Of a DNA stretch of 64,000 nt, positions 1-64,000 are shown in pieces. The translations under genes were made by a program, and so were the position numbers. The stretch's first letter is position 1. Every line of letters starts with the position of its first letter. The stretch is from Chryseolinea soli (lineage in GTDB: Bacteria > Bacteroidota > Bacteroidia > Cytophagales > Cyclobacteriaceae), in contig NZ_CP032382.1 in NCBI RefSeq assembly GCF_003589925.1, positions 7,812,001 to 7,876,000 of the forward strand. Reading direction: 5' to 3'. Below the pieces are notes generated by a model that worked only from the letters and a program-made list of their open reading frames with translations, did no database searches and was not told the DNA's origin.

Positions 1-226
1 ACGAAGGTCGAAGTTTTCCTTCCACGGTCTTCCCATTAAAATCGACGATCACCATACTCTCCGGTCGCAGATCTTCATAGGGCACACCGCTGGGCTTGAT
101 AGCAAAAACACCCAACGCCCGGTCTACCGCACTCACATTTCCAAACGTAAAGATCACCAGTCCCAGCTTGGGCAGCTGCAGGTTGGCCCGGTAGGCCGAT
201 TCTTTTATGTGGTCGTATTGACTCAT
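1..226 (-). CDS. araD: L-ribulose-5-phosphate 4-epimerase, N-terminal part (cut by window edge)
   Basis: Only the first 75 residues are inside the window; the gene continues past position 1. The product would convert L-ribulose 5-phosphate to D-xylulose 5-phosphate, the last step of the L-arabinose isomerase pathway, as a metal-dependent cytosolic class II aldolase-fold enzyme. The visible residues match the family start closely: a short helix with ANLQLPKLGLV, then GNVSAVDR and IKPSGVPY, which form the phosphate-binding region of AraD. The start is the ATG at 226, preceded by a 27-base gap from the araB stop, so the two are almost certainly one transcript in the order araB-araD. The E. coli order has araA between them; here araA is not in that place and could lie beyond the edge. 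Confidence 0.9.
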   Translation of the reverse strand, partial: MSQYDHIKESAYRANLQLPKLGLVIFTFGNVSAVDRALGVFAIKPSGVPYEDLRPESMVIVDFNGKTVEGKLRPS

Positions 227-253
227 GCTTTAAAAAACTAAATTTTAACGGAT

Positions 254-1954
254 CTATTTTTTGTATTCTACCGCTAATGGAAGCTCTTTGTTTTCCAATA
301 CGGCACCCAGATCCAGATACTGTTGATAGCGCTTGGCGTATAATGCTGCCGCTGTTGCATTCGGTTTATACTCCTGGTCAAACCCTTGCCCCATGGCGTG
401 CATGGCATCTTCCACTTTGGGATACAGCCCGGCAGCCGTGGCAGCAAACATGGCGGCTCCGGCAGCGCAGGTTTGCTCCGACCGGTGGATGCGCAACGGC
501 ATGTTCATCACGTCGGCCATGACTTGCATAATATAGGGTGATCGCCTGGCGACACCTCCTAAACCAATGAGACCTCTTACGGGTACATGCTCATCATTGA
601 AGCGATCCACAATTGCCTTGGCTCCAAAACATGTCGCCTCCACCCAAGCCCGGAAAAGCCGGGGTGCGTCCGTGCCCAGGTTCAGGCCGGTCATGGCGCC
701 TTTCAGCAATTGGTTGGCATCGGGTGTTCGCCGGCCGTTCAGCCAATCGACACCCAGCTCACCGGTTTCATCCAACGGCAAGGCTAGGGCCTGGCGTGAA
801 AGCTCGGGGATGATCTTGCCGGAGAGCTCTTCGCTAAGCTTGTCGGCGAGCTCGGGAGAGATCAACGACGATGACTTCAACAAGGCTTCCAAGGGCCAGA
901 GCAATAGATCTTTAAACCATGCATAGGTGTCACCGAATGCGGATTGTCCAGCTTCCAATCCCATCATGCCGGGAATAATGGAACCGCTCACCTGTCCGCA
1001 AATGCCGCGCACGAGTTTGTCTTCCATGTCCTGCAGAGGAACAACCATCATGTCGCAGGTCGATGTGCCCATCACTTTGCTGAGGTGGTAGGGTTCTATT
1101 TGTCCACCGACCGCACCCATGTGGCAATCGAAAGCGCCAACGCTCACCACGATGTCCGCATTCAAACCGAGACGTATGGCCCATTCTGCGCTGAGCCTTC
1201 CTGCAGGCTTGTCGGCTGTATAGGTTTCTTTAAAGAGACGATCGGTAAATCCTTTCAACAAGGGATCGAGGGAAGAGAAAAATACATCCGGGGGAAGTCC
1301 GTTGTATTCGGCTGACCATAGCGCTTTGTGCCCTGCGGAGCAAACGCCGCGCTTCAAGGCGTGGACGTTGTTGCCGCCCGTGAGCAGGAAGGGAATCCAG
1401 TCGCAATGCTCCACCCAGGAATAGAGGGCGCCTCTCACCGCGGTGTCGGCACGCAACACGTGAAGAAGTTTTGCCCAAAACCATTCGGAAGAATAGATGC
1501 CGCCCACGAACTGGAGATAGTTCACATCGAAGCCCAGAGCATGTTGGTTGATCTCGGCGGCTTCTTTAACGCTGGTGTGGTCTTTCCACAACACGAACAT
1601 GGCGTTGGGATTGTTTTCAAACCCCGGTGTCAGCGCCAGCGGTGTTCCAATTTTGTTTACCGCCACAGGTGTCGAACCGGTGGTGTCCACCGCGATGGCC
1701 TTGACGTTGGCCCGCACCGTGGGACCGGCCTGTTGCAGACACGCTTTGACGGTGGCCTCCAGTCCTTCTATATAATCTTGCGGGTGCTGACGGAATTGGT
1801 TTCGCGAGGGATCGCAGAAAAGTCCATCGCGCCAGCGAGGGTATGCATACACAGAGGAGGCCATCTCTTCGCCTGTCCGTGCGTCGGCGATCATGGCGCG
1901 AACCGAGTCCGTTCCATAATCCAGCCCAATAACATATGCCTGGTTCATTGTCAT
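254..1954 (-). CDS. araB: Ribulokinase (FGGY carbohydrate kinase)
   Basis: Phosphorylates L-ribulose with ATP to give L-ribulose 5-phosphate in arabinose catabolism. The 566-residue length is typical of AraB, which is longer than most FGGY kinases. The N-terminal ATP-binding motif GLDYGTDSVRA is at about residues 10-20. The AraB-type CSAGHKALW segment and the C-terminal GLGGVARRSPYIMQVMADV segment, diagnostic of FGGY_C, are present. Two in-frame starts exist, ATG 1954 and ATG 1948 (third residue Met); the sequence does not decide between them. A palindrome overlaps the start region and a second lies just upstream, suggesting control at this promoter. It is transcribed ahead of araD. Confidence in family is high; ribulose as substrate is inferred from similarity and from araD next door. 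Confidence 0.95.
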   Translation of the reverse strand: MTMNQAYVIGLDYGTDSVRAMIADARTGEEMASSVYAYPRWRDGLFCDPSRNQFRQHPQDYIEGLEATVKACLQQAGPTVRANVKAIAVDTTGSTPVAVNKIGTPLALTPGFENNPNAMFVLWKDHTSVKEAAEINQHALGFDVNYLQFVGGIYSSEWFWAKLLHVLRADTAVRGALYSWVEHCDWIPFLLTGGNNVHALKRGVCSAGHKALWSAEYNGLPPDVFFSSLDPLLKGFTDRLFKETYTADKPAGRLSAEWAIRLGLNADIVVSVGAFDCHMGAVGGQIEPYHLSKVMGTSTCDMMVVPLQDMEDKLVRGICGQVSGSIIPGMMGLEAGQSAFGDTYAWFKDLLLWPLEALLKSSSLISPELADKLSEELSGKIIPELSRQALALPLDETGELGVDWLNGRRTPDANQLLKGAMTGLNLGTDAPRLFRAWVEATCFGAKAIVDRFNDEHVPVRGLIGLGGVARRSPYIMQVMADVMNMPLRIHRSEQTCAAGAAMFAATAAGLYPKVEDAMHAMGQGFDQEYKPNATAAALYAKRYQQYLDLGAVLENKELPLAVEYKK

Positions 1955-1970
1955 TCAATCGTTTGAATGA
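1951..1970. promoter_or_regulatory. Palindrome overlapping the araB start codon
   Basis: Arms TCATTCAA and TTGAATGA are perfect inverted repeats of 8 bases around a 4-base centre. The site covers the first araB ATG (1952-1954) and the bases just 5' of it, so in RNA it would form a hairpin that could mask that start and favour the ATG at 1948; as DNA it could be an operator. Function is inference. Confidence 0.4.
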
Positions 1971-1977
1971 CGAAAGA

Positions 1978-1998
1978 TACACTAATTTTATAAGTGTA
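1978..1998. promoter_or_regulatory. Candidate arabinose operator upstream of araB
   Basis: A 21-base imperfect palindrome with perfect 6-base outer arms TACACT and AGTGTA, AT-rich inside. On the minus strand it lies between a TTTG and a TATCTTT sequence, resembling the spacer of a Bacteroidota promoter (TTTG, about 20 bases, TAnnTTTG). A palindrome with the related arms TACATT and AATGTA precedes the GH51 arabinofuranosidase gene at 8897-8916, so both may bind one pentose-responsive repressor. No candidate regulator gene is in the window. Confidence 0.45.
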
Positions 1999-2034
1999 AA
2001 ACAAACAATTAATAAAAAAATGAAAAGGAATGGG

Positions 2035-2076
2035 CTTTTGCCGGTCCCTACCCGCTTCCTAACAACCGGCAAAAAG
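2035..2076 (-). terminator. Hairpin between the HAD gene and araB
   Basis: CTTTTGCCGGT at 2035-2045 pairs with ACCGGCAAAAAG at 2065-2076, a stem of about 11 pairs with one bulge and a 19-base loop. It lies just 3' of the HAD stop on the minus strand. There is no clear U-run after the stem, so termination is uncertain. Confidence 0.3.
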
Positions 2077-2095
2077 GGCCGGAAATAACTGGACG

Positions 2096-2754
2096 TTACG
2101 GGTTTAGGTCGGTCAGTCGCGGGTCGGTATAGTCCTTAATGACGAGCAGCACGTTGGGATATTGTTTAAAATCCTCCCCCTCGTGGATGGTGGTGATGGC
2201 CACGGCTTTCATGCCGGCATTCAGAGCAGCCTCCACACCTTTTGGAGCATCTTCGAACACGACACAATTTTCGGGTGCCACGCCTAACTGCCGCGCTACC
2301 TTTAAGAAGACCTCGGGATCCGGCTTGCTTTTTTGCACGTCGGCTGCGCTTACGATCGCTCCAAAAATTTGACGGATCTTCAGATTGTCCAACGCGAAGT
2401 CAACATTGACCGGCGGCGCCGCCGAACCGATGCCCATTTGATGTTGTTCTTTTGCGCGCGCTCCAGAAATTGAGGTAGGCCTTGGATCAATTTAAGATGC
2501 GGCTTATAGACGGTTTGATATTCACGTTCTTTCTCCACGGTGATGGCCTCCACTTGTTCCGGTGTGAAGTGCCCCACACCAAAAATGCGACCGAGAAATT
2601 CGGGATTTGTACCGTACATCTGCAGCTTTACTTGCTCCCGGCTAAGTTGGGCACCGAGTTGGTTCACTACGCTGTGCCAGACGTCGAGGTGGAAATGCAT
2701 GTCGTCAATCATAGTGCCGTTGAGATCGAAGAGGATGGCCTGGGGAATTTTCAT
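2096..2754 (-). pseudogene. HAD-superfamily phosphatase, frameshifted (beta-phosphoglucomutase-like)
   Basis: Two overlapping frames together make one HAD hydrolase of about 219 residues. The N-terminal frame (from ATG 2754) carries motif I as FDLNGTMIDD and the cap domain; the C-terminal frame carries the motif III lysine region SKPDPEVFLKVA and motif IV VVFEDAPKGVEAA. The frames meet at the TTT of 2437-2439: one more base in that run would join NNIK to MGIGSAAPP, and the total then becomes a multiple of three. This is either a real one-base deletion or a sequencing error in a short homopolymer. In motif I the second Asp, the usual acid/base, is Asn, as I recall for some Bacteroidota relatives, so phosphatase activity should not be assumed even if the frame is intact. 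It lies 141 bases upstream of araB with signals in between, so probably a separate transcript. Confidence 0.75.
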
Positions 2755-2778
2755 GCGGCAAAATTATCATTTTTCACC

Positions 2779-2820
2779 GCAAAGAAAGACCCTCCTTCAC
2801 TAAAGCTTCGGCGGGCAAGC
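2779..2820. repeat. Dispersed REP-like repeat, copy 1
   Basis: About 42 bases beginning GCAAAGAAAG and ending CTAAAGCTTCGGCGGGCAAG plus one C. Nearly the same stretch recurs at 9021-9063, with a shorter copy at 8998-9025 and an inverted copy at 9089-9118. All copies are intergenic. No transposase is near. Confidence 0.65.
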
Positions 2821-2907
2821 GCTAGTCAGCGCAAAGGGTTTCGGAATGAGGTTGGCACATTTTTTTGATACTTCATTTTGTTGAAAGGTGAAAACAATGA
2901 TGCAACT

Positions 2908-3105
2908 ATGCTAACCATGAGGTTTAATCGGATGGACAAACCGGGCGAAGTACCGGTGCCGGGGAAAGAGCCGGAAATAAAACCGGGAAAAGAGCCCGAA
3001 CCGAACGTATGGCCCCGCAAGGAGCCGGAGATAAAACCGGAACACGAGCCTTTGACAACACCTCCGCCGGCTCCGAACGAAATACCGAAGCGTCCGGATG
3101 TATGA
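2908..3105 (+). CDS. Small Pro/Glu/Lys-rich hypothetical protein
   Basis: A peptide of about 65 residues, unrecognised by domain. It consists largely of a repeated K-E-P-E-(I/P) theme: PGKEPEIKPGKEPEP, PRKEPEIKPEHEP and PPPAPNEIPKRPDV. It has no signal peptide or membrane segment and is likely disordered. ATG codons at 2908, 2917 and 2932 are all possible; the last starts directly before the repeat region (MDKPGEV). Small proteins of this composition occur in Cytophagales genomes, to my knowledge, without a known role. The strongly biased amino-acid use in only one frame favours real coding, but the short length keeps confidence moderate. Confidence 0.5.
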   Translation: MLTMRFNRMDKPGEVPVPGKEPEIKPGKEPEPNVWPRKEPEIKPEHEPLTTPPPAPNEIPKRPDV

Positions 3106-3156
3106 ACGCGTGTTGTCGAAATTCCTCACAAGACAACAGTTTGTGAAATACTCGCT

Positions 3157-3186
3157 CACGCACAATGCAAGCGTGGCGGATTTTTT
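3157..3186 (+). terminator. Weak terminator-like hairpin after the small protein
   Basis: CACGC and GCGTG pair around a 9-base loop, and a run of six T follows after five bases. The stem is short, so this is only a candidate transcript end. Confidence 0.3.
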
Positions 3187-3285
3187 ATCCTATACACTCG
3201 TTCGCGGACCTTCCAGTATACTTTTCTGCTGGCATGATTTTACTGTGATGTTTAGAAAAACAACTTCATCAAAAACAAACACGTC

Positions 3286-3672
3286 ATGAAAAAGATAATG
3301 TTAATCGCCGCCGGTGCTTTGCTGTTTAGCATCACGGCCACCTATGCGCAGAACGACACAACCGGCACAAAGCGGAACGCCACGCCTCCGGCCGCTTCAC
3401 CCCAACCCAGCCCAACGCAGCAGCCGCAACCAGCAGCCACGCCACAGCCAGGACAGAACTATCAGAAGGATATGACCCCGATCAAACCTGCAGACATTCC
3501 ATCGGGCATGCGGCAAACCTTGCAAGATCCGCAATACAAAGGCTGGGAGAATTCCCCGATCTATAAAAGCAATTCCAACGATGGCTACATACTCCAAATG
3601 AATACAGGGGGACAACCACAGTCTTATCATTTTGATTCCGAAGGAAAACTTGTTCCAAATCCAAAACCATAA
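3286..3672 (+). CDS. Secreted proline-rich small protein with a PepSY-like tail
   Basis: 128 residues. Residues 1-21 are a clear signal peptide (MKKIMLIAAGALLFSITATYA, cut after AYA-type residues). Residues 22-60 are a Pro/Gln/Thr-rich linker. The folded part, about 68-128, has the pattern of small Bacteroidota PepSY-like or BLIP-like periplasmic domains: IPSGMRQTLQDPQYKGW, a short turn, GYILQMNTGG, then YHFDSEGKLV. That similarity is by pattern only. It is expected in the periplasm or on the surface. It stands alone, ended by a strong terminator at 3697. Confidence 0.75.
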   Translation: MKKIMLIAAGALLFSITATYAQNDTTGTKRNATPPAASPQPSPTQQPQPAATPQPGQNYQKDMTPIKPADIPSGMRQTLQDPQYKGWENSPIYKSNSNDGYILQMNTGGQPQSYHFDSEGKLVPNPKP

Positions 3673-3696
3673 CACAACGTTGTATCACCAGCATCG

Positions 3697-3731
3697 GCGC
3701 ATACGGATAAGCCCGTATGCGCTTTTATTTT
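3697..3731 (+). terminator. Rho-independent terminator
   Basis: GCGCATACGG and CCGTATGCGC form a perfect 10-base stem with a 6-base loop, followed directly by TTTTATTTT. It ends the transcript of the small secreted protein at 3286-3672. Confidence 0.85.
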
Positions 3732-3838
3732 AGATCCCCACCGGTTGTCCGCTATTCGTCCGCAACCGAACAACCTCTCTCCTGCCGTCATCGCTTTTTG
3801 GTCTGAATTCGCATCCGGCAAATTCTGGCATCATTATT

Positions 3839-3856
3839 ATTCCTACATTTAGGAAA
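3839..3856. promoter_or_regulatory. Candidate PadR operator/promoter
   Basis: A perfect inverted repeat, TTTCCTA then CATT then TAGGAAA, ends 12 bases before the padR ATG. TACATTTA inside it also resembles a Bacteroidota -7 element (TAnnTTTG). PadR-family repressors commonly bind such palindromes over their own promoters, so autoregulation of the PadR-permease pair is a reasonable inference. Confidence 0.4.
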
Positions 3857-3868
3857 ATAACTTTTTCC

Positions 3869-4207
3869 ATGAAGAAATATCAACTGGGCGAATTTGAAGA
3901 GATCGTCATGCTTACGGTTGGCATTCTGTATAACGAAGCCTATGGCGTATCCATAAAAAAAGATATCGAGACGCGGCTGTCGCGAAATGTGAGCATGGGT
4001 GCACTCCACACCGCGCTTACGCGTTTGGAAGACAAAGGCTATCTGAAAACGTTCGACGGCGAAGCCACCGAAGAGCGGGCCGGCCGGCCGCGAAAATATT
4101 ACCAGATCACGGCGCTTGGCAAAAGAGCCATGGAGTATTCGCGGAACACGCGCGAAGAACTGTGGCGTGCGATCCCGAAAATAGCGCTGCAAGTAAAGAT
4201 CGTATGA
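3869..4207 (+). CDS. PadR family transcriptional regulator
   Basis: 112-residue winged-helix repressor, the usual size for short (PadR-s2) members. The N-terminal stretch LGEFEEIVMLTVGILYNEAYG, the recognition helix region VSMGALHTALTRLEDKGYL and the wing RAGRPRKYYQITALGKRAM are characteristic. It very likely senses a compound or membrane state and represses its own operon. Its stop codon overlaps the ATG of the downstream permease (ATGA at 4204-4207), so the two are translationally coupled. A palindrome sits just upstream. PadR genes coupled to FtsX-type permeases with a prefix domain recur in Bacteroidota. Confidence 0.92.
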   Translation: MKKYQLGEFEEIVMLTVGILYNEAYGVSIKKDIETRLSRNVSMGALHTALTRLEDKGYLKTFDGEATEERAGRPRKYYQITALGKRAMEYSRNTREELWRAIPKIALQVKIV

Positions 4208-6813
4208 GCCGCCCGCGCCCACCCCAACTCTTCCTTCGGTTCTTCCGCTGGTACTGCAAGCCCCGGCTGTGCAATCACCTCGAAGGCGACCTGATGGAAT
4301 TATATAACGAGCGCTGTGCAGCTTGGGGGAAGCGCAAGGCTGATCGGAAATTTGTCGTGGATGTGCTGCAGATGTTCAGGCCCGGCATCATCCGTCCACT
4401 GCGCGATCATCAACCCATAAATCATTACAGCATGTATAAAAGTTACTTCAAGATCGGGTGGCGAAACCTGGTAAAAAACAAAGGCTATTCCTTTATTAAC
4501 ATTGGCGGCCTGGCGATGGGGCTCATGGTGGCGATGCTCATCGGGTTGTGGATCTACGACGAATTGTCGTTCGACACCTATCACGAAAACTACAACGACA
4601 TCGTGCAGGTCATGCAACACCAAACCGTTGATGGCGCCGTGATCACACAACCTGCCATTCCCTGGCCGTTGGAAACCGAGCTGCGAAACACCTACGGTGC
4701 CGATTTCAAATACATCGTGTTGGCCACGTGGATCAATTATCACGCGCTCAGCCACGACGAAGAAAAGATCACGAAGTTGGGCATTTACGTTCAGCCCGAT
4801 TTCCCCGAAATGATCTCCCTGCACATGATCGCCGGCACGCGCGACGGCCTCCGCGATGCGAACTCGGTTTTGGTTTCCGCTTCCACCGCCCGCGCGTTGT
4901 TCGGCACAAGCGACCCGCTCAATCAAACCATTCGCATCGACGGCCGCCATGATGCGAAAATCACCGGCGTCTACGAAGACCTTCCGCACAATACTACTTT
5001 CCGCGACTTTCAATTCATCAGCACGTGGGATCTTTATGTGACCACCGAACCGTGGATAAAGCCCTCGGCCACCAACTGGGGGAACAACTCGTTCCAACTG
5101 TTTGCCCAACTCAATCCGCATGCCGACATCCATGATGTGTCGAAGAAAATTGAAAATGCAAAGGCCAAAAACTCAAAAGAAGAAGCCGTGCTGCATCCCC
5201 GCATCTTTCTTCATCCCATGCGCGATTGGCGCCTGCATTCCGAATGGAAGAATGGCGTTCACAGCGGCGGACGGATCCAAATGGTTTTGTTGTTTGGCGC
5301 TATTGGTGTCTTCGTATTGTTACTCGCCTGCATCAACTTCATGAACCTGAGCACAGCCCGTTCTGAAAAACGCGCCAAGGAAGTCGGCATTCGTATGACG
5401 ATGGGCTCTGTGCGCCGTCAATTGGTCTATCAATTTCTGAGCGAATCGTTCCTGGTGGTGACGCTTGCCTTCGCCATCGCGCTGGCGCTTGCGGGCGCGT
5501 CACTTTCGTGGTTCAATGAACTGGCCGATAAACACATTGTCATCACGTGGCTCAACCCGGTGTTCTGGTTGATCAGTGCGGGGTTCATTTTTGTTACCAG
5601 CTTATTGGCGGGCTCCTATCCCTCGCTGTACCTGTCATCGTTTCAGCCGGTCAAAGTGCTCAAGGGGACTTTCAAAACCGGGCCGCGGGCTTCGCTGCCG
5701 CGCAAGGTGTTGGTCGTGGTGCAGTTCACGGTGTCGGTTGCCCTCATCATTGGCACTACGCTGGTGTATCAGCAAATTCAATTTACAAAGAGCCGGCCGG
5801 CGGGCTACACGCGCGAAGGACTTGTTTCGATCCAAATGAGTGGTCCGGAATTCTTTGGCAAATTCGATGCCCTCCGGACGGCGCTCAAACAAGCGGGGAC
5901 CATCGAAGACATGGCCGAATCGTCAAGCCCCATCACCGACGTATGGTTGAACAGCAACGGTTTTACGTGGAGCGGCAAGGATCCCGGTCTCGCCGAAGAT
6001 TTCGGGGCCATCTTTATCACCGCGGAGTACGGGCCCACCATTGGCTGGAAAATGAAAGAGGGAAGAAATTTTTCACGCGATTTTCCCGCGGACTCCTCCG
6101 CGGTGATCATCAACGAAGCGGCGGCAAAATATATGGGGATAAAAGATCCCATCGGCATGGAAGTCACCTGGGGCAGCGACCGGTTGCATGTGATCGGGAT
6201 TGTAAAAGACATGATCACTGAGTCGCCGTATAAGCCCGTGCGCCAGACCATTTACTTCATGAACGATCGCTACACGAACTGGATGCTGCTCAAGCTCAAC
6301 CCCGCACGAAGCGCCCACGAGACCCTGGCCGAAACAGAGGCCATCTTCAAAAAGATCATTCCCAGCACACCGTTCGAATACAAATTCGTGGACGATACGT
6401 ATGCCGCCAAGTTCGACGCCGAAGAACGCATCGGCAAGCTGGCGTCGTTCTTCACCGTATTTGCCATCTTTATCAGCTGCCTGGGTTTGTTCGGTCTCGC
6501 GTCGTTTGTGGCAGAGCAACGCACCAAGGAGATCGGCATCCGCAAAGTGCTGGGTGCCTCCGTGGCCAACTTGTGGCGGATGCTTTCGCTTGACTTTGTT
6601 GCCCTGGTGGTGGTGGCGTGCGTCCTCGCGATTCCGGTTGCTTATTATTTTCTACAGGAGTGGCTGCTCAGTTTCCCCTACCACACCGAGTTAAATTGGT
6701 GGGTCTTCGCGGTTTCGGCCGGTGGCGCGATCGCGTTGACGTTGATCACAGTCAGCTATCAAGCCATTCGCGCCGCGGTGGCCAACCCGGTGAAGTCTTT
6801 GCGATCGGAATAA
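4204..6813 (+). CDS. ABC transporter permease, FtsX/MacB type with N-terminal permease prefix domain
   Basis: The start chosen is ATG 4204, overlapping the padR stop; an earlier in-frame ATG at 4162 lies inside padR and is unlikely. Residues 1-75 form a soluble prefix (LFLRFFRWYCKPRLCNHLEG onward) matching the permease prefix domain found in PadR-linked transporters. Then comes a MacB-like half: first membrane helix near NIGGLAMGLMVAMLIGLWIY, a large periplasmic domain, and an FtsX core with three helices around FVLLLACINFMNLSTARSEKRAKEVGIRM (quoted in part). A second half repeats the plan, ending in LASFVAEQRTKEIGIRKVLG and NPVKSLRSE. No ATPase gene is adjacent, so its energy source and substrate are unknown. 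A perfect 12-base hairpin follows. Confidence 0.9.
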   Translation: MSRPRPPQLFLRFFRWYCKPRLCNHLEGDLMELYNERCAAWGKRKADRKFVVDVLQMFRPGIIRPLRDHQPINHYSMYKSYFKIGWRNLVKNKGYSFINIGGLAMGLMVAMLIGLWIYDELSFDTYHENYNDIVQVMQHQTVDGAVITQPAIPWPLETELRNTYGADFKYIVLATWINYHALSHDEEKITKLGIYVQPDFPEMISLHMIAGTRDGLRDANSVLVSASTARALFGTSDPLNQTIRIDGRHDAKITGVYEDLPHNTTFRDFQFISTWDLYVTTEPWIKPSATNWGNNSFQLFAQLNPHADIHDVSKKIENAKAKNSKEEAVLHPRIFLHPMRDWRLHSEWKNGVHSGGRIQMVLLFGAIGVFVLLLACINFMNLSTARSEKRAKEVGIRMTMGSVRRQLVYQFLSESFLVVTLAFAIALALAGASLSWFNELADKHIVITWLNPVFWLISAGFIFVTSLLAGSYPSLYLSSFQPVKVLKGTFKTGPRASLPRKVLVVVQFTVSVALIIGTTLVYQQIQFTKSRPAGYTREGLVSIQMSGPEFFGKFDALRTALKQAGTIEDMAESSSPITDVWLNSNGFTWSGKDPGLAEDFGAIFITAEYGPTIGWKMKEGRNFSRDFPADSSAVIINEAAAKYMGIKDPIGMEVTWGSDRLHVIGIVKDMITESPYKPVRQTIYFMNDRYTNWMLLKLNPARSAHETLAETEAIFKKIIPSTPFEYKFVDDTYAAKFDAEERIGKLASFFTVFAIFISCLGLFGLASFVAEQRTKEIGIRKVLGASVANLWRMLSLDFVALVVVACVLAIPVAYYFLQEWLLSFPYHTELNWWVFAVSAGGAIALTLITVSYQAIRAAVANPVKSLRSE

Positions 6814-6822
6814 TACTTTCCT

Positions 6823-6850
6823 ATAACCCCAGGCTAAAGCCTGGGGTTAT
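6823..6850. terminator. Bidirectional terminator between permease and GH51 genes
   Basis: ATAACCCCAGGC and GCCTGGGGTTAT are a perfect 12-base stem with a TAAA loop, placed between two convergent genes, with A/T-rich flanks on both sides. Confidence 0.8.
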
Positions 6851-6859
6851 TATGAATAC

Positions 6860-8845
6860 CTAGAGTGTTGGAATCTTCAGCACGGAAAACGAACGCGGTG
6901 GCAGAACCGTCTTCACATCCTTGCCTTTCCACTTCAGGGGTTGTTCTTCGGGATGGATTTGTGTGGGGTGCTCCAGGTTATTCACTTCGTCGGGATTTCC
7001 TTTCAACACCGTCAAAGTCCCGGCTTGTGAAATTTTTCGTACGCCGGAGAGTTGAAGCGTAACGGTCTGTGGTTCGTCGCCTGCGTTCACCAGTTTGACT
7101 AAAATGGTCTTGGCGTTTACATCGGTCGCGGCCGATGCATAGAGTCCATTCTTGCCGGCCACGGTTTCTCCTTGTGCGGTCACCGGCAACACGTGCGTGC
7201 CTTTGTTGGTGGAGAAAAGTTTTTGGACATAATAGTTGGGTGTGCCATAGGCGTTGAGGTTGTCGAACCAGATCAGGTCGGGCGTCCATTGCCAGGCTTC
7301 CACGTGGGCGAACAGCGGCGCATACGAAGCCATGTGCACGAGGTCGGCGTTGCGTTCGAGGCCGGTCATGAAGGCCGCTTCGGATAGGGCGCAGCGCCAG
7401 TTGTTTTCATTTTTCGGGCTCACAGTCGCGACACTTTGTGCGGCATATTCGCCGGCAAATATTTTTGGTCCCTTGCGGTCGTAGGCATCATAGCGGTTGG
7501 CGTTTTTCAAAAACCATTCGGGACTGCTGTAGTAATGCTCGTCTACGAGGTCTGCTTTCAGATCTCTCAATTCCTTTGAGGCATAGTCGAAAAGTTCACC
7601 GGAAGGTGCAGGGCCGGCGGCGGAAACAATTTGAATGTCGGGGTACTTGGCTTTGATGATCGCCGAGAACACGGCGTAGCGCTCGATATACTGCGGACCC
7701 CACTGTTCATTGCCCACCCCAATGTATTTCAGGTGGAACGGCGCTTCGTGCCCCATGGTCTTGCGCAGTTTTCCCCACGGCGAATCGGGGCTTCCATTGG
7801 CAAACTCGATCAGGTCGAGAGCATCTTGCACATAGGTATCCAGTTGGTTGATGGGCACGACTTCGGCGGAGTTGAATTGGCACGCCATGCCGCAGTTGAG
7901 AATGGGCAAAGGTTCGGCACCCACATCTTCGGCCAATTGAAAATATTCAAAGAAGCCGAGGCCGAACGTTTGAAAGTAGTCGGGCGCAGGACGGTGCGTG
8001 AATTCTGTATTCCAGCGGTTCACGATCATTTCGCGTTGCTCGATATCGCCTACCGTCTTTTTCCATTGGTAGCGCGTGGTCAGCTCGCGGCCTTCCACGA
8101 TGCAGCCGCCGGGGAATCGGATGAAGCCGGGCTTCATGTCGGCCAGCAACTGCACAAGGTCTTTGCGCAAACCACCCGGGCGATTTTTCCAGGTGTCGGT
8201 TGGAAACAAGGAGACCATGTCGATGTCGACGACGCCTTTGCCTTCGAACCAGATGTTCAGCAGCGCTTTGGGTTCTGTTTCAGAAGCCACGATCGTTGCT
8301 GTGTATTTCTTCCATTCGCCACCGGCTGGGCTAATACTGGTCGTCCCCAAAATTTTGCCACTGGCATCCACGAGTTCCACCCGCAACGCGGGGCTTCCCT
8401 GCTGTTGACGGGCCTGCACCGAAAATGTGTAGGTCGCACCTTTCTTTATGCCCATGCCGCGAAAGCCTTCGTTGGTGAGGCCATAGCCTTTGTCGGCCAG
8501 AACGTTTACGCGGGCGATCCGCGGGTTGGTGTCGCCGCCTTCATGCAGGATGAGCACGCTCCCGGCGTTGGTGGCAATGGCGAACTTGTTGCTATTTTGC
8601 TCCTTCCATCCCATCAGCGGCTGGGCGAATTCAAACGAGCGGTTCTTCACCAGTTCGGCATAGAGTCCGCCATCGGCCGCAAAATTGATGTCTTCGAAAA
8701 ATATTCCCCACATGGTGGGCTCAATTTTCGAGAGTGGTTGATCGACTTTTACATTCAGTACCGTCTGTGCTTGCAGGGATAAAAATGAAAAGCCTGATAA
8801 AAACAGAAATGCCGATAGCCGGAGGAGCGCCTGGGATCGTCTCAT
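6860..8845 (-). CDS. Secreted alpha-L-arabinofuranosidase, GH51
   Basis: Releases terminal L-arabinofuranose from arabinan, arabinoxylan or their oligosaccharides. Residues 1-27 are a signal peptide ending at LQAQ. The GH51 start EPTMWGIFFEDINFAADGGL is at 42-61. An inserted carbohydrate-binding-like beta-sandwich (about 85-215) separates it from the catalytic barrel. KPGFIRFPGGCIVEG is at 238-252. The acid/base Glu380 is in GVGNEQWG and the nucleophile Glu466 in IFAGEYAA, both as expected for a retaining clan GH-A enzyme. The C-terminal GH51 beta-domain follows. At 661 residues it fits secreted GH51 enzymes of Bacteroidota. Its product would feed the araB/araD operon at the left edge. A palindrome in its upstream region resembles the one before araB. 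Confidence 0.95.
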   Translation of the reverse strand: MRRSQALLRLSAFLFLSGFSFLSLQAQTVLNVKVDQPLSKIEPTMWGIFFEDINFAADGGLYAELVKNRSFEFAQPLMGWKEQNSNKFAIATNAGSVLILHEGGDTNPRIARVNVLADKGYGLTNEGFRGMGIKKGATYTFSVQARQQQGSPALRVELVDASGKILGTTSISPAGGEWKKYTATIVASETEPKALLNIWFEGKGVVDIDMVSLFPTDTWKNRPGGLRKDLVQLLADMKPGFIRFPGGCIVEGRELTTRYQWKKTVGDIEQREMIVNRWNTEFTHRPAPDYFQTFGLGFFEYFQLAEDVGAEPLPILNCGMACQFNSAEVVPINQLDTYVQDALDLIEFANGSPDSPWGKLRKTMGHEAPFHLKYIGVGNEQWGPQYIERYAVFSAIIKAKYPDIQIVSAAGPAPSGELFDYASKELRDLKADLVDEHYYSSPEWFLKNANRYDAYDRKGPKIFAGEYAAQSVATVSPKNENNWRCALSEAAFMTGLERNADLVHMASYAPLFAHVEAWQWTPDLIWFDNLNAYGTPNYYVQKLFSTNKGTHVLPVTAQGETVAGKNGLYASAATDVNAKTILVKLVNAGDEPQTVTLQLSGVRKISQAGTLTVLKGNPDEVNNLEHPTQIHPEEQPLKWKGKDVKTVLPPRSFSVLKIPTL

Positions 8846-8896
8846 ATCATTTTTTTTTAGCGTATGAATCTTTTGAATACGATCTCGAATTTAAAA

Positions 8897-8916
8897 ATAC
8901 ATTTGATAAAATGTAT
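8897..8916. promoter_or_regulatory. Candidate operator upstream of the GH51 gene
   Basis: Perfect 8-base arms ATACATTT and AAATGTAT around GATA, 52 bases before the GH51 ATG on the minus strand. TTTACACTTAT directly beside it (8919-8929) is also found, on the opposite strand, within the araB upstream palindrome. The likeness supports shared control of arabinose release and catabolism, as an inference. Confidence 0.45.
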
Positions 8917-8997
8917 CATTTACACTTATTTATTTACAAATGTTCAGGATAGGGTGTCAATGGAGCGTGTTGGCTCGGAACTCATGTTGAATCGCCT

Positions 8998-9118
8998 CAC
9001 CTTCGCTAAAGCTTCGGCGAGCAAAGAAAAGGCCCTCCTACGCTAAAGCTTCGGCGGGCAAGCAAAAGTTTCTTTCTGCGTTGACTTTGCTTGCCCGCCG
9101 AGATTTAGCATAGGAAGG
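8998..9118. repeat. Cluster of REP-like repeats with an inverted copy
   Basis: Two direct copies (8998-9025 and 9021-9063) share CGCTAAAGCTTCGGCG. An inverted copy at 9089-9118 (GCTTGCCCGCCGAGATTTAG and on) can pair with 9036-9063 to give a long imperfect hairpin with a loop of about 25 bases. The family also occurs at 2779-2820. It lies in the 367-base gap between the GH51 gene and the next gene; apart from the GH51 promoter region nothing else is seen there. Confidence 0.65.
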
Positions 9119-9212
9119 TGAAAATTGAAGAATAGAACATGGACATTCGGGTGATCGCCTCGCCGTCACCGGTATCAACATCCATAAGAAAGAGTTGGAA
9201 ACTTCAGCCGGG

Positions 9213-9683
9213 CTAGATCACGGCTTGTTGCTCGGCATACACTTCATCGCGAAGTGCTTTGTAGTGATTTTCGAAGGCGATCACTTTCTTCAACACGGCT
9301 TTGAATTGAATTTCTTTTTGAAGCAATGCGTGGATATGGGCCAGGAAAGTATTCAACGTGTCAAGTTGTGCGGCTTCAAGATCGATCTCGAAAGATCTTT
9401 CATCGCGGTTAAACACAAACTTCAGCTCCTTGGAGCGGTTGAATTCTATCAACCCCTTGATCAAAATAAAGTGGGCGGCAAACGCTTCTTTCACCTGAAA
9501 GGCCAGGCTCACCCGGTCGTTGTACCCAAAGGCGGTCGAGGGAATATAAAAACCATTCTCTTCGAAAACGAAATTCAGGTTTGTTGAAACGGCTTCAACA
9601 CGTTTAGCAGGAGCAAAAGAAACTTCTGCTGTGGAGATATACAAAGATTGTTCGGATGACAATACCGATGCGGTCTGTGACAT
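9213..9683 (-). CDS. Hypothetical protein, 156 residues
   Basis: Not recognised. The start chosen is ATG 9683 (MSQTASVLSSEQ); the frame is open upstream to 9761, but that part is Leu- and Pro-rich and looks like noise. The product has no signal peptide and no membrane helix. It appears to be a beta-rich N-terminal half (LYISTAEVSFAP, LNFVFEENGFYIPS, VSLAFQVKEAF) followed by alternating charged and hydrophobic helices (LDTLNTFLAHIHALLQKEI, then AVLKKVIAFENHYKALRDEV). It is probably cytosolic. Neighbours give no clue: repeats lie downstream and a 393-base gap upstream. Confidence 0.6.
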   Translation of the reverse strand: MSQTASVLSSEQSLYISTAEVSFAPAKRVEAVSTNLNFVFEENGFYIPSTAFGYNDRVSLAFQVKEAFAAHFILIKGLIEFNRSKELKFVFNRDERSFEIDLEAAQLDTLNTFLAHIHALLQKEIQFKAVLKKVIAFENHYKALRDEVYAEQQAVI

Positions 9684-10076
9684 GGTCGTAAGATTTTTTT
9701 GTTGTTGTGAATCGATTGAATAAAGCGGAGGTGGACTGGCCGTCAACAACAGCAACAACACGTTTGTGAGAGGAAGGAGAGATTTTGAATGTTTTTCATG
9801 GCTTTTGTACTTATTTATATTCCCTAATCATTTAGGCAGAATTTAGCACCTTTTCCCCGGTGATGAGGCGAGGTTGCAATAGGTTCAACGAGTCTGCTCT
9901 CTCCCCTATTCTTTATAAATATGAAACAAATGTAGGCTATAAATCTATTAAGTCAATAGAGTTTGTGGAATTATTTAAAAATTATTTTTCCGCGTCCCAA
10001 AAGGGCTATTTATCAGTATGTTACAAAAACGAACGCGCTTTAAAAACCTGGAAAGCAGTCGACTTTTTTGTTGGGC
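9684..10076. other. Intergenic region of 393 bases
   Basis: AT-rich, with several short open frames that have no coding character. It must hold the promoter for the minus-strand hypothetical gene ending at 9213. No RNA gene, repeat or strong hairpin was seen. Confidence 0.5.
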
Positions 10077-11633
10077 TTACGATTTTGAGGGCTTCGCTTC
10101 CTTCGCGGTCTTTGGCTTTTTCTTGATGGGGAACTCAAATCCAAAACGCACATTCAGCACATCGGCATAGGGACTTTTGTGATGGGGATCGAAAAGGCGC
10201 ACCATGATCAAGGCTGTGCCCTTCACATTTTTGATGAAGCGATATTCCTTCTTCATCCCCGTGAACACACCCCACACCCACTCGCGGCTGCCCGCATCGG
10301 GAATGGCAACGCGTGTCAGGGGCGGCACAAAGGTGTTCATGGTCTCCACTTCGAGGCGGGGAGAAAATCCTTTCCAGAGTTTGAACTCGCCATAGACGCG
10401 CGGACCATATACGCGGGCGGAGTGATCGAAGTAATTTCGTTTGGTGTTGTAGGCAACCCGTTGGTTCCACCCCGCGCCGGCCGTGATACGACCGGTGAAG
10501 CGGTAGCCTGCATACGGATTGAAATCTACCATCAAGTCCTCACCCTTCTTTTGCATTTGCATGGCAATGCCGGGGAGCACGCGCTCATACCAGGGTTTGC
10601 CACGCATTTCGTTCGGGCGCTTTTTGGGAATGTCGCTGAGGCTGTTCAGGCTGCCGTATTTCTGTTTGTATTTGGACACCATATCCATGGCCTCCTGGAG
10701 TTGCTTCTCCTTGCCGGCGAAATGGTTCACGGCTACCTGTTTCACTTTGGTAACGGCCTCTTCTTTCATGGCGTCGGGGTCGCCGGCCTTGCCTGCCATA
10801 TCTTTGTATTGGTCGAGTGCCTTCGTTTGTCCTTCGAGATCTTTTATACCCGACAGCTCTGCGGCCTTTGTCTCGGCGGTCTTCGACAATTCCGCGGTGT
10901 TGCTCAAGTCGCCGCCGGCCACAGCCTTTACTTCCTTCAATTGGGTAGCATACTCACCGGCCTGGCCAGTCACCTTCGACACTTCACCCATTTGGCTCGT
11001 CACGTTCTGCAACTCGCCCACTTTGGCGGCGTCTTGGATGCTTCCCAGTCCTCCGGTTTGAGGAAGGTCCACGCCGCTGATCTTGTTCAGTCCATCGATC
11101 TTGCCCAGCGAGGTGCCCCCCACAGCAGGCAGGCCAAGTTCAGAACCAGGAATTTGAAAACCATCTACCTTCCCGGTCACCGCCGACACTTTGCCTTTCA
11201 GTTCGGGTGGGAGATCGAGTTGCTTGAGCTTGCCGGTGGTCTTTCCTTTTAAGGCATTCAATTTTTCGTTGAAGCCGGCTACGGTCTTTTCGCGCAGTTG
11301 GTTTACGCTATCCAGCGCATGGGTTACTTTGCCCGTGGGGAGATTCAGTGTGGTGAGACTATCCAGCCGGTGTTGCAATTTGTTCTGTACAGAATCCAGC
11401 TTGCTGATGGGGCGTTGATAAATGCCTTTCAAACTGTCGGCACCGTGATAGAATGACGATTGTATGGAATCTACTTTATGATGGGATTTTTGAAGCAGTG
11501 TGTCTTTGGGAAGAAACTCCCGGAGGCTGTCGGTGGAGGGAATGCGGTTTAGCAAACTGTCTACGGACGCTTGCTGTCCATACCCAACCGTTAGTCCCAG
11601 GCAGGTAAAGATTAAAATAATGCACAACCTCAT
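10077..11633 (-). CDS. Secreted protein: coiled-coil region plus C-terminal outer-membrane barrel-like domain
   Basis: 518 residues, function unknown. A signal peptide covers 1-19 (MRLCIILIFTCLGLTVGYG). Residues 20-340 are polar and repetitive, with many D-S-L and D-S-V/I motifs spaced as in coiled coils (VDSLLNRIPSTDSLREFL, KLDSVQNKLQHRLDSLTTL) and later K/A/E-rich helices. The last 170 residues change character to short amphipathic strands (AGYRFTGRITAGAGWNQRVAY, ARVYGPRVYGEFKLWKGF, VLNVRFGFEFPI), suggesting a small outer-membrane beta-barrel, followed by a basic tail. A periplasm-spanning stalk attached to a barrel is one reading. It is monocistronic here. Confidence 0.7.
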   Translation of the reverse strand: MRLCIILIFTCLGLTVGYGQQASVDSLLNRIPSTDSLREFLPKDTLLQKSHHKVDSIQSSFYHGADSLKGIYQRPISKLDSVQNKLQHRLDSLTTLNLPTGKVTHALDSVNQLREKTVAGFNEKLNALKGKTTGKLKQLDLPPELKGKVSAVTGKVDGFQIPGSELGLPAVGGTSLGKIDGLNKISGVDLPQTGGLGSIQDAAKVGELQNVTSQMGEVSKVTGQAGEYATQLKEVKAVAGGDLSNTAELSKTAETKAAELSGIKDLEGQTKALDQYKDMAGKAGDPDAMKEEAVTKVKQVAVNHFAGKEKQLQEAMDMVSKYKQKYGSLNSLSDIPKKRPNEMRGKPWYERVLPGIAMQMQKKGEDLMVDFNPYAGYRFTGRITAGAGWNQRVAYNTKRNYFDHSARVYGPRVYGEFKLWKGFSPRLEVETMNTFVPPLTRVAIPDAGSREWVWGVFTGMKKEYRFIKNVKGTALIMVRLFDPHHKSPYADVLNVRFGFEFPIKKKPKTAKEAKPSKS

Positions 11634-11811
11634 CGGAAATAAAATAATTCGAAAAATCAGGAATTTTAGGGAGGATTCCTAAGTGAAAATGGGGTGAAAT
11701 CATACTTGTATTCGCGACCGTTAGAAAACTGTTTAAACAGGGTTTTCACTTTGGTTGTCGCTGGAAAATGAATGGAAATGGCTGCCCTTTATTGATATGG
11801 CTCGAAGGAAT

Positions 11812-11866
11812 GCTTGTTGGTGGGACACCAACAAGCGGGTGTTACCCCTTCTTTTGGGAGAACACC
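11812..11866 (-). terminator. Two adjacent hairpins 3' of the PIG-L gene
   Basis: GCTTGTTGGTG and CACCAACAAGC form a perfect 11-base stem with a 3-base loop (11812-11836). Immediately next, GGTGTT and AACACC (11838-11866) pair with an inner CCC/GGG. Neither is followed by a U-run on the minus strand, so they may stabilise the 3' end rather than terminate transcription. Confidence 0.4.
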
Positions 11867-11889
11867 AAAATGATGGGACTGCGGGCCGG

Positions 11890-12783
11890 CTAGGGCATTT
11901 TGATCATGGGAAATAGGCGGCGTATTTCTTCGGGGGTTGGTTGGGTGCCGTATTCGCATATTTCGAATGATTCGGCGTGTTGGGCGGCTTGGGCTTTTTC
12001 TTTTCCGTAGCCGGTCTCCAGGGTTTTGCGCGCTTCGGGGGTTATTTTCCGGGTGTAGCGTGTGGCCAGCCATTTGATTCGTCCGGGCCCTTCGGCGGGT
12101 ACTTCGGTGGCGTAGTTGCCAATCCAGGGAAGCCATTCGTATACCTGGGATCTATGGGCATCGAGGGCGTTTACTTTTTTGTCGAACACCGCGGTGATGT
12201 CCACAGAGATGTCGGGGCGGAAGGGATTGGGGCGTTGGAAGTAATCTTCAAAATAGAGGAACACGGGGTTCTTGCGCAGCGCCGGTACATCAGAGGCTAC
12301 GTTGGGCACGCCTACCATGAAAGCGGCGTCTTGCACCAACACACCCGTGTAGCGATGGTCGGGGTGATAGTCGTTCGGACGGGGACTGATCACTACATCA
12401 GCGTTCCACTCGCGGATCTCGCGGATGATCTCTAGTCGCACGTTCAGCGTGGGCAACAGCTCGCCGTCGTGGTTGGGCAGTATGTGATAGGCCGCGATCC
12501 CCAATCGACGGGCCGACTCTTGTGCTTCTTCGTAGCGGCGTTTCGCCAGCGGGCCGCCACCGGTCGTTTGATGACCAGCATCGCCGTTGGTCACGGCCAC
12601 AAATTTCACGGCATAACCCATCGCAGCAAAGAGCGCTGCGGTGCCACCACCCTTGATATCACAATCGTCGGGGTGCGCACCAATCATGACGATTCTTATA
12701 GGTTGCGGGGTCTGTGCGAAACCGGTGATGGTGATCAGTAGGAACACCGGTACGATGAGGAAGTTAAGTCTGTGACGTTTCAT
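11890..12783 (-). CDS. Secreted PIG-L/LmbE family deacetylase
   Basis: Zn-dependent amidohydrolase of the LmbE-like fold, which removes acetyl groups from N-acetylglucosamine-type substrates in characterised members. The start ATG 12783 is preferred over ATG 12801 because it puts the basic n-region directly before the hydrophobic core (MKRHRLNFLIVPVFLLITIT) with cleavage near GFAQ. Metal ligands are visible as AHPDD (His37, Asp40) and HPDH (His140, His143). GGGTAALFAAMG after the first motif is typical. At 297 residues it is the usual size. The signal peptide indicates periplasmic or surface action on a glycan, but the substrate cannot be told from context. Confidence 0.9.
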   Translation of the reverse strand: MKRHRLNFLIVPVFLLITITGFAQTPQPIRIVMIGAHPDDCDIKGGGTAALFAAMGYAVKFVAVTNGDAGHQTTGGGPLAKRRYEEAQESARRLGIAAYHILPNHDGELLPTLNVRLEIIREIREWNADVVISPRPNDYHPDHRYTGVLVQDAAFMVGVPNVASDVPALRKNPVFLYFEDYFQRPNPFRPDISVDITAVFDKKVNALDAHRSQVYEWLPWIGNYATEVPAEGPGRIKWLATRYTRKITPEARKTLETGYGKEKAQAAQHAESFEICEYGTQPTPEEIRRLFPMIKMP

Positions 12784-13067
12784 ACGGAAGGGGGTTATCA
12801 ATACCTGTTCGTAAGTAATGTTACAAAAGAATTGCCTCGTATCCTTCGGTGCTGTGCCTTATTTTATGTTCGGTCTGGAAAACCTTCGAACGCACTTTTT
12901 ACCACACGGCCTATCCAGGCATAAGGTTGTTCCGCGCCCTGTGCGAAAGATACCCGTCGCGACGTTGTGGTTGACAGAACGGATGTGTACCTGCTAATTC
13001 GCTATCTTTACTTAACAGGTCATTGCACCTGAAAAGAGGAATATTTTTCAGACCAATCCGAACCTCC

Positions 13068-15497
13068 ATGATCCGATTTTACATCACCCTGGCGTATCGC
13101 AATCTGCGCAAGCATATGGGATACTCATTCATTACGATTTTTGGGTTTGCCCTGGGTATTGCCGGATGTCTCATGATCTGGAAATACGTTGCGTTCGAGC
13201 TCAGCTATGACCGGTTCCACAAACATGCCGACAACATCTACCGGACGACGTTCACAGAATATGGAAAAAATCAAAAAGACGATTGGTTTGCAACATTCGG
13301 TTATGGATTGGGGCCCGCTCTCCTGAACGAAATACCGGAGGTAGAAAATTATGTGCGCATCCATCCGCTGTATGGAAGCGCTGCGTTGATCAACTTTAAA
13401 ACTCCGTCGGGTGAGTCGGCGCTCTTCCAGGAGAAGAGCGCCTATTTTGTGGACTCTTCCTTTCTGGACGTATTCACCTATGACGTGCTGCTGGGCGACG
13501 CATCCCACGCGCTGGACAACCCCTCTTCCATGGTGATTACCGAATCTCTCGCCGCGCGTTATTTTGGCAAACAAACAAACCCCGTTGGGCAAACGGTGCA
13601 TGTTCGCATGAAAGATTGGGGTGACGGCGATTTTGTCGTGACCGCTGTCATAAAAGACGTGCCCCAAAATTCGCAACTGCAGTTCAACATGCTGCTTTCC
13701 ATGCATAACCTATTGCAAATAGAATACTACAGAGACCCCAGCGCCGCATGGACTGCTACGGATTTCGTTACGTATGTAAAATTGACAGACAACACGGATG
13801 TGAAATCCCTGGAAGCCAAAACAAAACGCTTCATGGACAAGCATACGGGCACAGAACCGCTGGGCGTGACACTCTCCTACCAGCCGCTTGTCGATGTGAA
13901 TTTTTCACCCGACCTGAATCAAGCCCATGGCCACTTGAACACGCTCTATTTTTTTCTGCTGATATCACTCTTCATTCTTTTCATTGCCTGGATCAACTAC
14001 GTCAATCTCTCCACGGCCCGCGCCACCGAAAGAGCGAAGGAAGTAGGCATCAAAAAAGCCATGGGTGTGTTAAAAAGTCAACTGGTCACCCAGTTCATGT
14101 TCGAATCCTTGCTCATCAATTTCATCAGCGTCGCACTGGCGCTAGGTTTGGCGGTGCTCCTGCTACCCGTGTTGAGCACGATCGTGGGCAAGGACATTTC
14201 GTTCGATTTCACTCGCCCGTCGCTGTGGGTCATGCTTTTTGGATTGTTCTTCTTTGGGTCTTTTATCTCTGGCGTCTATCCCGCGTTTATGCTGTCGTCG
14301 TTTAGGATCACGGACGTGCTAAAGGGTAAAACAACAAAACCCGGACGAAGCTTGTCCTTGCGTCAGGCCCTGGTCGTCTTTCAATTTACGGCCTCGCTTC
14401 TTTTGATCGCCGGAACCTTTATCATCTACCGCCAGATGAACTTCATGTTAACACGCGACAAGGGATTGAACATGGATCAGATGTTGATCGTGAACGGGCC
14501 TCAGATCTGTTGCGACGAAGCAAGCGATCAGCGAATGCTCTCCTTTAAAAATGAACTGCTGAAAATTGCCGCTATAAAAAGCGTCACCTCTTCCGGGGCC
14601 GTACCGGGAGGAGGATTTAGCTTTACCACGGGCATGGTTGTCGTGGGAAAGGAACACGAAAAAGAAGTTCGTGAGGCGATCCATGTGATTTGGGTCGACA
14701 CTGACTTTATCCAGACCTATGGCATGCAAGTGATCGCCGGTAGACCCTGGAATCCCGATGCCGTTTCCGATCTGAGCGCTGTGTTTATAAACGAAGCTGT
14801 CCTCGATCGTTTCGGATTGGGCACTGCCGAACAAGCCCTTCACGAAAAGCTGGTCCTTGGAGACGGTCCTCCATTTTCCATTCAGGGTGTTATCAAAAAT
14901 TTTCATTGGAATTCGCTCAAAACCGGATACGTGCCCATCCTCTTCCGGCCCCAGCAAGCCAACTACAATTTGTTCTCCATACAACTGCATGCAAACCCAC
15001 ACGAGGCCATCGCGCAAGTGCAAAGCATTTATCAGGATTACTTCCCTGGAAATCCGTTTGAATATTATTTTCTAGACGATTTTTTCAACCAACAATACAA
15101 GGACGAAAAGCAGTTTGAAAGTATCTTCATCTTGTTTTCAATACTCGCCGTGAGCATAGCTTGTCTGGGCTTGTGGGGGCTGGCGTCGTTTACCATGGCA
15201 CAACGGTCGAAAGAGATCAGCATCCGAAAAGTATTGGGGGCCACCGTCGCCAGCATTCTGTCATTGCTGTCCGGTCAGTTTGTCAAGCTCCTTTTCATCG
15301 CCAGTTTGATCGCGCTACCCATCGTCTGGTACGGAGCCACTGAATGGATCGATCATTTCGCGTTCAAGATCGGTTTGACGTTTGATTTGTTCTTTGTACC
15401 CTTCCTGGTTTTATCAATCGTTGCCCTTGGCACGGTGAGCTTTCAAATCGTGCGCGGAGCAAATACCAATCCGGCGAATGTGCTCCGGTCAGAATAG
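13068..15497 (+). CDS. ABC transporter permease, FtsX/MacB type
   Basis: The start ATG 13068 gives the standard opening MIRFYITLAYRNLRKHMGYS; the in-frame ATG at 13023 would add an unlikely 15-residue leader. The 809-residue protein has the duplicated plan of this Bacteroidota family: a first helix (ITIFGFALGIAGCLMIWKYV), a MacB periplasmic domain, an FtsX core with NYVNLSTARATERAKEVGIK, a second periplasmic domain, and a last FtsX core with MAQRSKEISIRKVLGA and the terminal NPANVLRSE. Unlike the 4204-6813 permease it has no prefix domain and no PadR gene. No ATPase is adjacent. Role unknown; possibly export of, or resistance to, a membrane-active compound. Confidence 0.9.
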   Translation: MIRFYITLAYRNLRKHMGYSFITIFGFALGIAGCLMIWKYVAFELSYDRFHKHADNIYRTTFTEYGKNQKDDWFATFGYGLGPALLNEIPEVENYVRIHPLYGSAALINFKTPSGESALFQEKSAYFVDSSFLDVFTYDVLLGDASHALDNPSSMVITESLAARYFGKQTNPVGQTVHVRMKDWGDGDFVVTAVIKDVPQNSQLQFNMLLSMHNLLQIEYYRDPSAAWTATDFVTYVKLTDNTDVKSLEAKTKRFMDKHTGTEPLGVTLSYQPLVDVNFSPDLNQAHGHLNTLYFFLLISLFILFIAWINYVNLSTARATERAKEVGIKKAMGVLKSQLVTQFMFESLLINFISVALALGLAVLLLPVLSTIVGKDISFDFTRPSLWVMLFGLFFFGSFISGVYPAFMLSSFRITDVLKGKTTKPGRSLSLRQALVVFQFTASLLLIAGTFIIYRQMNFMLTRDKGLNMDQMLIVNGPQICCDEASDQRMLSFKNELLKIAAIKSVTSSGAVPGGGFSFTTGMVVVGKEHEKEVREAIHVIWVDTDFIQTYGMQVIAGRPWNPDAVSDLSAVFINEAVLDRFGLGTAEQALHEKLVLGDGPPFSIQGVIKNFHWNSLKTGYVPILFRPQQANYNLFSIQLHANPHEAIAQVQSIYQDYFPGNPFEYYFLDDFFNQQYKDEKQFESIFILFSILAVSIACLGLWGLASFTMAQRSKEISIRKVLGATVASILSLLSGQFVKLLFIASLIALPIVWYGATEWIDHFAFKIGLTFDLFFVPFLVLSIVALGTVSFQIVRGANTNPANVLRSE

Positions 15498-15585
15498 ACA
15501 AGGATTTTATTGCCATCCTTTTCAAGAAAATATTCAATCGGCTATAAGAGTAAAGTAAAGCATTCACGAGTCAAACATTCACCAC

Positions 15586-17019
15586 ATGACCACTAAAAGC
15601 TATCACTTAAAAATTGGATTGTTCGGAATAGGCCTGCAAGCCTACTGGGAACAATTTGAAGGCCTGCAGCAACGGCTGGAGGGCTATGTGTCGGTCGTGC
15701 ATAAAAATATCTCGTCCACCCGCCATGAGGTGATCAATCTGGGGTTGATCGACACACCCGAGAAAGCGCTGGAGGCCGGCCATACTTTTCGCGAAAAAGA
15801 TGTGGACATCATTTTCTTGTACGTCACCACCTATGCGCTCTCGTCGACCGTGTTGCCCGTCGTGCAGCGCGCCAAGGTGCCGGTGGTCATTCTCAATCTC
15901 GTTCCCGAGGCCTCGATCGACTATCATCGCTTTAACCACCTGACCGACCGGACGCAGATGACCGGCGAGTGGCTCGCGTATTGCTCACCGTGTCCCGTGC
16001 CGGAGATTGCGAGCGTCTTTCAACGGGCCAGGATCCCGTTCTATCAAGTGACGGGCACGCTCCATGATCCGGCGATCTGGGAGGAAGTAACGGACTGGGT
16101 AGATGCCGCACGGGTGGCCCACATCCTGTTTCACAACCGGCTGGGCTTGATGGGCAATTACTATGGCGGCATGCTCGACATCTACTCCAACCTTACCCTG
16201 CACTGCGCCACCTTTGGCGGACACCTGGAGATCATTGAAGTGGACGAGCTTTCGTCGCTCCGCGAATCCATTGGCCCGGACCTGATAGAGCGGCGGGTCG
16301 CTGATTTCAACAGCGCTTTCGATGTCCAACCCGATTGTTCAAAAGACGAATTGATTCGCGCGGCCCGGACCTCGGTGGCCCTGGATCTCCTGGTGGAACA
16401 ACATCAGTTGGGGTCCCTCGCCTATTATCACAAAGGCACGGGCAACGCCGCCAATGCGGATACAATGAGTTCGATCATCCTGGGAACCTCGCTGCTCACG
16501 GGCCGTGGCATTCCCGTTGCTGGGGAATACGAAGTGAAAAATGCACAAGCCATGAAGATCATGGACAGCTTTGGCGTGGGCGGTTCGTTCACGGAATATT
16601 ATGCCATGGACTATGTCGACGATGTGGTGTTGATGGGGCACGATGGCCCGGGCCACATTGCCATTGCCCAGGGAAAGACAAAAGTGAAACCGCTGCACGT
16701 ATATCATGGGAAAGTGGGTAGCGGGTTGTCAGTGGAAATGCGTGTAAAGCAGGGACCGGTAACGCTGCTGTCGGTGGTTGAGAAAGTGGATGGGACGCTT
16801 ATGCTCTTGTGTGCCGAGGGAGAATCGGTGGATGGTCCGATACTGGAGATCGGCAACACCAATAGTCGCTATCGTTTTTCTATCGGTGCGCGGGATTTTG
16901 CTGAAAATTGGAATCGTCATGGTCCCGCGCATCATTGTGTGGTGGGGGTAACACATATTGCCGATAAGCTAAAAAAATTGGGTGCGTTGTGGGGTATTGA
17001 GGTCGTCCAGGTGTGTTGA
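15586..17019 (+). CDS. L-arabinose/L-fucose isomerase family protein
   Basis: 477 residues, similar in plan to AraA, which interconverts an aldopentose and its ketose using Mn2+. The four metal ligands of AraA have clear counterparts: Glu314 (or 316) in AGEYEVKNA, Glu337 in GSFTEYYAMDY, His352 in MGHDGPGH and His449/450 in GPAHHCVVG. Overall similarity to classical AraA is low, and the N-terminal domain (IGLFGIGLQAYWEQFEGLQ) is of the divergent type. I therefore give no gene symbol: it may act on L-arabinose, standing in for an araA missing between araB and araD, or on another sugar. It lies alone, 88 bases after a permease gene, and ends at a strong hairpin. Confidence 0.8.
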   Translation: MTTKSYHLKIGLFGIGLQAYWEQFEGLQQRLEGYVSVVHKNISSTRHEVINLGLIDTPEKALEAGHTFREKDVDIIFLYVTTYALSSTVLPVVQRAKVPVVILNLVPEASIDYHRFNHLTDRTQMTGEWLAYCSPCPVPEIASVFQRARIPFYQVTGTLHDPAIWEEVTDWVDAARVAHILFHNRLGLMGNYYGGMLDIYSNLTLHCATFGGHLEIIEVDELSSLRESIGPDLIERRVADFNSAFDVQPDCSKDELIRAARTSVALDLLVEQHQLGSLAYYHKGTGNAANADTMSSIILGTSLLTGRGIPVAGEYEVKNAQAMKIMDSFGVGGSFTEYYAMDYVDDVVLMGHDGPGHIAIAQGKTKVKPLHVYHGKVGSGLSVEMRVKQGPVTLLSVVEKVDGTLMLLCAEGESVDGPILEIGNTNSRYRFSIGARDFAENWNRHGPAHHCVVGVTHIADKLKKLGALWGIEVVQVC

Positions 17020-17024
17020 ATTTT

Positions 17025-17057
17025 AATAGATAACCGGATAGCATCCGATTATCTATT
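17025..17057. terminator. Bidirectional terminator
   Basis: AATAGATAACCGGAT pairs with ATCCGATTATCTATT (14 of 15 Watson-Crick, one G-U) around a 3-base loop, between the convergent isomerase and pirin genes; the stem ends are A/T-rich on both strands. Confidence 0.75.
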
Positions 17058-17089
17058 CATAAAACGACATCAAATAAATTGATATTTCA

Positions 17090-18001
17090 TTATGACAGCG
17101 CCTGGGGCGGCGGACTACCGGCGGCCTTGGATTTGTCTTCGGGAAGGGGCACAAATTCATGGTTGTCGTTTGGAGGGAGAACGATTCTTCCCGCGGTCCA
17201 GTCGGCTTTCGCTTGCTCGATGCGCTCCTTTCGCGACGAAACAAAATTCCACCAGATGAACCGGTCCCCCACGGGCTCACCGCCCAAGAGCATGAGCGTG
17301 CTCGCTTCCTTGGCGATCAGTGTGGGATCGACACCTTTGGTGAAAACCAGCATCTGGCCGGCCGTGTAGGCGCGTCCTGAAACTTCGATACTGCCTTTCA
17401 CGATATAGACGGCGCGTTCAGTGTGTTCTTTCGGTAGCCCAAACGTTGCGCCAGGTTGCAACACGGCATGCAGGTAAAGCAATGGCGAGTGGGTCTTTAC
17501 ATTGTTGTTCAATCCGTAGGCGTCGCCGGCGATCAATCGCATCCATACGCCCGTGTCGGTATAGATCGGCAACTGTTCAGGCTTGTAGTTATCGAAGGTG
17601 GGATTGGATTCTTCGTCTTTTTCCGGCAGGGCCACCCACGTCTGGATCATCTCGAAGCCACCGACGAGGACGGAGGGATCTTCAAATCTTTCGGAGTGCG
17701 CAATTCCCTTTCCGGCCGTCATCCAATTCACTTCGCCGGGGCGGATCACTTGCTGCACGCCGAGACTGTCGCGGTGGGTGACCTCGCCATTAAACAAGTA
17801 GCTGACCGTGGATAGACCGATGTGCGGGTGGGGCAACACGTCCATCTTGGCGACCGACTGCGGTTGAATGCTCACCGGGCCGGCGTGGTCCATGAAAATG
17901 AAAGGGCCCACCATCCGTCGCATTCGAAAGGGAAGAATTCTTTTGACCTCCATTCCGGGAGCGATAGCGGCTTTGCGGGCTTCAATGACGATGTCGAGCA
18001 T
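17090..18001 (-). CDS. Pirin family protein
   Basis: Bicupin of 303 residues. The N-terminal cupin carries the metal-binding residues of the family: His58 and His60 in LPHPHIGLSTV, His102 and Glu104 in GKGIAHSER. The C-terminal Pirin_C domain includes HTERAVYIVKGSIEV and LMLLGGEPVGDRFIWWNFVS. Bacterial pirins such as YhhW have quercetinase activity in vitro, but in most cases the physiological role is unknown. A Pro/Ser tail follows residue 285. It is monocistronic and convergent with the isomerase gene. Confidence 0.93.
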   Translation of the reverse strand: MLDIVIEARKAAIAPGMEVKRILPFRMRRMVGPFIFMDHAGPVSIQPQSVAKMDVLPHPHIGLSTVSYLFNGEVTHRDSLGVQQVIRPGEVNWMTAGKGIAHSERFEDPSVLVGGFEMIQTWVALPEKDEESNPTFDNYKPEQLPIYTDTGVWMRLIAGDAYGLNNNVKTHSPLLYLHAVLQPGATFGLPKEHTERAVYIVKGSIEVSGRAYTAGQMLVFTKGVDPTLIAKEASTLMLLGGEPVGDRFIWWNFVSSRKERIEQAKADWTAGRIVLPPNDNHEFVPLPEDKSKAAGSPPPQALS

Positions 18002-18214
18002 GATGGATTCGGGTTCTGATTTTTCGAAGGAAATTTATTTGCCTTTCAAAGATACCGTTTTAAGTAGATACCGCTCAAGCGCTAACGATTTGTGTTTCCA
18101 CGCATACTGCGGAGATTTTCTTTTTGAATACATGAACCCGTGAACAAACTCTTTTTGTAACTTGTTATTGCCCAAGACACAGGGACCCGCCCAACGGTCC
18201 GCCGAGCAAAACCC

Positions 18215-18937
18215 ATGAAACGGTTAAAAAAATTTGCTTACAAGCCCTTCCGCGCCCTTACGGAACATCTGAAAACCGTGCCGGTCAATCACGACACCGA
18301 AACCCTGCACCAGGTCCGTATCGACATAAAAAAGATAAAGGCGGTCCTGAACTTGATCCATGAGACCCGGAAGAAATTCAGGAATCATAAACGTTTTCTT
18401 CCCTTCCGCGCCATTTTTCGAAAGGCCGATGCCATCCGGCAATCCGAGGTACTTACTTCGCTCCTGACAAAGTATCCCGAGGAAGGTCTACAACTTCCTC
18501 CCACGGAGCATCCACCGCTGGAAACTTTTGAATCGAAAGTCCCCAACTACTTGCAAACCGTAAAGGCGCAATCCGAAAAACTCAAACCTTATCTAAAAAA
18601 AATCAAGGACCGCGACATCGGTCGTTATCTCAAACATCAATACAAGAAAATACAAAGCAAGCTCTATCCTCATCTCGCGTTAAAAGACATTCACAAAACC
18701 CGAAAATCCATAAAGGCGGCTTTATTTATTGCCGGGTCCACCGATCACTTAAAAAAGAAAAAAGAAAAATTTTACGACACGTTGCAGGAAGCCATCGGCA
18801 ATCTTCATGACAAACAACTCTTACTGCAGTTGCTAAAGAAAAATGACAACGACCGTCATCATCACCGTGCCCTCCGCACGGCCTGTGCACACGACATACG
18901 CCAGATCCGGGGTCTTGCCGCCGGTTTCTATGGTTAA
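18215..18937 (+). CDS. CHAD domain-containing protein
   Basis: 240 residues of basic alpha-helices with the conserved histidines of the CHAD family: LHQVRIDIKKIKAVLNL near residue 30, DIHKTRKSIKAALF near 165 and IGNLHDKQLLLQLL near 195. CHAD domains bind inorganic polyphosphate and some locate to polyphosphate granules. No CYTH triphosphatase domain is fused or adjacent. The gene is convergent with the encapsulin operon, whose last stop is only 24 bases away. That is a notable neighbour because encapsulins are storage compartments, but no functional link can be shown. Confidence 0.8.
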   Translation: MKRLKKFAYKPFRALTEHLKTVPVNHDTETLHQVRIDIKKIKAVLNLIHETRKKFRNHKRFLPFRAIFRKADAIRQSEVLTSLLTKYPEEGLQLPPTEHPPLETFESKVPNYLQTVKAQSEKLKPYLKKIKDRDIGRYLKHQYKKIQSKLYPHLALKDIHKTRKSIKAALFIAGSTDHLKKKKEKFYDTLQEAIGNLHDKQLLLQLLKKNDNDRHHHRALRTACAHDIRQIRGLAAGFYG

Positions 18938-18961
18938 CCCCACATCGATTTGATACCTGTA

Positions 18962-20731
18962 TTACCTTCTTTTGGCGGACCTCAGTTTGTGTAGCACGGC
19001 GACTAACGCGTCGACGTCGGCGCAGGTGTTATAAAACGCCAGCGAAGGACGAACGGTGCTCTCCACCCCAAACCTGCGCAAAATGGGCTGTGCGCAATGG
19101 TGGCCGGTTCTCACGGCGATGCCTTCTTTGTTCAACGCCTGCCCTACTTCGTCGTTCGTATAGCCGTCGAGCACGAACGACATGACACTGGCTTTGTCGG
19201 GGGCCGTGCCGATCAGACGCAAACCCGGAACCTGTTTTAACAGTTGTGTCCCATAAAGCAAAAGAGCGTGTTCGTATTGGTTGATGAGGTCCATGCCGAT
19301 GCGGCTCACATAGTCGAGGGCAGCGCCCAGGCCCACCGCGTCGGCGATGTTGCCCGTGCCGGCTTCGAATCGTCCGGGGGCCTTGTGAAACTCGGTGTGC
19401 TCGAAGGTCACGTCCTTGATCATGTTGCCTCCGCCCTGCCAGGGTTGCATCTGGTTTAGGATCTCTTCCTTTCCATAGACTGCACCGATGCCGGTGGGTC
19501 CAAATATTTTGTGACCCGAGAAAACAAAAAAATCGGGGTTCAACTGTTGCAGGTCGACTCGCATGTGCGACACCGACTGGGCACCGTCGAGCAAAACCTT
19601 CGCGCCTGCTGTGTGCGCCATGTCGATGATGACCTGGGCCGGTGTTACGGTCCCCAGCGCGTTGGATACCTGCGTGAACGACACCAGTTTCGTTTTGCTG
19701 TTGAGTAGCTTGCCGTATTCGTCCAACCGGATCTGTCCATCGTCGTCGACGGGGATCACGCGGATCTTAAAGCCCTTTTTTTCGGCGAGCAATTGCCAGG
19801 GCACAATGTTGGCGTGGTGTTCGAGATGACTGAGAATGATCTCGTCGCCGGCATTCAGGTTTTGATCGCCCCAGCTTTGCGCAATGAGGTTGATCCCCTC
19901 GGTTGTGCCACGGACAAAGATGATCTCGTTGGGCGAGCCTGCATTGAGGAAGCGCTGTACTTTTTTACGCGCCCCTTCAAACGCATCCGTAGCACGGGCC
20001 GCCAACTCGTGGGCGGCGCGGTGGATGTTGGAGTTTTCGTGTTCGTAAAATTCGCTGATGCGATCGATGACGAACTTTGGCTTTTGCGTGGTGGCCGCAT
20101 TGTCGAGCCAGACCAATGATTTTCCGTTGACCCGTTCCTTTAAAATCGGAAAATCACCTTTGACGCGATTGATGTCGAAAGGAGGCCGCACGATGCCGAC
20201 ATCGCCAGGCATGGGCGTTGGCGTGCTGTCGTTTAGAAAATAAAATGACGTCGGATGCATGCCCGGGAAAGGATTAACGGGCAACTGCGGTGTGGCCATG
20301 AAAGAATTGATCTGGCGAAGCACCTGGTTCAATTCCTGCTCGAAGGGTTGTTCCGATTGAAAAGGCAAGCGGTGCGATGATTTGTTGCTTGCCGATTCCG
20401 TGCTATAGTTTCCGCTGGGGTTCTGCAAAGACGGCGACCGGCCACTACCGGCAACTGACTTTGGGATCTCGCCATTGTAAAAATGGGGATCGGGCAAACT
20501 GGTTTGCGGATCCTTGATGTCAAAACTTTCCGGGTGATTGATCTGGGAATTGGACGTTCCTGCCGCCGGCGAAAAATCGCTCACTTGGTTTTCGGCTACC
20601 GGGTTCGCCTGGGCAAACCGTTGTGCCGACTCCATGGACGGGTCGCCCGCCGGTGCAGCTTTAAAATACTGATTGGCCAGCCGCTCCAGTTCCCGGACGT
20701 CGGGCAGATTATCTTGATTGAAATTGTTCAT
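18962..20731 (-). CDS. Family 2A encapsulin cargo: cysteine desulfurase (SufS-like) with N-terminal targeting extension
   Basis: PLP enzyme that takes sulfur from L-cysteine, leaving alanine and an enzyme persulfide. Residues 185-589 are a group II (SufS/CsdA) desulfurase: NAATTQKP near 211, LEHHANIVPW near 303, the PLP lysine Lys408 in SGHKIFGPTG and the active cysteine Cys546 in RTGHHCAQP. Ordinary SufS is about 405 residues; this protein has about 184 more at the N-terminus, rich in Pro, Ser, Asn and Gln and probably disordered. Two short helical segments stand out, VRELERLANQYFKA (12-25) and EQELNQVLRQINSFM (131-145). In family 2A encapsulins such extensions load the desulfurase into the shell. 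The shell gene is directly upstream (53-base gap, same strand). Known members of this pair store elemental sulfur. Confidence 0.93.
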   Translation of the reverse strand: MNNFNQDNLPDVRELERLANQYFKAAPAGDPSMESAQRFAQANPVAENQVSDFSPAAGTSNSQINHPESFDIKDPQTSLPDPHFYNGEIPKSVAGSGRSPSLQNPSGNYSTESASNKSSHRLPFQSEQPFEQELNQVLRQINSFMATPQLPVNPFPGMHPTSFYFLNDSTPTPMPGDVGIVRPPFDINRVKGDFPILKERVNGKSLVWLDNAATTQKPKFVIDRISEFYEHENSNIHRAAHELAARATDAFEGARKKVQRFLNAGSPNEIIFVRGTTEGINLIAQSWGDQNLNAGDEIILSHLEHHANIVPWQLLAEKKGFKIRVIPVDDDGQIRLDEYGKLLNSKTKLVSFTQVSNALGTVTPAQVIIDMAHTAGAKVLLDGAQSVSHMRVDLQQLNPDFFVFSGHKIFGPTGIGAVYGKEEILNQMQPWQGGGNMIKDVTFEHTEFHKAPGRFEAGTGNIADAVGLGAALDYVSRIGMDLINQYEHALLLYGTQLLKQVPGLRLIGTAPDKASVMSFVLDGYTNDEVGQALNKEGIAVRTGHHCAQPILRRFGVESTVRPSLAFYNTCADVDALVAVLHKLRSAKRR

Positions 20732-20784
20732 GACCGTGTGTTAAGAAATGGGACAAACGCCATTCACCAGGGACAAAAATTCCC

Positions 20785-21705
20785 TCAATATTTGTATTCG
20801 TGGTACTTGGTGATGTCCACGTCTTCCAGCACGGCGATGGCATCGTCTACCAGCACAGCGATGGAACAATACAAGGCGATCAGGTAAGAGGCAATAGCCT
20901 TATCGTTGATGCCCATGAATCGCACCGACAATCCCGGGGTTTGCTCGCCGGGCAGGTTGGGCTGATACAGGCCGACCACACCCTGACGTGCTTCGCCCGT
21001 GCGGAGCAATATTATTTTTGACTTGCCATTGGTGATCGGGAGTTTGTCGCTCGGGATCAGCGGAATGCCGCGCCACGTGATGAATTGTGAGCCAAACAAC
21101 GAGACGGTTGGCGGCGGAACACCTCTGCGTGTACACTCGCGACCAAAGGCAGCAATGGTCAGTGGATGAAGCAAAAAGAAGCCCGGCTCTTTCCACACTT
21201 TGGCCAGCAATTCGTCCAGGTCGTCGGGCGTGGGGGCGCCGGTGCGGGTTTTGATGGTCTGACTTGCCGGCGTACTGCTGATCAAGCCATACTCTTTATT
21301 ATTGATGAGCTCGCTTTCCTGGCGCTCTTTGATGGCTTCGATGGCCAGCCGGAGTTGTTCACTGATTTGATTGTAGGGCCGGCTATACAGATCGGACACA
21401 CGCGTGTGCACATCCACCAGGGTGTTGACGGCGCTGAGGTTATATTCACGCGGGTTGGCATCGTAGTCCACGTACGTGTGAGGAAGCACGTGCTCGTCGC
21501 GCGTGGAGCAATCCACCTCGATGTTTTGGGCGTCCTTCACTTTGTTGAGCCGGTACACGCCCGACTCCACAGGAACCCAGCTCATGAGGTGCGTCAACCA
21601 GCGCGGTGTGATCGTTACCATTTGAGGCACGGTGCGGGTGGCAATGGCCAACTGTCGTGCGGCTACATCATCGAGGGCGGTTTGATTTTTGATTTTCTCT
21701 GCCAT
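20785..21705 (-). CDS. Family 2A encapsulin nanocompartment shell protein (SrpI-like)
   Basis: 306 residues with the HK97-type encapsulin fold. Recognised from the family 2A features: a long N-terminal arm, SWVPVESGVYRLNKV (about 42-56), the YDANPREYNLSAVNTLVDVHTRVSDLY stretch (quoted in part: YDANPREYNLSAVNTLVDVH), RPYNQISEQLRLAIEAIKER, a P-domain with FGRECTRRGVPPPTV and FITWRGIPLIPSDKLP, and the C-terminal SVRFMGINDKAIASYLIALY. There is no room for the cyclic-nucleotide-binding insertion that marks family 2B. Sixty copies would be expected to form an icosahedral shell of about 24 nm. It is the first gene of a two-gene operon with its cargo desulfurase; the serine acetyltransferase gene often seen beside such pairs is absent here. 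Confidence 0.93.
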   Translation of the reverse strand: MAEKIKNQTALDDVAARQLAIATRTVPQMVTITPRWLTHLMSWVPVESGVYRLNKVKDAQNIEVDCSTRDEHVLPHTYVDYDANPREYNLSAVNTLVDVHTRVSDLYSRPYNQISEQLRLAIEAIKERQESELINNKEYGLISSTPASQTIKTRTGAPTPDDLDELLAKVWKEPGFFLLHPLTIAAFGRECTRRGVPPPTVSLFGSQFITWRGIPLIPSDKLPITNGKSKIILLRTGEARQGVVGLYQPNLPGEQTPGLSVRFMGINDKAIASYLIALYCSIAVLVDDAIAVLEDVDITKYHEYKY

Positions 21706-22125
21706 ATGCTTTTCAAGTTTTCGGAGGTATTGCTTTTTTATTTATGGGATGATTTGTTTTTCAATACACAGTCTTGCGTCCACTAAAAATACTCTACGAT
21801 CGATCTCCTAAAGAATCAACAAGCCTTTTACGGTTCATGCTCCCTTGATGAAAATGTGCGGTGTGCACGTCATTCGTCAAGCGGCATTACGAAGAACAAA
21901 ATGAAATTTGATGGTACCCGTTTTCAATAGGATCAAATAGGTGGGACTTGATCCTGACATTGAAGCGGCGGGAATTAGTATGCACTAATTCTCCAGTAAG
22001 GTAAATATTAAATGGCGGATAAAACAAGGGTTTGCTCAAATTCAAATCATCGCGTTGAAAAGCAAATTTCTAAGGCGATGGAAAACCTCGCCACCGATTA
22101 TGAAAAATGGGCTATATTACCATTC
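21706..22125. promoter_or_regulatory. Divergent promoter region between the encapsulin and SMP-30 operons
   Basis: 420 bases without a convincing gene. It contains two inverted repeats: AGGATCAA at 21929-21936 with TTGATCCT at 21948-21955, and GAATTAGT then ATGC then ACTAATTC at 21972-21991. Both lie nearer the plus-strand sugar operon and could be operators for it. The encapsulin side shows only AT-rich sequence. Confidence 0.45.
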
Positions 22126-23010
22126 ATGAACTCCCCCGCCCCTAAAGTTGTCATTGCGCACACCTGCCTGCTGGGTGAGGGGCCGGTTTGGGATGCTTTG
22201 CGAAAGACGGTTTGCTGGGTTGACATTCTCAACGGCGAGGTGCACGAATTTTCGACCGTCACGCAACAGCATCGAAAGATCGATGTGAAAGACATGGTGG
22301 GTTCCATCGCCCTGTGCAACAACGGCGAATACATCGCCGCCCTGAAAACGGGGTTGGCCTTTGTTCATCGGGACAGCGGCCGCATCCGGATGCTGCATCA
22401 TCCCGAGGTGCATTTGCCCGGCAATCGTTTTAACGACGGCAAGTGCGATCCCGCGGGCAGGTTTTGGGTGGGCACCATGGCCCTTTCCGAAGCGCCCGGC
22501 GCCGGCAGTCTCTATATGATCGATAAAAACCTGGCGCATACAAAAAAGATCAGCGGCGTCACCATTTCGAATGGGATGGCGTGGACCGGCGATCATCAAA
22601 CATTTTATTATATCGACACCCCCACCTATGAAGTGGTGGCCTATCGATACCATCATCCGTCGGGGGAGATCACGGACCGCAGGGTAGTCATCAAAATCCC
22701 CAAGGACGATGGCTTTCCGGATGGCATGACCATTGACGCAGAAGGCATGTTGTGGATCGCACACTGGGACGGTTGGCAAGTTACGCGGTGGGACCCGCGA
22801 ACGGGTGAGAAGCTTTCGCATATCGCTTTGCCCGTGGCCCGGGTCACTTCCTGTACGTTCGGCGGCGAGCGTCTGCAGGATCTCTATATCACGTCGGCAA
22901 AAACCGGTCTCTCGGAAAAACAATTGGAAGAGCAGCCCTTGGCCGGCGGGCTCTTCGTCGTGAAGCATTGCGGGCAAGGCGTGGAGACGGCCGTATTCGA
23001 ATGTCAATGA
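22126..23010 (+). CDS. SMP-30/gluconolactonase family sugar lactonase
   Basis: Six-bladed propeller metalloenzyme that opens sugar lactones. The start ATG 22126 gives 294 residues, the normal length; the frame is open back to 22012, but those residues do not resemble the family. Signature segments are LLGEGPVWDALRKTVCWVDI (metal ligand Glu18), NRFNDGKCDPAGRFWVGTM, ISNGMAWTGDHQTFYYIDT and FPDGMTIDAEGMLWIAHWDG, supplying the Asn and Asp ligands known from regucalcin. It has no signal peptide, so it is cytosolic. It is first in an operon with two SDR dehydrogenases (gaps of 31 and 49 bases), fitting a route in which a sugar is oxidised to a lactone and hydrolysed. Substrate unknown. Confidence 0.92.
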   Translation: MNSPAPKVVIAHTCLLGEGPVWDALRKTVCWVDILNGEVHEFSTVTQQHRKIDVKDMVGSIALCNNGEYIAALKTGLAFVHRDSGRIRMLHHPEVHLPGNRFNDGKCDPAGRFWVGTMALSEAPGAGSLYMIDKNLAHTKKISGVTISNGMAWTGDHQTFYYIDTPTYEVVAYRYHHPSGEITDRRVVIKIPKDDGFPDGMTIDAEGMLWIAHWDGWQVTRWDPRTGEKLSHIALPVARVTSCTFGGERLQDLYITSAKTGLSEKQLEEQPLAGGLFVVKHCGQGVETAVFECQ

Positions 23011-23041
23011 TTTATTCGATCTCAATAAACCTATAATTAGT

Positions 23042-23794
23042 ATGGAACGATTCAAATACCAGGTCGCTGTCGTTTCCGGCGGTGCCGAAGGTCTTGGCAA
23101 AGGCATTGCCGACCGCCTCGCCTCCGAGGGTGGCACGGTTGCCCTATTCGACATCAACCAAGCCCTTCTGGACAAAACCGTGACCGAATTCAAAGCCAAA
23201 GGCCACAACGTCTCCGGTCACCTGGTGGACGTCGCTTCGGAAGACGCCGTGCGAAAAGCGATGGAGGAAGTGGAAGCAACGTATGGACAGATCGACATCA
23301 TGGTCAATTGCGCCGGCATTGTCGGGCCCACCAGCACGAACATCACCGACTATCCCACGGAGGCCTTCGACCGGATCTACAACATCAATCTTCGCGGTTC
23401 ATTTTTAATGACCAAGTATGCACTTGTGGCCATGAAGAAAAAAAATTATGGCCGCATTCTTTTGATCGCATCCATGGCCGGAAAAGAAGGCAATCCGTTC
23501 ATGGCCGGCTACACGGCGATGAAAGCGGGTGTGATCGGATTGGTGAAAGGCATCGGCAAAGAATATGCAGAGACCGGCATTACCGTGAACGGGCTGGCAC
23601 CCGCCGTCATCAAGACCGCCATGAACGATCAGACCGCGCCGGAACAACTCGCCTACATGATCGGCAAGATCCCGATGAAACGCCTGGGCACCATCGAAGA
23701 AGTGGCCAGCATTACGGCCTGGATTGTTTCCAAGGAGGCCAGCTTCAATACCGGCTTCCTCTTCGACGTGTCTGGTGGAAGAGCAACCTATTAA
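23042..23794 (+). CDS. SDR family NAD(P)-dependent oxidoreductase (FabG-like)
   Basis: Classical short-chain dehydrogenase of 250 residues. The cofactor motif is GGAEGLGKG (Gly13, Gly17, Gly19); VNCAGIVG is near 88; the catalytic residues are Ser144 (IASMAG), Tyr157 and Lys161 (YTAMK); and the C-terminal DVSGGRATY is typical. Asp37 after the second strand (FDIN) suggests NAD preference, by the usual rule. It sits second in the lactonase operon and is a good candidate for a sugar or sugar-acid dehydrogenase rather than fatty-acid synthesis. The exact substrate cannot be read from the sequence. Confidence 0.92.
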   Translation: MERFKYQVAVVSGGAEGLGKGIADRLASEGGTVALFDINQALLDKTVTEFKAKGHNVSGHLVDVASEDAVRKAMEEVEATYGQIDIMVNCAGIVGPTSTNITDYPTEAFDRIYNINLRGSFLMTKYALVAMKKKNYGRILLIASMAGKEGNPFMAGYTAMKAGVIGLVKGIGKEYAETGITVNGLAPAVIKTAMNDQTAPEQLAYMIGKIPMKRLGTIEEVASITAWIVSKEASFNTGFLFDVSGGRATY

Positions 23795-23843
23795 AATCAC
23801 GCCACACTCACTGTTAAAAATTCTAACGCTTCAAAAAGCTAGC

Positions 23844-24596
23844 ATGAGGAAAAAAGTAATCGTACTGGGCGCCTCTTCCGGTATTGGAAAAGCAACGGCC
23901 CAACGCTTCGCCAAGGAAGGTTGGCAAGTGATGGGTGCCGCACCGGAGGCAGTACTTCTTCAAAACGCCGTGAACGATCTGGAAGGCGAAGGTCACCAGG
24001 CTGTGCTCCTGGATGTCACGTCGGATGACCACATCGATGCATTGAAAGAACACGTGCAAAAAAAATTCGGCCACTTCGATGTACTCATCAACAGCGTCGG
24101 CATCTCCAAAGGCCAGCCCTTGCTCGCGCCTGATTTCGATGCCTGGGACCGGTCGTTGCAAGTCATGCTCTATGGCGCGGTCAAAGTGTGCCGGGCCTTG
24201 ATCCCGTTGATGAACGACGGCGGCAGGATCGTTCACATCACCTCCATTCACTATGAACGCGTAGCACCCGGCAGTTCGTCGTATGGCATGGCGAAAGCGG
24301 CCATCACCCAATTCACCCGTTCACTGGCCGTGGAGTTGGCGCCGAGAAATATCCTGGCAAACGCCATTGCTCCGGGATTTATTTTCACACCCATGTCCAT
24401 CAAGGGCGACGGCAAAAATGAATTGGACAGCGAGTGGTTCAAGGAAAATTACGTCAAGCATAATCATCTTCCGCTTAAAAGAGCCGGCCAGCCCGAAGAA
24501 GTTGCCGGGGTGGCTTATTTTCTTGCAGGGCCGGATGCCTCCTATATCACCGGCTCCGTTGTCACCGTGGATGGGGGCTTGACGATCACGTTTTAG
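23844..24596 (+). CDS. SDR family NAD(P)-dependent oxidoreductase
   Basis: Second SDR of the operon, 250 residues from ATG 23844 (the frame runs open from 23724, overlapping the first SDR, but the Rossmann start MRKKVIVLGASSGIGKAT fixes the true one). Motifs: GASSGIG (Gly9, Gly13, Gly15), DVTSDDHIDAL, Ser134 in ITSIHY, Tyr147 and Lys151 in YGMAK, and the end YITGSVVTVDGGLTITF. The residue after the second strand is Ala rather than Asp, so NADP use is possible. With the lactonase and the first SDR it likely forms a short oxidative sugar pathway. Its stop lies 6 bases from the convergent outer-membrane gene. Confidence 0.92.
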   Translation: MRKKVIVLGASSGIGKATAQRFAKEGWQVMGAAPEAVLLQNAVNDLEGEGHQAVLLDVTSDDHIDALKEHVQKKFGHFDVLINSVGISKGQPLLAPDFDAWDRSLQVMLYGAVKVCRALIPLMNDGGRIVHITSIHYERVAPGSSSYGMAKAAITQFTRSLAVELAPRNILANAIAPGFIFTPMSIKGDGKNELDSEWFKENYVKHNHLPLKRAGQPEEVAGVAYFLAGPDASYITGSVVTVDGGLTITF

Positions 24597-24602
24597 CGTC
24601 CA

Positions 24603-27059
24603 CTAGTTTTTCCTGATCCTTTCTCTTTCGTCTGTGGATACCGCGTCGCGGGAGCCGCGGCTTTTCATTTTCGTATTCCCGAATGTCTTGGAGTACGTGA
24701 GTTTCACAATCCTGTAGTTCGCCGACTCCGCCTTGTACGTGTATTCCGCTTTTAATGAAAAAGCCTCTTCCGTAAGCGTTCCAAAAAAGCCATTCACGCG
24801 CATGGATTTAAAAATATCGGTCACGGCCAATTGAACGCTGCCCCAATTGTGGCGAAGATCTTTTTTAAGTCCGGCGTTCAACATGCCAAAGGGTCTTATC
24901 TTTTTCGAACCTTCGTATTGCGATGAGTTATACCATCCCGAAACCTCCAATGAAAAATTTGCCGGAAGTGTGAAGGTCTGGCTGCCGTTGAGGGTGTAGG
25001 CAAAATACGTCTTTCTCAACTTCTCTACCGTGTGGTCGAGCTTGAACTGGCGGAGTCCACCCACGACGCTATAGCTCATGCTCCACCAATTATTGATCGT
25101 GAACGGAAGATTCGCCTGAAACGTGAGATTGTTTTGATAGGCCATGTTTTGAGGCGCCAGGTACATGAGGTCACGCGCCGGACTTTCTTTTTGTTGATAC
25201 AATATGATGGGGTGATCGTCCCGGCCGGCTTGCAGCGAGAACGAGTAGCCATTGTAGGTATATCCTATTTTTAAATTGTTGCTGATCGTCGGTCGCAGCG
25301 AAGGATTGCCCGTGGAGACGGACATCGGGTCGTTGTAGAGCAGATAGGACGCCAGGTCGTTGTAGGACGGCCGGGTGATGCGTTTGGTGTAGGAAAATTG
25401 CAACTCAGCATGATCATTCAGTCGGCGCGTCAGGAACACGCTGGGAAAAAGTTTTCCCAGTTTCCGGTCGATGTTGTTTTCTTCTTTGTCGGCGTTGGCG
25501 CGGGTATGCGAATATTCATAGCGCAACCCAGCGATGAGCCGCACCGCCGGTGCAACCTGCGCCTCCACCGACGAGTAGGCGGCTGCGATGGTCTCGCGCA
25601 TATCCGTATCGTTGGTATACCGGGCACTACCCGTCCATGCGCCGTCGGTGTAGGTTTCTATTCGCGACAGGCTCGAGCTTGCCGTCAACGTTCCTTTCAG
25701 GCCCGCTTCAAATTTGATGTTGTGCCATTGCCGTGTATAGTCTGTCTTAAACACCCCCACCTGTATGGGCGATTGCGAAACGCCGCGCTGCCGGTTTGAA
25801 AAGATGTTGCCGCTGGGCTGCGCTTCACGGCCCTCGCGATCCAAAAAAATTGTGTTGATCTCGGTTGGGCTCTCGTTGCTATAGCGGAGATAGTCCAGGT
25901 CGATGTTTAACTTTTCCCCTTCGCGCAGCGGCTTGTCCAGGTAGAGATTGGTCACCAGGTTGCCCCAGTGCGCTTGCCCGTCGATCGTGGCGTGCATGAC
26001 CAGCAAAGAATCCGACGCGAGGATCGTGTAGTTGCCATGGTTATAGATGTTGCGCGGGCCGCGGCTGGTGTTATAGGTGGCGCTGCCGCCGAGGGTTGCC
26101 TTCGGGGCGTTGATATCAAAGCCTAATGTAGCGTTGTGATTGTTCGTCGTACCTTTTGTTGTGCTGCCCACATCAACACTCAACTCCCCTCCAAAAGCCG
26201 GCATGTTCTGTGTGCTTTGCGCCACCCAGCCGTCGCGGGTGCGGTCGTGCAGAAAGGAATACGATCCATAAAAATTTGCTTTCCCGGTGTTGTGAGAAAC
26301 ACTGACGCTTCCATTTCCCTTTTCTCCCCAGCCCTGTCCACCCGTAACCGAAAATGACCCCGTCGTGCCGATCTCCTCATGTTTCTTGATCACAATGTTG
26401 ATCATCCCGGCCGTTCCTTCCGCGTCGTAGCGCGCGGGTGGCGAGGTGATCAGTTCAATTTTCTCGATGTCGTTTGCACTCATGCCGTTTAGCATCGCCA
26501 CCACTTGCGCCATGGGGAGGCGTATGAGTTTGCCGTTGATCATCAGCATGACGCTGGTCTTTCCATTCAGGGCAAGGCTGTTGTTGCGCATGTCCACAAA
26601 CACGCCCGGCGATCGCTCCAACACTTGCAAGGCCGAGCTCCCTTTGGTCATCACGCTGTTTTCGACATTCACCACCGTGCGGTCTACCTCTTGCTGGTAT
26701 AAAGGCCGTTCGGCTTGCACCACGATCTCGTCTAGTTGTTGGGAGTCTTCTTCCAGTACCTGGACACCGAAATCCCTGGCCTCGTTGGCATTGATCTTGA
26801 AGACAGGAACGTTATCGGTCTTGTAGCCCACCAAACTGAATCGAAGAAAATAGTCACCGGCCGCGACGCCGTCGATCTTGTATTCTCCCGTTTCGGTAGC
26901 CACGGCGCCCTTCGCGAGCGAACTGTCGGCAGCGTTCAGGAGCAGCACATTGACAAAAGGAAGGGGCTGCTTGTCGGGGGTCGTAACTTTTCCCGACACC
27001 TGGCCCTGGGCATATTGAAGCAGACAAAGTAACACGGAGGTGAAGAATAGCAGTTTCAT
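24603..27059 (-). CDS. TonB-dependent-receptor-like outer-membrane barrel (OMP_b-brl_3 family)
   Basis: 818 residues. The signal peptide (1-19, ending AQGQ) is followed by a carboxypeptidase-regulatory-like domain (GQVSGKVTTPDKQPLPFVNV to about 95), a plug (LDEIVVQAERPLYQQEVDRT, then SALQVLERSPGVFVDMRNN and IEKIELITSPPARYDAEGTA) and a large beta-barrel typical of PF14905. The barrel holds FSYTKRITRPSYNDLASYLL and GNPSLRPTISNNLKIGYTYN, strong markers of this family. Such proteins lack a SusD partner, and none is seen here. The cargo is unknown. It is transcribed divergently from a LytS/LytTR pair 293 bases away, which may control it. The C-terminus is a basic tail, not a sorting domain. Confidence 0.9.
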   Translation of the reverse strand: MKLLFFTSVLLCLLQYAQGQVSGKVTTPDKQPLPFVNVLLLNAADSSLAKGAVATETGEYKIDGVAAGDYFLRFSLVGYKTDNVPVFKINANEARDFGVQVLEEDSQQLDEIVVQAERPLYQQEVDRTVVNVENSVMTKGSSALQVLERSPGVFVDMRNNSLALNGKTSVMLMINGKLIRLPMAQVVAMLNGMSANDIEKIELITSPPARYDAEGTAGMINIVIKKHEEIGTTGSFSVTGGQGWGEKGNGSVSVSHNTGKANFYGSYSFLHDRTRDGWVAQSTQNMPAFGGELSVDVGSTTKGTTNNHNATLGFDINAPKATLGGSATYNTSRGPRNIYNHGNYTILASDSLLVMHATIDGQAHWGNLVTNLYLDKPLREGEKLNIDLDYLRYSNESPTEINTIFLDREGREAQPSGNIFSNRQRGVSQSPIQVGVFKTDYTRQWHNIKFEAGLKGTLTASSSLSRIETYTDGAWTGSARYTNDTDMRETIAAAYSSVEAQVAPAVRLIAGLRYEYSHTRANADKEENNIDRKLGKLFPSVFLTRRLNDHAELQFSYTKRITRPSYNDLASYLLYNDPMSVSTGNPSLRPTISNNLKIGYTYNGYSFSLQAGRDDHPIILYQQKESPARDLMYLAPQNMAYQNNLTFQANLPFTINNWWSMSYSVVGGLRQFKLDHTVEKLRKTYFAYTLNGSQTFTLPANFSLEVSGWYNSSQYEGSKKIRPFGMLNAGLKKDLRHNWGSVQLAVTDIFKSMRVNGFFGTLTEEAFSLKAEYTYKAESANYRIVKLTYSKTFGNTKMKSRGSRDAVSTDERERIRKN

Positions 27060-27352
27060 GGGTACAGCTTTTAGATTCCGTTTTCATCGGATGAAGCAAA
27101 ACAATGCGGAGCCGCACACCTTTTAAAGATTATTTGCTGAGGAGTTCAATAAAATTGCTGAACTGCGAATTCCTGTTTAAAGCGGCTTTGGAGGAGAAAA
27201 AATAGCAGGGATGCCTCTCGTCAAGTTAATCCGTCCTTTGATCAGCTTTTTGATGCGCCTTGCATTCGGCCGTGGTCTTCCCGGATAATTTTGTCTAACT
27301 TTAAAAACTGGCGCCGTCTTTAGCGCGTTTTGAGGAATGTAATCTTACGGGC

Positions 27353-28540
27353 GTGACAAACTATCCATCCAAGTTCGACTGGTTTTTTAAATACAAACTT
27401 TACCACATTCCGTTTTGGTTCGCCTACCACTATTGCTGGTGGACGGTCACCATCGGGAGCGCATGGAATGCTGCCAGCAACATCCTCTCCTTCTCTCCTT
27501 ATACCGTCAAATATTGTTTTTATGTCGTCTTCCAGGCGATCGGGGTCTACTTCAATCTTTACTTTTTGATCCCGCGCTTTTTGGAAAAGGGACGATACGC
27601 CCAATATATCGCGTTACTGATGGTCACTATTGTTTGTACGGCTGCTTTTGTGGCATTGGGCTACCCGGTGAGCGCCTGGTTGTCGGAACGAACTTTCGAG
27701 GAACTATACCAGATCTCGCACGAGCGATATTTCTATTTCTTTCAGATAAACACCCTGCCCTCCACCATGGCGAGCATGACCCTGGCGATGAGCATCAAAC
27801 TTACCAAGAATTGGATACAGTCTAAACGCAGGGAGCAGGACCTGGAGAAGGCAAAATCGGACCTGGAAAAAGAAAAACTGGAAACGGAATTAAAATTTCT
27901 AAAATCGCAATTCAATCCCCATTTCCTCTTCAATACCATCAATTCCATATTTGTTTTGATCAACAAGAACCCGCAGATGGCTTCGGATTCGCTGGCAAAG
28001 TTTTCCGATATCCTGCGCTATCAACTCTACGAGTGCAACGAACAGCAAATCCGCCTGGACCAGGAATTGAATTATCTCGAGAATTTTATCGAGCTGCAAA
28101 AGTTGCGACAGGACCACAGTCATGTGAAGGTGGATATTCAAATGGACATCCCGCACACGGGGAAACTGGTCATCGCGCCGTTCATTCTCATGCCTTTTGT
28201 TGAAAACGCCTTCAAGCATGTGTCCCGGCACCGGAACGGGTCGAATTGGATCAGGATGAACCTCCGGCTCGACCACGAAGTGCTGACACTCGAAGTTTCA
28301 AACAGTGCTTCACCCCTGCAAAGCTCCTCCACCGAATTCATCCGCCACCGCGGCATCGGGTTAAAAAACGTGCAACGACGGCTCGATCTTTTATATCCCG
28401 AAAAACATGCGCTGGCCAAAGAACACGGCGACGACCAATTCCGGATAGCGTTGACGTTAAGCCTCCACGAACGCGCGATGACTGAGCCGGCAGCCTTGAC
28501 CGAACAAAATACAAACATCGACAGCCTTATTCATTCGTAA
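27353..28540 (+). CDS. Sensor histidine kinase, LytS/His_kinase family
   Basis: 395 residues starting at GTG 27353; no suitable ATG precedes the first membrane helix, so the GTG start is accepted. Four hydrophobic segments lie in residues 15-150 (for example WFAYHYCWWTVTIGSAWNAA and IALLMVTIVCTAAFVALGYP), with no obvious periplasmic sensor domain. A coiled coil (about 155-185) leads to the phosphoacceptor His190 in SQFNPHFLFNTINS, characteristic of PF06580, then an ATP-binding domain with LMPFVENAFKHVSRH and a G box HRGIGLKNVQRRLDLLYP. It pairs with the LytTR regulator that begins 11 bases downstream. This arrangement is common in Bacteroidota. Confidence 0.93.
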   Translation: MTNYPSKFDWFFKYKLYHIPFWFAYHYCWWTVTIGSAWNAASNILSFSPYTVKYCFYVVFQAIGVYFNLYFLIPRFLEKGRYAQYIALLMVTIVCTAAFVALGYPVSAWLSERTFEELYQISHERYFYFFQINTLPSTMASMTLAMSIKLTKNWIQSKRREQDLEKAKSDLEKEKLETELKFLKSQFNPHFLFNTINSIFVLINKNPQMASDSLAKFSDILRYQLYECNEQQIRLDQELNYLENFIELQKLRQDHSHVKVDIQMDIPHTGKLVIAPFILMPFVENAFKHVSRHRNGSNWIRMNLRLDHEVLTLEVSNSASPLQSSSTEFIRHRGIGLKNVQRRLDLLYPEKHALAKEHGDDQFRIALTLSLHERAMTEPAALTEQNTNIDSLIHS

Positions 28541-28551
28541 CTCTGCGGCAC

Positions 28552-29274
28552 ATGATAAAATGCGTAATCATAGACGATGAACCCCTGGCCGTAGAGTGCA
28601 TTGCCAGTTACATCAAAGAGGTCAGTTTTCTGCAACTGGTCGGCACCGGAAGCAACCCGCTCGATCTCAACGCCATGCTGGACGAGCAACCCATCGACCT
28701 TATTTTCCTCGACATCGAAATGCCTTTTATCAACGGGATCGAGTTTCTCAAAATGACTCCCGATCCCCCGATGGTCATCATCACCACAGCCTATCCCAGC
28801 TATGCGCTCGAAGGCTTTCAACTGGACGTGCTCGACTACCTGGTGAAACCCATCACGTTTAATCGCTTCCTGAAGGCCGTCAATAAATCAAAAGACTACC
28901 ATCAGCTGCTTCATGCGAATTCCCGGAGTGCCTCCCACGAGGAAACGCCGGATTATTTTTTTATCAAGTGTGATTATAAGTATGAGAAGCTCTACTTCAA
29001 AGACATCCTCTACATCGAGGCCATGCAAAACTATATCACCATCCACACCCAGAAAGGCAAGTACATCACGCTCCTTTACCTGAAAAACATCGAAGAGAAG
29101 CTGAATCCACAGGCGTTTATCCGGGTGCACAAGTCCTACATCGTTTCCATCTCCAAAATAGAATCCATCGAAAACAACGACATCATCATCCAGACACACC
29201 GCATCCCCATCAGCCGGAACTATCAAACCGAGGTGCTGGGCCGTGTGGTGAACGACAGGCTTTGGAAGAAGTGA
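28552..29274 (+). CDS. LytTR family response regulator
   Basis: 240 residues. The receiver domain (1-120) has the acidic pair in VIIDDEP, phospho-acceptor Asp54 in IFLDIEMP, and the conserved Lys in YLVKPITFNRF. The LytTR DNA-binding domain (about 135-238) has YFFIKCDYKYEKLYFKDILY, IEAMQNYITIHTQKGK, and the late motif FIRVHKSYIVSISKI. It is phosphorylated by the kinase encoded directly upstream in the same operon. Members usually activate promoters through paired direct repeats. The divergent outer-membrane gene at 24603-27059 is a reasonable but unproven target. Confidence 0.94.
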   Translation: MIKCVIIDDEPLAVECIASYIKEVSFLQLVGTGSNPLDLNAMLDEQPIDLIFLDIEMPFINGIEFLKMTPDPPMVIITTAYPSYALEGFQLDVLDYLVKPITFNRFLKAVNKSKDYHQLLHANSRSASHEETPDYFFIKCDYKYEKLYFKDILYIEAMQNYITIHTQKGKYITLLYLKNIEEKLNPQAFIRVHKSYIVSISKIESIENNDIIIQTHRIPISRNYQTEVLGRVVNDRLWKK

Positions 29275-29543
29275 TCGCCTGAAATTATCTATCCCTCTTA
29301 AAAAAGACGTCAGCCGTTTTCCTGTTGTCAACAAAAGCGTGCCGGTGATAATCCCGGGGGTGCGTGTTGTCAATCTCATTTCCCACCGTTCCTTCGAACC
29401 CTTATTTTTATTGGATACCGAGCGCCAGCTCCTGAAGATGGCCGGTTCTATACCCGGGTGCTACCCTTCTTTGAACGTCACCTGGTGTTCGATATAAAAA
29501 ATAATACATCGTCAAGTTTATTTAAATCTCTAAATCAAATGAT

Positions 29544-30470
29544 ATGACAAAAAATGGATTCATCATTCTCCTCGTTGCATTTGTCAACCTGAATGCTTCG
29601 GATGTATGGGCGCAGACGAAAGTCGATGAGAGGACCCTGTCCTTTGTAAAGCAATTCACTTCGGATTACAACAAAAGCTTTCTCGACAAAAAGCCCGAGA
29701 GATTGGGAGTCTATTATCGCGAAGACGTCCGTTTGATGCCGCCGTTTCAAAGAACCATTGTGGGTAAAGGAAACCTGGTATCCTACCATAAGGCTTTCGC
29801 CACCCGGTTCGACATCCAGGAATACGACCGCGCCGACCTGGAGGTGCTCGATCTTGGATCGATGGTGTCAGAGATTGGCGTGTTCACCATGAAAATGAAA
29901 ATAAAGAACACGGGCAAGGTGTATGACCTGAAAGGAAAATATCTCAACCTTTGGGAAAAGGAGAATGGCAAGCTCTCTTTAATCACCGAGGCTTGGAATT
30001 ATGATCACGCCATTGATTTTGCCGATCAATTGAAGTTCCCGGAAATTCCCAACGTCGACGTCGCCTTGAGTTCTCACGTAAACATCAACAACAATATAAG
30101 TTTCGAACTGGCCGCCCTGAACCGTCTCATGGAGTCCACCGTGAGTCAACATGATGCCAAAATTTGGAGCCAGTTTTACGCCGATGAAGCCGTCGTGTGC
30201 CATTCGGGTCACATCATCTCCAAGGGCAAAAAAGAAGTGAGCGATTTTTTGATTGAACACTGCCGGGAGTTTCCCATCTTCGAGAAGCTGGACGTTCGAA
30301 ACGACCGTATCGATCACCTGGGGATCTATGTTATCGAATACGCAAGCCATATTGCCACGGTACGAAATGGTGATTGGTCGGGCGTTGGTGTCGGAAAAGA
30401 TCTCCGGATATGGAGGAGGGAAGAAGATGGCAGTCTAAAAATCTTCAGACACATCGGGTCGTACGATTGA
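29544..30470 (+). CDS. Secreted protein with two SnoaL-like (DUF4440) domains
   Basis: 308 residues with a signal peptide ending near VWAQ (about residue 24). Two NTF2-fold domains follow. The first, about 30-155, has FVKQFTSDYNKSFLDKKPER then YYREDVRLMPPFQRTIVGKG and a closing strand LSLITEAWNYDHA. The second, about 180-305, repeats the pattern: SQHDAKIWSQFYADEAVVCH, SGHIISKGKKEVSDFLIEH and a closing strand LKIFRHIGSYD. This fold binds small hydrophobic molecules or acts as an enzyme scaffold; no catalytic residues can be assigned. Monocistronic, with no recognisable partner. Confidence 0.75.
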   Translation: MTKNGFIILLVAFVNLNASDVWAQTKVDERTLSFVKQFTSDYNKSFLDKKPERLGVYYREDVRLMPPFQRTIVGKGNLVSYHKAFATRFDIQEYDRADLEVLDLGSMVSEIGVFTMKMKIKNTGKVYDLKGKYLNLWEKENGKLSLITEAWNYDHAIDFADQLKFPEIPNVDVALSSHVNINNNISFELAALNRLMESTVSQHDAKIWSQFYADEAVVCHSGHIISKGKKEVSDFLIEHCREFPIFEKLDVRNDRIDHLGIYVIEYASHIATVRNGDWSGVGVGKDLRIWRREEDGSLKIFRHIGSYD

Positions 30471-30612
30471 CCAGCAAAAACAAGGGGTACCGATATCAGG
30501 GATTTCCGTTCTTAGCATTTTTTCCGATATTGTATAGAGGCATTGTACGACAATACCTGTTGCAATAGAACAGGACTCCCGGATATCTTTCACCACCTAA
30601 CCCCAACCGATC

Positions 30613-31419
30613 TTGCCACAGGTCAAAGAAGCCAAAACGATTGATGAGATCATTCAGCAATTGGAACAGTTGATCGATGCGTGCGCAGACTCCAAAGACC
30701 GGGTTGGGTACTTTGCTTCCCTGTATTATAAAGTGACGGTCAGGGTAAGGGATGCCATTCAAAACGGAGAGTTTGAGAACAATGCGCGCATGGAGCAATT
30801 TGACGTCGCTTTTGCAAACCGCTATTTGACTGCCGTGCAACAATGGCGAAACAAAGAGCAGCCCACCGGCCCCTGGCAAGTGGCATTCGATGCATCGAAG
30901 AGATCCTCCCGCCTCGTCTTGCAGCATTTGCTGCTTGGCATGAACGCTCACATCAATCTTGACCTGGGGATCGCCGCCGTTCAGGCATCGGGCCATAATC
31001 CCATCGTCGACATCCGGAAAGATTTCAACAGCATCAACGACATTCTGGGATCCATGACGTTTGAAGTGCTCCAGGAAATCAACCGGATCTCGCCGTTGCT
31101 GTCGTTGTTTGGATTACATGCTTCAAACGACAGCATCCTCATCCAATTCAGCATCATCAACGCCCGCGATGGCGCGTGGAGTTTTGCAGAGGACCTGAGT
31201 TCAAAAAAAGGAGCCGAAGCCGATTCGTGTATCCAGGCGCGAAGCAACACCATTCAAACGCTGGCCACTTCACTCGTTCAACCCAAAGGTGTGCTGATTC
31301 GCATCACGCTGTGGGTCATTCATGTTTTTGAATGGAAGAATCCGCGGCGAATCATCGAAGTGTTACATACCTATAAGAAGAAGTTCATTTCCGTGAACCG
31401 CCCTTTGGCAAAAACTTAG
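30613..31419 (+). CDS. DUF5995 family protein
   Basis: 268 residues, mostly alpha-helical, soluble, without a signal peptide. The conserved core is RVGYFASLYYKVTVRVRDAI, FDVAFANRYLTAVQQW and LVLQHLLLGMNAHINLDLG, which I recognise as DUF5995; the conserved His and Asp in that last segment look like possible metal ligands. The start is TTG at 30613: no ATG lies between the preceding in-frame stop and the conserved core. Function unknown. Its stop codon overlaps that of the convergent DUF2278 gene by three bases (shared CTTAG). Confidence 0.75.
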   Translation: MPQVKEAKTIDEIIQQLEQLIDACADSKDRVGYFASLYYKVTVRVRDAIQNGEFENNARMEQFDVAFANRYLTAVQQWRNKEQPTGPWQVAFDASKRSSRLVLQHLLLGMNAHINLDLGIAAVQASGHNPIVDIRKDFNSINDILGSMTFEVLQEINRISPLLSLFGLHASNDSILIQFSIINARDGAWSFAEDLSSKKGAEADSCIQARSNTIQTLATSLVQPKGVLIRITLWVIHVFEWKNPRRIIEVLHTYKKKFISVNRPLAKT

Positions 31420-32438
31420 AAAACAACCAGCTGGCCCGTCTTCGAGGCGTCGGTTTTGGTATAGGTGACGCCGTCCACTTTCAATCCTTGCTTGTTCAGC
31501 AAGGTGATGATCCCTCCCTCGTTACTAAGCTGCGCACCTTGTCCCGACAAGGGAACGCGAAGCGCATCTCCCCCCGGAATGGTGACATTGCCCAGGGTGT
31601 CGAATCTGGTTTTGGATTTGTCCACGATCTTCCAGCCCTGCAAATTGACAGGCGTGTCGGCCGTGTTCAGCAGTATTATATATTCATTCCCCACATCAGC
31701 AACCCGCGGGTTCACCATGGCAGCGATGATGCGAACCGGCGTAATCGATTCGGGTTGGTCGGGGTCGACGACCGGAGGACCGGTGATCGGATCGCCCGTC
31801 TTGTCGTCCGTGTGCCACGCCTGCACCTGGAAGGCGATGAAAATAGCAATCCACTTGTCACGTGAAGGAAAGTGAATGAACAATCCGCCATCCTGGTAAA
31901 CACCGTTGTCTTTTTTGAACTGGCCGGAATTCCCCTGGTTCATATGGATGTCGTGAATGCCATTGCCGGGTTCGAAGTCGAAGTACTTATCCTTCACTCC
32001 CGGCTCCGGCCCCCAACGTTCACCGAAGGCATATACCCGGGCATCGCTGTCGCTGATCGCCTGGCTGACATAGAAGCCGAGCTTTTCGTTCAGGTCGTTG
32101 TCGGCACCGGGCTTGTTGAAAGGGATGGGCTTCATGGCCGCGGTGGGGAACATGTTCCGCCGGATAAAATCCAAGGCGATGGAGTTGGACTGGGATGGTA
32201 TCTCTGTAAACCCCGTCACCAGGTTCTTATCCAGGATGTCCTGCAGGATGGGATGTTGAAAATTCTCATCCATATAGAACAATACTTCCGGCGGATTCAC
32301 GGCCGATTTTACATTGATCGCAATCCGGTAAGGTTTACCTGCGGCATCGATCTTGATCTGAAAATGTTCGTTGCTGGACGAGGCAAGCATACTGTCCGTG
32401 GCCTTCCCCATGAGGACGCCGTATTTTCTGAGAGGCAT
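31416..32438 (-). CDS. DUF2278 family protein with C-terminal lamin-tail-like domain
   Basis: 340 residues. The first 210 match DUF2278: PLRKYGVLMGKATD at the start, HFQIKIDAAGKPYRIAINVK, ALDFIRRNMF and the hallmark GNGIHDIHMNQGNSGQF, then DGGLFIHFPSRDKWIAIFIA. After a Pro-rich linker (about 212-230) comes a lamin-tail-type beta-sandwich, RIIAAMVNPRVADVGNEYII, VNLQGWKIVDKS and VPLSGQGAQLSNEGGIITLL, a fusion also known elsewhere. No signal peptide is visible, although lamin-tail domains are often extracellular. The HDIHMNQGN motif could be an active site, but the function is unknown. Confidence 0.88.
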   Translation of the reverse strand: MPLRKYGVLMGKATDSMLASSSNEHFQIKIDAAGKPYRIAINVKSAVNPPEVLFYMDENFQHPILQDILDKNLVTGFTEIPSQSNSIALDFIRRNMFPTAAMKPIPFNKPGADNDLNEKLGFYVSQAISDSDARVYAFGERWGPEPGVKDKYFDFEPGNGIHDIHMNQGNSGQFKKDNGVYQDGGLFIHFPSRDKWIAIFIAFQVQAWHTDDKTGDPITGPPVVDPDQPESITPVRIIAAMVNPRVADVGNEYIILLNTADTPVNLQGWKIVDKSKTRFDTLGNVTIPGGDALRVPLSGQGAQLSNEGGIITLLNKQGLKVDGVTYTKTDASKTGQLVVF

Positions 32439-32770
32439 AAGCGATACATTAAAGCATTGTGTAAATCATAAATTCAGCCAATAGCGCGTGGTTCGAACGT
32501 GATCGAAGTTACGGAACCGGAATGATCAGGATTTTCAAATTCCAAGTGGGCTGGCGATCAACGGATCAGGCGGGTCGAGGAACTTGAGTAATTAAAAATA
32601 GCCAACCCATCCGAAAGAGTCAATCCCGGAAACGGGTGAAAGGCCTTTTCTCTTTTATCAGCTCGGTTTTTTGGAATGACTTAACAGAAAGATAATATCC
32701 TGCAGCCTTAAAACCGGCCTTCCCGGAAACCCGACCGGCTTTTCTTCGTATGACAAGAGGATTTGAATTT
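32439..32770. other. Intergenic region between divergent DUF2278 and tetR genes
   Basis: 332 bases with no gene. It should hold the promoters of both neighbours. Apart from the TetR operator at its right end, no repeat or strong hairpin was seen. Confidence 0.5.
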
Positions 32771-32790
32771 AAGATACCAATTGGTATCTT
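32771..32790. promoter_or_regulatory. TetR operator 1
   Basis: Perfect 20-base palindrome AAGATACCAATTGGTATCTT ending 5 bases before the tetR ATG. An almost identical site precedes the next gene (33401-33422). Position and symmetry point to autorepression by the TetR protein. Confidence 0.8.
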
Positions 32791-32795
32791 TGACG

Positions 32796-33386
32796 ATGCG
32801 CAATCCGGAAGCCACACGCGAAAAGATCCTGAAAAAATCGGGGGTACTTTTTAACACCAAAGGTTACAAGGCCACCTCGATCAGCGAGATCACCGAAGCC
32901 ACGGGCTTTACGAAAGGCGCCATCTACCGGCATTTCAAAAGTAAAGAAGACCTGGAAATGGAATCCTTATTTCAAATGTCCCTCCTGATGATGGAGGCCC
33001 TGAGAGGCCGCATCAAAACAGAGACGACGGCCCCCGGGAAACTGAAGGCCATCTTCCATTTCTTTGAATCGTATCTCAGCAAACCGGTGGTGAAAGGCGG
33101 ATGCCCTCTCATGAACGCCGCCATCGAAGCCGACGACGCCCATCCCCGGCTGCGCAAAACGGCGCTCAAGATCCTGGACATCCTCCACAATTCCGTCGTT
33201 GCCATCCTCGACAATGGCATCCGCTACAAGCAATTGAAACCGGATATCGACAAAGCGTATTATGCCTCCGTGATCGTTGCCTCCCTGGAAGGTGCCATCA
33301 TGATGAGCAAACTGCGCGGCAACAACGACGACACCAAACGCGTCATCCAACACCTGGAAAATCAATTGAAAGACCTGGTCCTGTAA
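32796..33386 (+). CDS. TetR/AcrR family transcriptional regulator
   Basis: 196 residues from ATG 32796; an upstream in-frame ATG at 32763 would place the operator inside the coding region. The N-terminal helix-turn-helix spans about 1-50: TREKILKKSGVLFNTKGYKA, ISEITEATGFTKGAIYRHFK, SKEDL. The C-terminal ligand domain has GGCPLMNAAIEADDAHPRLR, a marker of the subgroup often controlling small oxidoreductases or hydrolases. It most likely represses itself and the downstream alpha/beta hydrolase through two matching palindromes. The inducer is unknown. Confidence 0.93.
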   Translation: MRNPEATREKILKKSGVLFNTKGYKATSISEITEATGFTKGAIYRHFKSKEDLEMESLFQMSLLMMEALRGRIKTETTAPGKLKAIFHFFESYLSKPVVKGGCPLMNAAIEADDAHPRLRKTALKILDILHNSVVAILDNGIRYKQLKPDIDKAYYASVIVASLEGAIMMSKLRGNNDDTKRVIQHLENQLKDLVL

Positions 33387-33400
33387 ATTTTTTTAACCCC

Positions 33401-33422
33401 ATAGATACCGATTGGTATCTAT
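33401..33422. promoter_or_regulatory. TetR operator 2
   Basis: Arms ATAGATACC and GGTATCTAT around GATT. The core AGATACC-NATT-GGTATCT is the same as in operator 1. It lies between the tetR stop and the hydrolase ATG at 33437, so the hydrolase has its own TetR-controlled promoter. Confidence 0.8.
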
Positions 33423-33436
33423 AAAACCCTTCACCC

Positions 33437-34306
33437 ATGAAAACGATCATCCCCCAGATCCTCGGCGCCGCCCTCAACCTGCTCGCCTGGATCCATCCCA
33501 AAGCTGCCGGACGCCGGGGCTTCCTGCTCTTTTGCAGACCTTTCCGAACGCCCATCACGGACAAACAAAAAGACTTCTTCAACACGGGCGATCCCTTCAC
33601 GATCGCCAGCGACGGCGTGAACGTGCAAGCGTACCGCTGGGGGACGGGCAAAAAGAAAGTGGTTTTCTTTCACGGCTGGCAAAGTCACAGCTATCGCTGG
33701 AAGACGTATATCGACGCGCTGCCCAAAGAGGTCTACACGGTCTACGCCCTGGATGCTCCCGGGCATGGACTTTCGGGCGGCAATTTTCTTTCTGTTCCGG
33801 TCTATGCCACATTGATCCAGAAATTCCTGCTCGACATCGGCGGCGCCCAAACGGTGGTCGGTCATTCGTTGGGGAGCTTCTCGCTGATGTATGCGTTCTT
33901 TCGCCATCCGTCGCTGCCGGTTGACAATGTGGTGCTGATGGCCCCTCCCGGTGAGGCCTCCGACTTTTTGAACTTCTACAAAGACACCCTACGGCTCTCC
34001 GACCGGGCCATGAAACACATTCACGATCATTTCGAAGAGACGTATCAAGTCCCGCCCGCTTATTTTTCCACGAAAAAATTTGCCGCCGCCCTTCACTTGA
34101 ACGGGCTGATCATTCACGATGAAGGCGACGCTGAAGCACCGTATCACTACGCCGTGAAAATTAACGAGGCCTGGAAAAAATCAACCTTGCTGTCCACGCA
34201 AGGGCTGGGGCATAACCTCAAATCGCTGACCGTGGTGGAGGCGGTGTTTAAATTTATCGAGGAATCGAACCACGCACCACAGGTGGTTCCCGAACACAAC
34301 GCGTAA
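33437..34306 (+). CDS. Alpha/beta hydrolase
   Basis: 289 residues. The catalytic triad is visible: nucleophile Ser144 in VVGHSLGSFS, an Asp in LIIHDEGDAEAP and a His in GLGHNLKSL. The oxyanion region is VFFHGWQSHSYRW, and DAPGHGLS is the usual strand 4 signature. The hydrophobic N-terminus (IIPQILGAALNLLAWI) could be a membrane anchor or amphipathic helix. It is controlled by the adjacent TetR repressor, so the substrate is probably a small xenobiotic or lipid-like inducer. Esterase or lipase activity is inferred from the family only. Confidence 0.9.
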   Translation: MKTIIPQILGAALNLLAWIHPKAAGRRGFLLFCRPFRTPITDKQKDFFNTGDPFTIASDGVNVQAYRWGTGKKKVVFFHGWQSHSYRWKTYIDALPKEVYTVYALDAPGHGLSGGNFLSVPVYATLIQKFLLDIGGAQTVVGHSLGSFSLMYAFFRHPSLPVDNVVLMAPPGEASDFLNFYKDTLRLSDRAMKHIHDHFEETYQVPPAYFSTKKFAAALHLNGLIIHDEGDAEAPYHYAVKINEAWKKSTLLSTQGLGHNLKSLTVVEAVFKFIEESNHAPQVVPEHNA

Positions 34307-34492
34307 TCGCCGTTCAAAAACACTTCAGCGCTTTTGTAACAAGGTAACCTTCGTCATCATCCGCAAATCACGCCCAGACCGGACGTTGGTGGGTGTCTTT
34401 TTTCATGTAAGTTACGGGTAGTAATTTGTGTCATTGTCAACGGCACGCTTCAGATTTTTCGAATATCTTTCGTTAAATGTTGCTTCTGTCAT

Positions 34493-37135
34493 ATGAAAAA
34501 AGTTACCCTCTCGTTAACGTTGTGTCTATTGCTAGTATGTATCGTTGTAAGTCATGCTCAACACGAATTCTACACCAGCTCGTCCAACACCTATGGCGTC
34601 AATAACAACAGCTATGCTGGTGCATTGATAAAGTTTGATTCGACGTTCGCGCACGGCAACCGCCTGCACCAATTCGACAAGGTGACCGGCGGCAACGCAA
34701 AGGGTTCCGTGATCCAGGCCACCAATGGCAAACTCTATGGGTTGACGTTCTATGGCGGAACGAACGACCTGGGTGTTTTATATGAATACGATCCCACCAT
34801 CGACTCCCTGGAAGTGAAACAGAGTCTGAATCAACGTCCCGGATACAGCCTGGTGCAAGCCAGCAACGGGAAGCTATACTTCATTACCGGTGGAGCCGGT
34901 GGCTATCTGATGGAATACGATATCGCCACCAACATCCTTACGTCATTAAAGTACCTGCCTTATCCAGAGGCGCCCAAAGGCAGTCTTACCGAGGTAAAGG
35001 GTAAATTATATGGTGTAGAAGCCATTGGCGGCCCCTTGTCCTGGGGCCGGATGTATGAATACACCCTGGCGACCGGAGCGTTTCGATATGTGTATAATTT
35101 TGGGGTAGCCAGTGGAAACCAGCCGCAGGAAAGTCCGGTGTTGTTTCCCGACAATGGGTTGCTTTATGGCGTTAATCATACTGTTCCGAACGGCACCGTA
35201 GGCAGTTCCGGCGCGATCTATAGCTTTAATTCGGCCACCAGCGCATACGTTGCTTTGCTCAACATCCCCGATGCCATCGGCCTGGGTGCTTTTCTTACGG
35301 TGGCACCCAATCATAAAATTTACGGGCTCAGCTTCCAAGGTGGAACCGATGCGAGTGGCAATCACTTCGGGTCCATCTTCGAATATACACCGGCCACCAA
35401 CAGCATACGCCTGGTCCACAGTTTGGGCGTCCAGGCCGATGGCTCACTCACCGGTTCGGGCTACACGCTGGGAGGCCTAACCCTGGCCGCCAACGGAAAA
35501 ATGTATGGCGTGAGTGCCTCCCATATTTTCTGCTTCGACTACCTGACGGATAAAGTAACCGCCGTCATCCAAACCTCCTTGTTCAGTGAACTCGGTTTCG
35601 ACATCAACGCCAACGGATTTCTGAAAGAGATCTGCCGCAAGCCTTCCTATACTTATTTCAAAAACAAAGTTGTGGCCTTGTGTGCCGGCGATCCGTTTTC
35701 TTATTCCGTGCAAAGCGACAATGCCCGCACCTATGCCTGGAAAAAAGATGGCACGCTACTGCCCTCACAGACCACGAGCACATTGCTTTTTGCGTCCGTT
35801 ACCCCTGCCGACATCGGAACGTATACTTGCGTAATGACAAATTATTGTGGCACGACCGAAACGATCGGTTCCATTCAACTGACGGTGACCACACCACCCA
35901 CGCCGGTGATCACGGCAACAGGTATCACCACATTTTGTGAAGGCAGCAGTGTGTTGCTTACCAGTACACTGACCGGCACATGGAGTACAGGAGAAACCGG
36001 AACCGCGCTGTTGGTGACCTCCAGCGGAAATTATTCAATGATCTACACGGGCACCTGCGGCCCAACGCTTTCGAACGTGATCGCCGTGACCGTGAATCCC
36101 GTTCCTTTTGTCACCACACAACCCATTGACCGATCGATCCTAACCGGAGACAATGCCTCTTTTACAGTGGCCACAGGAGCATCTCCGGCAAATTATCAAT
36201 GGCAAATAAACGACGGCTCAGGTTTTGAGGATCTGCCAGACGGAGCGCCATATTCAGGTGCCAAGACGCCAACGTTGAATTTGGCGGGCGCGGAAGTGTC
36301 TCAAAACGGGTATACCTATCGCTGTGTGATTTCGCAAGGCGATTGTTCCGACACATCGAACGCCGCCACCCTGTACGTGACAACCCCGGAGATACCTGTG
36401 ATTACGGCGATGGGGCTGACCACATTTTGTGAGGGCGGCAGCGTATGGCTTACGAGCACGCTGGACGGCACATGGAACAACGGAAAAACCGGTAAATCTT
36501 TGTTGGTGACTGAAGCAGGAAGCTATTCTATTACTCATTTCGCACCCACAGGATCAACCGTTTCCAATAGCATCGTCGTCACCGTGAATCCCGCTCCCGC
36601 CATCGTCACACAACCGGTTGACCGATCGGTTGTGACGGGTGACAACACCTCTTTTACTATTACGACAGAAGCATCGCCGGTCGGCTATCAATGGCAAATG
36701 GATGATGGTTCGGGGTTTGTGGATCTGTCAGACCTGGCGCCGTATTCCGGGGTCATGACCCAGACGTTGAAAGTTACCGGTGCGGAAGTTGCTCAAGACG
36801 GGTATGCCTATCGTTGTGTGATTTCCCAGGGCGATTGTTCCGACACATCGGCTGTGGCGTCGCTTGCCGTGAAGGTACCTTTGGGGGTCGCGGAATCGCC
36901 GGGGAAGAAATCTTTGGAGCTGTATCCCAATCCGGCTGCTGAAACGGTCTACTTCGTACTGGAAGACAGATTGGTTGTTCAACGGCTCAAAGTGAAAAAT
37001 ACACTGGGACAGGTGATCTACGATGGCAATTCACGTGATCCTCAAATCCCCGTCGGTGGTTTTGCAAAGGGAATTTATACCGTTGAGGTGATGACCCATG
37101 ACGATACGTTTGTTGGACGTTTTGTAAAGGATTAA
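34493..37135 (+). CDS. T9SS-secreted protein with GloVer-type repeats and Ig-like domains
   Basis: 880 residues. Signal peptide 1-22 (ending VVSHAQ). Residues about 45-380 are tandem propeller-like repeats of the type ASNGKLYGLTFYGGTNDLGVLYEYD, shown in part as NGKLYGLTFYGGTNDLG, which I assign to the GloVer repeat family. Residues about 390-460 are an Ig-like domain (ADIGTYTCVMTNYCGTTETI), followed by two near-duplicate units of an Ig-like pair each (ITTFCEGSSVLLTSTLTGTW / LTTFCEGGSVWLTSTLDGTW and TQPIDRSILTGDNASFTVAT / TQPVDRSVVTGDNTSFTITT). Residues about 800-880 are a type A sorting domain (LELYPNPAAETVYFVLEDRL to VGRFVKD). It is exported by the T9SS and attached or released at the surface. 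Confidence 0.88.
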   Translation: MKKVTLSLTLCLLLVCIVVSHAQHEFYTSSSNTYGVNNNSYAGALIKFDSTFAHGNRLHQFDKVTGGNAKGSVIQATNGKLYGLTFYGGTNDLGVLYEYDPTIDSLEVKQSLNQRPGYSLVQASNGKLYFITGGAGGYLMEYDIATNILTSLKYLPYPEAPKGSLTEVKGKLYGVEAIGGPLSWGRMYEYTLATGAFRYVYNFGVASGNQPQESPVLFPDNGLLYGVNHTVPNGTVGSSGAIYSFNSATSAYVALLNIPDAIGLGAFLTVAPNHKIYGLSFQGGTDASGNHFGSIFEYTPATNSIRLVHSLGVQADGSLTGSGYTLGGLTLAANGKMYGVSASHIFCFDYLTDKVTAVIQTSLFSELGFDINANGFLKEICRKPSYTYFKNKVVALCAGDPFSYSVQSDNARTYAWKKDGTLLPSQTTSTLLFASVTPADIGTYTCVMTNYCGTTETIGSIQLTVTTPPTPVITATGITTFCEGSSVLLTSTLTGTWSTGETGTALLVTSSGNYSMIYTGTCGPTLSNVIAVTVNPVPFVTTQPIDRSILTGDNASFTVATGASPANYQWQINDGSGFEDLPDGAPYSGAKTPTLNLAGAEVSQNGYTYRCVISQGDCSDTSNAATLYVTTPEIPVITAMGLTTFCEGGSVWLTSTLDGTWNNGKTGKSLLVTEAGSYSITHFAPTGSTVSNSIVVTVNPAPAIVTQPVDRSVVTGDNTSFTITTEASPVGYQWQMDDGSGFVDLSDLAPYSGVMTQTLKVTGAEVAQDGYAYRCVISQGDCSDTSAVASLAVKVPLGVAESPGKKSLELYPNPAAETVYFVLEDRLVVQRLKVKNTLGQVIYDGNSRDPQIPVGGFAKGIYTVEVMTHDDTFVGRFVKD

Positions 37136-37201
37136 GACCGCGAGAATGGTGCCGTCGCCAGCCACCCGACTTCTTTTAGTGTTCCGAAAACCATCCTGCC
37201 C

Positions 37202-38206
37202 TCAATTCGTTATGGGCCATGCTGATTCCGCGTATCCTATTTGAATTTTATCGGACGTAAAACCATGATACCAAAGTCTGACGCGATTGTTTTCAATAAC
37301 CACACCGGGCGCCACGGCACCTCGCGAAGAAAATGATTTATCAGCTTTGACGATGGGTGTGGGATTCACTTCCCATGGGCCAAACGGTGTTTTGCCTTTG
37401 GCCACGCCGATCACATGGGGCTCGTCGACGGAGGTCATAAACAAATAATAGAAATGGTCAGGGCCTTCGACGATTTCAGCCTCGGCGACACCCTTCGGCG
37501 CCCACGCAATTTCCGACGCGTCGATGACGGGCGTGCTTTTTTTAAACCAGGTGACACCATCAGCGGAAGTTGCCGCTAGGAGACGCGCCGCCACCGGGCC
37601 ACAGGAGGTGAAACAATACCCCGTGTATAGCATGAAGAGAGAATCCTGGTAGTGAATAATGGAAGGACTATCCAACGCGTCGCGATCAAATCCCTGGGGC
37701 GAACTTATCACTACAGGATTAGGTTGAGCTTCAAAATTTTTGGCGTCCGCCGATGTGGCCAGCCCGAGACTTACCGGACCGGATTTAAATACGCCGCCAC
37801 CCGTATCCTGGTAGCCTACAAAATAAAGAAAATAACCGTTGTTGAATTTTAGTGCAAAGCATGTTTCGTGGGCATTGCTCCACGCGGTGCTGTTGGCATA
37901 CAACATCCTGCCTTCGACCGGATCGTTCACGTCCACGTTTGTCCAGTTTAGACCGTCCGTCGAAGTAGCCTGGCAAATCTCGGGGCCTTGGGGTGTGCGG
38001 TTGGGGTCGAAACCGGTGTAGAACATTCGGTAGCTTCCATTTTCATTTATCACGGAAGGATCACCTACTAAGGGGAATTGTCCTTGAAATACAGGCGAGT
38101 CATTTGCAACCCAGGTCGACCAGGAGAGGGGCGTTTCGTCTGAGGAACAGGCAAAAAATGCCGGGGTAAGAAGAAAAAGGAGAAGGATTTTTATTCGTGT
38201 CGGCAT
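37202..38206 (-). CDS. Lipoprotein with five-bladed propeller (GH43/GH130-like)
   Basis: 334 residues from ATG 38206 (an upstream ATG at 38236 gives a poorer signal peptide). The lipobox TPAFFAC places the lipidated Cys near residue 20. The remainder has the repeated pattern of the GH43/GH32/GH130 propeller superfamily: GDPSVINENGSYRMFYTGFD, CQATSTDGLNWTNV, DALDSPSIIHYQDSLFMLYT, AATSADGVTWFKKS, VAEAEIVEGPDHFYYLFMTS and RGAVAPGVVIENNRVRLWYH. The acidic residues GD, DS and EAEI fall where the catalytic acids of GH43 would be, but no clean triad can be assigned. It is probably a surface glycan-binding or glycosidase-like protein. Confidence 0.78.
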   Translation of the reverse strand: MPTRIKILLLFLLTPAFFACSSDETPLSWSTWVANDSPVFQGQFPLVGDPSVINENGSYRMFYTGFDPNRTPQGPEICQATSTDGLNWTNVDVNDPVEGRMLYANSTAWSNAHETCFALKFNNGYFLYFVGYQDTGGGVFKSGPVSLGLATSADAKNFEAQPNPVVISSPQGFDRDALDSPSIIHYQDSLFMLYTGYCFTSCGPVAARLLAATSADGVTWFKKSTPVIDASEIAWAPKGVAEAEIVEGPDHFYYLFMTSVDEPHVIGVAKGKTPFGPWEVNPTPIVKADKSFSSRGAVAPGVVIENNRVRLWYHGFTSDKIQIGYAESAWPITN

Positions 38207-38249
38207 GCTGAGGGGGCTTGGAATGATGGTGGACATCGCGATGAAAAAT

Positions 38250-38278
38250 TAGGAGCCAGAAGCCAGGAGCCAGTAGGG
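38250..38278. repeat. Heptamer-type short repeat (AGNAGYC family), locus 1
   Basis: Tandem variants of a 7-base unit: AGGAGCC, AGAAGCC, AGGAGCC, AGTAGGG. The same degenerate unit occurs in two other intergenic regions of the window (57880-57920 and 61922-61966). Confidence 0.55.
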
Positions 38279-38280
38279 AG

Positions 38281-38838
38281 TTATTTTTCTAGGAACTCTA
38301 AATCAAAGTAATAGTATTTGCCGTCGCGGTCGATGTAGATGTTTGTTTCCTTTTGCATTTCGAGGAGCATCAGGAGGGTCGTTTTGTCTTTGGCCACGGG
38401 GGCACTGGTGAAGGTGCGGCGTTGGCCTTGGACGGTCGTGGTGTATTTTACGAGGGATACGGCGATATTGTCCGTTTCGCGATTTTCGAAGGAATCTCCG
38501 ATCAGCTCGTTGAACAGGATTTCTTTGTTGGTTTTTTCTTCGCGGACTTGGGTCCAGGTGTTTGCCGTGACCGTGCATTGAGAGAGATCGACGGGGATCC
38601 GGATGCTGTTTGTCTTGAAGTGTGCGAGGTTGGCGCGGCCGGAAGTTTCTGTTCTTTTTGCCTTGTTGAATTCAAGGTAAAGTGCGATAAGACCCGGCAC
38701 AACAAGGCTGGAGCCGATACCAAAAAAGACGTAGTTGAAATTCTCTGTATGGGCTTTTGCAACGCCGTACATGATGATTATTCCCAGACAGGCGAGTCCG
38801 GCGACAAAATACAATCCAACGGTTTTTAGTCGTTCCAT
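38281..38838 (-). CDS. Hypothetical membrane protein, 185 residues
   Basis: Two transmembrane helices near the N-terminus (TVGLYFVAGLACLGIIIMYG and YVFFGIGSSLVVPGLIALYL), then a cytosolic or periplasmic domain of about 120 residues with beta-strand character (IRIPVDLSQCTVTANTWTQV, DNIAVSLVKYTTTVQGQRRT, TNIYIDRDGKYYYFDLEFL). No family is recognised. Both helices form a hairpin, so the soluble domain faces the same side as the N-terminus, likely the cytosol. Monocistronic. Confidence 0.65.
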   Translation of the reverse strand: MERLKTVGLYFVAGLACLGIIIMYGVAKAHTENFNYVFFGIGSSLVVPGLIALYLEFNKAKRTETSGRANLAHFKTNSIRIPVDLSQCTVTANTWTQVREEKTNKEILFNELIGDSFENRETDNIAVSLVKYTTTVQGQRRTFTSAPVAKDKTTLLMLLEMQKETNIYIDRDGKYYYFDLEFLEK

Positions 38839-39194
38839 GGCTTAGTGATAGGTTTGCAACCCTGGAGGTATACAAATTTTGATTAGCCTAAGATACAAAC
38901 GTATGGTGGACCTCAAAAATCAGATCTACACTTTCCACACCAAGGCCTCCTCGAATTCAAGGCTTCTGCAGGCTGTTTTTTTTGAGCCATCAGAGGGGTT
39001 GGGGTCAGCGGGGAGAACCGTTCGGTCGCGATCGATATTGTACGGAAAGGAACATGTAGATCTTCAAAATCGCCCTAAATAAGGCCCAATCCGACAAGTT
39101 TGCTCATGGCATAGTCTTGGCCGAGAAAGGTCTGTGGGGTTGGAAAATCCCATCGCTAATCCATTTCAAAATCGCCAAACTAAACTCATACGCC
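38839..39194. other. Intergenic region of 356 bases
   Basis: Lies between divergent genes and must carry both promoters. Open frames here are short and without coding character. No hairpin, repeat or RNA gene was recognised. Confidence 0.5.
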
Positions 39195-41582
39195 ATGTTC
39201 CGGAATTATCTCAAAGTCACGTTCCGCACCCTCTTGAAAAGCAAAGCGTTCAGCTTTATCAACATCCTGGGACTTACCATCGGGATCAGCACTTGCATTC
39301 TCATCACACTGTATGTGCTGGATGAGTTGAGCTATGACCGGTTTCATGCGAAGGCCGGTCGCATCTTCCGGCTAACGGAGCTGCTACACCTTCCCCGCGA
39401 AGTGCGGCCACAGACGGTGACCTCTCCCCCGATGGGTCCGGCATTGTTGCAGAATTTTCCGGAAGTACAAAAAATAGTGCGCCTCAATAAAAGCAGTCGG
39501 CAGTTGGCGTATGGCGATGCGAAATTTCCTGATACGCACATCTGGTATGCGGATTCTGCGCTGTTCCAGATCTTCACCTTCCCCATGATCAAGGGAAATC
39601 CGGACAAGGCTTTGACAGAACCTTACTCCGTCGTGCTCACTGAAAAAGCAGCGAAGCGTTATTTCGGTAACACCGATCCCCTGGGAAAGACCATGGCCTT
39701 GTCGGACACGATCACGCTCACCGTCACCGGCCTCATCGCCGATGTTCCCGTAAACTCCCACATCCAGTTCGACGTGCTCATGTCGCGTTCTACGATCACG
39801 GCCATGAGCAACCAACCGGAGGACAACTGGTTCAACAACGGCTACTACACTTACCTCCTTCTTCCCGACGGATATGATCACAAGCAACTCGAAGCGAAGT
39901 TCCCCGCCTTCCTGGAAAAACAAATGGCCGAGGAAAAGAAGAACAGCGGCATGTGGTATGATTTTGTTCTTCAACCCCTCCCCTCCATCCACCTGCATTC
40001 CACCACACCCTATGACATGGGGCCGAATGGCAACATCAAATACGTATACATCTTTTCGATCATTGCCATCCTGGTGTTACTCATCGCTTGTGCAAACTAC
40101 GTGAACCTGGCCACGGCCCGGTCGGTGAACCGCGCCAAAGAACTGGGCATGCGCAAAGTGATCGGCGCACGACGCGGCCAGTTGATCGTGCAATTGCTGG
40201 GCGAATCGTTCCTGCTCACGTGCATTGCCTTCATTCTGGCGATGGCCATTGTTATCGCGGCGCTCCCGCCCTTCAACACGTTAACCGGAAAGACCATGAG
40301 CGTCTGGATCCTGCTGCGGCCGGAGGTGATCACCACGGTGATCGTCATCTTCTTGCTCATCGGCATCTTGGCTGGAGCTTACCCGGCCTTGCTCATGTCG
40401 TCGTTCTCGCCGATCAAAACCATGAAGAACTATGCGCGCCAGGGGAAAGAAAGCAACCTGCTGCGCAAAGGATTGGTCGTGTTCCAGTTCTCGATGTCGA
40501 TCATGCTCATCGCCGGCACGATCCTGATCTTCCGCCAGGTGGAATTCATGCAAACCCAAAATCTCGGCATCGACAAGGAGCAGACCCTGCAACTTTCCAT
40601 GCGAAGTTCTATCCAATCAAAATATAAGCTCATCAGCGAAGAGATGGCGAAAGCACCGGGTGTGCTGAACACGACCGTGACGAGCTTTACCTTTAGCGAC
40701 GACATGAGCAACATTGCCATGCTTCCCGAAGGCGCGCAGGATAACGAGATCACCTCGGAAGCAACGATCAGCGTAGACGCCGATTTCATCCCGAACTTCC
40801 GGATCCCCGTGCTGGCCGGAAGGAATTTCTCCCGCGACATCGCCACCGACGAAACCGAGGCGTTCATCGTGAACGAGTCGGCCGTCAAGCAGTTCAACTG
40901 GGGATCGCCCGAAGGGGCTATTGGAAAAAAAATCGACTGGGGTCTCGGAAAAAAGGGAAAGGTGATCGGGGTGGTGAAAGACTTTAATTTTTCCTCGCTG
41001 CACCTGAAGATCGAACCGCTCATCATTCACATCGTTCCTGACTGGTACAGCTACATTACCCTGAAGATCAAAGGCGACGATGTACCGGCCACCGTGAGCC
41101 GTATCGAACATCAGTGGAAACAACTCGGACTCGACAGTCCCTTCCGCTATACGTTCATGGACCAGGATTTTCAAAAGCTTTACCAGGCCGAACAACAAAC
41201 GCAGACCATTATCGGGTGCCTGGCATCGCTCGCCATTTTCATTGCCAGCCTCGGGCTGTTCGGATTGGCCGCCTTCATGGCCGAGCAGCGGACCAAAGAG
41301 ATCGGCGTGCGCAAAGTGCTCGGCGCCACGGTGACCAGTATCATTGCGTTGCTCTCAAAAGATTTTCTGAAGCTCATCGCTTTTGCTATCGTCATCGCCG
41401 TGCCGGTGGCCTGGTATGCCGCGGGGCAGTGGTTGAACAGCTTTGCCTATCGCATTGAAATATCGTGGTGGATATTCGCCATTGCGGGTCTGGCTTCGAT
41501 CGCGATCGCCCTGATCACCGTAAGCTTCCAGTCCATCAGGGCAGCCGTTGCCAACCCCGTGAATTCCTTGCGGAACGAATAG
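39195..41582 (+). CDS. ABC transporter permease, FtsX/MacB type
   Basis: The start ATG 39195 yields the family opening MFRNYLKVTFRTLLKSKAFS; the frame is open 26 codons further back without family likeness. 795 residues in two similar halves. The first half: helix FINILGLTIGISTCILITLY, MacB-type periplasmic domain, FtsX helices around LIACANYVNLATARSVNRAK. The second half ends in ASLGLFGLAAFMAEQRTKEI, VLGATVTSIIALLSKDFLKL and NPVNSLRNE. No prefix domain, no PadR gene and no ATPase nearby. It is the third member of this family in the window; the three differ enough to be old paralogues. Substrate unknown. Confidence 0.9.
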   Translation: MFRNYLKVTFRTLLKSKAFSFINILGLTIGISTCILITLYVLDELSYDRFHAKAGRIFRLTELLHLPREVRPQTVTSPPMGPALLQNFPEVQKIVRLNKSSRQLAYGDAKFPDTHIWYADSALFQIFTFPMIKGNPDKALTEPYSVVLTEKAAKRYFGNTDPLGKTMALSDTITLTVTGLIADVPVNSHIQFDVLMSRSTITAMSNQPEDNWFNNGYYTYLLLPDGYDHKQLEAKFPAFLEKQMAEEKKNSGMWYDFVLQPLPSIHLHSTTPYDMGPNGNIKYVYIFSIIAILVLLIACANYVNLATARSVNRAKELGMRKVIGARRGQLIVQLLGESFLLTCIAFILAMAIVIAALPPFNTLTGKTMSVWILLRPEVITTVIVIFLLIGILAGAYPALLMSSFSPIKTMKNYARQGKESNLLRKGLVVFQFSMSIMLIAGTILIFRQVEFMQTQNLGIDKEQTLQLSMRSSIQSKYKLISEEMAKAPGVLNTTVTSFTFSDDMSNIAMLPEGAQDNEITSEATISVDADFIPNFRIPVLAGRNFSRDIATDETEAFIVNESAVKQFNWGSPEGAIGKKIDWGLGKKGKVIGVVKDFNFSSLHLKIEPLIIHIVPDWYSYITLKIKGDDVPATVSRIEHQWKQLGLDSPFRYTFMDQDFQKLYQAEQQTQTIIGCLASLAIFIASLGLFGLAAFMAEQRTKEIGVRKVLGATVTSIIALLSKDFLKLIAFAIVIAVPVAWYAAGQWLNSFAYRIEISWWIFAIAGLASIAIALITVSFQSIRAAVANPVNSLRNE

Positions 41583-41956
41583 CCCAATCCCCTCTTAGTC
41601 CCTCTAAATCTGTGATTTACCTATCCCGGTGCAGTCGTATGAATAGCACCGGGACAGGTTTCACCGAGCTCTCCAAAAGGGCCCGGAAAAGGCCCGTTCC
41701 CACAGTGTCTCAAACCGGTCTCAAAACAGGATTTGCAGCGTTTGCCAAGGCGGTCAGACAGGTGAATAATAACTTTACTATAGCCTTGCCAGTATAGTGA
41801 AAATCACTAACTTACGATTTTATTTTTTGACAGTATCGCTTAGTGTTCGCTTCAGGGCGCTTTTTTGCTAAGAGATGTGGGAAGTAAGGTCGGGGTCCGA
41901 ATGAAAAATCCAAAAAGTGCCTTTCGCGGGTATAAGACGGGTTACGCACTGAAAAT
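41583..41956. other. Intergenic region upstream of the HYR operon
   Basis: 374 bases. It contains the hairpin at 41624-41654 and must hold the promoter of the four-gene surface operon. TATAAG at 41931-41936 is a possible promoter element, but no clear -33 partner is seen. Confidence 0.4.
41624..41654 (+). terminator. Hairpin after the permease gene
   Basis: TCCCGGTGC and GCACCGGGA are a perfect 9-base stem with a 13-base loop, 42 bases after the permease stop. There is no U-run, so terminator function is uncertain. Confidence 0.35.
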
Positions 41957-44900
41957 ATGCTATCGGTTGACTTTGTAAAAAGACGAAAAGCGCTCTTTCT
42001 GGGGCTGTTGCTGGTCATTTTGGGTCAGTGGAACGTCTATGGACAGGGTTGCAGCTGCCCGCCGATAACCACCTGCGGATGTACGGTCGGGCTTACAAAA
42101 ATGACCGTGCAGTTCACCGGTCTGTTGGGCCTCACCGTAGACGTCCAGGACGGGGGTGGTAATATCTACACCGGCTTGCTTTTACTTCCCGGCAGTACAT
42201 TCACCGTGCAAAGTTCTGCCGGCGCCGGGAATCCGTTTGTGGGCAATCAAGTGACCATCCGCACCACGCTGCTGGTACTGGCCAATATCAACACCTCTTG
42301 TACGAACCAGGTAAAGATCGGGACCACCTTTGGCAACTTTACGGTGACCGGCGGTGAGAGCGTGGGTGGCGCGCCCATTTGCTGTCTGAACATGGAGAGC
42401 ACGCCCCCGAACTTTACCTCTTGCCCACCGAACGTCGACGTGCCCGCCGATGCCTCAGCCTGCGGCACGAATGTCACCTGGACAGCCCCGACGGTAACCG
42501 ACAACTGCGCCGTGGCCAGCGTGATCCCCGACCATAACCCGGGCGATTTTTTCCCGGTAGGTACCACCGTCGTCAAGTATACCGCGACGGATAATTACGG
42601 CAACACACAAAATTGTTCCTTTAACGTCAGGGTCCGCGACCAAACGGCGCCCGTATTTGCGGGGTGTCCCGCCAGTTTTTCGGTACCCGTCAATCCCACC
42701 ACCTGCAACGCGGTCGTGAACTGGACACCACCCACCGCCACGGACAACTGCGATGGGGCCATCACGCCGACCAGCCCCAGCACTTCAGGAACAACCCTTG
42801 GGCTGGGCCCACACACCATCACCTATACCGCCCAGGACAGCGAAGGCAACCAAAGCACGTGTTCATTTACGGTGACGGTGACCGACAATACGCCGCCCGT
42901 ACTCGCCGGCTGCCCGACAGACTTTTCGGTAGCCGTCAACCCCGTCACCTGCAACGCAGTCGTGAACTGGACAGCGCCCACCGCTACGGACAACTGTGGG
43001 GGCGTTATCACGCCGACCAGTCCCAATGTTCCGGGGTCAACCTTTGCACTAGGCCCGCACACCATTACCTACACCGCCAACGATGGCCGGGGTAATCAAA
43101 GCACCTGTTCTTTTGTCGTAACCGTAACGGACAACACGGCCCCGGTACTCGCCGGGTGCCCTACAGACTTTTCGGTATCCGTCAATCCCACTACCTGTGA
43201 TGCCGTAGTGAACTGGACACCGCCAACGGCCACGGACAATTGTGCCGGGTCTATCACACCGACCAGTCCCGATACACCTGGCGCAACCTTTGCCTTGGGC
43301 ACACATACGGTTACCTACACGGCCGACGATGGCAATGGAAACCAAAGCACGTGTTCTTTTGTGGTGACCGTCACCGACAACACCGCACCGGTATTCGCCG
43401 GGTGTCCCGCAGACTTTTCCGTATCGGTCAAACCCACTACTTGTGACGCGGTCGTGAACTGGACGGCGCCGACGGCTACAGACAACTGTGTTGGACCGAT
43501 CACCCCGACCAGCCCCGACACTCCGGGAGCGACATTTGCATTGGGCCCACATACCATTACCTACACCGCCGATGACGGCAATGGAAACCAAAGCACGTGT
43601 TCTTTTGTGGTAACCGTCACCGATAACACAGCACCCGTATTGGTTGGATGTCCCGCAGACTTTTCCGTATCGGTCAACCCCACTACCTGCGATGCTGTTG
43701 TGAACTGGACGCCGCCCACGGCGACCGACAACTGCGCCGGATCGATTACCCCGACCAGTCCCGATGCACCGGGAGCAACCTTTGCGCTGGGCGCCCATAC
43801 CATTACCTACACGGCCAACGATGGCAATGGCAATCAGAGCACTTGTTCTTTCATTGTGACGGTCACCGATAATACAGCGCCCGTATTGGCCGGGTGTCCT
43901 ACTGACTTTTCCGTATCGGTAAACCCCACTACCTGTGATGCTGTCGTGAACTGGACGCCGCCCACCGCCACCGACAATTGTGCTGTGTCTATCACGCCGA
44001 CCAGCCCCGATGCTCCGGGGGCAACCTTTGGGTTAGGCGCACACACCATTACCTACACCGCCGACGACGGCAATGGAAACCAAAGCACGTGTTCTTTTGT
44101 GGTGACCGTCACCGACAACACCGCGCCGGTATTCGCCGGGTGTCCCACAGACTTTTCAGTATCGGTCAACCCCTCTACTTGTGACGCGATCGTGAACTGG
44201 ACACCGCCGACGGCGACAGACAACTGTGCTGGACCGATCACGCCGACCAGCCCCGATGCACCGGGAGCAACCTTTGCGCTGGGCGCGCACACCATTACCT
44301 ACACGGCCGATGACGGCAATGGCAATCAGAGTACTTGTTCTTTTGTTGTAACCGTGACCGATAACACCGCACCGGTATTCGCCGGGTGCCCTGCAGACTT
44401 TTCAGTATCCGTTAACCCTACTACCTGTGACGCCGTCGTGAACTGGACGCCACCCACGGCTACGGATAACTGTGCCGGGTCTATCGCGCCGACCAGTCCC
44501 GATGCACCGGGAGCAACCTTTGCGCTGGGCGCACATACCATTACCTACACGGCCGATGATGGCAATGGCAATCTGAATACTTGTTCTTTTGTTGTAACCG
44601 TAACCGATAACACAGCGCCGGTATTGGCCGGGTGCCCTACAGACTTTTCAGTATCTGTTAACCCCACTACCTGTGACGCTGTCGTGAACTGGACGCCACC
44701 AACGGCAACAGACAATTGTGCCGGATCTATCACGCCGACTAGTCCTGATGCGCCGGGAGCAACTTTTGCCTTGGGTGCACATACGATTACCTACACCGCC
44801 GACGATGGCAATGGAAACCAAAGCACTTGTTCTTTTGTGCTAACCGTAACTGATAACACGGCACCGGTATTTGCCGGTTGTCCTGCAGACTTTTCAGTAT

Positions 44901-47900
44901 CCGTTAACCCCGCTACTTGTGACGCGGTCGTGAACTGGACGCCGCCGACGGCCACGGACAATTGTGTTGGATCTATCACGCCGACCAGTCCCGATGCGCC
45001 GGGAGCAACCTTTGCGTTGGGCGCGCATACCATTACCTACACGGCCGACGACGGCAGTGGCAATCTGAGTACTTGTTCTTTTATCGTAACCGTCACGGAT
45101 AACACCGCACCGGTATTCGCCGGGTGTCCTGCAGACTTTTCGGTAGCCGTCGATCCGGCTACCTGTGACGCCATCGTGAACTGGACGCCTCCCACGGCAA
45201 CAGACAATTGTGCTGGGTCAATCACACCGACTAGTCCCGATGCACCGGGTGCAACCTTCGCGTTGGGCGCACATACCATTACCTACACAGCCGACGATGG
45301 TCATGGCAATCTGAGTACTTGTTCCTTTGTTGTAAACGTAACCGATAACACCGCACCGGTATTCGCCGGGTGTCCTGCTGACTTTTCAGTATCTGTCAAC
45401 CCCACTACGTGTGACGCGATCGTGAACTGGACGCCGCCGACGGCAACAGACATTTGTGCCGGATCTATCACCCCGACCAGTCCCGATGCGCCGGGAGCAA
45501 CCTTTGCGTTAGGCGCACATACGATTACCTACACCGCCGATGATGGCCATGGCAACCTGAGTACTTGTTCTTTTGTCGTAACCGTAACCGATAACACGGC
45601 CCCGGTGTTGGTGGGTTGTCCCACAGACTTTTCGGTTTCCACCGATCCAGCTACCTGTGACGCCGTCGTGAACTGGACGCCTCCGACTGCGACTGATAAT
45701 TGTGCGGGGTCTGTCATCCCGACCAGTCCCGATTCGCCGGGAGCAACCTTTACGTTGGGTGCACATACGATTACCTACACCGCCGATGACGGCCATGGCA
45801 ACCTGAGTACTTGTTCTTTTGTCGTCACGGTCACGGATAACACGCCTCCTGTGTTAGCAGGTTGCCCTACAGACTTTTCGGTTTCCGTCGATCCGGCTAC
45901 CTGTGACGCCATCGTGAATTGGACGGCGCCGACGGCCACGGACAATTGCGCGGGAGCACTCACCCCGACCAGCCCCGATGCCCCGGGAGCAACCTTTGCA
46001 CTGGGTGTACATACGATTACCTACACCGCCGACGATGGCCATGGCAATCTGAGTACCTGTTCTTTTATTGTGACGGTCACCGATAACACACCACCCGTAT
46101 TTGCCGGTTGTCCTGCGGATTTTTCAGTATCCGCCGATCCAGGTTCCTGCGACGCCGTCGTGAACTGGACGCCGCCAACGGCTACGGACAATTGTGCTGG
46201 ATCGCTTGTTCCCACGAGTCCTGATGCTCCGGGAGCAACCTTCGCGCTGGGCGCACATACCATTACCTACACAGCAGACGATGGTCATGGCAATCTGAGT
46301 ACTTGTTCTTTTGTCGTAACCGTCACCGATAACACACCGCCGGTATTCGCCGGTTGTCCTGCAGACTTTTCAGTATCCGTCGATCCCGCTACCTGTGACG
46401 CCGTCGTGAATTGGACGCCCCCCACCGCTACAGACAACTGCGGGCCGCTCACGCCGACCAGTCCCGATGCGCCCGGAGCAACGTTTGCGTTGGGCGTACA
46501 TACCATTACCTACACGGCAGACGATGGTCATGGAAACCAAAGCACCTGTTCTTTTATTGTAACCGTAACCGATGACACACCGCCGATATTCGCCGGTTGT
46601 CCCGCAGACTTTTCAGTATCCGTAGATCCCGCTACCTGTGACGCCGTCGTGAATTGGACGCCGCCCACCGCGACAGACAACTGCGGGCCAATCACGCCGA
46701 CCAGTCCCGATGCACCCGGAGCAACCTTTGCGCTGGGCACGCATACCATTGCCTACACAGCCGACGATGGCCATGGAAACCAAAGCACGTGCTCCTTTAT
46801 CGTGACCGTCACCGACAACACACCTCCTGTATTCTCCGGCTGTCCTGCAGACTTTTCGGTGCCCGTCGACCCCGCGACCTGCAACGCCGTGGTGACGTGG
46901 ACACCGCCGACGGCTACCGACAATTGTGCCGGGTCTATCACGCCGACCAGTCCCGATGCGCCGGGCGCAACCTTTGCGTTGGGCGCGCACATCATTACTT
47001 ACACGGCCGACGATGGCCATGGCAATCAGAATACTTGTTCTTTTACGGTGACGGTGACGGATGGCACCAAACCCGTGTTCACCAATTGTCCCGCCAACAT
47101 TTCGTTGCCGACAGACGTCACGTCATGTACGGCGGTAGCGACTTGGGTGCTGCCCACTGTTACCGACAACTGCGACGCCACGCCGGGCCTCAGCAGCAAC
47201 TTCAATTCGGGAGACGCCTTCACGGTGGGTGTGCATACCGTTACGTATGAGGCAACCGATGCGGCAGGTAACAAAGAAACGTGCTCGTTTACCGTTACGG
47301 TAGAAGACCACATCAACCCGACGTTTACAAGTTGTCCTTCCAACATTGTTGCTTCTGCCAGCGCCACGTCTTGCGACGCGACCGTATCGTGGGTCGCTCT
47401 CACGGCAGGTGACAATTGTACGGCAACGCCCGCTGTGACCAGTAATTTTAATCCCGGCGACGTGTTCCCCATCGGGGTGACCACGGTAACCTACACCGCG
47501 ACAGACGTAGCGGGGAACACCACCACGTGTTCCTTCAGCGTGACGGTCAATGACAATACTGCACCCGTGTTCACCGGTTGTCCAACGGCTGTTACTGTAG
47601 CGGCCGATGCTTCTTGCCAGGCCGTGGCAACCTGGAACCCGCCCGTGGCGAAGGATAACTGTTCCTTTACGCTCACCAGCAATCACAATCCAGGCGAAAC
47701 TTTCCCGCAGGGGACTACGCCGGTTATCTACACCGCTACCGATCCCGCGGGCAACGTGACCACGTGTTCCTTCAACGTGATTGTGCGCGACGCCATCGCG
47801 CCCGTGTTCAGCAATTGTCCGGTCGACTTCACGGTTGCTGTGGGCGCGGGTTGTGGCGCAAACGTAAATTGGATCGCACCTGCCGTGACCGACAATTGCA

Positions 47901-48802
47901 CGGGAACGCTCACGCTGACAAGTGACCACGCCCCCGGCGACTTCTTTGCCGCTGGCACCACCACGGTAACCTACAAGGCAACCGACGTCGCGGGCAACGT
48001 TGCCACATGTTCGTTTGCCGTGACCGTTGAGGATACTACGCCACCCGTATTTCAAAATTGCCCCGCTCAAATTTCAGTCGCGGCCGACAACTCCTGTGGG
48101 GCGGTCGTGAATTGGACATCGCCAACGGCTTCGGACAACTGCAGCGTGAGCGTAGTCAGTACGCATCAGCCCGGTGAAAGATTTGATATCGGCACCGTCG
48201 AAGTCGTGTATACCGCCACCGACATCTATGGCAATGCGTCGGTTTGCCGCTTCAATGTGACGGTGCGGAATGAGGAGCTGCCAACATTTGCCGGATGCCC
48301 CAGCGATGTATATGCGAGATGCGGCGAGTCAGGACAGGTGGTCGTGAGTTGGGAACCGCCGACCGCTACAACGCGGTGCGGGGACTTGTCGCTCACGGGT
48401 TCGCATGAACCGGGTGAAACGTTTTCCGTGGGTACAACACCGGTAGTCTATACCGCCGCGAACGACGCAGGTAAAACGATAACCTGCAACTTCAACGTCA
48501 TCGTGGATTATGAAGAACTGGAGATTGAAGTCACCAAGGTGGTAACGCCCGACGGCGATGGGCAAAATGATGACTGGATCGTTGTGAACATCGAAAAATT
48601 CGCCCGCAACAAAGTGCTTGTTTTAGACCGGTGGGGCAGCGTCATTTACCAGGCTTCGGGATATAACAATAGTACGATGGTTTGGAACGGTGTGAGCTCG
48701 AATGGCGTTCAGGTACCCACGGGTACGTATTATTATGTCATCGAAGTGGATTTTCTGCAGAAGCATTTGAAGAAGAGTGGATTTATTGAATTGCTGCGAT
48801 AG
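41957..48802 (+). CDS. Giant HYR-repeat adhesin with type B T9SS sorting domain
   Basis: 2281 residues. A signal peptide (to about residue 30, LGQWNVYGQ) and a Cys-rich N-terminal domain are followed by 25 HYR modules, Ig-like units with two conserved Cys each. Module 1 (PPNFTSCPPNVDVPADAS) and modules 20-25 are diverged; modules 2-19 are 81-82 residues each and almost identical (theme APVFAGCPADFSVSVNPTTC, then WTPPTATDNCAGSITPTSPD). The C-terminal 90 residues form the gliding-motility/CHU_C type B sorting domain: VTPDGDGQNDDWIV, KVLVLDRWGSVIYQ and GVQVPTGTYYYVIEV. It is exported by the T9SS and anchored at the surface, probably as an adhesin. One module (13) has DIC instead of DNC. The PorP/SprF gene starts 1 base after its stop, matching the known pairing of type B substrates with SprF-like partners. 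Confidence 0.95.
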   Translation: MLSVDFVKRRKALFLGLLLVILGQWNVYGQGCSCPPITTCGCTVGLTKMTVQFTGLLGLTVDVQDGGGNIYTGLLLLPGSTFTVQSSAGAGNPFVGNQVTIRTTLLVLANINTSCTNQVKIGTTFGNFTVTGGESVGGAPICCLNMESTPPNFTSCPPNVDVPADASACGTNVTWTAPTVTDNCAVASVIPDHNPGDFFPVGTTVVKYTATDNYGNTQNCSFNVRVRDQTAPVFAGCPASFSVPVNPTTCNAVVNWTPPTATDNCDGAITPTSPSTSGTTLGLGPHTITYTAQDSEGNQSTCSFTVTVTDNTPPVLAGCPTDFSVAVNPVTCNAVVNWTAPTATDNCGGVITPTSPNVPGSTFALGPHTITYTANDGRGNQSTCSFVVTVTDNTAPVLAGCPTDFSVSVNPTTCDAVVNWTPPTATDNCAGSITPTSPDTPGATFALGTHTVTYTADDGNGNQSTCSFVVTVTDNTAPVFAGCPADFSVSVKPTTCDAVVNWTAPTATDNCVGPITPTSPDTPGATFALGPHTITYTADDGNGNQSTCSFVVTVTDNTAPVLVGCPADFSVSVNPTTCDAVVNWTPPTATDNCAGSITPTSPDAPGATFALGAHTITYTANDGNGNQSTCSFIVTVTDNTAPVLAGCPTDFSVSVNPTTCDAVVNWTPPTATDNCAVSITPTSPDAPGATFGLGAHTITYTADDGNGNQSTCSFVVTVTDNTAPVFAGCPTDFSVSVNPSTCDAIVNWTPPTATDNCAGPITPTSPDAPGATFALGAHTITYTADDGNGNQSTCSFVVTVTDNTAPVFAGCPADFSVSVNPTTCDAVVNWTPPTATDNCAGSIAPTSPDAPGATFALGAHTITYTADDGNGNLNTCSFVVTVTDNTAPVLAGCPTDFSVSVNPTTCDAVVNWTPPTATDNCAGSITPTSPDAPGATFALGAHTITYTADDGNGNQSTCSFVLTVTDNTAPVFAGCPADFSVSVNPATCDAVVNWTPPTATDNCVGSITPTSPDAPGATFALGAHTITYTADDGSGNLSTCSFIVTVTDNTAPVFAGCPADFSVAVDPATCDAIVNWTPPTATDNCAGSITPTSPDAPGATFALGAHTITYTADDGHGNLSTCSFVVNVTDNTAPVFAGCPADFSVSVNPTTCDAIVNWTPPTATDICAGSITPTSPDAPGATFALGAHTITYTADDGHGNLSTCSFVVTVTDNTAPVLVGCPTDFSVSTDPATCDAVVNWTPPTATDNCAGSVIPTSPDSPGATFTLGAHTITYTADDGHGNLSTCSFVVTVTDNTPPVLAGCPTDFSVSVDPATCDAIVNWTAPTATDNCAGALTPTSPDAPGATFALGVHTITYTADDGHGNLSTCSFIVTVTDNTPPVFAGCPADFSVSADPGSCDAVVNWTPPTATDNCAGSLVPTSPDAPGATFALGAHTITYTADDGHGNLSTCSFVVTVTDNTPPVFAGCPADFSVSVDPATCDAVVNWTPPTATDNCGPLTPTSPDAPGATFALGVHTITYTADDGHGNQSTCSFIVTVTDDTPPIFAGCPADFSVSVDPATCDAVVNWTPPTATDNCGPITPTSPDAPGATFALGTHTIAYTADDGHGNQSTCSFIVTVTDNTPPVFSGCPADFSVPVDPATCNAVVTWTPPTATDNCAGSITPTSPDAPGATFALGAHIITYTADDGHGNQNTCSFTVTVTDGTKPVFTNCPANISLPTDVTSCTAVATWVLPTVTDNCDATPGLSSNFNSGDAFTVGVHTVTYEATDAAGNKETCSFTVTVEDHINPTFTSCPSNIVASASATSCDATVSWVALTAGDNCTATPAVTSNFNPGDVFPIGVTTVTYTATDVAGNTTTCSFSVTVNDNTAPVFTGCPTAVTVAADASCQAVATWNPPVAKDNCSFTLTSNHNPGETFPQGTTPVIYTATDPAGNVTTCSFNVIVRDAIAPVFSNCPVDFTVAVGAGCGANVNWIAPAVTDNCTGTLTLTSDHAPGDFFAAGTTTVTYKATDVAGNVATCSFAVTVEDTTPPVFQNCPAQISVAADNSCGAVVNWTSPTASDNCSVSVVSTHQPGERFDIGTVEVVYTATDIYGNASVCRFNVTVRNEELPTFAGCPSDVYARCGESGQVVVSWEPPTATTRCGDLSLTGSHEPGETFSVGTTPVVYTAANDAGKTITCNFNVIVDYEELEIEVTKVVTPDGDGQNDDWIVVNIEKFARNKVLVLDRWGSVIYQASGYNNSTMVWNGVSSNGVQVPTGTYYYVIEVDFLQKHLKKSGFIELLR
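42644..47065 (+). repeat. Tandem array of 18 near-identical 246-base units inside the HYR gene
   Basis: Units begin at the ACG/ACC codon of the (T)APV motif; for example 42644, 42890 and 43136 are exactly 246 bases apart. Sixteen units are 246 bases and two (modules 17 and 18) are 243, having lost one codon. Several neighbours differ mainly at synonymous sites, and variants such as ADFSV/TDFSV and NPTTC/DPATC are shuffled along the array, suggesting unequal crossing-over or gene conversion. Confidence 0.9.
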
Positions 48803-48803
48803 T

Positions 48804-49736
48804 ATGGGAACACGGCTACGATATGTTTTTTTTAGAGCCGCGTTATCGGCGGGGGTGCTCATGTTTTCTTTTCAGCAGGGCGCGGCCCAACAAAAGGTGC
48901 AGTTCAGCCAGTATATGTTCAACAACCTGGTCATCAATCCCGCCTATGCCGGTGCCGATGAGGCCCTGAGTCTTACGTTTATCGATCGAAGACAATGGAG
49001 CGGTGTCGACGATGCACCCACCACGCAAACGCTTTCGGGACACACGCTGTTCAAGAAAAAACATTTCGGGTTGGGTGCCACCCTCGTGAACGATCAGTAT
49101 GGTGTTCACAAAAACCTGAGTGCGCTAACCGACTATGCCTATCACCTGCAGGTCGGCAAAAAATCATTCCTGTCGTTGGGGCTGCAGGCCGGCGTGCACA
49201 ATACCCGTTCGGACTATGCTTCCCTGATCGGGGGTGTTACAAACGATCCCCGCCTATACGCCAACGTCTCTCAAACGTTCTTTGACTTTGGGGCGGGCAT
49301 TTATTTCAGGAGTCCCCGGTTGCACGTCGGATTGTCGGCACCGCAGTTGCTTCCCGAAACGCTTTCCCTCAGCGATACGCTTTCGGTTCGTTTGAGTCGC
49401 GCCAATTATTTCCTGTTCACAAAATATCGGATCACGCAAAACGAAAGCATCGAATACGAACCCTCCATACTGTTAAAGTATTTTCCAGGATTGCCTTTCT
49501 CTTACGACGTGAACATCAACATGATCTATCGCAAAGTGTTAACGCTGGGCCTCTCCTACCGGAAACGGGAATCGGTGGATTTTCTATTAAAGGCGCAGAT
49601 CACGCCGCAGTTCCAGATCGGATACGCCTACGACCACGCCATTGGCGACGTCGCCCGGATCAGCAACGGCTCGCACGAGCTGATGGTACAATATCTTTTC
49701 AAGTACGTAGAAACCAAGGTGGCCTCGCCGCGATGA
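48804..49736 (+). CDS. PorP/SprF family type IX secretion system membrane protein
   Basis: 310 residues from ATG 48804, one base after the adhesin stop. A signal peptide ends near QQGAAQ. The PorP/SprF hallmark follows directly: QKVQFSQYMFNNLVINPAYA, then RRQWSGVDDAPTTQTLSGHT and GLGATLVNDQYGVHKNLSAL. The rest is an outer-membrane beta-barrel (FFDFGAGIYFRSPRLHVGLS, FQIGYAYDHAIGDVARISNG). Proteins of this family associate with type B sorting domains and help retain their T9SS substrates at the surface, so this is very likely the dedicated partner of the HYR adhesin upstream. Its stop overlaps the next start (ATGA at 49733). Confidence 0.95.
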   Translation: MGTRLRYVFFRAALSAGVLMFSFQQGAAQQKVQFSQYMFNNLVINPAYAGADEALSLTFIDRRQWSGVDDAPTTQTLSGHTLFKKKHFGLGATLVNDQYGVHKNLSALTDYAYHLQVGKKSFLSLGLQAGVHNTRSDYASLIGGVTNDPRLYANVSQTFFDFGAGIYFRSPRLHVGLSAPQLLPETLSLSDTLSVRLSRANYFLFTKYRITQNESIEYEPSILLKYFPGLPFSYDVNINMIYRKVLTLGLSYRKRESVDFLLKAQITPQFQIGYAYDHAIGDVARISNGSHELMVQYLFKYVETKVASPR

Positions 49737-51337
49737 CCCAAACACGCATCATGAAAAACGGGAACCTACTTTTGTTGCTCCTTCTCCTCGCGGTGCAGAC
49801 CGCGGAGGGACAGCAAACGGTTTTCGGATTGTTCAGAAGCGAAGTAGGTCTTGGGGACAAATACTATAAGGACAAAAATTACACGGAGGCCTTAAAGCTG
49901 TACATGGAAGCCTCCCGAAAGAACCCGGATGTCCAACTCAGAATTGCACGGTGTTATTATTCGCTCAAAGAGTATTCGACCGCCGTTACCTACTATGGCC
50001 GTTATTTGAAAGAAAAGCGGTCGCTCCCCTGGAGTGATACTTACTATTATGCGGAAGTCCAGGCCGCGACCGGGAACTACAAGGCCGCGATCGAATACTA
50101 CCAAAAGCACTTGTCTAATAAAAAGGACGACGAGCTCGCCATGCGAAAGATATGGCGGCTCAGCAACATCAAATATCTGTACGAAGATTCCTCGCACTTT
50201 GCCGTCAGACCCATTTCGCTGAACACGGAATACGGAGAGTTGTGTGCCACACCCTACAAAAACCGGATCGTGTTCATGTCGAACCGGAAAGAGCCCGAGC
50301 TTGTCGAAAAGGTGAACGCCGTCATGAACGCGCCTTTTTACAAGATCTACTCGGCCCGCGTCCTGCCCGGCACGAGTGCTAACGGGGGGCACCAATACGA
50401 TAAGCCATCGCTTTTCAGCAAGGAGCTGGCCTCGCGATTGAACGCCGGACCGGTAGTGTTTTATGACAAGGAGCAAAAGATGGCCTTCATATCGGCTGCG
50501 CATGAAACGGGGCACGGGGGTGATCGGAATCTGCAACTGTTTTTTGCCGAATGGAAAAACGGCGAATGGACCGAGACGGATCCCTTTCCATACAACAGCC
50601 GGTATCATTCCATTAGCGATCCGACGATCAGTGAAGACGGCAAGGTACTTTATTTTTCATCCGACATGGGCGGCGGTCAGGGTGGCAAGGACTTGTACCG
50701 GTCTACGTTCGAGGATGGAAAATGGACACAGCCGGAAAACCTCGGTGAAACCGTGAACACACCCTATGACGAAGTCTTCCCCTTCCTGCATGAAAACCGG
50801 ACCCTTTATTTTTCGTCTAATGGCCACCCCGGCATGGGCGGCCTTGATATTTTCGAGACCGCCATCAAAGCCGACGGCTATAGCGAGCCGCGCAATGTGG
50901 GCTACCCGATCAACACCAGCTATGACGATTTCGGCATGACCGTAGACGAGCAGGATACCCACGGCTACTTTTCGTCCAACAGAAAAAATGGCGGCTTCAA
51001 CGACGACCTCTACGAATTTGACATGGACCTGCAAACCTATCCGGTTAGCATCGCCGGCATTGTTAAATTGAAAGAACACGCCTGGACCGATGACTCGGCG
51101 ATCACCGCTATGCCCCAAACGAAGATCTATCTCGTGGACAACTTGCGCAACACGACGGTATTTGAAACCGTTACCGATAACCATGGAAATTTTTCCGTGG
51201 TGGTACCGTATCTTAGCGAATATGTTATCCGCGCGGTTGGAGCCGATGGGAAACAAAGCGTTGTCGTGTTCGAAGTCCCAAGACATCAGCGGCAAGTCGG
51301 CGCCCATGAAATTGTATTTGTAAAAGACACCTTCTAG
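49733..51337 (+). CDS. TPR and PD40 (WD40-like) repeat protein of a PorP/SprF operon
   Basis: 534 residues. ATG 49733 overlaps the porP stop; Met7 (49751) is an alternative that gives a shorter signal peptide (MKNGNLLLLLLLLAVQTAEG). Residues about 35-150 are TPR-like helices (YYKDKNYTEALKLYMEASRK, ARCYYSLKEYSTAVTYYGRY, TGNYKAAIEYYQKHL). Residues about 170-420 hold PD40 beta-propeller repeats (DPTISEDGKVLYFSSDMGGG, EVFPFLHENRTLYFSSNGHP, GMTVDEQDTHGYFSSNRKNG). Residues about 435-530 look like a carboxypeptidase-regulatory-like fold. Many relatives end in an OmpA peptidoglycan-binding domain; here it is missing, so cell-wall anchoring would need another partner. It is expected to be periplasmic and to work with the PorP/SprF protein. 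Confidence 0.88.
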   Translation: MTQTRIMKNGNLLLLLLLLAVQTAEGQQTVFGLFRSEVGLGDKYYKDKNYTEALKLYMEASRKNPDVQLRIARCYYSLKEYSTAVTYYGRYLKEKRSLPWSDTYYYAEVQAATGNYKAAIEYYQKHLSNKKDDELAMRKIWRLSNIKYLYEDSSHFAVRPISLNTEYGELCATPYKNRIVFMSNRKEPELVEKVNAVMNAPFYKIYSARVLPGTSANGGHQYDKPSLFSKELASRLNAGPVVFYDKEQKMAFISAAHETGHGGDRNLQLFFAEWKNGEWTETDPFPYNSRYHSISDPTISEDGKVLYFSSDMGGGQGGKDLYRSTFEDGKWTQPENLGETVNTPYDEVFPFLHENRTLYFSSNGHPGMGGLDIFETAIKADGYSEPRNVGYPINTSYDDFGMTVDEQDTHGYFSSNRKNGGFNDDLYEFDMDLQTYPVSIAGIVKLKEHAWTDDSAITAMPQTKIYLVDNLRNTTVFETVTDNHGNFSVVVPYLSEYVIRAVGADGKQSVVVFEVPRHQRQVGAHEIVFVKDTF

Positions 51338-51341
51338 CGAT

Positions 51342-53447
51342 ATGAAGCACCTCTCAACGTCCCCTCTGCCCCATCCGTTCACCAAGCTGAATGCGATCCT
51401 GGTTTTGCTTACCCTCATTGCCTTTGCCATTCTCCCCGCCGCCGGGCAGGTGCGGCAGTTGATCCAGGTGAAAACCTTTGACGAGCAATTGAAGCCCCTG
51501 AAGAATGTCGAGGTTTCGATCAACAACAAGGACTTCATCTCGACCGGCAACAAGGGTGAAGTGTTCGTCGAGTTGCTGGAGACGGACCTCCCGGTGAAGA
51601 CTATAAAAATAAAGAATGAACAATACGAGCCAGCGGCCTGGAACCTGAGCAAAAGCATCCTGGAAATTGTTATCCGCAAGAAGAACTACCAGGTAGCCAG
51701 TGTAACCGTCAAAGACCGGAACAACGTTCCGGTGAGCAACCTCCCGGTCACCTTCAAGGGCAGGAAAACGGCCCAAGCCACGACCGATGCTGCGGGCAAA
51801 ATTGAAGTCCCGCTCGCGCTTGATGAGAAAATAAACACGGCCGACCAGTTTAGCGCTAAGGGCTACGATGTTGTAGATCTGCAACAAACTGCCAAAGAGG
51901 CGGTGCTCACGGTGGAAGCCATCAAGCCGGTTGTCGTGGCACAAGCGCCAACGCAGACGCCTGCAACAACCGAAAAAGCAGCGGCCCAAAATCCGGCGAT
52001 CAACACAGACTATTTTAAGAATTTCAATCTGGCCAACTTAGACTCCATCCAATCGCTCACCGTGTTCTATGCTGTCTTTAAAAACGTGCCCATAAAAAGC
52101 ATGGACGCGGCGACAAAGGCTAAGCTGGACGGAAAATTCAATCAGCTGGTCACCCAGCTTCAGGATTCGGCGAGCCATAAAAAGGATGTATTCATGGGAA
52201 ATATCTCCGATTCATCTTTTGTGAGCGAAGACATCAAGAACCTTTTGAAAAAGGCCACGTTGGAAGGCCAGGGTCTTACCTCCCAGAAAAACGAGTTTGA
52301 TGAGAAGATCCGGATCATCGACCAAAAACTCCAGAAGGGCCTCATGAACCTCGATGAAAATACGCGCGCCACACTCTTCTCGGACCTGATCGCCCTCGAA
52401 CAATTGCTCGCCTCCAACGAGAGCCGGTTCTATAAAAACGTGAGCGACTACCGGCTCATCATCAGCGGCCTCAAGGAAAAGTATTTCGATTTCCAAAAGC
52501 TGGAGAACCAACTCTCCGAAAGCGAGGCCCGGCGCCTGGAAGAACAACGCGCTTTCCGGAAACAGATTTTCGCCATATCGCTCGTGGTGATCGGTTTTGC
52601 CATCCTGATTGTTTTGCTCATCACGTTCAGCGGCCGCCTGCGAAGACAAAAGAAAGACCTTGTCCTGGCCAACGAAGAAGTGCGGCGTGTCAACGAAAAC
52701 CTGGAGGCCATTGTCCAGGACCGCACCAAACTGCTTGCGGAAGCCAACCGGGAGCTCGACACCTTTTTATATCGCGCCTCGCACGACTTGCGTTCGCCTG
52801 TATGTTCGATCATCGGGCTGTGTAACATCGCCATTCACCTCTCCAATGGAGAGCCTAAAGAATTAGTAGAACGCGTCGTGCACACCACCGAGGGCATGGA
52901 TAAGCTTTTGAAAAAATTGAGCATCATCAGCGAGATCAACCAACCGACCGGCTATTCCTCCATCACATTGCTCAATCTCGTGGAGAATGTACAACAACGT
53001 TTCTCGAATGTCATTACCGAGAAGCGCGTCAAATTTACGATTGACTGTCCTGCCAATCTTGTTTTTTTCTCCTATCCCAACCTGGTCGACGTGGTCATCA
53101 CCAACCTGGTCGAGAACGCCCTTGTCTATAGCATCATGCAACACGCCGAGGGAGCCAGCGTGGCGTTCCGGGCCACGATCAAAGACGATCAACTTCAGTT
53201 CAGTGTTCGCGACAATGGCATTGGGGTGGACGCCAGCATTCAGCATCGCTTGTTCGACATGTTCTTCAAAGGCCATCCCGACTCAAAGGGCAACGGGCTT
53301 GGGTTGTACATCGTTCAAAAATCGGTACAGGCACTGGACGGAAGTATCGCCGTAGCGTCAGAGCAGGGGCAGTACACGGAATTTGTCGTGCAGCTTCCGT
53401 TTAACGTGGTACCGATGGAGAAATCCATACAGATTGAAGTGGCTTGA
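51342..53447 (+). CDS. Membrane sensor histidine kinase of the HYR adhesin operon
   Basis: 701 residues, starting 4 bases after the previous stop. A signal or anchor helix spans 18-35. The periplasmic region has two regulatory-like beta-domains (about 38-115 and 117-193), an A/P/T-rich linker, then a helical coiled-coil region (about 230-405). One transmembrane helix lies at 408-429 (IFAISLVVIGFAILIVLLIT). The cytosolic HisKA domain has His481 in YRASHDLRSPVCSIIGL, and the HATPase has NLVENALVYS, DNGIGVDASIQHRLFDMFFK and GNGLGLYIVQKS. No response regulator gene is adjacent, so it must signal to one elsewhere. Placement in one tight operon with an adhesin and its secretion partner suggests it senses surface or export state. 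Confidence 0.92.
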   Translation: MKHLSTSPLPHPFTKLNAILVLLTLIAFAILPAAGQVRQLIQVKTFDEQLKPLKNVEVSINNKDFISTGNKGEVFVELLETDLPVKTIKIKNEQYEPAAWNLSKSILEIVIRKKNYQVASVTVKDRNNVPVSNLPVTFKGRKTAQATTDAAGKIEVPLALDEKINTADQFSAKGYDVVDLQQTAKEAVLTVEAIKPVVVAQAPTQTPATTEKAAAQNPAINTDYFKNFNLANLDSIQSLTVFYAVFKNVPIKSMDAATKAKLDGKFNQLVTQLQDSASHKKDVFMGNISDSSFVSEDIKNLLKKATLEGQGLTSQKNEFDEKIRIIDQKLQKGLMNLDENTRATLFSDLIALEQLLASNESRFYKNVSDYRLIISGLKEKYFDFQKLENQLSESEARRLEEQRAFRKQIFAISLVVIGFAILIVLLITFSGRLRRQKKDLVLANEEVRRVNENLEAIVQDRTKLLAEANRELDTFLYRASHDLRSPVCSIIGLCNIAIHLSNGEPKELVERVVHTTEGMDKLLKKLSIISEINQPTGYSSITLLNLVENVQQRFSNVITEKRVKFTIDCPANLVFFSYPNLVDVVITNLVENALVYSIMQHAEGASVAFRATIKDDQLQFSVRDNGIGVDASIQHRLFDMFFKGHPDSKGNGLGLYIVQKSVQALDGSIAVASEQGQYTEFVVQLPFNVVPMEKSIQIEVA

Positions 53448-53519
53448 GAAGATTTTCATTTGACCATGAATCAAAATGCGTCTTTGCCCGTTAAGCCTAT
53501 TCTTTAGCTAACTTTTTTC

Positions 53520-54467
53520 ATGGACATTAAAGAAAAAATCGTTGACCTGGATTTACCGGCAGAAAAACGCTGGTTATTTCTCGAGGCCTATAAAACAGAA
53601 GTGAACGAATTGCTGGCTTGTTACCTGAAGGATTTTGAAGAGGCCACTTTCCTATTTAGTGCCTTGGGCGACTATAAACAGGCCGTTCTCCGGCCGGAAT
53701 ATTTAGAAGAGATCCGTTCGATAGCATCCTTTTCCCGATTTAGCGAGGACGAGGTGCTCATGGCCAATTTATATTACGATATCCTGAAGTTTTATTTTGG
53801 TTGCACCGCCTTCGCGGTACGTTCCGAAAACACAACGCTTCACGGTCGAAATCTCGACTGGCATACCGATAATGATCTGCTAAGCAAGCATTCCATGATC
53901 TTTGATTTTCAGAAAGACGGCAAAACGTTGTTCAAGACGGTAGGATGGCCTGGCTTTATCGGCGCGCTTTCGGGTGTGAAACCTGCGGCCTTTTCGCTTA
54001 CACTAAACGCCGTGCTGAGCAAAGACAAGCCGGAGATCGCCTTTCCGATCTCATTCCTCCTTCGCGACGTCCTGGCTACAGCACGATCCTACGATGAAGC
54101 CAAACGAATCTTAGAGCAGACACCGATCGCCAGCGACTGCCTCCTGTTGCTATCCGGGCTCGGAGCCATGGAACAAGTGGTTATTGAACGCACGCCTCGT
54201 CGATTTGCATCACGGGTATCAAGCGAAGGATTTGTTGTGGTCACAAACGACTATAAAAAACTTGAAAATGGAGAAGCCGACAATATGCTGCAGGCAACTT
54301 CCTGTGGCCGTTATGACCGGGCTCAGTCGCTTCTCCGCGAAAGGGCTCCAAAAACGGCTGAAGCGTGCTTGTATATCCTTCAAGACGAAGACGTCATGAT
54401 GGGAATTACGGTTCAACAAATGGTTTTCGACAATCGCACGGGCGCGATCACGCTCGTAAAATCTTGA
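53520..54467 (+). CDS. Ntn-hydrolase of the acid ceramidase/NAAA or C45 acyltransferase type
   Basis: 315 residues. The segment FGCTAFAVRSENTTLHGRNL with DWHTDN is typical of Ntn hydrolases that cut a linear amide bond. Cys95 would become the N-terminal nucleophile after autocatalytic removal of residues 1-94, and Arg and Asp in GRNLDW fit the active site. ALSGVKPAAFSLTLNAVL is the following family segment. Substrates in the family are N-acyl amides (ceramides, N-acylethanolamines, bile salts, penicillins). There is no signal peptide, which is unusual for ceramidases, so it may act on a cytosolic N-acyl compound. It is 72 bases after the kinase gene and may be a separate transcript. Confidence 0.82.
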   Translation: MDIKEKIVDLDLPAEKRWLFLEAYKTEVNELLACYLKDFEEATFLFSALGDYKQAVLRPEYLEEIRSIASFSRFSEDEVLMANLYYDILKFYFGCTAFAVRSENTTLHGRNLDWHTDNDLLSKHSMIFDFQKDGKTLFKTVGWPGFIGALSGVKPAAFSLTLNAVLSKDKPEIAFPISFLLRDVLATARSYDEAKRILEQTPIASDCLLLLSGLGAMEQVVIERTPRRFASRVSSEGFVVVTNDYKKLENGEADNMLQATSCGRYDRAQSLLRERAPKTAEACLYILQDEDVMMGITVQQMVFDNRTGAITLVKS

Positions 54468-54490
54468 TGTGCATCAAATAAATCAGGATA

Positions 54491-54528
54491 AAAAAAAGAC
54501 CTGTTAGCTTTTCAGGGCTAACAGGTCT
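54491..54528 (-). terminator. Rho-independent terminator of the SprB-repeat gene
   Basis: AGACCTGTTAGC and GCTAACAGGTCT form a perfect 12-base stem (54497-54528) with an 8-base loop. Read on the minus strand it is followed by a run of U (the AAAAAAA at 54491-54497 on the plus strand). It lies just 3' of the minus-strand gene ending at 54550 and also between two convergent genes. Confidence 0.85.
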
Positions 54529-54549
54529 CTAATCTGATCTCAAAAACGG

Positions 54550-57456
54550 CTATCGCTTCCTCGCCAATTGTCCGTAGTCTTTATTTCTCGACGACGTATA
54601 CTTATAGAAGTAGAAGTGATCTGTGAGTCCGGCAGCCGACCACTCAAAATTGTAGTGCTGTCCTTTCGTCACTTTGCCTTCGTAGACGGTGGTCAGGCTG
54701 CGGCCTGATTTGTCCAGGATCTCGACCTTAACATTGTCGTCGTACGGGGCCGTCCACTCAAAGTTCAGCTTGTCTTTGAACGGGTTGGGGTAGACGTTGA
54801 GTTCGAAAGGTATTTTTGTGGCGCTGGCCACAGGCACCTCTGTCGCCGCTTGCTGCTGCACAGTAGCGACCGTAGTGGTGGTGGAACAAGGATCGCTGGA
54901 TGACGGATCGCCGCCGCCCGTGTTATCCTTTTGTATACACGCGGTGCTGGTGGTATAGGAACAAGTTTGTGAGCAGCCATTTTTTGTAAGCGTCAACGTG
55001 AACGTTGCCGAGCTGCCGGGAGTACCTGCCGTATAAACCGCAGTAGAATCATTTCCCGACGTGATCGCCCAGCTGTTGTCCGTGCTGGTTACCGTCCAGA
55101 GATAATTGGTGGCACCTGCCACAGCCGTAGACAGTAAATTTCCGGCCGATCCGCACACGACAGGTTTGGTAGGCGGAGTGATGAGGCAAGACCATCCGAC
55201 CGAAACCGGATCCACCGTGAATTGACGCGTGGCCGTGCAACCCGCTGCATCCTTAACAGTCACCGAATAGGTTCCCGAATTCAGACCGGTAACATCTTCC
55301 GTCGTTGCACCTGTCGACCACAGATAGGTATACAAGGGCTTACCTCCCATAACCGAGAGATCGATACCATAAGATCCTTCGACCCCACATTGCGCATTGC
55401 TCACCGCGCCGCTCACGTCCAACGCTGTCGGCGAAAGGATCAGGAACGAAAGCGTACGGCTACATCCGCTGGCATCCGTTACGACGACGGTATAAAATCC
55501 GGCGGGAAGACCCGTGACCGCACTACCCGTTGCACCGTTCGACCAGGTGTATGTATAAGGAGGAACGCCACTCACGGTAAGGGTGATCGACCCCAGATCG
55601 GTAGCGCAAACCGGTTGATTGATTTCACTGGCAACGGTCAGCGGTTTTTGGAAAACACTAATCGCCGCCTGCGTGCTGCAACCCGCCGCATCGGTTACCG
55701 TCACGGTATAAATGCCGACCGCCAGTCCTGTACGATCTTCTGTGGTTGGACCATCCGCCCATTTAATTACATAAGGAGATGTGCCGCCCACGATCGACAG
55801 ATCGATCGCGCCAAACGTATCGCCAAGGCAACTGGTGGGGGTCACCACATAGGTCAGTAATAAGGTGTTGTTGAGCTTCAGTGTATAGCTTTTGCTCGTC
55901 GAGCAACCTAAGGCGTCGGTTATTTTTACGGTGAAGGTTCCCGCGCCAAGGCCGTTAATGTCTTGTGTCGTTGCCCCGTTGCTCCACGAATAGGTGTATG
56001 GCGTGACGCCGCCGTTGGGCGTTAGATCGATGCTACCGTTGGCCTGCGAACAGGAAGGGTTGAGCAGCGAAGCCGTAGCGCTGAGCAAAGACGAGTTTGT
56101 CAGCATGAACGATTTTTGCGCCGTGCAATTTGTTGAATCGGTTACGGTCACCGTGTATAAACCGCTGGGTACGTTGGTCAGATTTTGCTGGCTTGAGCCG
56201 TTGCTCCAGAAATAGGTGTATGTACCCACTCCTGTTCCGCCGGTCACGTCAAGTGTAATCGATCCGTTTGCCACGCCACTACACGCCGGGTTCGACACCG
56301 TCTCGGTGATGACGATTGGCGGTGGCGCCGAAACGGTCTCATGCAGCGTAAGGGTATTTCCTTTGGCATCCGTAATGGTGACGCTATACATTCCCGCCGT
56401 AAGATTTTGTATGGACGGTGTAGTAGCGCCCGTCGACCACGAATATGTAATGGGAGCTTGTCCATCCTGGATCGTGGCTCCCACTTGTCCGTCTGCACTG
56501 GCGGAACAGGTTACGTTTGTCTTTTGCAAAGTAGCCAGGAGTGTCGAACAGGTTTGCGTGGTATCGGGGGGCACGGGATGGGAAAGCGTGTCATAATCCA
56601 CGCAATTACCATATTTATAGGCAACTGTGCCCAGCGTCTTGTTGCAGGTATTGTCTGAACACCAGGTAAACTTTATCGTGAAATCGGCGGGACGACCATC
56701 TCCGAAACCGGATATGTTGTCGATCTTCAGGCCATAGACACCGGTCGTGGGGTCTTTTCCAAAAACCTGTTTCCAATGTTCCGAATTGCTAACGTCTTTT
56801 AATTCGCCACAGGGAAAGCCCATGACGTAATGCGAAAGACCAAATGTCCGGGTGCCGTTATAGGAAACCTTGACTTCATACTCCGTGCACGTTTCTGAGA
56901 TGGGCTCTTGCTTTACAATCACCGTCGAATAGCTGTTGTTGTCGCAGGTAGGGTGACCGCCGCCGGGTTGGCCACCACCAGGTTGGCCGCCACCAGGGTG
57001 ACCGCCACCAGGGTGACCGCCGCCTGGTTGACCACCACCGTGTTGGCCATTACAGCTGGGGTGGATCGGACAAGTATGCTGCCCATTACAGTTAGGATGG
57101 ACCGTACAAGTATGACGGCCATCACAGTTAGAGTTCGGATGGATAGCACAGGAAGTATGACCTCCACTGGAAGGTTTCCCACCGGAGTGACCGTCATTGG
57201 AAGGCTTCCCTCCCTTGTGGTTATCTTTCGAAGACTTCCCACCTTTCTTGCTATTCTTGGAAGACTTTTTGCTATCCTGGGAAGACGTCCCCCCCTTTTT
57301 GCTATCGCCGGAAGGATTCCAACTCGTGTGGCTATCATTGGAAGACTTTCCACTCGGTGTGGTTTTATCTCCTGGACTTCGTTTTTGTGCCACTACTTCC
57401 AGCGTAGCGAACACGCTGATCAATCCGATCAGACAAATGGTAAAGTATCGTTTCAT
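54550..57456 (-). CDS. T9SS-secreted SprB-repeat protein with Cys/His- and Gly-rich N-terminal region
   Basis: 968 residues from ATG 57456, which gives a proper signal peptide (MKRYFTICLIGLISVFATLE, cut near VVAQ); an open frame reaches 57552 but lacks that feature. Residues about 25-95 are Ser/Lys/Gly-rich and disordered. Residues about 100-135 repeat a motif HTC-x-(V/I)HP-x-CNG (HTCTVHPNCNGQ, HTCPIHPSCNGQ). GGG(Q/H)P is then repeated six times. A unique domain follows, then six SprB repeats (pattern ITYSWSTGATT...AGMYSVTITDAKG), an Ig/PKD-like domain and a type A sorting domain (ELNVYPNPFKDKLNFEW onward). It is exported to the surface by the T9SS. The Cys/His repeats could bind metal or be cross-linked; this is inference. 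Confidence 0.88.
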   Translation of the reverse strand: MKRYFTICLIGLISVFATLEVVAQKRSPGDKTTPSGKSSNDSHTSWNPSGDSKKGGTSSQDSKKSSKNSKKGGKSSKDNHKGGKPSNDGHSGGKPSSGGHTSCAIHPNSNCDGRHTCTVHPNCNGQHTCPIHPSCNGQHGGGQPGGGHPGGGHPGGGQPGGGQPGGGHPTCDNNSYSTVIVKQEPISETCTEYEVKVSYNGTRTFGLSHYVMGFPCGELKDVSNSEHWKQVFGKDPTTGVYGLKIDNISGFGDGRPADFTIKFTWCSDNTCNKTLGTVAYKYGNCVDYDTLSHPVPPDTTQTCSTLLATLQKTNVTCSASADGQVGATIQDGQAPITYSWSTGATTPSIQNLTAGMYSVTITDAKGNTLTLHETVSAPPPIVITETVSNPACSGVANGSITLDVTGGTGVGTYTYFWSNGSSQQNLTNVPSGLYTVTVTDSTNCTAQKSFMLTNSSLLSATASLLNPSCSQANGSIDLTPNGGVTPYTYSWSNGATTQDINGLGAGTFTVKITDALGCSTSKSYTLKLNNTLLLTYVVTPTSCLGDTFGAIDLSIVGGTSPYVIKWADGPTTEDRTGLAVGIYTVTVTDAAGCSTQAAISVFQKPLTVASEINQPVCATDLGSITLTVSGVPPYTYTWSNGATGSAVTGLPAGFYTVVVTDASGCSRTLSFLILSPTALDVSGAVSNAQCGVEGSYGIDLSVMGGKPLYTYLWSTGATTEDVTGLNSGTYSVTVKDAAGCTATRQFTVDPVSVGWSCLITPPTKPVVCGSAGNLLSTAVAGATNYLWTVTSTDNSWAITSGNDSTAVYTAGTPGSSATFTLTLTKNGCSQTCSYTTSTACIQKDNTGGGDPSSSDPCSTTTTVATVQQQAATEVPVASATKIPFELNVYPNPFKDKLNFEWTAPYDDNVKVEILDKSGRSLTTVYEGKVTKGQHYNFEWSAAGLTDHFYFYKYTSSRNKDYGQLARKR

Positions 57457-57912
57457 AAGCAGGCATTTGGTTACGTCCCTGAATACACCGCAAAGGGCCG
57501 CAAATATTTTTTTAAGCAGAGAGGAGAGTATTACATCGTTAAAGGCAATCATTTCACGGTTGAAGCGGGATTACTATGGATCGCGATTTTTTTGACGCAG
57601 AAAAGCAGATGGAGGATGCGAAGGAAACTTACATGTGAACTTACGCGAAAATCCAGTTGAATGGACGATAGGGGCGTTGGATTGTGGAGCTTTTGTGCTC
57701 TAGGCATTACGTTGCGAAGGCAAAATCAGGCGCCAGGATTCAGAAGCCATTTTTTTCAAGGTTGTGGCTTGACTGAGCATTTGAAAGATTTCCCTGAGTA
57801 AGATATCTCGGTTCTACCGTTCTGTTTCCACATTCATGCCCATCCGCACGCACAACTACCGGCCCATTGAATTCTTACTGCTGACTCCTGACTAACGGCT
57901 ACTGACTACTGG
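57457..57912. other. Intergenic region of 456 bases with a heptamer repeat
   Basis: Contains the promoter region of the SprB-repeat gene and, at about 57880-57920, on the minus strand, the degenerate unit AGTAGYC repeated (AGTAGCC, AGTAGTC, AGTAGCC, GTTAGTC, AGGAGTC). No gene with coding character was found; open frames on the plus strand near here are shadows of Gly-rich coding sequence. Confidence 0.5.
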
Positions 57913-59286
57913 CTACTGCCTTACCCGTTGTTCAGGGCGAACTATCAATTCGCCCTTGAACAGCTGTTTTAAATTCCGGTCTAACAACATTTCGTCCTTC
58001 GCGGTCACGTTCACCAAGGCAAATCGTTCCTTTTCAGTCACCATCCGGCTTCTCCATTCCCATTGATCGATGGTTACGCGGTTGCCATTGGTGTACCACC
58101 AGGCTGTGTACAATTTTTCCTGGTCTCGGGACAACACTCCTTTGTAAATCTCATGCTGCCCCATGTGTTCTTTGCGGATGCTTTTGAATTGATAGCCGCT
58201 CCCGCGCCAGCACAACAGCGGGGTGTGCTCGCCGGTGAAAAATTCGGGGATGGTCTTTACATAGATCAGGAGATCGTCGGTGGTCAATTTGGTGATGCCT
58301 CCGTTTAGTTCAATGCCCTTTGCGTCTTTGAATTCAACGAAGGCGTGGGGAATGGACAACTCCGCGCCTTCCGGGCGGATGGTGAAGCTCATCGATAAAA
58401 CAAAAATGCCCAATGCCGCAAGGAGTAGCCTCGATCGAATGGGCGTGTAGGTTGGCGTGGCGATTTGCTCAAATGGTTTCCCAAATTTCCGGACCAAAGT
58501 TTTGGCGAGAAAGTACAAGGGCACCATGACGTAAAGTAATAAACAAAGAACCCCGATGATCTCATGCAACGGATCTTCCGGCAGGATCCTGAAGAGCACC
58601 AGCATGACGATGCGAAAAAGATTCGATAGCACGTTCAGCCCGAACACTGCAGCAAAGAAGACGACGAGCCATCCCAGCGACAATGTGCGTTTCGCTTTCC
58701 GGTAATGATGAACGATGGCAAACACACCCATCAGCATGGACAGGCTGAGCATGCTCAGTCCCATGCAGGCTTCGTCCACGGCAAACTGAAAACCGTCCAG
58801 GATCATGAGGTTTCCCTCCACCTGAACGTCCCACCCAACCTGTAAAAGCATTCCCGCGCACTGGCTCAGCCACAAGCGGATGGGAAACCCCAGGATGGCG
58901 GTGACCTGTAGAAACACGGGCGACATCAACGCGATCTGGAACAGGATGATGGTGTTCAGCTTTCCCCCTACCGCTTCCCAAACCAGCAAAAGAAAAAAGG
59001 CCACCATGAGAAAGAAAAATATTTTGAGCAGGTACAGGTGAGCCAGCCATCCAAAAAAAAGAACACCCAGCAGATAGCACACATTGATGCGCGCCGGTCC
59101 TTGCCGGATGATCACAAACGGCAGTAAGACAAGCCCCACCACAAAGTTGCTCACGGTGACGTAAGTGAAGGGCAGCCCAATGCACCCTGCACACAGGCCC
59201 AGGGCCGTAAGCAAAATCAACAGCACCTGTTGACGGCTTACGGCTCCTGCATTCTGCATCATCGTGCCCAGCACAGCGAGTGTCAT
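57913..59286 (-). CDS. xrtN: Exosortase N with C-terminal EpsI-like domain
   Basis: 457 residues. An integral membrane transpeptidase-like protein with about eight helices in residues 1-265. The three exosortase catalytic residues are present in order: Cys174 in VDEACMGLSMLSLSM, Arg225 in NVLSNLFRIVMLV and His241 in DPLHEIIGVL. Residues about 285-450 are a soluble EpsI/DUF3485-like domain (AFVEFKDAKGIELNGGI, LLCWRGSGYQFKSIRKEH), so exosortase and EpsI functions are fused. It is expected to cut PEP-CTERM-like tails and transfer the protein to an unknown acceptor. Its ATG overlaps the stop of the VIT-domain gene (ATGA), the arrangement known for the XrtN system, in which the neighbour appears to be the only substrate. 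Confidence 0.93.
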   Translation of the reverse strand: MTLAVLGTMMQNAGAVSRQQVLLILLTALGLCAGCIGLPFTYVTVSNFVVGLVLLPFVIIRQGPARINVCYLLGVLFFGWLAHLYLLKIFFFLMVAFFLLLVWEAVGGKLNTIILFQIALMSPVFLQVTAILGFPIRLWLSQCAGMLLQVGWDVQVEGNLMILDGFQFAVDEACMGLSMLSLSMLMGVFAIVHHYRKAKRTLSLGWLVVFFAAVFGLNVLSNLFRIVMLVLFRILPEDPLHEIIGVLCLLLYVMVPLYFLAKTLVRKFGKPFEQIATPTYTPIRSRLLLAALGIFVLSMSFTIRPEGAELSIPHAFVEFKDAKGIELNGGITKLTTDDLLIYVKTIPEFFTGEHTPLLCWRGSGYQFKSIRKEHMGQHEIYKGVLSRDQEKLYTAWWYTNGNRVTIDQWEWRSRMVTEKERFALVNVTAKDEMLLDRNLKQLFKGELIVRPEQRVRQ

Positions 59287-61841
59287 GAACGTCTCACTTT
59301 AAGGTAAATGACAAATGCTGCAAACAAAATGATCAGCACCCACTCGTGCGGCTCGGGCACCGCGCCGGAGGAATCTTTGGCAGCATTATCAAGGCTGTTC
59401 TTCGTGCCATGGATATTGAAGCGATCATAGTCCGCGCGTGTTTCCAGCACGATGAGGCTCGATACCGGCGACACCACATAGGCTTTGGACGCCTCCTCCA
59501 CCAGGGCTTCGTTCACAAAATCTTCCTTGAAGTAACCGCCACCGACGCGCCGCATGATGTCGTTATAGGCGAACAGGCGGGCCAGGTGATCGGGGGCTGA
59601 ATTAGGAGGAGGATTGTTGCCGGATTTCTTCCGGGTGAGCTTCAGGTTGGCATCGTGGAGCACGACGCTGTTTTCCGTTTCGTGTAGCGTGGGAAATTGC
59701 TGCTTGTCCAGTAAGGCGAACAATTCCTCCCGGGATCCTTCACCAAATTGCAACGCACGGAATTCGCGCAGCGACCCAACGTAGGTCGACACGTTTTCAC
59801 CCAAATTGAAAACACGGACGCGCTTGCCGGACGCGAAAAATTTACCGAGGTGCACCGCGAACGGGCTGCCTTTGAAATCGCTGAGGTGTACCGAGAGAGC
59901 CCTCCCCTTCGTGACCACAAGGGGAGCATCCTTCTTTTTCAGCAGGTGAAATGGGAACAGGGAGAAGGCGCGTTTTTGCAAAGTTTCCGCGATCCGCCAA
60001 TTCTGCTCGCTCAGTTTCACAAATTCCTCGTTATAGAACACATAGAGATTGTCCGCAAGCCGGTCTTTGAATGCCTCCACGTCGTCGGGCGTCCAACTGT
60101 TGTTGATGTCGAGGTAAACGGCGTTGGCTTGGTAGCGCTCATAATCGGGTGTGTAAGATTCCAGTGAATAGGTGTAGCCGTCGAACGAGAACGTGTTGTC
60201 CGAATTCACGGGCGACGCTTCCATTCCAATGTACAGCTCCGGATTGTAGGCGTCTTCGGAGATATAGTCACCTTGATCGTTCTTTCTAAAACCTTTGGGC
60301 ATCTCAGTTTTCGGTGGTGTACCTATGAACGTGACGCGTGTCGTCTCCTGGGCATTTTCGGCGTTGGGCCCATCAAAGCGAATGCTCTTATAAACGATTT
60401 GTCCTTGTTGTCGCGTAAGGGGTGAGGTGACGCCGATCTTGAATTTACGCTCTTCTTTCGGCGTGCAGGGAAAGACGCGAACCGTCACCGTGTTTCCTTC
60501 CTGCCAATGCACTACCGATGGGTCACGGCTTTCTTTGCCAACGATGGTCGTATAAGCCTCGGTTGCCTTTTGTTTGGATGTCAGTATCGCTTTCTCTTCT
60601 ACGCCGTTGATCCAAAGCGAAAGCGACGTGACCACGGAGCCTTCCGGGAGTTGAAAGGTGTAGATCGCCTCCTGCGTGTTGCGCCAGCGTTGTTTTCCCG
60701 AGTTCTTTACATTCAGGTATTTTTCGGTGTAGGCCAGGTGAAGATCCGGGTAGAGATCAACATCGGTTACAATGTAGGAGGTCGTCAGGTTTTCGCCTGA
60801 CCAGAGCCGGTCTTCCGTTTGATGTCTGGTTTTGGTGATGGCCTGAAGGATGCGGATGCGTTCGTCGGCCGACAAGGTGCACTCCTTGACGCCCGTAGCC
60901 AGAAAAACCAAAGGGTCGTGTTTGCGCTGCTCTTCCCAGGATAGCCTCCGGGGAGCAAAGTCGAATTCCGAAAACCGGTCCTTTGCAGTGGTGTAGACCA
61001 AATCGGATTTGAGGATCATCCGCGTCATCCAATCGTCTTCCAATGTCTGTGCTGCTTTTACCCAAGCCGGAAGCTGGGTCTTCGGGGAGATAACCGATTG
61101 ATTGGTCACCTTGGCAATCTCATCCACCCGGCGGCTCCATTCGGAGATGAAAGCCGCCGTGAACAGCAGGGGCGCCAATACGCCGACGATCATCCAAGCG
61201 GCCGGGACATCCACGTTCTTATGATAGTGTTTGATCAGGGCAATGACCAACACCACGAAACAAACCGGCACATAGATGAGCCCGCCGATCCCGAAAAATA
61301 AGAGCCCGATCCAACTGAACAGATAGTAGTTGGCGATGACCACCGTTGAATAGACATACAGTACAAACGCACCGCCAAGGCAAACAAACTGGATCTTGTT
61401 TACCCACGCCGGTAACCTGTCGAAATATTGAAAGCTCAGCAAGGTCATCGAAGAGAACACAATGTAAACGCTCCACCAGTTTGCCGACGCTTCAAACACG
61501 GCAAACTCGCGGTTCAGGGCAAAGGCACTGACGAGAAACAAATTTAACAGCACCACCGTTTTATGAATATTCTCCTTTCGCCAACTCGCCCGAATGCCAT
61601 AGGCCTTGTTGTAGAGTAAGAATCCCGCATAGCCCAACGCCAAAATGTAATGACAGATAAACACCTCGAAAGTATAGTTACTGCCCTCCTGGGGTGTGAA
61701 TTCAAAAAGCAGATAGAAAAAACAAGATGCTGCCAGGAAGACATATCCAAGCAGAAGAAAAGGATCGCGCTTTTGTTGCAGGGTGGTGCCACCAACCCCT
61801 ACCGTGGGGTTGGCACCGATGGTTTGCTGGTCTGTTGTCAT
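59283..61841 (-). CDS. XrtN-associated VIT domain protein with PEP-CTERM-like tail
   Basis: 852 residues from ATG 61841; the open frame extends to 61907 but begins in hydrophilic sequence of no family likeness. Residues about 25-240 contain around eight membrane helices (for example PFLLLGYVFLAASCFFYLLF, WIGLLFFGIGGLIYVPVCFV). A long soluble region follows with a VIT domain (about 355-480: TYTFQLPEGSV-like IYTFQLPEGSVVTSLSLWIN, KATEAYTTIVGKESRDP, VRVFPCTPKEERKFKIGVTS) and a degenerate VWA-like part (VYLDINNSWTPDDVEAFKDR) without a clear MIDAS motif. The C-terminus is AVPEPHEW, a helix of about 15 residues (VLIILFAAFVIYLKV) and RRS, the layout of an exosortase sorting signal. It is coupled to xrtN and is its predicted substrate. 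Confidence 0.9.
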   Translation of the reverse strand: MTTDQQTIGANPTVGVGGTTLQQKRDPFLLLGYVFLAASCFFYLLFEFTPQEGSNYTFEVFICHYILALGYAGFLLYNKAYGIRASWRKENIHKTVVLLNLFLVSAFALNREFAVFEASANWWSVYIVFSSMTLLSFQYFDRLPAWVNKIQFVCLGGAFVLYVYSTVVIANYYLFSWIGLLFFGIGGLIYVPVCFVVLVIALIKHYHKNVDVPAAWMIVGVLAPLLFTAAFISEWSRRVDEIAKVTNQSVISPKTQLPAWVKAAQTLEDDWMTRMILKSDLVYTTAKDRFSEFDFAPRRLSWEEQRKHDPLVFLATGVKECTLSADERIRILQAITKTRHQTEDRLWSGENLTTSYIVTDVDLYPDLHLAYTEKYLNVKNSGKQRWRNTQEAIYTFQLPEGSVVTSLSLWINGVEEKAILTSKQKATEAYTTIVGKESRDPSVVHWQEGNTVTVRVFPCTPKEERKFKIGVTSPLTRQQGQIVYKSIRFDGPNAENAQETTRVTFIGTPPKTEMPKGFRKNDQGDYISEDAYNPELYIGMEASPVNSDNTFSFDGYTYSLESYTPDYERYQANAVYLDINNSWTPDDVEAFKDRLADNLYVFYNEEFVKLSEQNWRIAETLQKRAFSLFPFHLLKKKDAPLVVTKGRALSVHLSDFKGSPFAVHLGKFFASGKRVRVFNLGENVSTYVGSLREFRALQFGEGSREELFALLDKQQFPTLHETENSVVLHDANLKLTRKKSGNNPPPNSAPDHLARLFAYNDIMRRVGGGYFKEDFVNEALVEEASKAYVVSPVSSLIVLETRADYDRFNIHGTKNSLDNAAKDSSGAVPEPHEWVLIILFAAFVIYLKVRRS

Positions 61842-62162
61842 ACGAACGGTTAACGACTTAAAAGTACTTTGTGTTTCAAAGTAAAATGAAATTTTCCACT
61901 TTACCAACCCGAGCTTCCGCCTTCAGGAGCCAAAATTCGGTGGTCAGTAATTAGTAGCCAGTTGTTTCGCGTCCTGACGAGAATGTCGTTCCATTTTCAA
62001 TAGGTGTCGTATCGTTCGCTGATTAGCGGGTTATGCCGTGCGTTTCAGCCTCCTACCCCGCCATTCGTCGCTCCAAACCGCCTCCCTGTCGTTGGCTTCC
62101 CCAAAAGGGTTATTGTCTTCCGCCCGATTTCCTCGTTGATTTACATAGAAAAAAAAACTCTC
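61842..62162. other. Intergenic region of 321 bases with a heptamer repeat
   Basis: Divergent promoter region between the VIT gene and the GH5 gene. At about 61922-61966 it holds AGGAGCC, GGTCAGTAATTAGTAGCC and similar pieces, a third locus of the AGNAGYC-type repeat. Nothing else was recognised. Confidence 0.5.
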
Positions 62163-63347
62163 ATGTCTATGGAAACTGCTTTAGTGAAAAAATCGAATTG
62201 GACCATCCGGATGCGTCGCCAGGCTTTATTTGCGGCGCTGATGATGGTGCTGGTGTTGTTGGTGATCTTTTTGTATTCCTGTAGCTCGGACGACGTCACC
62301 ACGGAGCCCACCAACCAGACCAAAAAAACATTCTATGTCGAAGGCACCCACCTTTTTGATCCCTGCGGAAAACAGGTGATCCTGAAAGGGGTGAACAAAA
62401 TGAGTGTGTTCGACGAGAACGATCCGCAAGGCGCCGGATATTTTCCCGAGATCGCCAAGTCGGGTGCCAACAGTGTGCGCATTGTATGGCAAAAGACCAA
62501 CAGCAATGGCACCGCCACCAGCCTGACCACGCTGGAAGCGATCATCAAGAATTGTATGAAAGAAAAGATGATCCCCATGGTGGAGATGCACGAAGCCACT
62601 TGCAACCTGAACGGACTGAACGACCTCGTCAATTTTTGGTCGAGTGCGCCGGTGGTGGCCCTGGTGAAAAAATATGAACACGCCATGCTGGTGAACATCG
62701 CCAATGAAGCCGGCGATTATTCGGTGACGGCCACGCAGTTCGAGACGGCCTATAAATCGGCCATCACGCAATTGAGAACGGCGGGCATCAACACACCGCT
62801 CATCATCGATGCGCCGGATTGTGGCAAGAACCTGGAACTCGTGGTGCCCATCGCCGCGAACCTGGTGAATCACGATCCGCTGCACAACATTCTCATCTCC
62901 GCTCACCCCTATTGGTCCAAGAAAGACGGTGCCACGCCGCAATTCATTGCCGGTCAACTGAACGCTGCCGCCACGGCACAAGTGCCCCTTATACTGGGCG
63001 AGGTCTGTGCGTTCGGCGGTTACCCCGGCGACAACGTGCCCGAGACTTACGGCTGCACGACCGAAGGTGCCGTGGACTATGCCGCCGTCCTCACCGAGGC
63101 CGCCAAGCATGACATTGGTTGGTTATTGTGGGAATGGGGACCCGGCAACGGTTATTACAACGTCGATCCCGTCGTCCTTTGCCCCACGATGGACATCACG
63201 ACCAACGGAACCTATGCTTCCGTTCAGGCGATCACGCCGAACGATCCCAATGCTTGGGCCAAAGATGCCGTGATCACCGGTGCATACAGCATCAAGAACA
63301 CCGCACTGAAGACCGCTTACCTTCAAAACGGGTTTATCTGCCAATAG
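62163..63347 (+). CDS. Lipoprotein glycoside hydrolase, GH5-like
   Basis: 394 residues from ATG 62163 (Met3 at 62169 is also possible; the frame open from 62004 has no family likeness upstream). A hydrophobic segment LFAALMMVLVLLVIFLYSC ends at a lipobox with Cys40. The catalytic domain follows the clan GH-A plan of GH5: ILKGVNKMSVF near 74, SGANSVRIVW near 100, acid/base Glu182 in NIANEAGDY, HPYWSKKDG near 248, and nucleophile Glu280 in LILGEVCAFGG; LLWEWGPGNGYYN forms the last strand. Endo-acting cellulase or mannanase activity is typical for such enzymes, but the subfamily cannot be set here. It is anchored in the outer membrane or facing the periplasm. Confidence 0.88.
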   Translation: MSMETALVKKSNWTIRMRRQALFAALMMVLVLLVIFLYSCSSDDVTTEPTNQTKKTFYVEGTHLFDPCGKQVILKGVNKMSVFDENDPQGAGYFPEIAKSGANSVRIVWQKTNSNGTATSLTTLEAIIKNCMKEKMIPMVEMHEATCNLNGLNDLVNFWSSAPVVALVKKYEHAMLVNIANEAGDYSVTATQFETAYKSAITQLRTAGINTPLIIDAPDCGKNLELVVPIAANLVNHDPLHNILISAHPYWSKKDGATPQFIAGQLNAAATAQVPLILGEVCAFGGYPGDNVPETYGCTTEGAVDYAAVLTEAAKHDIGWLLWEWGPGNGYYNVDPVVLCPTMDITTNGTYASVQAITPNDPNAWAKDAVITGAYSIKNTALKTAYLQNGFICQ

Positions 63348-63402
63348 GCCAACCGTAGTAAGCTTCTATTTGATCCACTGTTAAGCGAAACGTAGTATTC
63401 CG

Positions 63403-63421
63403 CCGGGGCCTTGTGCCCCGG
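63403..63421 (+). terminator. GC-rich hairpin after the GH5 gene
   Basis: CCGGGGC and GCCCCGG pair around CTTGT, 56 bases after the GH5 stop. A TTTT lies 14 bases further on, too far for a classical terminator. Confidence 0.4.
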
Positions 63422-63509
63422 GCCAGGGATCTATTTTGTGAAAAGAACGCCTCGTTCTCTTCGTGGAACCTCTTTGTCTGTACTACACTACTTCAAGACC
63501 CCTCAAAAA

Positions 63510-64000
63510 ATGAAATCCTTCATAGCATCCTCCATGATCTTCATCGTGTCGGCTGTATCTCAGCAGTGCGCACATGAATATGAATTCAGCGACGACCCGC
63601 CGCGCCACTCGATCAGCCAGATCTCGCCGGTGTGCGGTCGGATGGGCGATACCCTCACCATCACCGGAAAAGATTTCAGTGACATCACTTCCAAGAATAC
63701 CGTCTTCATCAATGGAACCAAGGCCGCAGTATTGCTGGCATCTTCCACCTACCTCACCGCGATCGTTCCCGCGCGTGCAGGCTCGGGCAATGTTTCGGTG
63801 GTGGTTGACAAGGCCGAGGCCACGGGCCCGAACTTTACGTACCTGCCCACCGGTGTGGTGACCATCGCTTCGAACGACCTTCAGATGGATGGCCTGGCGG
63901 CCGATGTACAAAAGAACATCTACGTCGTTCGGGCCGTGCTGAACAGCATCTACAAACGCGCTTCCTCCGGGGCCATCAGCTTCGTCGCCGGCGGCGGCAG
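63510..64000 (+). CDS. Secreted IPT/TIG protein, probably with NHL repeats (cut by window edge)
   Basis: The frame is open from ATG 63510 to the end of the window, 163 residues so far. A signal peptide (MKSFIASSMIFIVSAVSQ) is followed by Cys20; Gln at -1 is unusual for a lipobox, so lipidation is uncertain. Residues about 35-113 are an IPT/TIG Ig-like domain (ISPVCGRMGDTLTITGKDFS, VFINGTKAAVLLASSTYLTA, VPARAGSGNVSVVV). The last residues, LAADVQKNIYVVRAVLNSIY and GAISFVAGGG, read like the first blade of an NHL propeller (a G-N-I-Y-V-A-D type pattern ending in FAGGG). IPT plus NHL is a common Bacteroidota surface-lipoprotein architecture. The GH5 gene upstream suggests glycan binding, as an inference. 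Confidence 0.8.
   Translation, partial: MKSFIASSMIFIVSAVSQQCAHEYEFSDDPPRHSISQISPVCGRMGDTLTITGKDFSDITSKNTVFINGTKAAVLLASSTYLTAIVPARAGSGNVSVVVDKAEATGPNFTYLPTGVVTIASNDLQMDGLAADVQKNIYVVRAVLNSIYKRASSGAISFVAGGG

What the first reader, a model, noticed from the sequence alone, without database searches (positions are those of the whole stretch)
18962..21705. Two-gene family 2A encapsulin sulfur compartment in a Bacteroidota genome
The shell protein (20785-21705) and a cysteine desulfurase with about 184 extra N-terminal residues (18962-20731) are adjacent, co-oriented and 53 bases apart. The desulfurase keeps Lys408 and Cys546, so it should be active inside the shell. Family knowledge: such pairs sequester elemental sulfur. 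What is different here is the minimal form: no serine acetyltransferase, no rhodanese and no second shell gene, with a sugar-oxidation operon on one side and a CHAD gene on the other.
Basis: partly seen in the sequence, partly recalled or inferred. Interest (0 to 1): 0.85.

Follow-up and report, generated by a model that had tools for sequence, protein, structure and literature searches.

The report
Ordinary family 2A encapsulin–desulfurase pair
Two neighbouring genes in a Chryseolinea bacterium encode a known kind of protein nanocage and the sulfur-releasing enzyme expected to be packed inside it; the pair is a typical member of a family already catalogued in many bacteria, and its supposed 'minimal' layout is common.

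Summary
20785-21705(-) encodes a family 2A encapsulin shell (526 bits to NCBIfam encap_f2a; 73% identical to SrpI over 299 aligned residues). 18962-20731(-) encodes its cargo cysteine desulfurase (885 bits to NCBIfam f2_encap_cargo1, matched almost end to end), with Lys408 and Cys546 intact and both published N-terminal motifs present. Both genes are under strong purifying selection against Chryseolinea serpens. The claimed novelty fails. Of 70 relatives with enough flank, 24 also lack a linked serine acetyltransferase and cysteine synthase; no rhodanese-like ORF was found within 1.5 kb of the pair in 80 loci; two shell genes are a 2B trait. The sugar-oxidation and CHAD genes look incidental: C. 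lacunae carries the pair elsewhere, without them. An acetyltransferase/cysteine synthase pair and a separate SufS lie elsewhere in the genome. The copies in Chryseolinea are not one clade, which suggests horizontal transfer. Sulfur storage is inferred from published homologues, not shown here. One modest extra: a repeated SVAGSGxSPS-type module in Bacteroidota cargo tails. More interesting is something noticed in passing: SAM riboswitches followed by poly-cysteine leader peptides, one of them in this window.

The parts
20785..21705 (-). family 2A encapsulin shell protein, 306 aa
   Evidence: NF041162 526.4 bits; PF19307 353.7 bits; phmmer to SrpI 6x8m 503.6 bits; dN/dS 0.016 against C. serpens
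18962..20731 (-). cargo cysteine desulfurase (CyD), 589 aa
   Evidence: NF041166 885.3 bits; PF00266 485 bits; dN/dS 0.036 against C. serpens
20180..20731 (-). N-terminal extension of the cargo (residues 1-184), predicted mostly disordered, the loading domain by homology
   Evidence: AlphaFold2 pLDDT under 50 for residues 25-128 and 138-179; purifying selection within the genus, dN/dS 0.043
20663..20689 (-). conserved motif LERLANQYF (residues 15-23), counterpart of the published LARLANEFFS
   Evidence: pattern in 79 of 80 cargo extensions, 35 of 4000 shuffles; lies in predicted helix 12-24; motif published in PMC8049743
20234..20245 (-). conserved motif FYFL (residues 163-166), counterpart of the published AASPYYFLDG
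   Evidence: pattern in 77 of 80, 83 of 4000 shuffles
20429..20512 (-). repeat-type module DPQTSLPDPHF...SVAGSGRSPS (residues 74-101), one copy here; GxGxSP occurs 1-4 times in relatives that have it
   Evidence: GxGxSP in 75 of 80 Bacteroidota cargo extensions, 0.018 per shuffled extension; not enriched in 8 non-Bacteroidota 2A cargos or 21 2B cargos
18983..20179 (-). SufS-type catalytic domain (residues 185-583); Lys408 codon 19508-19510, Cys546 codon 19094-19096
   Evidence: TIGR01979 sufS 555.9 bits; K408 and C546 identical in 80 of 80

Best explanation
This is a standard family 2A encapsulin operon. The shell gene is followed by a SufS-type cysteine desulfurase whose disordered N-terminal tail should dock it to the inner face of a 60-subunit HK97-fold shell. 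Free cysteine would enter through the five-fold pore, the enzyme would release alanine and hold the sulfur as a persulfide on Cys546, and the shell would keep the released sulfur apart from the cytosol as a reserve. Shown here: gene identity, family membership, intact catalytic residues, conserved tail motifs, purifying selection, a separate SufS for housekeeping, and separate cysteine-synthesis genes. Inferred from homologues: assembly, loading and sulfur storage. The pair appears to have spread horizontally as a two-gene unit. Rough odds: identity 0.97, cargo inside shell 0.9, storage as the main role 0.6.
For: Both proteins pass the family-specific NCBIfam cut-offs. The pore residues Gly194 and Pro196 and the three-fold contact residues Phe262 and Tyr273 named for SrpI are all kept, as Gly195, Pro197, Phe263 and Tyr274. 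Tail motifs kept in 79 and 77 of 80 cargos. dN/dS 0.016 (shell) and 0.036 (cargo) against C. serpens. The genome has another SufS-family gene at 5.15 Mb (TIGR01979 587 bits) and an acetyltransferase/CysM pair at 4.93 Mb. A Chryseolinea orthologue already bears the family 2A cargo name in a public source.
Against: No experiment. The elemental-sulfur paper (Benisch 2024) is not held; it was seen only as a reference. In S. elongatus, knock-outs of shell and cargo gave no growth phenotype (PMC8049743), so the role is open even in the best-studied case. SrpI pore residue Arg304 is Lys305 here. My structure model of the shell was too poor to use (mean pLDDT 47.4). The acetyltransferase at 4.93 Mb scores below the curated cysE cut-off.
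Confidence: 0.85

Rival explanations
1. Same nanocompartment, but its job is regulated delivery of sulfur (or disposal of excess cysteine) to specific acceptors rather than storage.
For: Published proposal for systems linked to rhodaneses (PMC8346489, Family 2 section part 1); encapsulation raises SrpI-CyD activity about sevenfold (PMC8049743).
Against: No linked acceptor gene here, and no rhodanese-like ORF within 1.5 kb of the pair in any of the 80 nearest loci, some of which have short flanks. Acceptors could be encoded elsewhere: the genome has seven rhodanese-domain matches.
Confidence: 0.3
2. The shell is a capsid gene of a prophage remnant and the desulfurase is a chance neighbour.
For: Distant similarity to phage major head proteins: PHROG 212 at 27.2 bits, and capsid proteins annotated on E. 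coli-type plasmids at 27.6% identity.
Against: 526 bits to the 2A model; the desulfurase lies next to the shell in 79 of 80 relatives; strong purifying selection.
Confidence: 0.01
3. The pair works together with the adjacent sugar-oxidation genes or the CHAD gene as one functional unit.
For: The neighbourhood is kept in C. serpens.
Against: In C. lacunae the pair stands elsewhere; 19 window genes searched against 19.5 kb around it gave only shell, cargo and weak ABC-permease-type matches; the CHAD homologue is on another contig and the gluconolactonase gene had no match in that genome. The sugar genes are on the opposite strand, divergent from the shell.
Confidence: 0.03

Closest known systems
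Synechococcus elongatus SrpI/CyD (PDB 6x8m; family 2A)
   Same: Shell 73% identical over 299 aligned residues; cargo with disordered tail, the same two motif types and a SufS domain
   Different: There the operon also holds cysK, epsC and a rhodanese; the window pair has none linked. Cargo tail is 184 residues here, 225 in CyD by the paper's count
Family 2A desulfurase operons of Bacteroidota, e.g. Pseudarcicella, Chitinophaga, Flavobacterium, Mucilaginibacter
   Same: 82-88% shell identity, cargo directly downstream
   Different: Of 80 loci, 45 carry an acetyltransferase and 25 a cysteine synthase nearby; the window belongs to the group without either
Family 2B encapsulins with desulfurase cargo
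   Same: Homologous shell core; desulfurase cargo in some
   Different: 2B shells carry an inserted cyclic-nucleotide domain; the window shell does not

Membership tests
Family 2A encapsulin shell | Family-specific profile above the curated cut-off | tested here: met
   NF041162 526.4 bits, cut-off 380
Family 2A encapsulin shell | No internal cyclic-nucleotide-binding domain | tested here: met
   306 aa; only PF19307 in Pfam; best 2B stretch starts at profile position 209 of 450
Family 2A encapsulin shell | HK97 fold and T=1 assembly of 60 subunits | tested here: inconclusive
   Fold supported by 73% identity to SrpI, but my AlphaFold2 model was poor; assembly not testable
Family 2A cargo desulfurase | SufS-type domain with catalytic Lys and Cys | tested here: met
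Family 2A cargo desulfurase | Disordered N-terminal tail with the LAN- and YYFL-type motifs | tested here: met
Family 2A cargo desulfurase | Physical encapsulation | not testable with these tools
   Needs co-purification
Sulfur-storing encapsulin | Accumulates elemental sulfur in the shell | not testable with these tools
   Literature only; primary paper not held
Family 2B encapsulin | Inserted cyclic-nucleotide-binding domain | tested here: not met
Phage capsid | Better match to phage head families than to encapsulins | tested here: not met
   27.2 bits against 526.4 bits

The most novel reading that the evidence does not exclude
Bacteroidota family 2A desulfurases carry, between the two published motifs, a repeated SLPDPHF...SVAGSGxSPS-type module (GxGxSP copies: 1 to 4 in those that have it) that acts as a multivalent shell anchor, so that copy number tunes how much enzyme is loaded or how it is spaced on the shell wall. 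The window cargo is a one-copy version.
Probability: 0.15. Interest if true: 0.4.

Novelty: already known. Interest (0 to 1): 0.15.

Why it matters
It matters mainly as a correction: a two-gene 2A encapsulin pair without cysteine-synthesis genes is a common layout in the nearest Bacteroidota, not a rarity, so linked acetyltransferases cannot be essential to the compartment's function. Two Chryseolinea loci with a full 2A shell and cargo look independently acquired, which suggests that shell plus cargo is the minimal transferable unit. The Bacteroidota-specific tail module is a concrete, easily tested candidate for a second loading signal.

Tried and rejected
Rejected: the idea that the SVAGSGxSPS module is the family 2 counterpart of the terpene-cyclase GPTGLGT motif. 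It was suggested by eye from PMC8346489 and did not hold up: GxGxS occurs in 3 of 8 non-Bacteroidota 2A cargo tails (shuffled fraction 0.16) and 3 of 21 2B cargo tails of Bacteroidota MAGs (0.14), that is, no clear enrichment. The pattern itself was found and counted on the same 80 Bacteroidota sequences, so its enrichment there is descriptive.

Rejected: control of the encapsulin by a cysteine leader. No poly-Cys small ORF lies within 400 bp upstream of the window shell, nor within 700 bp upstream in the 80 loci, some of which have less sequence. No SAM riboswitch lies upstream of the shell; the only Rfam match in the window is at 9812-9921. A scan of the 306-bp upstream region of window and C. 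serpens for a Bacteroidota-type promoter, with a consensus recalled from memory, found none.

Led nowhere: the shell structure model, mean pLDDT 47.4 from an alignment of 29 close relatives, so no fold search was made. A first extraction of cargo tails used a wrong start-codon rule and was replaced; the counts are not used.

Full report
What is there. The 306-residue protein scores 526.4 bits to the NCBIfam model for family 2A shells (cut-off 380) and 353.7 bits to Pfam SrpI-like. It also passes the 2B model's cut-off (428.3 against 400), but its best stretch covers only the capsid part of that model, positions 209-449. The best solved relative is SrpI (6x8m), 73% identical over 299 aligned residues. 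Phage head families score 27.2 bits at best. The 589-residue protein scores 885.3 bits to the NCBIfam model for family 2A cargo desulfurases (cut-off 800), residues 5-583 on profile positions 14-623 of 623.

Whose genome. The window is part of a single 8.24-Mb contig. So the host is a Chryseolinea; the species was not established. A public Chryseolinea orthologue of the cargo already carries the name family 2A encapsulin cargo desulfurase.

Is it working. Against C. serpens, dN/dS is 0.016 for the shell and 0.036 for the cargo, 0.043 for its N-terminal tail and 0.026 for the catalytic part. Lys408 and Cys546 are identical in 80 of 80 cargo proteins: 78 full-length ones from the 80 nearest loci (two were dropped, one partial and one without cargo because the contig ends), plus the window and C. 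serpens. Residues named for SrpI as pore lining (Gly194, Pro196) and as cargo contacts (Phe262, Tyr273) are kept one position later; Arg192 is kept and Arg304 is Lys. The two published tail motifs (PMC8049743, Results section) are present: the LAN-type pattern in 79 of 80 tails (35 of 4000 shuffles) and the YYFL-type in 77 of 80 (83 of 4000). In eight 2A cargos from outside Bacteroidota the loose LAN pattern occurs in 8 and the YYF pattern in 6. The cargo model shows a folded catalytic domain and a tail mostly under pLDDT 50, with a helix over the first motif.

Is the minimal form unusual. No. Among the 80 nearest loci that the search kept (capped; 552 relatives were confirmed), 79 have the cargo downstream in the same orientation. 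Of the 70 with at least 3.5 kb on both sides, 43 have an acetyltransferase, 23 a cysteine synthase and 24 neither. Representatives of those two clusters were checked by profile: cysE-type at 169.8 bits, below that model's cut-off of 210.65 but at the EpsC cut-off, and cysK above its cut-off. Rhodanese-like ORFs occur in 8 of 80 loci, none within 1.5 kb of the pair; 4 of the 24 'neither' loci have one further away. Flanks differ, so absences are lower bounds on linkage. Outside Bacteroidota, Methylosinus pOB3b1 also shows shell and cargo without these genes in the 3 kb shown. Family 2A desulfurase operons numbered 1281 in the 2021 survey, 111 of them in Bacteroidetes (PMC8346489, Family 2 section part 1). 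Two-shell operons are described for family 2B only (PMC12407261, passages).

Where the missing parts are. The genome has an acetyltransferase-like gene (cysE model 159.8 bits, below cut-off) next to a CysM gene (485.9 bits, cut-off 413) at 4.93 Mb, and a second SufS-family gene (TIGR01979 587.2 bits) at 5.15 Mb among genes that read as SufB, SufC, SufD and SufE; these last four were named by eye. The encapsulated enzyme is thus not the only candidate for iron-sulfur assembly.

Neighbours and history. The neighbourhood is the same in C. serpens but not in C. lacunae. In a sample of the window's family, 5 of 390 genomes have a shell match: three are close 2A shells (own, 99%, 85%) and two are distant (54% and 44%, in frames of about 470 aa, so 2B-like); of the six genomes of the genus, two have none. 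Order sample: 23 of 390. Phylum sample: 62 of 395, of which 7 are full-length 2A-type matches and 55, all in one family of MAGs, are split or partial 2B-type matches. In a tree of shell plus catalytic domain (35 rows chosen from the loci), the window and C. serpens do not group with C. lacunae; holding them together costs 55.3 log-likelihood units, p-AU 0.012. This was a quick tree with a single-matrix model, and the group was tested after a first tree had pointed that way. Patchiness, different sites and the tree together favour horizontal transfer of the two-gene unit; loss in some lineages also contributes to such patterns.

How it most likely works. By homology the tail docks the desulfurase inside a 60-subunit shell, cysteine enters through the five-fold pores, and sulfur is released inside. 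For S. elongatus, loading by the tail, three-fold contact density and a sevenfold activity gain were shown, and knock-outs of shell or cargo had no growth phenotype (PMC8049743). Sulfur storage is stated in later papers citing Benisch 2024, which I could not read.

What may be new. In Bacteroidota the tail holds a further element, GxGxSP, in 75 of 80 tails against 0.018 per shuffled tail, present 1 to 4 times where found, often inside SLPDPHF...SVAGSGxSPS. I saw no mention of it in the sections read. It is not enriched outside Bacteroidota 2A cargos, so it is a lineage trait of unknown role.

Noticed in passing. The window's SAM riboswitch (9812-9921 minus) is followed by an 18-codon ORF ending in five Cys codons (9743-9799 minus), then by a protein without cysteine or internal methionine. 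Four of the genome's five SAM riboswitches have such a leader. In a sample of the order, 10 of 30 SAM loci have it (at most one locus per genome, own included) against 0 of 1200 shuffles. The downstream genes with the leader read as O-acetylhomoserine sulfhydrylase in nine of ten and as a sulfite/nitrite reductase-like gene in one; of five loci examined without it, two read as cystathionine synthase/lyase, two as metH and one as unrelated (five of these proteins were checked by profile). Literature searches on this (listings only) showed no paper on it. This looks more novel than the finding itself.

Noticed in passing
window 9743-9921 (-); also L199, L200, L201 and ten loci of the order sample (L194, L209, L210, L212, L213, L216, L217, L218, L221, L230): SAM riboswitch (RF00162, 70.8 bits) followed within about 15 nt by a small ORF ending in a run of Cys codons (MKNIQNLSFLSQTCCCCC here). 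4 of 5 SAM riboswitches of the genome and 10 of 30 in the order sample have it, 0 of 1200 shuffles. With the leader the next gene reads mostly as O-acetylhomoserine sulfhydrylase; without it, cystathionine synthase/lyase or metH in 4 of 5 examined. Looks like a two-input SAM and cysteine sensor; no paper found in three searches.
   Followed up: partly
window 9213-9683 (-): 156-aa orphan protein downstream of the SAM riboswitch and poly-Cys leader: no Pfam or NCBIfam family (tested from the longer 182-codon frame), ten homologues, and neither it nor any of the ten has a cysteine or an internal methionine. Would fit a sulfur-sparing protein made under sulfur starvation.
   Followed up: partly
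L008-L030 and 55 genomes of one MAG family in the phylum sample: Family 2B-type shells are frequent in one Bacteroidota MAG family (55 of 395 sampled genomes, two genera), with a desulfurase next to the shell in 21 of the 23 loci held.
   Followed up: partly
plasmid records H73-H100: The 2A shell shows weak but detectable similarity (27.6% identity, E about 2e-6) to major capsid proteins annotated on E. coli-type plasmids of about 95-113 kb, possibly phage-plasmids and the nearest viral kin.
   Followed up: no
L035, L044, L081, L110 cargo tails: Repeated SVAGSGxSPS-type modules in cargo desulfurase tails, up to four GxGxSP copies.
   Followed up: yes
window 11890-12801 (-): PIG-L deacetylase with 117 bits to the bacillithiol enzyme model BshB1, below its cut-off of 182.5.
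   Followed up: no
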